In this document: one piece after another, positions 1-27,694 of the stretch
How positions within the stretch are numbered: position 1 is the first letter of the stretch
Layout: each line of letters begins with the position of its first letter
From: a virus
Direction: 5' to 3' (one strand)
DNA length: 27,694 nucleotides
IMG/VR virus record: IMGVR_UViG_3300040801_004796
Coordinates: 1-27,694 of that record
Made by a program: the position numbers and the translations under genes
The notes under the pieces: model-generated
The model's database searches: none
The model's input: the letters and a program-made list of their open reading frames with translations, nothing else
What the model was told of the DNA's origin: nothing

Positions 1-443
1 TCATCTAATAACGCGGCTTCATCACCTCGTATGGCGTAAGAGTTGAGACCACGGCCTGAGTCTTTATGGTCTAAGCTTACCATTTGGTAAATACAGCCGT
101 TACTAAAATGTATAATGTTATTAAAGGTATCTGGAGCTTGAAACGGTAAAGCATAACCCATTTTTTTACCAGCCATTGATCCCACTACATAATCTACACC
201 CTCATAAATACCAAAAAGCTCAAGACCTTCTTTAAGTGCCGGAAGTATGCGGCTTAATATTTGGCTATAGGTGCTACCAACAAGCGCAAAAGTTGCCCTT
301 GGCATCTGGCGCACCAGCTCTTGGGTGTCTAGGCCTAAAAAAGTGGTTTTGCCAGAACCCCTTGCGCCTTCTATGTATTTTTGCTTTTGAGGCGCCTTAT
401 AAGCCATAAGTTGCATGGGGTTTAACTCAATTTTTTTGTTCAT
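1..443 (-). CDS. terL: Terminase large subunit, N-terminal part (cut by window edge)
   Basis: This is the ATPase motor that packages phage DNA into proheads. The first 147 residues are present and the rest lies beyond position 1. A Walker A loop, GARGSGKT, is at residues 26-33, and a Walker B-like GDEAALLD follows at about residues 140-147, right at the edge. The expected C-terminal nuclease domain is not in the window. The ATG at 443 is chosen because the P-loop lies about 25 residues in, as is usual for phage terminases. The start overlaps the end of the small-subunit gene by 17 bases, so the two are probably translationally coupled. The P-loop and the gene pair make the identification firm, although only the N-terminal third of a typical TerL can be seen. 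Confidence 0.88.
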   Translation of the reverse strand, partial: MNKKIELNPMQLMAYKAPQKQKYIEGARGSGKTTFLGLDTQELVRQMPRATFALVGSTYSQILSRILPALKEGLELFGIYEGVDYVVGSMAGKKMGYALPFQAPDTFNNIIHFSNGCIYQMVSLDHKDSGRGLNSYAIRGDEAALLD

Positions 444-1002
444 TCTCTACTTCTTCAAATTCTGTATCTTCCGCCTCTAGGTCGTTTAAATCAACTACAC
501 CTTTTTTAAATAGTTTATCTAGTGCTTTTTGTGTTGCGTTTGGAAGCTCTACTGTAACCGACATAGATTTTAATTTGTCTCTATTAAATGTAGAGTCGTC
601 TTTATCAAAATCCAATAAATTATCTATGTCTCTTTCAAGTTTTGCTTCAACTTCTAAATTGCCTTCTGCTTTAGCTCGCTCAATCATGTTTCGTTTCCTT
701 TCAATCTGAATAAATCTCCAAAAATCCTTATCAAATTTGTTTATTGGTCCAAAGATTAATTCTGCCTTTTTTATATCCCTGTATGCAGTGGCTTGAGATA
801 CATTAAAAAACCTCATATGAACTTTAATGGTATCAAGTATTGAATCTTTTTGAATAAGTTTTTTATAAATTGTTTCACATCTTAATTTTAAATCTTCTTC
901 AAAAGGTGTTAACTCAACAGCCCTTTCATCATAATAATGAGCTATTATGTTTTCTACAGGAGTATCTGCACGCTGTCTTTTCATAAGCCTCTTTTTACTC
1001 AT
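427..1002 (-). CDS. terS: Probable terminase small subunit
   Basis: A 191-aa protein directly upstream of the large terminase gene, which is the usual place for the DNA-recognition subunit. Residues of about 60-85 look like a helix-turn-helix (VSQATAYRDIKKAELIFG), as in terminase small subunits that bind the packaging site. The remainder is charged and helical, and the C-terminus is strongly acidic (DLNDLEAEDTEFEEVENE), possibly the contact with the large subunit. Its ATG overlaps the TGA of no upstream gene but its 5' end meets the stop of the coiled-coil gene at 999-1002 in an ATGA overlap. Function is inferred from the HTH and the position. A general phage DNA-binding protein is the alternative. 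Confidence 0.72.
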   Translation of the reverse strand: MSKKRLMKRQRADTPVENIIAHYYDERAVELTPFEEDLKLRCETIYKKLIQKDSILDTIKVHMRFFNVSQATAYRDIKKAELIFGPINKFDKDFWRFIQIERKRNMIERAKAEGNLEVEAKLERDIDNLLDFDKDDSTFNRDKLKSMSVTVELPNATQKALDKLFKKGVVDLNDLEAEDTEFEEVENEQKN

Positions 1003-1769
1003 AACAATTCATTTATTTTTAAGATGTTCAGTTGGTACTTATGTATTTTAGCCTCGCTCCTAGCAATAGCGCGCTCTGTGTTTCTTATATCGGCTTTATC
1101 CTTTAAATCAAAAAGCTTTTGGTATCGCTCTTCTACACGTTTTTCTAACCTCGTAATGTTGCTGGCAAGCCTGGCTTTTGCCGTGCGTAGTTCATCGCTG
1201 TTTAAACCATTGTATTGGTCTGCCTCACTAGGTAGTACTGTGCGGTGCTTTTTCCAGTGGTCTATTTCGCGCCATATCATCATGCGCTGGTCGTCTAGCT
1301 CCTCTATTTGTAACTGTACCTGTAGCGCCTGTTTTTCTTCTTTGGCTGGTATATCGTTTAAAACAAACTTAAGGTCGCAAAGTTCATAGAAGAGTTTTCC
1401 CAGCTCTCTATACCTAAGTCTTAGCTTTTGAGGTAGTTCCGCGTATTTAACGCCGCCATATTCTTTTTTAAGGCTCTCCGTCTTGGTTACTGTTTGCCTG
1501 TGTTTTGTTATTACAGCTTGGTCTGTGCGTGGTTCCTTTGCCTTAGCTTGTTGCACAACCTCTTTAAATGTTGTTTTTTTTGTACTTATAGGTGTTGGTG
1601 AGGCTTTGGCTTTTCGCAGCTCTTTTATTAAGAGGCTTTTAGTGTAGCTGCTCTTACCACGGCTTAAAGCCCTTAAAACTTTGTTTTTTGTTTCTGGTAG
1701 GTTTTTATAAAGAGCAACACCCTCTTTAAAATCGCAGCCATCTTCAAACCATTTTGTAATTGCTTCCAT
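999..1769 (-). CDS. Coiled-coil phage protein, first gene of the terminase block
   Basis: A 256-aa protein if the ATG at 1769 (MEAITKWFEDGCDF) is used. The reading frame opens further upstream to 1814, but that codon is TTG and the added residues would lie in the promoter-like stretch, so I reject the longer form. The N-terminal 60 residues are a compact basic helical region, and residues of about 120-250 are heptad-like and highly charged, suggesting a long coiled coil. No catalytic motif is seen. It is the first gene after late motif A and a terminator, and it couples to the TerS gene through an ATGA overlap. It could be a packaging accessory or a structural protein. I do not recognise the family. 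Confidence 0.7.
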   Translation of the reverse strand: MEAITKWFEDGCDFKEGVALYKNLPETKNKVLRALSRGKSSYTKSLLIKELRKAKASPTPISTKKTTFKEVVQQAKAKEPRTDQAVITKHRQTVTKTESLKKEYGGVKYAELPQKLRLRYRELGKLFYELCDLKFVLNDIPAKEEKQALQVQLQIEELDDQRMMIWREIDHWKKHRTVLPSEADQYNGLNSDELRTAKARLASNITRLEKRVEERYQKLFDLKDKADIRNTERAIARSEAKIHKYQLNILKINELL

Positions 1770-1799
1770 GGCTTCAAAGATTATAAAATGTAAATAGTG

Positions 1800-1810
1800 A
1801 AAAAAGGACA
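1800..1810 (-). promoter_or_regulatory. Late motif, copy A (TGTCCTTTTTT)
   Basis: On the minus strand this reads TGTCCTTTTTT, 31 bases before the ATG of the coiled-coil gene at 1769 and directly after the terminator of the capsid operon. The same core occurs at 5554-5570 and 25312-25328, each time ahead of a late gene block. This copy is the weakest, because the leading TTAC is replaced. I infer a phage late-promoter or activator element. Confidence 0.5.
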
Positions 1811-1813
1811 ACA

Positions 1814-1842
1814 AAAAACCCAGCTATAAAAACTGGGTTTTT
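1814..1842 (-). terminator. Intrinsic terminator after the capsid operon
   Basis: A 10-bp stem, AAAAACCCAG (1814-1823) with CTGGGTTTTT (1833-1842), and a 9-base loop. The A/T tracts make it work in either direction. It sits after the stop of the 101-aa gene (1877) and before late motif A, so it separates the capsid transcript from the terminase transcript. Confidence 0.8.
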
Positions 1843-1876
1843 CTACTAACCAAATCAATCAATTATATGAATAAAA

Positions 1877-2182
1877 CTACTCTAGTGATTCAAGTCTTTG
1901 TTTTACTATTCTGGCTATTGTTTCGCTATCGCTGAGTTTGCTTAAAAGCTCTATTTCTTCAGCAGATTGGCTTTTCATTATAAGACCGCTAATTGTTTTC
2001 TGACTAAGCTTTTGCTTTTTTAAAAAATTTACACCTCCTTCTAATAATTCAATAAAGGGAAAGTCTTTATTGAGATATAAAGCAAGCTCAGTCTCTTGTT
2101 TTAGTTTAGCAGTAGCATCTATACGTCCCAAGTTTGGCACTATATAAACACCTGGTCTTATTTTAAACTTTGCCTTTGCCAT
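1877..2182 (-). CDS. Small hypothetical protein, last gene of the capsid operon
   Basis: A 101-aa protein. The N-terminal 25 residues (KFKIRPGVYIVPNLGRID) look like a beta hairpin, and the rest is helical and charged, with a repeated pattern SLSDSETIARIVKQRLE near the end. No family is recognised. The ATG at 2182 overlaps the TAA of the upstream 187-aa gene by one base (TAATG), which indicates translational coupling. Its place after the capsid genes and before a terminator suggests a small head or head-tail joining protein, but there is no motif to prove this. Confidence 0.65.
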   Translation of the reverse strand: MAKAKFKIRPGVYIVPNLGRIDATAKLKQETELALYLNKDFPFIELLEGGVNFLKKQKLSQKTISGLIMKSQSAEEIELLSKLSDSETIARIVKQRLESLE

Positions 2183-2745
2183 TACACCGCAGTAAATTCT
2201 GTAATAGTGCTATTGTAAATTGGTGCAGGGTAGGGCTGCGTGTCCTGTATGCTAAAAGGCACGCCGTTTACATCTTCTGCCGTAGTACCACTATTGGCAT
2301 TAAACTCTTCAAAATACGCTGGTTTTGTAGCGCTACCTATTTGCCTAATGTCTCCATTGGTCTGCTTCACCAAGAAGATCATGCCTGCATTTTTAGCTTT
2401 ACGGCCAAAACCAAGATTTCTAGCTGAAGTACCAGGAAGCGTTCCTGTAAATACATTAGTATAGGATTTTGAGCCTTTAGGACCTACAAGCTGCGACTCC
2501 ACATTTCCGGTATCTGGTAAAACGTTAAGTTTAAAAAACCCGCCGTTTAATGGAAAGGTATGGGCTACATCTATAGTTGCAGCTTCTGCATAACTTGTAG
2601 CTGCGCTTAGTGCAGCAGGCTCTTGTATAACATCAAAGTCACTTACAAAAGCAGCATAGATCTCTACTTCGCTTACACCAGCGGCAATTTCATCCGTTGG
2701 GCAATAGTCTAAGTTCTCACTAACTATATTATCTGTACATGCCAT
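2182..2745 (-). CDS. Putative structural protein (head decoration or tail-tube-like)
   Basis: A 187-aa protein rich in Thr, Ala, Asn and Gly, with predicted beta strands and no charged coiled coil. Segments such as AGMIFLVKQTNGDIRQIGSATKPAYFEEF look like the sandwich folds of tail-tube or decoration proteins, but I cannot assign a family by motif. It is three bases downstream of the 148-aa gene and is coupled to the 101-aa gene by TAATG. Being second after the major capsid protein gene supports an abundant virion component. Tail tube is my first guess and head decoration the alternative. The true tape-measure region is 20 kb away, which weakens the tail-tube reading. Confidence 0.6.
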   Translation of the reverse strand: MACTDNIVSENLDYCPTDEIAAGVSEVEIYAAFVSDFDVIQEPAALSAATSYAEAATIDVAHTFPLNGGFFKLNVLPDTGNVESQLVGPKGSKSYTNVFTGTLPGTSARNLGFGRKAKNAGMIFLVKQTNGDIRQIGSATKPAYFEEFNANSGTTAEDVNGVPFSIQDTQPYPAPIYNSTITEFTAV

Positions 2746-2748
2746 GGC

Positions 2749-3195
2749 TTATAAGTTTAAAGGTTCTAAAAATGTGTTGTTTCCCTCTACAAGCTCTGCC
2801 ATTAATTCCTTGTCTTTAATGATTTCGCTTGTTTTCTTGGGTGTGCCGTCAACATTCAATGTTTTTGGGCTGTCTTTTTTAAAGCAATAGTACAAGCCGT
2901 TGTTGTGCTTGTATTTTGGGCGCTTTTCTGCCTTTAAGGATTTAGCTCTTGCCTCTTCCTTTTCTTTTTGCTCCAAGGCTTGCTTTTGTTTTTTAAGCTC
3001 TTGGACCTTTGCTTCTGCTGCTTCAAGCTCTTTATCTAAAGAGCCTGCTTCTGGCGCCTTGCTTTTATGGTCTTTACTGTCTTCTGCTTTTTTATTGGCA
3101 ATTGCCTTTTTTAAAGCATCTACAGTAGTAAGGCTGTCGGTATTTAAACCGAGAGCCTTAGCTTCTTTTTGGTATTCGTCTTTTGTTTTTGACAT
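2749..3195 (-). CDS. Coiled-coil protein with HeH/LEM-like N-terminus, downstream of capsid
   Basis: A 148-aa protein. The N-terminal 35 residues (EYQKEAKALGLNTDSLTTVD) resemble the small helix-extended-loop-helix or LEM-like motif seen in phage head-completion proteins. Residues of about 50-95 are an almost uninterrupted Lys/Glu/Ala coiled coil. The end (KYKHNNGLYYCFKK and on) is a short globular stretch. It begins 22 bases after the major capsid stop. Its function is unknown. A head-completion or minor capsid role is plausible from the position only. Confidence 0.65.
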   Translation of the reverse strand: MSKTKDEYQKEAKALGLNTDSLTTVDALKKAIANKKAEDSKDHKSKAPEAGSLDKELEAAEAKVQELKKQKQALEQKEKEEARAKSLKAEKRPKYKHNNGLYYCFKKDSPKTLNVDGTPKKTSEIIKDKELMAELVEGNNTFLEPLNL

Positions 3196-3217
3196 CGTTC
3201 TTAAGATTAAATTAGAT

Positions 3218-4237
3218 CTATGGTACAGTTACACCATCAATACCGTAGAGCAATTGGTTCTTAGCTGTAAGGCCAAGGCCATATTGCGCGTTGGCATAAT
3301 TAGAGACAAGTACCATTTCATCAATCCAGAAATCATAGCCTTTCCAAAATTCCATAAAGAATTTAACCTTATAGTCTGCCTTCTGCACATCTGTAACGGC
3401 TGGTCTGCCATCAAATACATCAATAAGGCGCACAAAGTTCTCGTCTGTAGTAGCAAAAATATGGTCACTGTCCATACCAGGAATACCAACAATCTCACGC
3501 TTACCTAAGCGCGTTCTTAGCTGGTTGGTTTGAAACTGATTTTGGCCAAACGTGTTTTCATAGTCTATGATGTAGCGCTCTACATTGTTTTCAGACATAA
3601 ACACCTTGTTAATCTTAGATTTAATCTTAGAAGGTATCTGTCTTTCAAACGAGGTTAACTGCTCTACAATATTAGAGTCGGTTAACGTGGTAAGCGGAAT
3701 CTTAAAACAAGATGGGTCGTTCAACGTTGCAGGATTGGTCAAAGCCAATAGGTCGGTAATTATTTTCTTAATACCGTTCATAGACTTACCAAAAGTGGCA
3801 AGGTCTCCGGCATCATACTCACCGTTAACTTCTAACCAAGCAAGGTCATCTATAACCTTTGGCAAAAGCTCCTGCTCAATAATATACCTAGAAATTGGCA
3901 TGTCCTCGCGCTGTAAATTTTCAGCATAAAGGTGTGCCCAATAGCTAGATAAAATGTCGCTAGGGTTAACTGCAAAATTTACCTTTTGGTGGTAATTTTT
4001 AAGGATTTTATGGTTTACCCTTAAAGCGCCTAGTTCGTTCCAAGTGTCATCAAAACCTTGTACTACATTGGTTAAAATAGTGTTTCCTTGTGGGTACTTA
4101 CCTTTTACCCTTGTAATTGGGCGTGTGTACATATCTAAAGTACTTGCCGATCTGTTAATGGCTGTAGATATGAGGTCTGGGTTGTGGTTTAAGTAGGTAT
4201 CTACTTCTTTTACAACATCGTTGATTGTAATGCTCAT
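3218..4237 (-). CDS. Major capsid protein
   Basis: A 339-aa protein directly after the prohead protease-scaffold gene, the standard place for the major capsid protein, and of the usual length for HK97-fold capsid proteins. It begins MSITINDVVKEVDTYLNHNP. The C-terminal half has a motif pattern seen in P2-gpN-like or Bacteroidetes capsid proteins, with EREIVGIPGMDSDHIF-like strands followed by an aromatic region (FFMEFWKGYDFWIDEMVL) and a C-terminal LGLTAKNQLLYGIDG. The gene order protease, capsid, small structural proteins, terminase supports it. The gap from the protease gene is only 6 bases. I cannot align it to a named family without a search, so the call rests on order, length and overall appearance. 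Confidence 0.78.
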   Translation of the reverse strand: MSITINDVVKEVDTYLNHNPDLISTAINRSASTLDMYTRPITRVKGKYPQGNTILTNVVQGFDDTWNELGALRVNHKILKNYHQKVNFAVNPSDILSSYWAHLYAENLQREDMPISRYIIEQELLPKVIDDLAWLEVNGEYDAGDLATFGKSMNGIKKIITDLLALTNPATLNDPSCFKIPLTTLTDSNIVEQLTSFERQIPSKIKSKINKVFMSENNVERYIIDYENTFGQNQFQTNQLRTRLGKREIVGIPGMDSDHIFATTDENFVRLIDVFDGRPAVTDVQKADYKVKFFMEFWKGYDFWIDEMVLVSNYANAQYGLGLTAKNQLLYGIDGVTVP

Positions 4238-4243
4238 GGCTTA

Positions 4244-4660
4244 TTAATTTTGCTGGTAGATTGGAGAGCTAAAATCTATATAAGGATATTTAGCATCTGG
4301 TTCGTTTTCTTTTTTAATGGTAGTATGTACATCACCTGGCTCTTTGCTAAGTTCTGTAATACGGTTCTGTAATGCAGTAAAAGTCTCTGCATTGTTAGCG
4401 CCTTTTTCAACACCAGCGGCTAGGGCTAGGTTGTTAAGCTGTGCGCTAAAATCGGTCATGGCTTGTTGCTCTTGTGCTAGTGCGTCCTCTGCCGTTTGTT
4501 GTGCTTCTTGTGCGCTGGCAACATTGGCCGCGTTGGTGGCAAGAGTCTCTTCAATAACATCTAACTGTGCATCGTTGAGATACACACCATTGTCATTGCT
4601 GGCCATAGGACCATCTAACTCAAGAACTGCCTGTACATTAGGACGTTCTTTAGTGTTCAT
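4244..4660 (-). CDS. Possible nested scaffold, in-frame internal start
   Basis: The ATG at 4660 (MNTKERPNVQAVLELDGPM) would give a 138-aa protein identical to the C-terminal part of the protease gene. It follows the Asn/Ser linker, exactly at the domain boundary. Lambda and related phages make their scaffold (Nu3) from such an internal start in the C gene. No ribosome-binding signal can be scored in this host group, so this is inference. Confidence 0.35.
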   Translation of the reverse strand: MNTKERPNVQAVLELDGPMASNDNGVYLNDAQLDVIEETLATNAANVASAQEAQQTAEDALAQEQQAMTDFSAQLNNLALAAGVEKGANNAETFTALQNRITELSKEPGDVHTTIKKENEPDAKYPYIDFSSPIYQQN

Positions 4661-5506
4661 TTGAGAATTATTTAAATTTGAATTTGAATTTACTTCTGAA
4701 AGCTCCAGCACCTTATCAATAGCATCTTGAAGATTCCCAAGGGAATTAACAAGATTTAGTTCTTTAGCCATTGGCCCGGCAAAAGTTGCACCTTTAAAAG
4801 CTTTGTCGCTTATATTTGGCATTGCAGATTTCATGTCATTAATAAAATCATCTACAATAGGATCAAGCTCTTCTTTTACCATAGCATCATAATTTCCTTC
4901 TAATGCTTCACGGTAAGCTTTGTTTTTCTCTGTGCTTTGGGTGGCGTATATAGTATGTAATGTAGCGCCCTGTTTTTCAAAGTAACCTGTTAGGTCTAAA
5001 AACTGAATGTATGCACCAATACTACCAATAGCCTCTGCTCTTGGGTTTGCTATAACTTCATCTGCGGCACTACCTATATAATACGCAGCGCTGCACATAT
5101 AACCACCTGTATAGGCTACAATAGGTTTTGGATAGTTTTTAATGTAATCATAAAACTCCGGAGTGCCACTTACTTGGCCACCACCAGAGTCTATATCTAA
5201 AACAACACCAGCAACATCATTGTTGTTTTTTAGTGCATCTAACATAGCCATCCGCGTCTGTGTGCCGTAAGGACCACATTCTTGATCGTACTTATAAATA
5301 GGGTCTTTAATATCCATAACAACCACCTTTTTATCCGAGGTGGTTGTATTGTTGGAGTTAGTTTCTTTTAAAATAGGTTTCTTAGCCTCTGGCGTTGTTA
5401 CACTGGCACCATTTAGTATGTTGAACAATAAAGGTAACTGTGCCTCGGCATAACGTTGTTCTATATACCAACCTCTATTTAAAAGACTATGAAGATTTGC
5501 AATCAT
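4244..5506 (-). CDS. Prohead protease of the S49 (SppA/lambda gpC-like) family fused to a scaffold-like C-terminus
   Basis: A 420-aa protein. Residues of about 60-270 are an S49 ClpP-fold serine peptidase: VVLDIDSGGGQVSG at about 101-114, then GGYMCSAAYYIGSAADEVIA with the probable nucleophile Ser139, then GSIGAY at 161-166. The general base is expected to be a Lys, with K194 or K196 as candidates. Residues of about 270-420 are low-complexity and Ala/Gln/Glu-rich with coiled-coil character, typical of a scaffold. A linker rich in Asn and Ser lies at about 270-282, followed by Met283. In lambda-like phages such proteins mature the prohead. It is the first gene of the capsid operon behind late motif B and an 11-bp hairpin that ends 6 bases before the ATG. 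Confidence 0.85.
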   Translation of the reverse strand: MIANLHSLLNRGWYIEQRYAEAQLPLLFNILNGASVTTPEAKKPILKETNSNNTTTSDKKVVVMDIKDPIYKYDQECGPYGTQTRMAMLDALKNNNDVAGVVLDIDSGGGQVSGTPEFYDYIKNYPKPIVAYTGGYMCSAAYYIGSAADEVIANPRAEAIGSIGAYIQFLDLTGYFEKQGATLHTIYATQSTEKNKAYREALEGNYDAMVKEELDPIVDDFINDMKSAMPNISDKAFKGATFAGPMAKELNLVNSLGNLQDAIDKVLELSEVNSNSNLNNSQMNTKERPNVQAVLELDGPMASNDNGVYLNDAQLDVIEETLATNAANVASAQEAQQTAEDALAQEQQAMTDFSAQLNNLALAAGVEKGANNAETFTALQNRITELSKEPGDVHTTIKKENEPDAKYPYIDFSSPIYQQN

Positions 5507-5512
5507 GCAATT

Positions 5513-5541
5513 AAACTATTATTCAAGTACAATAATAGTTT
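5513..5541. repeat. Perfect 11-bp inverted repeat at the 5' end of the capsid operon
   Basis: AAACTATTATT (5513-5523) and AATAATAGTTT (5531-5541) form a perfect hairpin with a 7-base loop. On the minus strand it lies between late motif B (5554-5570) and the protease ATG at 5506, ending 6 bases before the start codon. It could be an operator, an mRNA 5'-stabilising hairpin or a translation-control hairpin. Confidence 0.7.
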
Positions 5542-5553
5542 TTGCACAATGCT

Positions 5554-5570
5554 AAAAAAAGGACAGTAAA
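5554..5570 (-). promoter_or_regulatory. Late motif, copy B (TTTACTGTCCTTTTTTT)
   Basis: On the minus strand TTTACTGTCCTTTTTTT lies 47 bases before the protease ATG at 5506. It shares 15 or more bases with copy C at 25312-25328. It overlaps the last base of the region after the 177-aa gene stop (5571). I infer that it starts the capsid transcript. Confidence 0.6.
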
Positions 5571-6104
5571 TTAAAGGCTTCCAGCAAGTTCAAACGCCAA
5601 GCCTCTATTAAAGAGGTCAAACTCAAAATTTTCAAACTGTTTGCTGCTACCTAAAGTATTGCCTTGCAGCCTTACCGTGTACCCTTTTAAGTTGGCCGCG
5701 CGGCTACTGTGCAGTTCATTGTATGTAAGTACCAATGGAGACAATGTTGTGCCATATAAAAAAGTGCCTTTATACCTTTTTAATAAAACCACCACTTCTT
5801 CATTATTATAGGCGCTCAATAAGTCTTGCAGATTTTTGTCTAATGGCGTAAGCACAAAGCTTATAGATGTTCTGTAGCTTTTGCCAGAGCCGTCTGTTCT
5901 GGTCGTATGGGAAACACTAATGTTTTCTGGAAGCAAGTCTGTATTAATAACATCACTATCATCTGCAAGTGAGGCTATTATAGACTGTAACGCAGCATCT
6001 GAAGTTAAATGGTTAAATAAAGGCAGACTGTTTTTTTTAATGACACTAAGCCTGTTAAAAGTATCTGTCTGCTCATTGTTTAAGTTACAAAGTTGGTGTA
6101 TCAT
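5571..6104 (-). CDS. Hypothetical phage protein, probably a small virion component
   Basis: A 177-aa protein of mixed alpha/beta type. Residues of about 60-170 contain many alternating strands (RTDGSGKSYRTSISFVLTPL, ending GLAFELAGSL), a pattern common in small head-tail or tail-fibre-related proteins. There is no known motif. It lies just before late motif B and 46 bases after the gene at 6151, so it is probably the last gene of the early or middle transcript rather than the first late gene. The ATG at 6104 is the only convincing start. Family unknown. Confidence 0.62.
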   Translation of the reverse strand: MIHQLCNLNNEQTDTFNRLSVIKKNSLPLFNHLTSDAALQSIIASLADDSDVINTDLLPENISVSHTTRTDGSGKSYRTSISFVLTPLDKNLQDLLSAYNNEEVVVLLKRYKGTFLYGTTLSPLVLTYNELHSSRAANLKGYTVRLQGNTLGSSKQFENFEFDLFNRGLAFELAGSL

Positions 6105-6150
6105 ATCGTTTTTTTATTAAGGGACGTTTCTGCCATTTGTGGTTTTTGTC

Positions 6151-6630
6151 TTATGCGCTAATACGCATCTGCATACGTTCTTGTATAGCTTGTTTCTTAC
6201 GTTTAAAATCCTTGTAAACAGATTCTAGTTTAAGATCTTCTTCAGTAATGTCGTAAACCTTTAAAAAGTTCCTAATACAATCAAGGTACTGACTCTTATG
6301 CGTAAATTTGTTTATTATAACGTGGCAGTAGAGTTCTTCCTTAAACATCTTATCTACAATGTCGTTAAATATCTTAGATGTCCTATAGTCTATATATACA
6401 CCATTTCTTAGGTAATGGTCTTCTTTAATGATAGCGCTAAAAACCTTTGAGTTGTAGCGGTTTTTGTCGTGCCGTATATCATTGTTTTTAGACAGCATGC
6501 TTAAAATAACAGAACCTACCACACTTCTTCTGGTAGCAGTAAAGGGCCCCTTACCATATTTGGTTATTAAATATTTATGAACGTGGTCACTTACCGGAAT
6601 GTTGATTTGAATACTAAAATTTTGTGCCAT
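6151..6630 (-). CDS. Hypothetical regulator candidate with its own operator
   Basis: A 159-aa basic protein with no motif I can name. The N-terminus (FSIQINIPVSDHVHKYLITKYG) is strand-rich, and the middle and C-terminus are helical and Lys/Arg-rich, ending in a segment VYDITEEDLKLESVYKDFKR that could be a small DNA-binding helical bundle. It is preceded by a repressor-type palindrome (6657-6670) within 27 bases of its ATG, and it lies two genes upstream of late motif B. That context makes it a candidate middle or late transcription factor. This is inference from position and charge, and it may be another kind of phage protein. Confidence 0.6.
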   Translation of the reverse strand: MAQNFSIQINIPVSDHVHKYLITKYGKGPFTATRRSVVGSVILSMLSKNNDIRHDKNRYNSKVFSAIIKEDHYLRNGVYIDYRTSKIFNDIVDKMFKEELYCHVIINKFTHKSQYLDCIRNFLKVYDITEEDLKLESVYKDFKRKKQAIQERMQMRISA

Positions 6631-6656
6631 GACTTTTTCTTTAAATGTAATAAAAT

Positions 6657-6670
6657 CTATACAATTGTAC
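6657..6670. promoter_or_regulatory. Operator-like palindrome before the gene at 6630
   Basis: CTATACAATTGTAC matches the palindrome CTATACAATTGTATAG found at the repressor region (14603-14614) and at both KilA-N promoters. It lies 27 bases upstream of the ATG at 6630. A TAcaTTTa box between it and the gene could be a weak -7 element. Confidence 0.5.
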
Positions 6671-6679
6671 AGTTAATCG

Positions 6680-6937
6680 TTAAAATTTATCGTTAATCAG
6701 TTCAATTAAAGCGTTATTGAACGCTCTTTTATCTTTTCTTTTTAATTCCTTTAACTGCGTTAACAGGTTGTCTGGCGCATATACTTTTATATTGTTCTGA
6801 TCTTGATTGCCATGTACGCTAATATTGTAGCGCCTGGTAAGTTTTGGTAATGGGTGGAAGTAAACCTGACAGAATTCACATTGTTTCTGGCAAGTAGCCA
6901 TATTTTCGTTTTTGCTGTAACAGCTAAAGTTTTTCAT
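6680..6937 (-). CDS. Small Cys-containing hypothetical protein
   Basis: An 85-aa protein. The N-terminal 30 residues contain a Cys cluster (CQKQCEFCQVYFHP), possibly a small metal site. The C-terminal part (KVYAPDNLLTQLKELKRKDK, then a helix) resembles the end of ribbon-helix-helix-like or replication accessory proteins but is not diagnostic. The ATG at 6937 overlaps the TGA of the 82-aa gene (ATGA). Family unknown. Confidence 0.6.
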   Translation of the reverse strand: MKNFSCYSKNENMATCQKQCEFCQVYFHPLPKLTRRYNISVHGNQDQNNIKVYAPDNLLTQLKELKRKDKRAFNNALIELINDKF

Positions 6938-7182
6938 AATTCCCTTTTTTTATAATCGTTAATCCAAATATCACCAACAGGCACCCATATCATGCCATGG
7001 TCCAATTGCCAGGAGAGCTCATGCACATCTATGTCGTTGGTTATAAAATAAGCTTGGTTGCTAAACTCACCAGTCTTTAGGCTTTTATACCAAAATGGCT
7101 GACCAAGCTTAAGTGTTTTATCATCTACCTTTAAGTCCTCTGGAGTAGCCTTTCGTAGTTTTATGTGTACCTGTGTTTTCAT
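6934..7182 (-). CDS. Small hypothetical protein beside the probable origin
   Basis: An 82-aa protein, predicted mostly beta, Trp-rich near the end (LSWQLDHGMIWVPVGDIWIN). Sequences of this kind (KLRKATPEDLKVDDKTLKLGQ) are common in Bacteroidetes phages and plasmids, but I cannot name a function. It is the first gene after the repeat-rich region 7201-7400. Its stop overlaps the next start (ATGA). Confidence 0.6.
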   Translation of the reverse strand: MKTQVHIKLRKATPEDLKVDDKTLKLGQPFWYKSLKTGEFSNQAYFITNDIDVHELSWQLDHGMIWVPVGDIWINDYKKREL

Positions 7183-7493
7183 TGTTTGTTTAAATTTTTT
7201 TTCTCGCGCGCGTTATAGTGAAATGGTGTCCTCACTTTCCACACATCCACACCTTTGATTATCAGTTAGTTATAAAATAAAGGGTGTGGAATGTGTGGAA
7301 ACCGCAAACACTTTCCACACTTTCCTACACAATCCACACACTTTCCACACACTTAACTCTTTAATTATCAGTTTATTAAACCATGTGTGGAAGTGTGGAA
7401 ACTGAAAAGGCCTCTCTGAGAATTTTTCGCCCTTAAAAAAATATTTTGTACCATTTTACTGTTATTTGTTAAAATTTTTAGGATAACAAGGTT
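7183..7493. other. Probable replication origin: gene-free region with TTTCCACAC/GTGTGGAA repeats
   Basis: A 311-base region without genes between the primase-helicase stop (7494) and the 82-aa gene. CTTTCCACAC occurs at 7235-7244, 7311-7320 and 7341-7350, and the inverted form GTGTGGAA at 7284-7291, 7293-7300, 7385-7392 and 7393-7400, with further near copies (ATCCACAC twice). CTTTCCACA differs from the DnaA box TTATCCACA only at bases 1 and 3. Two AT-rich copies of ATTATCAGTT (about 7258 and 7364) alternate with them and could be the unwinding element. The position next to the primase gene supports an origin. A regulator-binding array is the alternative. Confidence 0.6.
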
Positions 7494-10400
7494 TTAGAAG
7501 GGTAAATCTGGGTTGTCATCATCAGATGATGAGTTATTTTCGGTGGCAGGCTCTTGGGTGTTTCTATCAAAAATGCTGTTTTCATTGAGTTGAAACTCTG
7601 AGGCATCCTTAAGCTCGTCACTTACGCTAATAGTATCTAGCGTCATGGCTATACCACTTGTTGGGCTATTGCCACGCCCTGAGCTCATGCGCACCTTATC
7701 AAATACCTGGAAGAAGCTCTCGTCTTTCTTTAAAGCGTCAAGCATTACGGTCTTTCCTGGTGCAGCATCCCTATACTGGCTATACCATTGCCGCTGTATC
7801 TTATTAAAGCATGCTGTGTATCGTATATAAATAAGGTTGCCCTCTATTTTAAAATCCCTGCCAACACGTAGCTGGTCTGCAACCGTGCCGCGCATAGAGG
7901 CCAAGAAGCAATCCCACCAACGGTTTACAATGCTTGCACTTGTCAGTTTTCTGGTCTGTGCATCTATGCCATTTTTAAAATGGTCCATAACATCATTAAG
8001 GCTAAACGGAAACTGAAGCACATCATTAAATATTTGGTAAAAGCTGGCCAGCACACTAGAGTTGCTTATCATTCTACTCTTGGCATCTGGCATTCGCTCA
8101 TTAAGTGTAGCCTTTAAGGTTCTAAAAACCCTAGTAAAGTTTAGCTTTACAAGTTCACGGTGCTTTAAAATGTTTACCGTAAAACCGCTTAAGCCTTGTT
8201 TGGTCATGTCTACAAGCCTATCATACTCTTGCACTTCTTCGTCATTAAATACGGTCTTGCTCATTTCTTCCCATACCAAGCGTGTAATCAAGGCCTCTGC
8301 ATCTGGTGTGTAGTTTCCTGTCATTATAACACTACTAAGTATTGGTATGCTTTCGGTCCCTACATGGCTGTCTATATTGCCGCGCTTGTAGCCGCGTCTA
8401 TCCCATAAGCCTTTAAGCACACCATCTAACTTAGGGTCTCCCGTCTTGTATTCAGAGAGGTGGCTTATCATATTACCAAACTGGGCAAACTCGCGCACCT
8501 GTGCCTTTATGGTACTAACACCACCCTCAAGGTTAATGGCTGTTTGTGGTGTGCCAAAGAAGCTCTGGCAAACATCTGCAAGCTGGTCCTTACCAGAAGA
8601 AGCGGGACCATAAAAGAACAACATGGGAAAGTTGCCTAGCTCCTTAACCACCAAATCCTGAAACATGGAGGCTATAGTGAAAAGTATAGCCGTCATGCCA
8701 TGGTTACGGTGTACCTTAATCACCTGCGCCACGTAGTTGTGAAATGTAAAGCCTGGTGACTTAACCGTTACTTTTTTCTGTGCTTCGTATTTAAAGGCGT
8801 TGTTGCTGTATATGGTATTGGCAGAAGGTACATAGTAGCTTGTGCCATCTTTTTTAAACACACCGTTTTCATTAATGCTAATGGCATCCTGTCCTGGTAT
8901 GGTCACTTCATTATTCCAAACCCAAAAACCTTCTGGCTGCCAGCCTAAAACATCTACCTTTCTACCTGTACCCATCTTATCAAAAAGAAACGCTCTAAGG
9001 CGTTGGTGCTCTTGTCTTCCGCCCTTCCATAAGTAGTTGCCGTGTGCGGTGCAGGCATTGTCAAATGCCATAGGTGTGTTTAAATCTTCGCTTTTAGTAT
9101 CAAAAACCTTTTCCTGTCCGTGTACATTTTTAATGCGTACCAACTTCATGGGAAACTTCTCGTCGTTCATATGCTGAATGATGTCTATACTAAAGTTGCT
9201 TACGCTCTTAAATGTAAAGGGTGGCTCACTGCCTTGCTGCATCCATATTTGGTTGTTGGCCATAAACATCTGGTATTTTTCAATGGTTGGCCGCAGTTCC
9301 TTTAGGTCTGCTTTAATCTTATTAGGTAGTGTGTAGTAGCCGTCTGAGTTTATGGTAAGCGCAGGTTTTTCTTGTAGAGGCTTTTCAGCATCCTTTATCC
9401 ATGTTTTTATCTCGGTCTGGTTTAAGCCAGACTCCTTGCTCAACCATTTAGAGTAAATGCTAACCAAAGCTGTGTCTTCTATCTGCGCAATAAGACCGCA
9501 GATGCGTTTGGCATTAGTGGCTTTCTCTACATCGGTCTTGCCCTCAATCTCGTTGGCCAACAGATATTTAAAGCCATCTTCTACGAGGTCTTTATTGGTA
9601 TTAAAATCTTTAACAGAAAACTCAGCATTATCTTTTTTATGGTGCCTTACATAGTCGTCTGGGTCGCCTTCCTTTAAAATAAGCACCTCGGTTCTAAAGC
9701 CTTCCTTTAAAAACTCCTGTATGTATTTAAGCATGGCGCGTATGCCTGCGGCATCATTGTCCATACAAAACACAACCGTTTGGCAGTAGCGCTTTAAGAG
9801 TTGTATCTGTCCGGCAGCTATTGCGGTGCCACAGCCGGCAATTGTATTTAAAAGCCCATGTGTCTGAAAAGCAATCACATCATTGTAACCCTCTACCAAA
9901 AAAACTCGGTTGTGCTTTACAATGGCTTCTTGTGCCTTGTCCAACCCATACCAAGCACGGTCTTTTTTATAGAGAAGAGACTCTTTAGAGTTGAGCCATT
10001 TAGGTGCTTTTTTGTGGCCTGTTAGGTCTCTACCCGCCAAACCTATTGGCCTTAAGGATTTGCCCTTGCGCTCATAGATAGGATAGATAACACGGTTTCT
10101 AAAAAAATCGTTTTGAGTGGTAATTATGCCTATATCCATAGCATCCTGCTTGCGTCCTGCATCTATGCATAGTTTATAGATCTGTTTGTCGTCTCCAGCA
10201 TACCCTATTTGGTAGTCCTCAACCTCTTGCATGGTATATTGGCGCTTACCAAACACCTCTTGCTTTGCAGGGTGGTCCTCTGGGAGTTCTAAAAAGTTTT
10301 TATGGTAGCGGTTAATTGTACTAATAAGCAAAGGCCTTAAGGCATCTTTGTCTTTTTGCTCTTGCATGTAGGCTTCTGCCTGTTTGCTGTCATCGTACTC

Positions 10401-10694
10401 TATGGTAATGTTAGACAGCTTGGCTACTTCTTGTATAGCTTCCGGATAGCTTAGGCCGTTAGGCAGCGCCATTATAAACTGTATAGCGTTATTGCCACCT
10501 TTGCCAGAGGCAAAGCACTTCCATACACCTTTAGACTCGCTAACCATAAAGCTTGGTGTACGCTCCTTAACAAAAGGAGACAGCCCTTTCCAAGTGGCAC
10601 CAGCTTTTTTTAGTTCTACATAATGGCCTATAATCTGTACTAGGCTTACCTCTTCTTTTATCTTGCTTATGGTGGTTTTAGAAATGTATGGCAT
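7494..10694 (-). CDS. Phage primase-helicase (degenerate CHC2, Toprim, C-terminal P-loop ATPase)
   Basis: A 1066-aa replication protein. Residues of about 1-95 are a DnaG-type CHC2 domain by context (KERTPSFMVSES, KCFASGKGGNNAIQFIM), but the metal ligands are mostly gone: Ser39, Val42 and Ser63 replace Cys, His and Cys, and only Cys60 remains. The Toprim catalytic core is intact: VEGYND with E268 and D272, and MDNDAAG with D312 and D314. The C-terminal part has a P-loop (GPASSGKDQLAD, about 696-706) where Asp703 takes the place of the usual Ser/Thr. It is then followed by conserved helicase-like motifs (SVIMTGNYTPDAEALITRLV). It should prime and unwind phage DNA. It starts 2 bases after the 36-aa gene and lies beside the probable origin. 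Confidence 0.85.
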   Translation of the reverse strand: MPYISKTTISKIKEEVSLVQIIGHYVELKKAGATWKGLSPFVKERTPSFMVSESKGVWKCFASGKGGNNAIQFIMALPNGLSYPEAIQEVAKLSNITIEYDDSKQAEAYMQEQKDKDALRPLLISTINRYHKNFLELPEDHPAKQEVFGKRQYTMQEVEDYQIGYAGDDKQIYKLCIDAGRKQDAMDIGIITTQNDFFRNRVIYPIYERKGKSLRPIGLAGRDLTGHKKAPKWLNSKESLLYKKDRAWYGLDKAQEAIVKHNRVFLVEGYNDVIAFQTHGLLNTIAGCGTAIAAGQIQLLKRYCQTVVFCMDNDAAGIRAMLKYIQEFLKEGFRTEVLILKEGDPDDYVRHHKKDNAEFSVKDFNTNKDLVEDGFKYLLANEIEGKTDVEKATNAKRICGLIAQIEDTALVSIYSKWLSKESGLNQTEIKTWIKDAEKPLQEKPALTINSDGYYTLPNKIKADLKELRPTIEKYQMFMANNQIWMQQGSEPPFTFKSVSNFSIDIIQHMNDEKFPMKLVRIKNVHGQEKVFDTKSEDLNTPMAFDNACTAHGNYLWKGGRQEHQRLRAFLFDKMGTGRKVDVLGWQPEGFWVWNNEVTIPGQDAISINENGVFKKDGTSYYVPSANTIYSNNAFKYEAQKKVTVKSPGFTFHNYVAQVIKVHRNHGMTAILFTIASMFQDLVVKELGNFPMLFFYGPASSGKDQLADVCQSFFGTPQTAINLEGGVSTIKAQVREFAQFGNMISHLSEYKTGDPKLDGVLKGLWDRRGYKRGNIDSHVGTESIPILSSVIMTGNYTPDAEALITRLVWEEMSKTVFNDEEVQEYDRLVDMTKQGLSGFTVNILKHRELVKLNFTRVFRTLKATLNERMPDAKSRMISNSSVLASFYQIFNDVLQFPFSLNDVMDHFKNGIDAQTRKLTSASIVNRWWDCFLASMRGTVADQLRVGRDFKIEGNLIYIRYTACFNKIQRQWYSQYRDAAPGKTVMLDALKKDESFFQVFDKVRMSSGRGNSPTSGIAMTLDTISVSDELKDASEFQLNENSIFDRNTQEPATENNSSSDDDNPDLPF

Positions 10695-10696
10695 AG

Positions 10697-10807
10697 TTAA
10701 TTAAATAATGGGAGTATGTATTTTATAAAAAGGTTGATTAATACAAGTGGTAGAAGCAGAAACACTACGGCCTGCTTTATACATTTTGCGGAGTTTTCTT
10801 TGCTCAT
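10697..10807 (-). CDS. 36-aa predicted membrane peptide
   Basis: A 36-aa peptide beginning MSKENSAKCIKQ and continuing into a single hydrophobic helix (VVFLLLPLVLINLFIKYILP). The basic N-terminus suggests an N-in orientation. Its ATG overlaps the TGA of the methyltransferase gene (ATGA), and its stop is 2 bases before the primase ATG, so it is translated within the operon. It is too short for automatic gene finding. The tight packing on both sides argues that it is real. Function unknown. A holin-like or exclusion role cannot be shown. Confidence 0.6.
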   Translation of the reverse strand: MSKENSAKCIKQAVVFLLLPLVLINLFIKYILPLFN

Positions 10808-11811
10808 AGAAGAGTTAGTTTTTTAGTTACAGCGGCAACTACATCTACAGTAACCGCATTGCCTAGCATTTTATAGCGCTGGGTTTTGCTTATTTCTTTT
10901 ACCTCACCGCTATAGTTGCCGTACTTTGTCCAATCATCTGGAAACCCTTGTAAACGTTCGCACTCTATTTCGGTTAATTGTCTTATTTTTTTATCAATAA
11001 AAATGGAGTTGTCTTTTGTTGGGCTTCCTAATATGGTATTAGTAATATTACCTTCTACTGCAATTAATTTTTTATCCCTAAAAGAGTTTGATCCTGTTTT
11101 TTTTCGTTGCAGCTTTGCTTCTTCTGTTCTAACTTCTTTTATAGGCCAAACCTTAATAAAGTCACCGCACCAATTAGAATATTGTCTTGCCATTTGTGGC
11201 AATGCTATTGAGTTGTTATCTGAGTATATTTTTTTTTCAGCCTTGTTTCTTTTGTTACAAACTCGATTTGTTTCTGTGATAGGAAATACTTGTCTTGTAC
11301 TTCGTCCTGCAAGATGTCCGACAAGGTATATCCGCTCTCTATTTTGGGGTAAAAACCAGCTTGTATTAAGCAGTTGCCATTCAAGTCTATAGTTCCCAAT
11401 GTTGGTAAAGGCGTGGAGAATTGCCCAAAAGTCTGCACCATCATTTGAGGAGAACGTTCCTTTAACATTTTCCCAGATAAAAACACTTGGTTGTATTTCA
11501 GAAACAAGTCTAATTGCCTCCATGATAAGGCTACTTCTTTGTCCTTCCATGCCTTTTCGTTTTCCAGCCAAGCTAAAATCTTGGCAAGGGCTTCCGAAAG
11601 TGATAATGTCTGCTTGACCTCGTGTTCCTCGAACATCTGTAACTGAACCAATGTATTCTGCATCTTTAAAATTGTATTTATAATTTGCTATTGCGTGTTT
11701 ATCTATTTCACTGTAATAGTGATTTTTTATGTTAAAACCAGCGCGCTTTAATCCAAGGGTAAAACCTCCTATACCACTAAAAAGCTCTATAACATCTATG
11801 GTCTTGCTCAT
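10804..11811 (-). CDS. DNA (cytosine-5-)-methyltransferase, orphan
   Basis: A 335-aa C5-cytosine methyltransferase. Motif I, ELFSGIGGFTLGLKRAGF, binds S-adenosylmethionine at residues 9-26. Motif IV, GSPCQDFSLAGKR, has the catalytic Cys76. Motif VI, FIWENVKG, is at 111-118, motif VIII QNRERIYLVG lies further on, and the closing motif LGNAV is near residue 320. The length is normal for a single-domain enzyme. No restriction endonuclease gene is visible in the operon, so it is probably an orphan enzyme that protects phage DNA from host restriction or affects regulation. Its ATG overlaps the TGA of the 62-aa gene (ATGA), and it is coupled to the 36-aa gene. Its target sequence cannot be read from the protein. 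Confidence 0.92.
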   Translation of the reverse strand: MSKTIDVIELFSGIGGFTLGLKRAGFNIKNHYYSEIDKHAIANYKYNFKDAEYIGSVTDVRGTRGQADIITFGSPCQDFSLAGKRKGMEGQRSSLIMEAIRLVSEIQPSVFIWENVKGTFSSNDGADFWAILHAFTNIGNYRLEWQLLNTSWFLPQNRERIYLVGHLAGRSTRQVFPITETNRVCNKRNKAEKKIYSDNNSIALPQMARQYSNWCGDFIKVWPIKEVRTEEAKLQRKKTGSNSFRDKKLIAVEGNITNTILGSPTKDNSIFIDKKIRQLTEIECERLQGFPDDWTKYGNYSGEVKEISKTQRYKMLGNAVTVDVVAAVTKKLTLL

Positions 11812-11996
11812 AATTTAAAATCCTTTTTTTCTGCAATTAACATTCTGGTAGTTAAGCGCTCAATGGATAGTGCTTCTGGAAACAGACGCTCTACATAGGC
11901 ATAGCTCTCTGCGGCAATAAATTGGTCTTCTGTGTTTTTTAGGCTGCCAAAATTTTTAACCTCTGTGGTGACTTTAAATAAGTTGCTTGTTGTCAT
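11808..11996 (-). CDS. Small hypothetical protein of the early operon
   Basis: A 62-aa protein (MTTSNLFKVTTEVKNFGSLK), acidic to neutral and alpha/beta, with a closing helix EALSIERLTTRMLIAEKKDF. No family is recognised, though similar small proteins are frequent in flavobacterial phage early operons. It is joined to both neighbours by ATGA overlaps (11808-11811 and 11993-11996), which supports translation. Confidence 0.6.
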   Translation of the reverse strand: MTTSNLFKVTTEVKNFGSLKNTEDQFIAAESYAYVERLFPEALSIERLTTRMLIAEKKDFKL

Positions 11997-12226
11997 TTTT
12001 TAGTTTTATTTATAATGAGGTCTAGTGTTTTTAATTCTTCTATAGTTATTGGCATTCCTACCACTTCATCAATGGTTAGGGCTACCATTTCTAAAGAATT
12101 GTCTATGTTTTTATAGGTAAACTCAATTTGCATTAACCCTTTTTTAAAGCGTCTTGTCCACCATTCATCATGCGAATAGCTTTTTATAAAGTCAAAGCCA
12201 AGTAATTCTATTTGGTTTTCTGTCAT
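11993..12226 (-). CDS. Small hypothetical protein of the early operon
   Basis: A 77-aa protein with the pattern DEWWTRRFKKGLMQIEFTYK followed by strands and a short helix, reminiscent of compact beta-sheet proteins that pair with DNA or proteins. No family is recognised. It begins 11 bases after the stop of the outer-membrane gene and ends in an ATGA overlap with the next gene. Confidence 0.6.
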   Translation of the reverse strand: MTENQIELLGFDFIKSYSHDEWWTRRFKKGLMQIEFTYKNIDNSLEMVALTIDEVVGMPITIEELKTLDLIINKTKK

Positions 12227-12237
12227 GTCGTTAAGCT

Positions 12238-12726
12238 TTAAAATCTAAATCCTACTTCTGTAAATGTGCTATACTGGGTTTGGTAGCTATCGTTTCCCCA
12301 AACCTTGCTGTCGCCACGCTTATCATAAGCGCCGCGCAAGCCTATAAAAAAAGTTGGTGTTATATTCCACTGTGCACCAAACTCCAAGCCTATCAATCCG
12401 TGGCCTTCTCCACCTCGCTGTATGGCACCGAGACGAACACCTGCAAAAGCCCTAAGCTGCGGCCTTAACCTTCCAAGGTTTATGTTTCCGCCTATGGTTG
12501 CTATAGTGTGCAGATAGTCATACCCTCTAAGGTCTGGGTAAACAAAAAGGTCAGCGCCAGCATATACGCTTCTATTTTGGTATTGTATGTTTGCGCCAAT
12601 ATTGGCGCCGTCTCCTTGCATCCATGCATAGGGACTGTTAAAAATGGTGACTGCAAATTTATTTTGGTAATCTTGGGCGCTTAGGTTAAGGGCCCATATA
12701 AAAATTAAAAGTTGTACTAGTTTCAT
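12238..12726 (-). CDS. Outer-membrane beta-barrel protein carried by the phage
   Basis: A 162-aa protein with a signal peptide at the N-terminus (MKLVQLLIFIWALNLSAQ, cleavage likely after Ala-17 or Gln-18) and eight or so alternating amphipathic strands. It ends in ..YSTFTEVGFRF, a C-terminal Phe as required for recognition by the BAM machinery. The length fits a small eight-stranded barrel. It should sit in the host outer membrane. In an early phage operon such a protein is a candidate lysogenic conversion or superinfection-exclusion factor that masks or alters the receptor. It is preceded by a strong terminator (12747-12788), so it may use its own promoter or readthrough. Function is inference. 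Confidence 0.75.
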   Translation of the reverse strand: MKLVQLLIFIWALNLSAQDYQNKFAVTIFNSPYAWMQGDGANIGANIQYQNRSVYAGADLFVYPDLRGYDYLHTIATIGGNINLGRLRPQLRAFAGVRLGAIQRGGEGHGLIGLEFGAQWNITPTFFIGLRGAYDKRGDSKVWGNDSYQTQYSTFTEVGFRF

Positions 12727-12746
12727 TTATATAATATTTTAAAAAA

Positions 12747-12788
12747 CACCTTGGCGCTTAAAAAGGCAATTAAAATGGCGCCAAGGTG
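12747..12788 (-). terminator. Strong intrinsic terminator inside the early region
   Basis: An 11-bp perfect stem, CACCTTGGCGC (12747-12757) with GCGCCAAGGTG (12778-12788), a 20-base loop, and TTTTTT on the minus strand after it. It should end the transcript that starts near 14600 at the 41-aa gene, leaving the downstream genes from 12726 to read-through, antitermination or a separate promoter. Confidence 0.82.
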
Positions 12789-12806
12789 CAGCTATTAATC
12801 AAGGAG

Positions 12807-12932
12807 CTACGGCTGCTCCTCAAGGGTAGTTTTTGTCCAATGGTTTACCTTTTGTATAATATCCTTTGGTGTTTCCCCAGCGCGTATCATATGCCGTACT
12901 GCCGCGCGTATTTTAGCCTCGTAGAATTCCAT
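12807..12932 (-). CDS. 41-aa hypothetical protein
   Basis: A 41-aa peptide (MEFYEAKIRAAVRHMIRAGE, then TPKDIIQKVNHW) predicted helical and basic. Its start overlaps the TAA of the 113-aa gene by one base (TAATG), and its stop lies just before the terminator. The coupling supports translation. Function unknown. Confidence 0.5.
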   Translation of the reverse strand: MEFYEAKIRAAVRHMIRAGETPKDIIQKVNHWTKTTLEEQP

Positions 12933-13273
12933 TAGCTGTGCTTTACTGCCAATAATTGATAGTCTCCTAAGCGCATGTTTAAGCTAGGCTCGTTATAAAA
13001 CAACCAAACCGCCACAACATCTTCTACTTTAAGGAGCGCCATGTATAGTTTTATAGAGCTTGTGCGCCTGCCTTTAACATAGGCTTTTACTATGGTGTTG
13101 GCATCCAGTAAATATTGAAGCTCTGGTAGTGGTTTTTCTGGCAACGGCTTATTGTGCCGCATGGCATCGTAATAAGCTTTGGTAAGGTGTACAATATTAA
13201 AGTAGGAGGCTAGATCGTGCTCTTTTTTGCATCGTATTTCCCTGCGTATTGGTGCTACTGTTGTGTGGTCCAT
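12932..13273 (-). CDS. Hypothetical protein of the early operon
   Basis: A 113-aa protein if the ATG at 13273 (MDHTTVAPIRREIRCKKE) is used. That start is 2 bases after the upstream stop. A frame extension to 13324 would overlap the 70-aa gene by 49 bases, so I prefer the short form. The protein is basic and mixed alpha/beta with no recognised motif (..SIKLYMALLKVEDVVAVWLF..). Function unknown. Confidence 0.62.
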   Translation of the reverse strand: MDHTTVAPIRREIRCKKEHDLASYFNIVHLTKAYYDAMRHNKPLPEKPLPELQYLLDANTIVKAYVKGRRTSSIKLYMALLKVEDVVAVWLFYNEPSLNMRLGDYQLLAVKHS

Positions 13274-13275
13274 GA

Positions 13276-13488
13276 TTAAAAGTTTTTTACTATTCGTGGG
13301 TCTATAACCTCTATATTTAGCCAAGACCTTGTTTTGTTAAATTCATTCTGTAAATTTTGCAACTGCTTTTGGTAGCCTTGCCTAAGAGTAAAGGCCTCTT
13401 GTGGGCTTAGTTTTTCGCTGTTGTAAGTGTGTGCTATCTGAGCCTTACAGCGGTTGATGTCCTGCTCAATGGTTTCTAATGTTCGCAT
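13276..13488 (-). CDS. Small coiled-coil protein
   Basis: A 70-aa protein with a heptad-like helical body (ETIEQDINRCKAQIAHTYNS, QGYQKQLQNLQNEFNKTRSW). It overlaps the end of the LuxR-type regulator by 13 bases and ends 2 bases before the next start. Function unknown. It may be a small partner of the regulator. Confidence 0.55.
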   Translation of the reverse strand: MRTLETIEQDINRCKAQIAHTYNSEKLSPQEAFTLRQGYQKQLQNLQNEFNKTRSWLNIEVIDPRIVKNF

Positions 13489-14084
13489 GTGATATGGTGT
13501 TTTAATGATATTACTGCTAGGCTTACCTTGTTGTCTACACCTAGTTTTTTAAAGAGGTTTTTCTTGTGGAAGTCAAAAGTGCCAATACATATACCCAGTT
13601 TATGTGCAATGGCTTTGTCTGGCAGTCCTTCTATGATGTCATCTAAAATCTTAAGGTCGCGCTGGCTAAGGTGCGCACCGTTAATGTTTATAAACTTATT
13701 ACTGAATTGTAGCGAAGGGCAGTTTTTAGATTCCCTAAAGTTTTCTGATGGTTGTAGTGTGCCATCAATAACATCTGGTGTATGGTCTAGGTCGCCATAC
13801 ATATAATAGGTGTATAGCTCTACAAGTCTGTTAAGGTTGTGAGCCTCTGCCTTATAATTGTTGCTTAAAAATTTAACCGCCTCGTGGTCCGTAAAGAACA
13901 GCGCTTTTAATTTTTTATAGATGGGTTTGGGGAGGGCTTTCCATGTCTTGGTGTGGCCGTGCTGCATCCACAACACGGTCTTAGAACCCGATACACCAAC
14001 AAACTCAATGTTTTGGTCTGTTGGTAAAACTCCAGCCGGAAGGTCTTGGCTGGTCTCTGTGCTTTGTTTAACTTTGCTTTGCAT
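13476..14084 (-). CDS. LuxR-type HTH transcriptional regulator
   Basis: A 202-aa protein. Residues of about 138-195 are a LuxR-type helix-turn-helix: LSQRDLKILDDIIEGLPDKA, then a recognition helix with the IGTFDFHKKNLFKKLG motif. The first 130 residues have no known sensor domain. Such proteins activate or repress transcription from DNA sites. As the third gene of the early operon it is a candidate activator for later phage genes. A 10-bp hairpin (14119-14144) lies in the leader. Its start ATG at 14084 gives a full-length HTH. Confidence 0.72.
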   Translation of the reverse strand: MQSKVKQSTETSQDLPAGVLPTDQNIEFVGVSGSKTVLWMQHGHTKTWKALPKPIYKKLKALFFTDHEAVKFLSNNYKAEAHNLNRLVELYTYYMYGDLDHTPDVIDGTLQPSENFRESKNCPSLQFSNKFININGAHLSQRDLKILDDIIEGLPDKAIAHKLGICIGTFDFHKKNLFKKLGVDNKVSLAVISLKHHITCEH

Positions 14085-14118
14085 AACATTTCTAATTTTA
14101 AGGATTAATGTTGTGTTT

Positions 14119-14144
14119 AAATCCTAAGTTGCCGCTTAGGATTT
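14119..14144. repeat. 10-bp hairpin between the membrane gene and the LuxR-type gene
   Basis: AAATCCTAAG (14119-14128) and CTTAGGATTT (14135-14144) with a 6-base loop. A T-run follows on the plus strand only, so it would terminate plus-strand transcripts. On the minus strand it is a leader hairpin just before the ATG at 14084, and may limit readthrough or regulate the LuxR-type gene. Confidence 0.6.
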
Positions 14145-14145
14145 T

Positions 14146-14280
14146 TTAATTATAGCCACCATACAATAGTATAGCGGCTACGATAAAAACAGCTATGCCA
14201 ATCTCGCAGGCCGTTGTGGTAACGTCCCAGACATTAAAGGCTTCTTGCTGTGTTTTTCGTTTATTTCGTTTAATTCTCAT
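14146..14280 (-). CDS. 44-aa predicted membrane protein
   Basis: A 44-aa peptide with a basic N-terminus (MRIKRNKRKTQQEAFNVWDV) and a hydrophobic helix (GIAVFIVAAILLYGGY). Its ATG overlaps the TGA of the Cro-like gene (ATGA). Function unknown. It may be a small early membrane protein such as an exclusion or lysis-related factor. An ATACAATAGTATAG sequence inside it (14161-14174) matches an operator copy at 18234-18247 exactly. Confidence 0.55.
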   Translation of the reverse strand: MRIKRNKRKTQQEAFNVWDVTTTACEIGIAVFIVAAILLYGGYN

Positions 14281-14534
14281 GCCTCTAGCAGTTCTTTTTT
14301 GCGTTTTATAAATTCTTGCTTTTGGTTTTTTGTTGTCTCGTACACATCTAGTATTGCCGCTTCAATTAAAAGGTTTTCCTTTTGGCCATAGAACACTTGC
14401 GACACCATGCTTGCGCTGTAGTGCCTGTTGTTTTTAGATTTTATTTTTCTGGATTTTAAAAGGTCCAAAACCTCTTGGCGCCACGTTCTGTTTAGGTGTT
14501 CTTTTAGCTCTTGTCGCTGTTTTTGGCTAATCAT
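14277..14534 (-). CDS. Cro-like small DNA-binding protein, first early gene
   Basis: An 85-aa basic helical protein at the head of the early operon, divergent from the repressor, which is the classical position of cro. A helix-turn-helix-like stretch is SASMVSQVFYGQKENLLIEA with basic flanks (LKSRKIKSKNNR). It probably binds the intergenic control region 14535-14674. It is coupled to the next gene by an ATGA overlap. The motif is suggestive but not decisive. Confidence 0.55.
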   Translation of the reverse strand: MISQKQRQELKEHLNRTWRQEVLDLLKSRKIKSKNNRHYSASMVSQVFYGQKENLLIEAAILDVYETTKNQKQEFIKRKKELLEA

Positions 14535-14545
14535 AGAAAACTGTT

Positions 14546-14597
14546 ATTGCGGTGTTACTACTTTATTACTACTTTAGTACCGAAGTGTTACCGCAAT
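14546..14597. promoter_or_regulatory. Compound operator: inverted ATTGCGGT flanking two tandem 11-base repeats
   Basis: ATTGCGGT (14546-14553) and ACCGCAAT (14590-14597) form an inverted repeat that flanks TTACTACTTTA repeated exactly in tandem (14555-14565 and 14566-14576). The array lies in the leader of the Cro-like gene, right after its promoter. It is a candidate second operator, perhaps for the Cro-like protein. Confidence 0.5.
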
Positions 14598-14625
14598 ATT
14601 ACATACAATTGTATAGAAATGCAAA
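14594..14625 (-). promoter_or_regulatory. Early leftward promoter
   Basis: Minus strand TTTG (14622-14625) and, 20 bases on, TAATATTG (14594-14601), one mismatch from the Bacteroidetes -7 consensus TAnnTTTG. The palindrome ATACAATTGTAT (14603-14614) lies between the two boxes, so repressor binding there would block it. Confidence 0.6.
14603..14614. promoter_or_regulatory. Repressor operator, perfect palindrome ATACAATTGTAT
   Basis: A perfect 12-base palindrome between the divergent Cro-like gene and repressor. Related sites are at 6657, 18234, 18254, 26446 and 26470 (start positions). Its position inside the early promoter spacer and its recurrence before other phage genes make it the best candidate for the immunity repressor site. 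Confidence 0.6.
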
Positions 14626-14674
14626 CAAAAGTCTTGTTTTCTTTACAAAAGTATAGCTTAAAACCTTTAAACCT

Positions 14675-15100
14675 ATGAAAACTGTTGTAAAAAGAATACG
14701 CGCTATTGCTAGAGATGTTGGTATTGGCGAGGGCAATTTTGAGAAATCCCTGAATATTTCAAGAGGCTATCTTAACATAACCGACAAGCGCAATGGAGAC
14801 CCAGGGCTTTCGGTAGTTCAGAAGCTTGTTGAGGAATATCCGGAATACAGCCTTAAATGGATATTTACGGGCAAAGGCAGCATGAAGCTAGAAAAGCACG
14901 GCGTTGTTGAAGAACCAGAACCAAATTATGCTTCTGGAGATTCCATAGAGCATCAAATCATAAAATTAATAAAAGGTGTCATACATGATGATGTAAGCCC
15001 AAAACTAGAAACCTTGTCTCGATCTGTTGATGATTTAATGAATAAAGAAGAGGCTCTTAAAAGGGATGTTATAAAGTTAAAAGAGCTGAATAAAAGTTAG
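14675..15100 (+). CDS. Phage repressor-like HTH protein
   Basis: A 141-aa protein divergent from the early operon. Residues of about 5-60 are an XRE-like helix-turn-helix (RIRAIARDVGIGEGNFEKSL, LNITDKRNGDPGLSVVQKL), followed by SLKWIFTGKG, a sequence typical of Bacteroidetes phage repressors. Residues of about 85-140 are a coiled coil for oligomerisation (SPKLETLSRSVDDLMNKEE). There is no S24/LexA autoprotease domain, so RecA-driven self-cleavage is unlikely, and relief by an antirepressor or another partner is probable. The nearest palindrome is at 14603. The ATG at 14675 matches the expected N-terminus. Confidence 0.8.
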   Translation: MKTVVKRIRAIARDVGIGEGNFEKSLNISRGYLNITDKRNGDPGLSVVQKLVEEYPEYSLKWIFTGKGSMKLEKHGVVEEPEPNYASGDSIEHQIIKLIKGVIHDDVSPKLETLSRSVDDLMNKEEALKRDVIKLKELNKS

Positions 15101-15103
15101 CAT

Positions 15104-15122
15104 TTGTCTCATTTTTGTCTCA
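15104..15122 (+). repeat. Direct repeats TTGTCTCA, possible integrase arm sites (pair 1)
   Basis: TTGTCTCA at 15104-15111 and 15115-15122, 11 bases apart, one helical turn. A second pair, TTGTCCCA, is at 15308-15315 and 15320-15327 inside the start of the integrase gene. Repeated arm-type sites beside an integrase gene are usual in attP. Confidence 0.42.
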
Positions 15123-15197
15123 TTAAAATTATATCTATTTAATTAACAGACAGTTATAAAAAAATGCACAATCCTGTCGAGGTCACTAAGTAAATAA

Positions 15198-15245
15198 AAA
15201 GGCTAGTTCTTTACGGTTTATTAAAACTGTAACGTTCTAGCCTTT
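15198..15245. terminator. Long hairpin between repressor and integrase
   Basis: AAAGGCTAG (15198-15206) and CTAGCCTTT (15237-15245) form a 9-bp outer stem. Inside it TTACGGTTT and AAAACTGTAA pair almost perfectly. It could terminate the repressor transcript or be part of attP. The T-run after it is interrupted (CCTTTAATGTTTT), so termination would be weak. Confidence 0.5.
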
Positions 15246-15267
15246 AATGTTTTATAATAAATAGTTA

Positions 15268-16485
15268 GTGATTATGGAATTGCAGCCCTCTTTAGGATAT
15301 TATGATTTTGTCCCAAAAATTGTCCCACAAAATATGAATGGGAAACTAAACTATAGAATTTGCATAATAAAACACCATACTAAAGCAGATGGTACAAATA
15401 CCTTATACCTTAATATTTACTACAACGGTAAACGCAAACGGCTTAACCTTAATATTTCCGTGCCTCTTAAATTTTTTGATGCAAAAAAACAGCGCGTCAA
15501 AACAAGCTATAAATATGCGGCAGACTATAACCTGCTCATTGAAAAAATATTAGGAGATTTAAACAGTATAGAAATATCTTACCGATTGTCTGAAGAGACC
15601 ATCACTTTAAAAAAAGTGGTTGAAGACCTTTTAAATCCTTCCTTGCGTGTAAACTACAATGTGTTTGCTTTAAATTTCTTAGAATATCAAAACAAAAACA
15701 GTTTTATTAAGGCTTCTACATATAGGCAACAAAAAGGCTTCTGCTCAAAGATTAAAAAATTTAAGGACCCTTTGCTGTTTTCTGATATAGACGAAGGCCT
15801 TTTAAAATCATTAAGGGTTTATCTTAAGGATCAACTAAAAAACAAACCAGCAACTATAGAAAGCACTATAAAAAACTTTAAAAAGTATTTGCACGAGGCC
15901 AACAAGCGCGGCATTAAGACAAAGCTAAACTACCAAGATGTTAAGGTTAAAGCCATGAAAGGCGACTTTACTTTTTTGTTGCCTTCTGAGCTTAAAAAGC
16001 TGCACAGTTTTTATGGTAGTGAATTTATAAACACCACATGGAAGGGTGTTTTGCAGCGCTATCTATTTAGTTGCTTTACAGGATTAAGAATAAGTGATGT
16101 TGAAAAACTAGATCTAAAAGACCATATTATTGATGGCGTCCTTGTAATCTACCAGCAAAAAACAGGGAAGCTTAATAAAATACCACTTAATAAGGTGGCG
16201 CTAAACTTAATAAAAGGCTGTGATAAGTTTCAAGGCAATTACAGCAGAGAGCATATTAACAGGGAATTAAAACTAATTGCAAAAGCCTGTAATATAAAAA
16301 AGAGGCTCTACTTCCACAGCTCTAGACACACCTTTGCCACTAATTATTTAATAGCTGGTGGGCAAGTGCAAAACCTACAGAGGCTTTTGGGCCACAGCAA
16401 AATAGAGACCACTATGCTTTACGTCCATGCTGTAGAAAGTGTAAACGCTCAAGAGATTAAGTTAATGGAAGATATTGTTGGTTAA
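15268..16485 (+). CDS. int: Phage integrase, tyrosine recombinase of the Bacteroidetes SAM-like/catalytic type
   Basis: A 405-aa protein. The N-terminal part (about residues 20-110) is an arm-binding domain, then a SAM-like core-binding domain, then the catalytic domain. The active-site residues are Arg274 (GLRISD), Lys298 (QQKTGK), His350 and Arg353 (HSSRHTF), His376 (LGHSKIETT) and the nucleophile Tyr385 (MLYVH). It joins phage DNA to the host chromosome. The start is ambiguous among ATGs at 15268, 15274 and 15334. The longest includes the TTGTCCCA repeat pair. It converges with the 84-aa gene, the two stops overlapping in TTAA. Because phage genes continue on both sides of it, the genome is probably permuted relative to a prophage with int at its edge. 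Confidence 0.92.
   Translation: MIMELQPSLGYYDFVPKIVPQNMNGKLNYRICIIKHHTKADGTNTLYLNIYYNGKRKRLNLNISVPLKFFDAKKQRVKTSYKYAADYNLLIEKILGDLNSIEISYRLSEETITLKKVVEDLLNPSLRVNYNVFALNFLEYQNKNSFIKASTYRQQKGFCSKIKKFKDPLLFSDIDEGLLKSLRVYLKDQLKNKPATIESTIKNFKKYLHEANKRGIKTKLNYQDVKVKAMKGDFTFLLPSELKKLHSFYGSEFINTTWKGVLQRYLFSCFTGLRISDVEKLDLKDHIIDGVLVIYQQKTGKLNKIPLNKVALNLIKGCDKFQGNYSREHINRELKLIAKACNIKKRLYFHSSRHTFATNYLIAGGQVQNLQRLLGHSKIETTMLYVHAVESVNAQEIKLMEDIVG
15308..15327 (+). repeat. Direct repeats TTGTCCCA, possible integrase arm sites (pair 2)
   Basis: TTGTCCCA at 15308-15315 and 15320-15327, 12 bases apart, inside the 5' end of the integrase gene. They differ by one base from the pair at 15104 and 15115, which makes four related octamers around the gene start. 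Confidence 0.42.
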
Positions 16486-16736
16486 AGGTCGCTGTAATCT
16501 TCATTATCTCTTAAGTCTTGGTCTGTTTTTTTGTCTTCCTTAATCTGTTTTTCAATTTTTTCATAGGGATTTTCTATAGAATCTAATTTTCTCCAAAGAT
16601 TATCCCTTTCAATCTCCAGCTCCCTATATTTTTTTGCATCAACCCTTATTTTGTGCTTTAGGCTATAAATAATATTGTATTGCCTAACAATTATAACAAC
16701 CAAGGCTGAAAAAAGAATAAACCAAATCCAATTCAT
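16482..16736 (-). CDS. 84-aa predicted membrane-anchored coiled-coil protein
   Basis: The N-terminal 18 residues are a hydrophobic helix (WIWFILFSALVVIIV), followed by a charged helical tail (AKKYRELEIERDNLWRKLDS) likely to be a coiled coil. This layout fits a small inner-membrane anchor protein, such as an Rz-like spanin partner or exclusion protein, but there is no diagnostic motif. It converges with the integrase gene and starts behind its own -7 box (16759-16766). Function unknown. Confidence 0.55.
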   Translation of the reverse strand: MNWIWFILFSALVVIIVRQYNIIYSLKHKIRVDAKKYRELEIERDNLWRKLDSIENPYEKIEKQIKEDKKTDQDLRDNEDYSDL

Positions 16737-16758
16737 AATATTAATTATAAGTGTTGTA

Positions 16759-16766
16759 CAAATATA
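16759..16766 (-). promoter_or_regulatory. -7 box TATATTTG for the 84-aa gene
   Basis: TATATTTG on the minus strand, overlapping the edge of the 16771-16790 terminator and 22 bases before the ATG at 16736. No clear TTTG box is placed 19-20 bases upstream, so its strength is uncertain. Confidence 0.5.
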
Positions 16767-16798
16767 AAAAAGCCCACATAATTGTGGGCTCTTTTTTT
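16765..16798. terminator. Bidirectional terminator at the end of cassette 1
   Basis: AGCCCACA (16771-16778) and TGTGGGCT (16783-16790) with TAAT loop, flanked by A and T runs on both sides. It ends the transcript of the 83-aa gene (stop at 16797). Confidence 0.85.
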
Positions 16799-17048
16799 AG
16801 AAAGTGTTTACACCGTGCAGCTCTGGGTCTAGGTACATGTCTATCTTTAATAGGCAGTTGTACATTAGCTTAAATGTATAGAAGAGCGCATGTGCTTCTT
16901 CTGGTTTGCCAATAAACTGGTCACTTAACAAGGCATTGCTGTAACAGTGCATTAAAAAATCCTTGCAGTTGGTAATCTCTAAAAGGTTGTGCAGTTCCCT
17001 TATCTCATCTAAGATAAGACGGTCTTTCTCTAAATTTTCTGAGTACAT
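16797..17048 (-). CDS. 83-aa protein of cassette 1
   Basis: A helical 83-aa protein of unknown family (NLEKDRLILDEIRELHNLLE, ending LDPELHGVNTF) that is 79/83 identical to the copy at 25364-25615. Two of the four differences are codons 2 and 3 (Tyr-Ser against Gln-Thr), exactly the codons that lie in RNA II. It has no signal peptide, membrane helix or catalytic motif. It is always the last gene before a terminator, behind its own TATATTTG box and the RNA II leader. The role is unknown. From its place beside antirepressors, it could be an effector or partner in the same switch. Confidence 0.7.
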   Translation of the reverse strand: MYSENLEKDRLILDEIRELHNLLEITNCKDFLMHCYSNALLSDQFIGKPEEAHALFYTFKLMYNCLLKIDMYLDPELHGVNTF

Positions 17049-17209
17049 AATCGAAAATATTTTATAAAGCGAAGCCCTGCTTTAGGTCTGTACTCACTTC
17101 ACGAGGAAGGATTACGCTAGTTTCCATCGCGTGAACCATAACAAGGCTTCTATCGTTAAAAAAGATAAATCTGAATTTATCTCGTGAAAATGAGTACGAG
17201 ACAAATATA
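17040..17209 (-). promoter_or_regulatory. RNA II leader, copy 1: covarying switch before the 83-aa gene
   Basis: The -7 box TATATTTG is at 17202-17209. The transcript should begin near 17197 with GTACTCATTTTCACGAG (17181-17197), then a hairpin GATAAAT/ATTTATC (17164-17181) followed by TTTTTT (17158-17163), so a roughly 41-base sRNA may end there. Downstream, CTCGTGAAGTGAGTAC (17090-17105) is complementary to the 5' segment, and GTACTCA recurs at 17040-17046 over the start codon of the 83-aa gene. Further stems: GAAGCCTTG (17142-17150) with CAGGGCTTC (17071-17079), and ACGC with GCGT around a loop with GGAAAC (17109-17137). A 25-codon leader ORF lies at 17062-17139. Copy 2 keeps every pairing with different bases. 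Confidence 0.75.
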
Positions 17210-17220
17210 GTAATTATTTT

Positions 17221-17257
17221 TTATTACGCAGTTTTAGTATTAAAAACTGCGTAATAA
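17221..17257. repeat. 15-bp perfect palindrome upstream of RNA II copy 1
   Basis: TTATTACGCAGTTTT (17221-17235) pairs with AAAACTGCGTAATAA (17243-17257), loop of 7 bases. It lies just upstream of the -7 box of RNA II, where a -33 box would be, and copy 2 lacks it. It may be an operator or the terminator of the antirepressor transcript. Confidence 0.6.
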
Positions 17258-17297
17258 GAGTTAATTACAACTTAAATAATCCTCTATCATCAATCAT

Positions 17298-17837
17298 TTA
17301 ATTATCCCAAAACCCAGGTTCTTTTACAAACTCCTTATCTTGGGTATTAAGTTTTTTAGAAATGTTTTTTCGTTTAAGCTCTAGTTTTTTTAATTTTTTG
17401 TAGGTCTCTTGGTTTTCTTTCAATTCTTCTTTTAAGTAATGAATTTCTGTATCAACCTGGTTTCTTTCAAGCAACAATTCTTTCCTATTAGTTATGACGC
17501 CGTGAAAATGATTATACAATAACCTGTAGCAGGTTCTTTTATACTCTATTAATTCTTGACTTTCAGAATTTATTGAAAAAATCCAGCCATATATAAATTC
17601 TTCTGGAATACAGGTTACGTTTCGTATCTGAGATTTACCGTTTTTAGACACCTGCATAGGCTGTATAGCCAATGCAGGTCCTAAAATTGGGTCGTTTTTA
17701 GCATTTTTAAAAGACCTGGTATATTCAATATTTAATGCCTCACAAATTGGCTTTAACGCTATCCAGTAACTACCATCAACATTAAGAAATATAATGTTCT
17801 TGCCGTTAAACTCTAGAAATTTTTGATGTGTTTTCAT
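17298..17837 (-). CDS. Antirepressor-like protein with P22_AR_N domain
   Basis: A 179-aa protein. Residues of about 1-115 match a P22-type antirepressor N-terminal domain: FLEFNGKNIIFLNVDGSYWI, ALKPICEALNIEYTRSFKN, and YKRTCYRLLYNHFHG. The C-terminus (about 120-170) is a coiled coil ending SKKLNTQDKEF, similar to the end of the KilA-N protein at 25785-26339 (STKQLNALDKEI). In P22 and relatives, Ant binds and inactivates repressors. Here it probably does so for the repressor at 14675. It lies 38 bases after the short KilA-N gene in one transcript led by RNA I copy A. Confidence 0.8.
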   Translation of the reverse strand: MKTHQKFLEFNGKNIIFLNVDGSYWIALKPICEALNIEYTRSFKNAKNDPILGPALAIQPMQVSKNGKSQIRNVTCIPEEFIYGWIFSINSESQELIEYKRTCYRLLYNHFHGVITNRKELLLERNQVDTEIHYLKEELKENQETYKKLKKLELKRKNISKKLNTQDKEFVKEPGFWDN

Positions 17838-17875
17838 AGTATTGTGTTAATTTTAATTTCTGAATTCGCCGACTT

Positions 17876-18121
17876 TTAGGTTAATTCAAGTTTAGAAATT
17901 AGCCCTTTTGTTTCTATAATTTTTGAAGCTGAATTTACTCCATTTGGAGGAAATTCAAGAGCATTATTAAATGCTTTTGCATGGTCTGTTTTTAAAAAAT
18001 GGTCTATTCTTTTATTAAACAACTTTGCCATTTCTGTGGCATTAACCATTACATTATCATCTGTAGGATTTAAAAGAAAATGGATTTGAGTGTCTTGGTA
18101 AATAAATTCTAATGTTTTCAT
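17876..18121 (-). CDS. Short KilA-N domain protein (truncated)
   Basis: An 81-aa protein whose first 43 residues are 34/43 identical to the KilA-N protein at 25785-26339, including VMVNATEMAKLFNKR, the typical KilA-N DNA-binding N-terminus. It then stops after a divergent tail (NSASKIIETKGLISKLELT), so the second half of the domain (HRKLALKFAAWLDVNF in the other copy) is missing. Either it is a functional short form or a frameshifted and decayed gene. It is first in a transcript with the antirepressor and is led by RNA I copy A. Confidence 0.65.
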   Translation of the reverse strand: MKTLEFIYQDTQIHFLLNPTDDNVMVNATEMAKLFNKRIDHFLKTDHAKAFNNALEFPPNGVNSASKIIETKGLISKLELT

Positions 18122-18137
18122 ACTATCATAAAATGCG

Positions 18138-18222
18138 AAAACCCTCAGTAGTAGTCGTCGGTACTAAAGAGGGTTTTCTTCTTCTCAGGTAAAATATGTC
18201 TTGATATAGCGACGACTCTATA
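18138..18222 (-). promoter_or_regulatory. RNA I leader, copy A: two hairpins with kissing loops
   Basis: Minus strand 5' hairpin: TATAG (18218-18222), loop AGTCGTCG (18210-18217), CTATA (18205-18209). 3' hairpin: AAAACCCTC (18169-18177) and GAGGGTTTT (18138-18146) with inner stem AGTA/TACT and 8-base apical loop CCGACGAC (18154-18161). GTCGTCG in the first loop and CGACGAC in the second are complementary over 7 bases. The 3' hairpin is terminator-like and ends 16 bases before the KilA-N ATG. Copy B at 26359-26436 has the same layout with a different, still matching, pair of loops. Confidence 0.78.
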
Positions 18223-18225
18223 AGG

Positions 18226-18267
18226 CAAATATAATACAATAGTATAGATAACCAAACAATTGTATAG
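18226..18267 (-). promoter_or_regulatory. Promoter of KilA-N transcript A with two operators
   Basis: TTTG (18253-18256), exactly 19 bases, then TATATTTG (18226-18233): a full match to the Bacteroidetes consensus. Two operator-like palindromes cover it: CTATACTATTGTAT (18234-18247) in the spacer and CTATACAATTGTTT (18254-18267) over the TTTG box. Transcription should start near 18220, at the first hairpin of RNA I. Confidence 0.72.
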
Positions 18268-18268
18268 A

Positions 18269-18439
18269 TTATATTAAGGTTTCGGGCTTTTTATGGCCTA
18301 TAAATTTATAAAAGGCGTCTTTTTCTTCTGTAGTTAATTCTGTAATGCTAATTATTGCGCCCTCTAAATCTACATAGAGTATTTTATTGTTAACCCTATA
18401 ATTGCCGTTACTTAATTTTTTAACCAATATCTTCTTCAT
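18269..18439 (-). CDS. 56-aa protein at the end of the tail operon
   Basis: A 56-aa protein, MKKILVKKLSNGNYRVNNKI and on, ending FIGHKKPETLI. It is alpha/beta with no motif. It begins 2 bases after the stop of the 596-aa gene and its stop directly meets the promoter of KilA-N transcript A. Tight spacing argues that it is translated with the tail genes. Function unknown. Confidence 0.6.
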   Translation of the reverse strand: MKKILVKKLSNGNYRVNNKILYVDLEGAIISITELTTEEKDAFYKFIGHKKPETLI

Positions 18440-18441
18440 GT

Positions 18442-20232
18442 CTAAAACGTTTCTGCGGTGAGCTCTACCTCATACCATTCGTTGGTAATGCGCTGTTTTT
18501 TAATGGCAACTATAAGGCGCTTGGTGTTGTACTTGTATTCACCTTCCCTTAGATTTATAGCTTCCGTGTAGTGCATTAAGAAGGTGTCCTTTACCGTTTC
18601 GCTATTGGCCCTAAACTGTAGCCACTTCTCGTGCTGCCATTTATAAACGTCCTGCAAGGACATGGTGCGGTTGTTTATATGGTTTTTGGCTAGGTTTTGG
18701 CCGTTTGTGGTGCCGTCATAGATCAATAGCATAATATCTTCATCGTCTTCTGGGTAGGTAGCGGTTAGCTTTCCAAAGTTCTCTTCTACCTTTAAGGGCT
18801 GTAGCTCAAAGTCTACCTCGGTGATTTCATCGCTAACCACATCAGAGTCATCAAAGGTTTGGCCGTCCTTGTTTACCATGATCTGGTCTCCATCCGGATA
18901 GCTCAACTTAAAAAGGTTATTACTGTTAAACGTTCGTTCTGGCCTTGGTTCTTCCAAGTGGCTACGGTCCTTAAATAAAAACTTTTGAAGCGTGTTCTCT
19001 AAAAAATTAAGGTACACGGCATTTTCTGTATAGATCACATCTAAGTTTGCCCAGGTCTTAATACGGTTAAAGAATTTTCTAAAGCTTAGGTCTGGCATAA
19101 AATCCTTAAGGCTATAGATTTCTGGGAAAATATTGAGTTGGGTCTCGGTATATTCAAAAGTAAAGTTATTGTATTGCGCTATGCTGTTTGGTTGCTGTAT
19201 CAGTTTTAAGGTAACTATAATATCCTCTAATACGGTTGTGGCGTCTACGGTAATCTGCAAGGTCTCGTTTATGCTTACTTGTTGGTTCTGTGTCTCTACG
19301 TTATAGATGGTCTCACCGTTTTGGGTTACTTCTAATATAAATACTTGTGCCAAGGCGCTGTTTAGGTCTATTTGCATTTTTAAGCTATAAGCACCTTGGT
19401 TCTGTGGGGTGTGTACTTGTTGATAAACGTTTAAAGGTGCTGGAAAATAAGACTCTTGGAAGCTGTATGTGCTAAAGCTGTAGTTAAGATATTCTGTTAC
19501 GGCATACTTTTCCATAAAGTTCTTGGGCACCAAAAGCAGCTTTTTAAAAAAATCGCTATCTACTATTTCGCCACGCAGCTCTAAGCCTTCTGTTTTAAAA
19601 GCAACCTTTAAAATTTCTAGAAGGTATGGCATAGGCGCCATAACGTTACGGTTAACGGCTACGGTCTCACCGTCTATGGTGTCTTCTTCATTGATTACAA
19701 ATAGCCATGTTTGCAGCGCATCGTTGTATTCCATTTGGTTTATCCAGCCATCAAAGGCGTTAAAGTTTTTTTTAGAGGCTACATCCTCTCGCCAAACGCT
19801 TATAAACTGATGGCTTACGTCTGGCCAACTGCTATCCAATAAATCTTTGGCGTGCGCTGCCAGATTAAAACCATTTGTGGTCTGCAACAAAAAAGGAAGG
19901 TCTGCAAGCTGCCTATCAAAAACCGCAAGGGTTTCCTTGCCGTAAAAAAAAGTGATTTCTGCCGTTTTACCTACTATGCTGTTAATGGCTATGTAAGACT
20001 CAAAGAATTCATTGTCTATTATAAGGGTGCCGTAAATCTTGTTTTTATAATCCGTAATACCTTCTAGATGTACCAAGCCCAATTTATAGGCAGTGTCCTC
20101 ATTAAGCTCTACCGTGATGGGAAAGCTGTAGTTTTTGGTAATTTTTTCTGCAAAAAAGGGACTCTCTTCTTTAAAGGTAAGCTTGTAGTGTGTTAGGTCC
20201 CAACTCCATATGTCTGTTTTAAATACAATCAT
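18442..20232 (-). CDS. Large tail protein (probable baseplate or tail-tip component)
   Basis: A 596-aa protein with beta-rich composition throughout (MIVFKTDIWSWDLTHYKLTF, then many Tyr/Phe/Asn-rich strands). The middle has a long variable-looking stretch of sheet, and the C-terminus (LREGEYKYNTKRLIVAIKKQ) closes with a strand pair. There is no catalytic motif. It follows the BACON tail protein with an ATGA overlap (20229-20232). In tailed phages the genes after the tape measure build the tail tip and baseplate, and this fits, but I do not recognise a named family. Confidence 0.68.
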   Translation of the reverse strand: MIVFKTDIWSWDLTHYKLTFKEESPFFAEKITKNYSFPITVELNEDTAYKLGLVHLEGITDYKNKIYGTLIIDNEFFESYIAINSIVGKTAEITFFYGKETLAVFDRQLADLPFLLQTTNGFNLAAHAKDLLDSSWPDVSHQFISVWREDVASKKNFNAFDGWINQMEYNDALQTWLFVINEEDTIDGETVAVNRNVMAPMPYLLEILKVAFKTEGLELRGEIVDSDFFKKLLLVPKNFMEKYAVTEYLNYSFSTYSFQESYFPAPLNVYQQVHTPQNQGAYSLKMQIDLNSALAQVFILEVTQNGETIYNVETQNQQVSINETLQITVDATTVLEDIIVTLKLIQQPNSIAQYNNFTFEYTETQLNIFPEIYSLKDFMPDLSFRKFFNRIKTWANLDVIYTENAVYLNFLENTLQKFLFKDRSHLEEPRPERTFNSNNLFKLSYPDGDQIMVNKDGQTFDDSDVVSDEITEVDFELQPLKVEENFGKLTATYPEDDEDIMLLIYDGTTNGQNLAKNHINNRTMSLQDVYKWQHEKWLQFRANSETVKDTFLMHYTEAINLREGEYKYNTKRLIVAIKKQRITNEWYEVELTAETF

Positions 20233-22136
20233 TCTACAATGGCAGATTTAAACTTTAGCTTAAAGCTATTAAAAGCTGTCCTTGTGGTGTACTGGTTTAA
20301 GCTATTGGAGCTAAGGACAATCTCGTTAAATTTTCCCTCTCTGTAAATAAAGGTCCTGCGGCTATGTTCTATAAGCCTATGGAGCCAGTCTATTTCTTCT
20401 TGGCTGTATATTTGCCCTGTCTCTATGCTGTAGTCCTTGCTGCTTTTAATGTCTACTACCTTTGTATGGGTTTGGGCTTCTTGCTGTACCTCTGTAGATT
20501 CTATGCTTGGTTTGTTGTCTAGCTTTAGGCTTCCGGTAAACTCAAAAAACTCGAACTCGCGCCACTCGTTCATAAAGGCTATAATATGCTGCTCAAGCCC
20601 TTTTGGTTTAATGGTAACATCTAGGCTTATTGGGCCAAAAGCTATAGTTATGTTATCTCCAACCTGTAACTGCATTGGTGCTAGATCTACAATAGCGTTA
20701 TAGACCAATAGGCCAGAATCTATGACTGTTGTGTAGGTTGCAGTGTGGTCTCCGGTTACTTCAATATTATTAATCCCTTCTGTAGATAGGCAGCTAAGGC
20801 TTATTTTTGCGTCCTTGGTTACAAATATATGGCTTGGTGCGTAATTAAGCTTATTAGCTACCTCTGGGGTTTTACCTGTTAAAAACCTAACGTTGCTAAA
20901 GCTATCTATTATTAAAGAAGAGCCATTAAAGCGTTGTTTGTTATAGGCAGAAAAGCTGATATTTACAGGGCTTATATTGTTCTTAATGCGTGTTATAAAA
21001 TTTGCACTTGGTGGTGGCGCAATTAAAAGCACATTGGTTTCCATACCAAAGAGCACGGATGCCAAACCATTTTGAAACGGTGCCCTTAGTTTATAGATTT
21101 CATTTTGAATGCTATTGCTTATAATACCCTCTAAATACAAGAACATATTTGGCAGTGTGCTTGTTACGTTAAAATAATTACGGTCATCTGAAAAATACAA
21201 GGCCTCGCTCTCTATGCCTTCTGTCTGCGGATTTAGGATAAAAAGTCTAATGTATATGGAGTTGGCACGATTTCCCATAACAAAGCGTAGCTCCGTAAGG
21301 TATGGTACTTCTGTGTTTGTAAGTGCCGCAGAATCTACGCTTACATCTAAAACGGTGACACCTGCCGTGCCGCTGGTTGCAGATAGGTTTAACCACGCAT
21401 CGTTTATCTCTGCCGTCCAATTATCTGAAGCCTCTATAGTAAGCTCTTGTGTTGTGGTGTTTGGCTCTCCAATTTCTGAGATAAACTCCATGCCGTAAGG
21501 CGTTATAAACAAAAAGTTAGCTTGGTCATTGGCTTGTGCCACACCCAAGAAAACGGTGATTTGGCGCTCTGTTTGGCTGTCTTGTACGGTTATAACTGCG
21601 GAATACTGACCTATTAGAAGCCCTGTAGGGTCTACAGTGACCACTATTGATGCATCGCCTTGGCCGTTGGTCTGTGATAAACTAACCCAAGTCTCTGATG
21701 CGCTTGCCGTCCATACATTCTCCGTATTTATGCTAAGGCTTAATGGCTGTGGGTTGGCCTGCCCTAAATTATGGCTAAATGTAAGTGATGATGGTGCAAC
21801 GGTCAATGGTACATAATCGCCAACATTTAGCATTATTTCATACCAAGGGCTGTTTGTTGCGCCAAGGGCAAAGACATATCTTACCCTTATAAAGAAATTA
21901 TAATCCCCTGGCTGCATGGTAGAGGCGTAGGTAAGATTTACGCTAACGGTAAACCTAATCCTGTTGATATTACCATCGTAATAGATGTTAGAGAAAACAG
22001 CCCAAGGCGCAGAGCCTTGTATCTCTATACCTCCTATTGGCGTAACGGGAGGCTCTAGCATTACCTCTTGGAAGGCAAAGCCAGGGTTATTGATATTAAA
22101 GTTAAGCACTAAAGGTGCTGCCGGTGAAAATGCCAT
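20229..22136 (-). CDS. Tail protein with BACON-like domain repeats
   Basis: A 635-aa protein. The N-terminal 300 residues are three related Ig-like units of about 95 residues. Units 2 (110-200: SLTFSHNLGQANPQPLSLSI, WTASASETWVSLSQTNGQGD) and 3 (207-302: LTIEASDNWTAEINDAWLNL) match the BACON pattern of two Trp about 10-12 residues apart, then Gly and a strand with a conserved Asp. Unit 1 (5-106) is more diverged. The C-terminal half is another beta-rich tail module. BACON domains are proposed to bind carbohydrate or mucin-like glycans in Bacteroidetes and occur in phage tail proteins such as those of crAss-like phages. It may bind host glycans. It starts 3 bases after the tape measure stop. 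Confidence 0.78.
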   Translation of the reverse strand: MAFSPAAPLVLNFNINNPGFAFQEVMLEPPVTPIGGIEIQGSAPWAVFSNIYYDGNINRIRFTVSVNLTYASTMQPGDYNFFIRVRYVFALGATNSPWYEIMLNVGDYVPLTVAPSSLTFSHNLGQANPQPLSLSINTENVWTASASETWVSLSQTNGQGDASIVVTVDPTGLLIGQYSAVITVQDSQTERQITVFLGVAQANDQANFLFITPYGMEFISEIGEPNTTTQELTIEASDNWTAEINDAWLNLSATSGTAGVTVLDVSVDSAALTNTEVPYLTELRFVMGNRANSIYIRLFILNPQTEGIESEALYFSDDRNYFNVTSTLPNMFLYLEGIISNSIQNEIYKLRAPFQNGLASVLFGMETNVLLIAPPPSANFITRIKNNISPVNISFSAYNKQRFNGSSLIIDSFSNVRFLTGKTPEVANKLNYAPSHIFVTKDAKISLSCLSTEGINNIEVTGDHTATYTTVIDSGLLVYNAIVDLAPMQLQVGDNITIAFGPISLDVTIKPKGLEQHIIAFMNEWREFEFFEFTGSLKLDNKPSIESTEVQQEAQTHTKVVDIKSSKDYSIETGQIYSQEEIDWLHRLIEHSRRTFIYREGKFNEIVLSSNSLNQYTTRTAFNSFKLKFKSAIVE

Positions 22137-22139
22137 AAT

Positions 22140-24899
22140 CTATTCTGTTGATTGCCTTTCTATAGCGGCAAGTTTTTCTGCAAGTTCCTGTCTTTTTATC
22201 TCTTCATTAAAGCCAAACACTACAGTAGCCTTAAGGTTTCTAAGTTGTGTTATAATTTCTTGCCCTGTCTCCTCGGTAAGCATTAAACCTGTTGTGTTTG
22301 GTGTAACGTCTTGCTCTGCGTCTTCTGGCACGTTGCCACCATCGTTAAAAGACGGTATTTTTCTAAGGCGCTTTTGCTCTAGGTAATTTATAATTGCAGG
22401 GACCTCTGGGTCTTTGCGCACTATTTTAGGTACAATGTACTCTTCTGGGTGCAATATGGCCAAGCGGCCACCGCGCCCATCTAAACCACCAGAGGCGGGA
22501 CCATCAAAACTTTCGCCACCTGTTTCAAAACCTTGTATGGTAGTTGCCAGTATAGAGCCTATCTGTGCTGCGGCATTAAGTTTAACGGCTGCGGCATTCT
22601 TAGCCGCTATCAAAATATTGTTTCCTATCATTGGCTGCCCTCCTGTTAAAGGTGAAGCTGCCAATGATATTGCATTTGCGGCCGCAAGAGATGCTGATAT
22701 TTGTCCCAGTGAAGCTGCGGAACTCTTAACTATATCTGCAACGGCTTTGCCTTTTTCAAAAAGAAACAAAGCTCTACCAATTTCTTGTTGCTGTCCAAAG
22801 ACAGAGCGTAAAACATTAAGACCTGTCTTTAATACATTTTCTTTTGCTTGTTGATATTTAGTCTCTGCATCAATAAGTTTTTGCTTGGTCTCTGCGTCTA
22901 GCTTGGTAAGGCGCTCTTCTTCTTTTTGCTTTTGCTCTAAGCGCTTTTCGGCATATTTGTCACGTATTTGTTGAATTTCAAACTGTAGGGCTTCTTCAAA
23001 ACCTTTTTTTAGCTCTTTATCAAACTCTGCATCTGCTATAAGTTTTTCAAATTCCTGCTCCTTACGCAGTATCTCCTCTTCTTCATCGCGTTGGTCTTTA
23101 TCTAACTTATCTAGCTCCTTAAGGATTTCTTGCTCTTCTTCTAGCTGCTTAAGTTGCTCATAGAGTTTTTTGCGGCTGTCTAAAACTTTTTGGTCTTGTG
23201 GTGTAAGATTGCCGTCACCATCACCTTCATTTTGGTTTTGGTTTCCTTCTGTATTGCTTGTTGGTGATGCCGTTATAAAGTCGTCAATGTTTTTGCGCTC
23301 TAGCTCGTTGTTTCCTGCAAAGGCATTTCTTATGGCTTCTGCGTCTTCTTGGGCTTTTTTCTTAAGATTGTCTATGGCTTCCCCTATATTATCAAACCCT
23401 TGGCTAAAGCCTTCTTTAATCTTGTCTGGGTCTAATGTAAAAACGCCCTCTATTACAGTTCCCAAGGATTTAAACTGTTTTACTATAAGTGATATGGTCT
23501 CACCAATAACCTTAAATGGTGCGGTTGCAGAGGTAGCTAAAACCGTTAACAGGGCAGAAAACGTGCGGCTCTCGTTGTTTAGGTCTACAAACCAGTTATA
23601 GACATCTACACCAATCTTTAAAATATCTACCAAGAGCTTTGTGCCAAACAGCTTGGCCTTGTCTATTAGCAAGCCAAAGCCTTGGTCTCCTGTAGAGAAC
23701 AGGGCAGAGGAGACTTGTTTGAGTTCTGTAGTGGCCTTTATTTGCTCTTGGGTAATTTTTTCGCTTTCGGTAAGTTCTCGTTGTTGCTCGTTAAGGGCGG
23801 TGTTTAAGGCATTAAAAACCTGAAGCGCGCCACCAGCGTCTTCACCAGCACCCTTAAATAAATCTGCGGTTAACTGTGCGTTTTGCTGTACGTTGATGCC
23901 TGTTTTATCTGCCTGTGCGCTTATTTCTGCCAGTGCGTCCTTGGTTGTGGTCTCGCCAGTTCTTATACGTTTAAGTATATCATCTGTAAAAGCTGCGCCA
24001 AAGGCATTGACTAGGGCATCCCTTGTGGTTTTGGTTTGTTCTTTTAAGGCTAAATCTGCTTCTTTTAATGCGTCTGGTAGTTTATCCTGGTAGATGCCAA
24101 GGTCAAAACCTGCTGCTATAATTTTGCCAAACTCTTGTGCAGAAAACCCAGCTTGATTAAAAAACGTTGGGTATTCCTTAAGGCTATCAAAAAACTCATC
24201 GTTATTTTTTTGCCCTCTTACAAGTTGGCCTTCTATAACATCAAAGGCTTCATCAAAGGAAATACCAAATTGCTGTGCCAAGTTTTTGGCTGAAATAAGG
24301 GTTTCCTTAAAATCTACATCAAAAGTTTCTACCAAGGCCTCTGCACGTATGCGCGCTTGGTCTGCTGCTTGGTCCGTTAAGCCAGTTATTTGCTGTGTAA
24401 GCCTTAGTGCCTCTACAACCTGTTGGTTATAATCAAACCATGCCTTTGCGGCTATACCTATACCAGCCAATGCGGCGATTGCAGCGCCTATAGGTGTGGC
24501 AATAAAGGCAATTGCGGCGCGCGTGGCTCCTTTTATGCCTGTTTTAATACCGTTAAAGCCTTCTTGTACGTCTAAATAATTTCCGGTTCTAAGTCCGTTA
24601 AAATATTGTCCAATACTTGCCGTAAATTCTGAGAGGCTATTTGTGGTATTGTCTATGCCGTTTTCCGTAAGTTTTACGTCTTCACGGAAAGCGCGCTGAG
24701 CTTTATACGCTTTATCTATAGCTAGTTCTGCTTCTGCGGCTGACCTATTATATTTTTTCCAAGCTTCACTACCTTGTTCTACACTATTGGCTTGATTTCT
24801 AAATTTTCTTAAATTTCTTCTTAATGATGATATTGTATTGTCAATTTCCTCACCATTAATAAAAATCTTTAAGCGTCTTGTAATTGGTCTGTCTGCCAT
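22140..24899 (-). CDS. Tail tape measure protein
   Basis: A 919-aa protein from ATG 24899 (MADRPITRRLKIF). The frame opens two codons earlier at a TTG, which I reject. It is largely helical with long coiled coils at residues of about 540-700 (LEEEQEILKELDKLDKDQRD), a hydrophobic segment near residues 125-155 (AIAFIATPIGAAIAALAG), and a Gly-rich C-terminus (TGGESFDGPASGGLDGRGGR, then LAILHPEEYIVPK), typical of tape measures. It sets tail length and is the largest tail gene. The start overlaps the upstream stop by one base (TAATG). Confidence 0.9.
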   Translation of the reverse strand: MADRPITRRLKIFINGEEIDNTISSLRRNLRKFRNQANSVEQGSEAWKKYNRSAAEAELAIDKAYKAQRAFREDVKLTENGIDNTTNSLSEFTASIGQYFNGLRTGNYLDVQEGFNGIKTGIKGATRAAIAFIATPIGAAIAALAGIGIAAKAWFDYNQQVVEALRLTQQITGLTDQAADQARIRAEALVETFDVDFKETLISAKNLAQQFGISFDEAFDVIEGQLVRGQKNNDEFFDSLKEYPTFFNQAGFSAQEFGKIIAAGFDLGIYQDKLPDALKEADLALKEQTKTTRDALVNAFGAAFTDDILKRIRTGETTTKDALAEISAQADKTGINVQQNAQLTADLFKGAGEDAGGALQVFNALNTALNEQQRELTESEKITQEQIKATTELKQVSSALFSTGDQGFGLLIDKAKLFGTKLLVDILKIGVDVYNWFVDLNNESRTFSALLTVLATSATAPFKVIGETISLIVKQFKSLGTVIEGVFTLDPDKIKEGFSQGFDNIGEAIDNLKKKAQEDAEAIRNAFAGNNELERKNIDDFITASPTSNTEGNQNQNEGDGDGNLTPQDQKVLDSRKKLYEQLKQLEEEQEILKELDKLDKDQRDEEEEILRKEQEFEKLIADAEFDKELKKGFEEALQFEIQQIRDKYAEKRLEQKQKEEERLTKLDAETKQKLIDAETKYQQAKENVLKTGLNVLRSVFGQQQEIGRALFLFEKGKAVADIVKSSAASLGQISASLAAANAISLAASPLTGGQPMIGNNILIAAKNAAAVKLNAAAQIGSILATTIQGFETGGESFDGPASGGLDGRGGRLAILHPEEYIVPKIVRKDPEVPAIINYLEQKRLRKIPSFNDGGNVPEDAEQDVTPNTTGLMLTEETGQEIITQLRNLKATVVFGFNEEIKRQELAEKLAAIERQSTE

Positions 24900-25273
24900 T
24901 ACCAATTAATTTTAGATGTTATCTCCTCTGCCCTTAGCTCTCCTATTTCATCTGCAAGGGTTTCCAGGGCTTTTGTTCTATTAAAAGCTTCTGTAAAGTA
25001 GCCTCTAGGGTCTAGCGTGTACTTGGCTCTATTGGATGCTGTCCTTTCAAAGCCATAATGTTGTATAAACGTTACTCTTGTTGCGTTTATGGTTAGGTTG
25101 TCCAAGCCTCCGTATTTCATTTTTGGGCTTACCTTAATAGCGCGTAACATGGCGCCTGTATCTTTAAATGGTCTTACCGTAGCCTTTAAAGCATTCCTTA
25201 CGTTTTTAGCGGCTTTTTGCCCTGCTTTTTTTTCTAGATCTGTAAGATTACGGTTATTTTCGCCTTGGCGCAT
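24899..25273 (-). CDS. Putative tail completion/neck protein (HK97 gp10-like)
   Basis: A 124-aa basic protein (KAGQKAAKNVRNALKATVRP, then YGGLDNLTINATRVTFIQHY) before the tape measure. Size, charge and the repeated basic helices followed by a short strand fit gp10-like tail-completion or neck proteins, though there is no strict motif. It is the first gene of the tail transcript behind late motif C. The assignment is by context and weak resemblance. Confidence 0.5.
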   Translation of the reverse strand: MRQGENNRNLTDLEKKAGQKAAKNVRNALKATVRPFKDTGAMLRAIKVSPKMKYGGLDNLTINATRVTFIQHYGFERTASNRAKYTLDPRGYFTEAFNRTKALETLADEIGELRAEEITSKINW

Positions 25274-25311
25274 TGCAGATAGTTTACTGCAATTTGGCGG
25301 TTGTTTTGGTT

Positions 25312-25328
25312 AAAAAAAAGGACAGTAA
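25312..25328 (-). promoter_or_regulatory. Late motif, copy C (TTACTGTCCTTTTTTTT)
   Basis: TTACTGTCCTTTTTTTT on the minus strand, 38 bases before the ATG at 25273 of the tail operon and directly after the terminator of cassette 2. It is the closest match to copy B. Confidence 0.6.
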
Positions 25329-25339
25329 TTTTAAAAGAA

Positions 25340-25359
25340 AAACCCACAGAAGTGGGTTT
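25340..25359. terminator. Terminator at the end of cassette 2
   Basis: AAACCCAC (25340-25347), loop AGAA, GTGGGTTT (25352-25359), just after the stop of the 83-aa copy 2. A run of A/T follows on the minus strand. It separates the cassette from the tail transcript. Confidence 0.78.
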
Positions 25360-25363
25360 GTTC

Positions 25364-25615
25364 TTAAAAGGTATTTACACCATGTAGCTCTGGGTCTAGG
25401 TACATGTCTATCTTTAATAGGCAGTTGTACATTAGCTTAAAGGTATAGAAGAGCGTATGTGCTTCTTCTGGTTTGCCAATAAACTGGTCACTTAACAAGG
25501 CATTGCTGTAGCAGTGCATTAAAAAATCCTTGCATCTGGTAATCTCTAAAAGGTTGTGCAGTTCCCTTATCTCATCTAAGATAAGACGGTCTTTCTCTAA
25601 ATTTTCTGTTTGCAT
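25364..25615 (-). CDS. 83-aa protein of cassette 2
   Basis: Nearly identical to the protein at 16797-17048 (79 of 83 residues), differing at residues 2, 3, 27 and 53. The reading frame continues upstream to an ATG at 25705, which would give 113 aa, but that extension crosses RNA II, is absent in copy 1 (where the frame is closed by a stop), and is rejected. The start at 25615 puts GCAAACA over codons 1-3, pairing with TGTTTGC in the leader. Function unknown, as for copy 1. Confidence 0.72.
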   Translation of the reverse strand: MQTENLEKDRLILDEIRELHNLLEITRCKDFLMHCYSNALLSDQFIGKPEEAHTLFYTFKLMYNCLLKIDMYLDPELHGVNTF

Positions 25616-25775
25616 AACTCGAAAATATTTTAAATACGAAGCCTCACTTAGGTCTGCAAACACTTTCGCGAGAAAGGAGTACCCTTGTTTCCTTGGGTGG
25701 ACCATATGAGACTTCTATCGTTAAAAAAGATAAATCTGAATTTATCTCGCCGAAAATGTTTGCGAGACAAATATA
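25607..25775 (-). promoter_or_regulatory. RNA II leader, copy 2: covarying switch before the 83-aa gene
   Basis: The -7 box TATATTTG is at 25768-25775. The 5' segment GCAAACATTTTCGGCGAG (25746-25763) is followed by the conserved hairpin GATAAAT/ATTTATC (25729-25746) and TTTTTT (25723-25728). The complement CTCGCGAAAGTGTTTGC is at 25656-25672, and GCAAACA recurs over the start codon (25607-25613). Stems: GAAGTCTCA (25707-25715) with TGAGGCTTC (25638-25646), and ACCC with GGGT around a GGAAAC loop (25676-25703). Compared with copy 1, the three specificity segments and both stems differ by compensating changes, while the hairpin and loops are unchanged. Confidence 0.75.
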
Positions 25776-25784
25776 GTAAAAAAA

Positions 25785-26339
25785 TTAAACACCTTTAAAA
25801 AGGTCTAATTGGTTGCTAATAATTTCTTTATCTAAGGCATTGAGTTGTTTTGTAGAAGATGTTTGTTGTTTTTTTAGTTCTTGTATCTTTTTATACGCTT
25901 TGGTTTGGCTTAGTTCTTCTTCTAGTTTTTCAATCTCAATTTGTGTTGCAGTTTTTTCTTTTAGTACTTGGGTGCGTTTGTTGTAGTTGTCAAATAAAAT
26001 AGAATCAATAGTGTAAATAATCCATAAATCAAAATTTACATCAAGCCAAGCAGCAAATTTTAAAGCTAACTTTCTATGAAAATAAGTTGCTTTATTTGTT
26101 GTTTTAACTACGTCTTTATATTTGGTTTGATGTGGCAGATGTGCCACATCAAAATTTGTATTTTCAGATTTAATTAAAGCATCAATAAAAATCTTTGTGC
26201 CATCCAATCTTAAAAAATCTTTAGGTCGTTTATTGAAAATTTTTGCCATTTCTGTGGCATTAACCATAACATTTTTATCTAACGGATTAACCAAAAAATG
26301 TATTTCAGTCTCTTGGTAAATAAATTCTAATGTTTTCAT
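25785..26339 (-). CDS. KilA-N domain protein, full length (antirepressor-like)
   Basis: A 184-aa protein. Residues of about 1-115 are a KilA-N domain with the VMVNATEMAKIFNKRPKDFL N-terminus and the second half HRKLALKFAAWLDVNFDLWI. Residues of about 125-175 are a coiled coil (IEIEKLEEELSQTKAYKKIQ) ending STKQLNALDKEI, like that of the antirepressor at 17298-17837. KilA-N proteins in phages bind DNA and often act as antirepressors or regulators. It is led by RNA I copy B and its own promoter, and is followed by RNA II copy 2 and the 83-aa gene. Confidence 0.82.
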   Translation of the reverse strand: MKTLEFIYQETEIHFLVNPLDKNVMVNATEMAKIFNKRPKDFLRLDGTKIFIDALIKSENTNFDVAHLPHQTKYKDVVKTTNKATYFHRKLALKFAAWLDVNFDLWIIYTIDSILFDNYNKRTQVLKEKTATQIEIEKLEEELSQTKAYKKIQELKKQQTSSTKQLNALDKEIISNQLDLFKGV

Positions 26340-26358
26340 AATGTATTATAAAAAAGGA

Positions 26359-26436
26359 AAATCCCTTCAAAAGTGGTAACGGACACTTAAGAAGGGATTT
26401 ACTCCAATTCGTATTTTCTTATAGCCGTTACTCTAT
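26359..26436 (-). promoter_or_regulatory. RNA I leader, copy B: two hairpins with kissing loops
   Basis: 5' hairpin ATAG (26433-26436), loop AGTAACGG (26425-26432), CTAT (26421-26424). 3' hairpin: AAATCCCTTC (26391-26400) and GAAGGGATTT (26359-26368), inner stem AAGTG/CACTT, 8-base loop TCCGTTAC (26376-26383). GTAACGG and CCGTTAC in the two loops pair over 7 bases. TTTTCCTTTTTT follows the second stem, so it can act as an intrinsic terminator, 19 bases before the ATG at 26339. In both copies 22 bases lie between the outer arms. Confidence 0.78.
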
Positions 26437-26440
26437 GGTA

Positions 26441-26483
26441 CAAAACTATACAATTGTAACGATATAACCAAACAATTGTATGG
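26441..26483 (-). promoter_or_regulatory. Promoter of KilA-N transcript B with two operators
   Basis: TTTG (26469-26472), 20 bases, then TAGTTTTG (26441-26448). Operator-like sequences: TTACAATTGTATAG on the minus strand (26446-26459) and CCATACAATTGTTT (26470-26483). The stretch ATACAATTGTTTGGTTAT (26464-26481) is identical to the one at 18248-18265. Confidence 0.7.
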
Positions 26484-26492
26484 CTTTGTTTT

Positions 26493-27293
26493 TTAGGTGT
26501 GTTGCAAAACCATTTTCTTTAATGTTCTTACAGAGGTGTGCAAATAGCGTTGTGTGGTTTCTATTTTTTTATGGCCCAATAAACGCCTAATAAATTCTAT
26601 ATCCATGCCAGAATCTAATAAATGGGTAGCGCGGCTGTGTCTAAGATCGTGAAGCCTTATTTTTTTGGTGATGCCTGTTTTTTTTAGGTTTATCTGGAGT
26701 ATGGCATTTGCAGATTGTGGGCTGTACTTTTCGGAGTTTTGACCGTTAAATAAATAGGTTTTAGGCCTGTAAGTTTTATAGTATTGTCTTAGGGTTTCTA
26801 TACATGGGTTTGGTAATGGTACAAGCCTGTCTTTTTTGCCCTTGGACTGTACTATTTTAATAATAGCCTCTTTATTGATGTGCTCAATCTTAATGTTAAG
26901 TAGTTCTGAGCGCCTTAATGCACCATAATATAAAAGGCTAAGTATGGCTTTGTGTTTTAGATTTGTAGTAGCTAATATTAGTTTTTGTGCTTCTTCTTTA
27001 CTCAATGTATTTGGAATAAACTGCTCCCTTTTTACATTTGGAATAAACTTAAAGGTCTGTGGCTTGTTTAAAACTCCTGTGTAAAAATGTTTTAAGGCCC
27101 CAATAATTTGCTGTCTGGTGCGCGAGGCATTTCCTTTTAATGAAAATTTAATAATGTCTTTTGGTTCTGCTTGATATGGTTTGTTGTTAACGTGCAAAAG
27201 AAAAGAATTAACTATTTTACTGTATTGCGCAATGGTTCTTGGCGAAAGGTTGCGTAATTTTAAGTAGTTTTGGTAATCTTGTAAGTAGCTCAT
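26493..27293 (-). CDS. Second tyrosine recombinase (XerC/D-like)
   Basis: A 266-aa protein from ATG 27293 (MSYLQDYQNYLKLRNLSPRT). A longer frame to 27359 is open, but its N-terminus reads through the 27333-27346 inverted repeat and is rejected. The N-terminal SAM-like domain is residues 1-90. Catalytic residues: Arg127 (GALRRSE), Lys151 or 153 (QSKGKKD), His215 and Arg218 (HDLRH), His241 (LGHKKIETT) and the nucleophile Tyr250. It lacks an arm-binding domain, as in XerC/D, integron-type or inversion recombinases. No integron-specific insertion is seen. Adjacent inverted repeats make DNA inversion or excision plausible. Confidence 0.88.
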   Translation of the reverse strand: MSYLQDYQNYLKLRNLSPRTIAQYSKIVNSFLLHVNNKPYQAEPKDIIKFSLKGNASRTRQQIIGALKHFYTGVLNKPQTFKFIPNVKREQFIPNTLSKEEAQKLILATTNLKHKAILSLLYYGALRRSELLNIKIEHINKEAIIKIVQSKGKKDRLVPLPNPCIETLRQYYKTYRPKTYLFNGQNSEKYSPQSANAILQINLKKTGITKKIRLHDLRHSRATHLLDSGMDIEFIRRLLGHKKIETTQRYLHTSVRTLKKMVLQHT

Positions 27294-27332
27294 ATATAAT
27301 TGATTAAATATTAAACATGGATATAGCGGGTA

Positions 27333-27496
27333 GTTACAGGCAATCGCCTGCGGACGCATACAGACAATTATAAAAAAAGTTGTATATTTGCATTATTCGA
27401 AATATTTGGCATAATGATGTCTATTTAATTAAGTCTAGTGAGTAATCGCTAGACTTTTTTTATAATCGTTCCTCTGTCTGCTCGATTGCCTGTAAC
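27333..27496. repeat. 14-bp inverted repeat flanking a promoter-terminator unit
   Basis: GTTACAGGCAATCG (27333-27346) and CGATTGCCTGTAAC (27483-27496) are a perfect inverted pair with 136 bases between them. The left copy lies 39 bases before the recombinase ATG. Such pairs beside a tyrosine recombinase are typical of crossover sites for invertible DNA. The enclosed segment holds a TATATTTG box and a terminator. Confidence 0.68.
27383..27461 (+). ncRNA. Possible short RNA with promoter box and terminator
   Basis: TATATTTG (27383-27390) is followed by a small hairpin CATTAT/ATAATG (27391-27396 and 27411-27416) and an intrinsic terminator AAGTCTAG (27431-27438), CTAGACTT (27449-27456), T-run to 27461. 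A transcript from about 27395 would be about 65 bases. No TTTG box is placed 19-20 bases upstream. It lies wholly inside the inverted repeat pair. Confidence 0.5.
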
Positions 27497-27651
27497 GTCA
27501 TCCGTAAGCACGCCTTAATTAAGATTAGTACTTATTTACACTGGGCATGAATTCCGCAGCGCCACAGCATGTAACACAGTGTATCAGTAATAAGGCGCAC
27601 TTATCACTCTCCGTCAGGCGCGCCTGACTACGTGATACACGGCTGACGTTA
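27493..27651. other. Folded three-way-junction region, possible structured RNA or DNA
   Basis: Outer stem TAACGTCA (27493-27500) with TGACGTTA (27644-27651). Arm 1: TAAGCACGCCTTA (27505-27517) with TAAGGCGCACTTA (27591-27603), 11 of 13 pairs, enclosing a hairpin ACACTG (27538-27543) with CAGTGT (27577-27582). Arm 2: ATCAC (27603-27607) and GTGAT (27632-27636) around GTCAGGCG (27613-27620) with CGCCTGAC (27621-27628). It is richer in G+C than its surroundings. Direction is unknown. It may be an ncRNA, a recombination site or part of a host region. Confidence 0.5.
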
Positions 27652-27659
27652 AAATTTAA

Positions 27660-27687
27660 AACTGCTTACCTCTCTTGGTAAGAAGTT
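27660..27687. repeat. Hairpin at the right window edge
   Basis: AACT and CTTACC (27660-27663, 27665-27670), loop TCTCTT, GGTAAG and AGTT (27677-27682, 27684-27687), with one mismatch. It continues the series of hairpins after the recombinase gene. No gene is visible between 27294 and 27694. Confidence 0.5.
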
Positions 27688-27694
27688 ATTTAAA

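Follow-up and report, generated by a model that had tools for sequence, protein, structure and literature searches.

Antirepressors decide when a prophage wakes, and to our knowledge their control by RNA is known mainly from P1, P7 and P22, phages of enteric bacteria. In P1 and P7, the c4 RNA follows an a1/a'/a2 logic, in which a 5' site and a site in the start region both match one antisense segment, and it is processed to a ~77-nt RNA by RNase P. c4 acts on the ant mRNA around the ribosome-binding site; it belongs to P1 and P7, and P22 controls ant with sar RNA (PMC12197685), so that the original prediction for the locus described here, which had P1/P22-type phages using c4, was right for P1 and not for P22. 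A 4-nt deviation in c4 and its target restricts cross-reactivity between P1 and P7 (PMC5320573). The related motif c4-a1b1 is listed for gamma-proteobacterial phages (PMC2864571).

The whole stretch of DNA analysed here (27,694 nt from a Bacteroidota phage; the window) carries two leaders upstream of antirepressor genes, copy 1 (18233-18122) and copy 2 (26448-26340), both on the minus strand. Each consists of a 5' hairpin, H1, followed by a terminator-like hairpin, H2, and the loops of the two hairpins are complementary over 7 bp. The hairpins and the genes behind them are as follows.

18205..18222, minus strand: H1 of copy 1, stem TATAG/CTATA, loop AGTCGTCG at 18217-18210; the stem covaries in homologues
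18137..18178, minus strand: terminator-like H2 of copy 1, arms GAAAACCCTC/GAGGGTTTTC with 22 nt between them, inner stem TAGTA/TACTA, loop CCGACGAC
17876..18121, minus strand: KilA-N gene of copy 1, 81 aa, truncated domain (Pfam KilA-N, 23.8 bits, positions 12-51 of 107)
17298..17837, minus strand: P22_AR_N antirepressor gene of copy 1, next after KilA-N (Pfam PF10547, E 6e-14; PHROG anti-repressor Ant)
26421..26436, minus strand: H1 of copy 2, stem ATAG/CTAT, loop AGTAACGG at 26432-26425
26359..26400, minus strand: terminator-like H2 of copy 2, arms AAATCCCTTC/GAAGGGATTT with 22 nt between them, inner stem AAGTG/CACTT, loop TCCGTTAC, U tract next
25785..26339, minus strand: KilA-N gene of copy 2, 184 aa (Pfam KilA-N, E 3e-16)

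The twin hairpins were thus present in both copies where they had been predicted, on the minus strand. The predicted loop pairing was reproduced as well, GTCGTCG/CGACGAC in copy 1 and GTAACGG/CCGTTAC in copy 2; four of the seven pairs (positions 3-6) differ between the copies, and all four changes are compensated. The claim of exactly 22 bases between the H2 arms held for both window copies and not as a general rule, since homologues vary (18 in contig L017). H1 lies at the predicted transcript start and H2 about 40 nt further on, 16-24 nt upstream of the antirepressor gene. In a simulation with the base composition of the window, 7 contiguous Watson-Crick pairs arose between two random 8-nt loops with a probability of 2.5e-4. 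No further occurrence of GTCGTCG or CGACGAC was found in the window, and a search of the window for other loop targets gave none for copy 1 and only single 7-mers, at chance level, for copy 2. The U tract after H2 was strong in copy 2 and in the homologous leaders L172, L017 and L173, and weak in copy 1 (UUUUCGCAUUUUAU); the copy 1 H2 may therefore terminate poorly. H2 was missed by a terminator scan because its loop is over 8 nt. The truncated KilA-N gene of copy 1 stands between the leader and the P22_AR_N gene, and the leader in L172 lies directly before a P22_AR_N gene.

Homologues were sought by querying viral contigs with KilA-N and antirepressor proteins. Four further phage contigs carried such a leader, L017 and L033 before KilA-N and L172 and L173 before P22_AR_N, and together with copies 1 and 2 they make up the six leaders that we call type A. 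Many related KilA-N genes had no leader, and no second type A leader was found in the L017 and L033 contigs. Among flavobacterial genomes, KilA-N had a match in 2 out of 300 and the antirepressor in 2 out of 399, and no additional leaders came from them. The placement relative to promoter and gene was the same across type A. The loops had been expected to covary among homologues rather than to be conserved without complementarity, and the homologous leaders indeed kept the complementarity with different letters: GTCTCAC/GTGAGAC in L017, CTACTAC/GTAGTAG in L033, GTTCCAG/CTGGAAC in L172 and CUAUCAC/GUGGUAG, with one G-U pair, in L173. No loop sequence is common to any two of the six leaders, few as they are. 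All loop-loop cells were paired (42/42), and when the loops were re-assigned among the leaders, this value was reached by only 1 of 720 assignments, the true one.

A MAFFT alignment of the type A leaders, made without structural input, brought the loops into register. In this alignment, where the 3' arms are misaligned and whose kissing pair a covariance model cannot represent, double-sided changes were found in 6 of the 7 loop pairs and in 3 of the 4 pairs of the H1 stem. The covariation score, computed jointly over H1, the kissing pair and the inner stem of H2, was 0.77, compared with 0.26 in shuffles; none of 500 shuffles reached 0.77, and the score dropped to ≤0.20 when the partner was slid by 1-3 columns. 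Copy 2 and L033 taken singly were not significant (p 0.25-0.28, shuffles over the whole 5' region), so that their support is the in-register covariation. Computed energies of the cognate loop-loop duplexes ranged from -6.5 to -9.9 kcal/mol, and nearly all non-cognate duplexes were weaker than -4 kcal/mol, the single exception being L033 with L173. These values fit the proposal that the different loops stop cross-talk between copies. We regard a conserved RNA architecture with a covarying loop-loop pair between promoter and antirepressor as well supported at the level of sequence.

The type A leaders were then compared with the described systems. As with c4 of P1/P7 and the Rfam families c4, c4-2 and c4-a1b1, they occupy the 5' leader of an operon for phage immunity or for an antirepressor, with the antirepressor as target gene; close to the 5' end of the transcript lies a segment that pairs with loops of a structured RNA further downstream, and specificity is set by a change of few bases. 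In 6 of 6 type A leaders, the H1 loop behind the promoter pairs with the H2 loop, as the a1 site of c4 does with its antisense. However, c4 has both a' and b', whereas the type A hairpin has one antisense loop, and c4 has an a2 target at the gene start, which type A lacks and a start-codon subclass in other Bacteroidota phages possesses (see below). The type A antisense loop gave no match in the start window of the gene beyond chance, and its downstream pairing had p values of 0.38-0.67. Neither c4 nor c4-2 of Rfam matched a type A leader, whether at the gathering threshold or at relaxed E-values, nor did any other Rfam family. Because the 5' partner is present but a start-codon target and an Rfam match are not, we liken type A to the 5' half of a c4 system without filing it as a c4 member. 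The comparison with c4 made in the original prediction therefore holds as an analogy, in that the antisense of related leaders pairs with both the 5' end and the start codon and c4-2-like RNAs adjoin the leaders, and not as an assignment of type A. With ColE1 RNA I/RNA II and R1 CopA/CopT, the type A leaders share loop-loop recognition over ~7 bp that sets specificity, pairing that is kept by compensatory change, and copies that diverge by compensated loop changes. The ColE1 and R1 loops, however, come from opposite strands of one locus, whereas the phage loops lie at different places in one transcript; no opposite-strand antisense arrangement was seen, both loops being on the minus strand downstream of one promoter. 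sar of P22 is likewise an RNA that controls an antirepressor, but it is a separate RNA pairing with ant mRNA, and no such transcript is evident in the window.

Pairing of this kind was also looked for more widely. Loose kissing-loop scans of whole loci gave hundreds of matches, with the reversed-sequence control equal or higher, and no single outlier was counted as evidence. Spurious loop pairs are common in AT-rich DNA, and therefore a test must rest on homologues and a fixed architecture. A first scan for the strict architecture, free of regions picked by eye, gave 9 matches in 171 regions, compared with about 0.8 per shuffled set. In a systematic test, 180 non-redundant upstream regions yielded 43 with a terminator-like hairpin, and each was compared with 200 dinucleotide shuffles. 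Pairing between 5' leader and hairpin interior beat the shuffles at p<=0.005 in 12 of the 43 (0.2 expected), at p<=0.02 in 19 (0.9 expected) and at p<=0.05 in 23 (2.1 expected), counts that lean upward since some regions were added after pairing had been noticed by eye. Type B leaders, from Bacteroides-like phages including LoVEphage, have 8-9-bp pairs; in five of them, 40 of 40 cells were paired, and 1 of 120 assignments was equally good. L181 and L184 carry type C leaders. In type D, the transcript 5' end pairs over ~20 nt with the hairpin interior. Nine type D leaders form the start-codon subclass (L069, L266, L040, L051, L075, L052, L089, which is the cultured Winogradskyella phage Peternella_1, L065 and L193); here the interior of the hairpin is, over 9-15 nt, antisense to the start codon of the antirepressor gene as well (p 0.003-0.010 each). 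In these nine, the 5' end thus imitates the start region, and a single antisense segment matches both, the same a1/a'/a2 logic as in P1/P7 c4.

Type A leaders precede KilA-N and P22_AR_N antirepressor genes, and one Bacteroides leader precedes Rha. A related RNA logic is seen in marine and gut Bacteroidota phages before unrelated antirepressor families, with the kissing loops as readable specificity tags. Among the papers searched, none described such leaders. It is possible, at somewhat less than an even chance, that they represent a broad, undescribed system of Bacteroidota phages, in which a terminator-like hairpin carries an antisense loop cognate to the transcript 5' end, immunity groups are set by the varying letters of the loops, and the several cassettes of one phage are insulated by loop sequence. 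If so, a few loop bases could suffice to predict the immunity groups of these little-studied phages.

Each kissing leader and antirepressor in the window is followed within its cassette by further elements, in the order promoter, 5' segment, short terminator-like hairpin, c4-2-like RNA and small ORF. The twin c4-2-like units lie at 17071-17209 and 25639-25775 on the minus strand, and the short terminator-like hairpin is identical in both. Their parts are as follows.

17181..17198, minus strand: 5' segment a1 (CGTACTCATTTTCACGAG) of the copy 1 c4-2-like unit
17071..17148, minus strand: copy 1 c4-2-like RNA, antisense a' CTCGTGAAGTGAGTACAG (Rfam c4-2, 27.0 bits, gathering 41, E 0.0007 on a 181-bp search)
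16797..17048, minus strand: copy 1 small ORF, its start ATGTACTCAG being the a2 target
25746..25766, minus strand: 5' segment a1 (CTCGCAAACATTTTCGGCGAG) of the copy 2 c4-2-like unit
25639..25712, minus strand: copy 2 c4-2-like RNA, antisense CTCGCGAAAGTGTTTGCAG (Rfam c4-2, 18.8 bits, weak; aligned with copy 1)
25364..25615, minus strand: copy 2 twin small ORF, its start ATGCAAACAG being the a2 target

Both units score below the c4-2 gathering score. By inspection, their antisense segments are complementary to the start region. Of the 252 bases of the twin small ORFs, 13 differ between the copies; three of these lie in codons 2-3 (p 0.008), precisely at the site paired by the antisense, and the antisense and the 5' segment have changed to match the start codon region, including two amino acids. 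The cognate duplexes were computed at -10.9 and -10.2 kcal/mol, compared with -3.3 and -2.3 kcal/mol for the non-cognate ones. The encoded twin proteins of 83 aa had no Pfam or PHROG match; by inspection they are identical at 79 of 83 residues and differ in codons 2-3. Two other contigs with a kissing leader also carry such an RNA: a c4-2 RNA above gathering in L184 (3412-3481, 42.8 bits) and a c4-2-like one below gathering in L033 (1861-1939, 30.9 bits).

Promoters were called with the flavobacterial/Bacteroidota consensus TTG-N17-21-TAnnTTTG; like the operator and terminator calls, they are consensus matches only. On the minus strand of the 27.7-kb window, the two leader promoters were the only matches, and in both leaders the predicted promoter ends a few bases upstream of H1.

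18226..18233, minus strand: -7 box TATATTTG of the copy 1 leader promoter, consensus match; upstream TTG at 18253-18255
26441..26448, minus strand: -7 box TAGTTTTG of the copy 2 leader promoter, consensus match; upstream TTG at 26469-26471
18256..18263, no strand: palindrome ACAATTGT, candidate operator at the copy 1 promoter, sequence match
26450..26479, no strand: two palindromes ACAATTGT (26450 and 26472), candidate operators at the copy 2 promoter, sequence match
14603..14614, no strand: ATACAATTGTAT in the control region of the putative repressor gene (14675-15100, plus strand), same palindrome as at the leader promoters

Since the palindrome of the repressor region recurs at both leader promoters, the phage repressor likely represses the leaders through this shared site.

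We propose that each leader is a copy-specific RNA switch that holds the phage antirepressor low, a c4-like control reduced to one kissing pair as specificity tag, and we give this reading an even chance of being correct. Once the flanking palindromes are free of repressor, on prophage induction or in the course of an infection, the leader would be transcribed, H1 would form, and its loop would kiss that of H2. The contact would stabilise H2 as an attenuator, most transcripts would stop before the antirepressor gene, and expression would be lowered. Leader RNA of the same copy, for example from a resident prophage, could make the same contact in trans, and a sister copy with other loops could not, so that loop identity would insulate the copies. 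The switch would work like P1/P7 c4 with its 5' a1 site, without the start-codon target. The original prediction let H1 act either in cis or as a separate short RNA; action in cis is no less likely, because H1 lies at the transcript 5' end and its stem by itself is barely stable (computed, 0 to -1.4 kcal/mol). The weak stem and the compacting hairpins in the linkers favour cis, and the tag-like divergence of the loops favours trans. If cis pairing already occupies the loops, RNA exchange or processing would be needed for action in trans.

The tag-like loops could also belong to a c4-type immunity RNA acting in trans, with which a lysogen, through a short RNA carrying H1 or H2, would silence the antirepressor of a superinfecting phage that shares its loops; kissing would then be mainly intermolecular. 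Like immunity tags, the loops vary from copy to copy and from phage to phage, the 4-nt deviation sufficient in P1/P7 c4 (PMC5320573) is the number differing between the window copies, and the twin c4-2-like units changed a1, a' and start codon together. We nevertheless hold this to be unlikely: both partners lie in one transcript, which gives cis pairing a large concentration advantage, the H1 stem is weak, and the repressor-like palindromes suggest that the leader promoters are silent in a lysogen, unlike those of a constitutive immunity RNA. The same weakness of H1, too great for it to act alone, would suit a fold that works purely in cis, stabilising the mRNA 5' end or tuning translation, with loop differences as neutral drift kept paired by compensation. 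A middle hairpin in 4 of 6 type A linkers (GAATT/AATTC in L172, GGTTT/AAACC in L173, TGATTA/TAATCA in L017 and GGTAAA/TTTACC in L033) draws H1 and H2 closer, as such a fold would have it. Yet the H1 stem ATAG/CTAT is identical in copy 1, copy 2 and L172 while the loop heptamers differ at about 4 of 7 positions, and leaders of the start-codon subclass have a regulatory target, which makes this explanation quite improbable. In DNA, the two heptamers form an inverted repeat with palindromic operator candidates nearby, but to read them as, for example, an operator pair is very improbable, since their letters differ per copy whereas the nearby palindrome is common to both, and since the arms sit in loops of covarying stems with a register and spacing that fit RNA hairpins. 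Chance complementarity, which the many spurious pairs from loose scans of AT-rich loci might suggest, is ruled out by homologues with different, still complementary loops, in line with the strict-architecture scan and the permutation and slide tests. A lock-and-key design with different letters before antirepressor genes of unrelated phages instead points to copy-specific RNA control of the exit from dormancy, as in the proposed switch, and is simple to test, for example by loop swaps.

Two minor elements were seen in the wider set of leaders. In L084 (~2470-2610) and L075 (~2420-2540), a tRNA-like element, called by neither ARAGORN nor Rfam, lies between the kissing leader and a Rha-type gene; it has a T-arm GGTTCGATTCC and an acceptor-like stem AGTAGG/CCTACT, followed by covarying pseudoknot-like pairings. 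In the type D leaders L266, L040, L051 and L264, a small hairpin with the conserved loop TTAATG is located inside the terminator-like hairpin.
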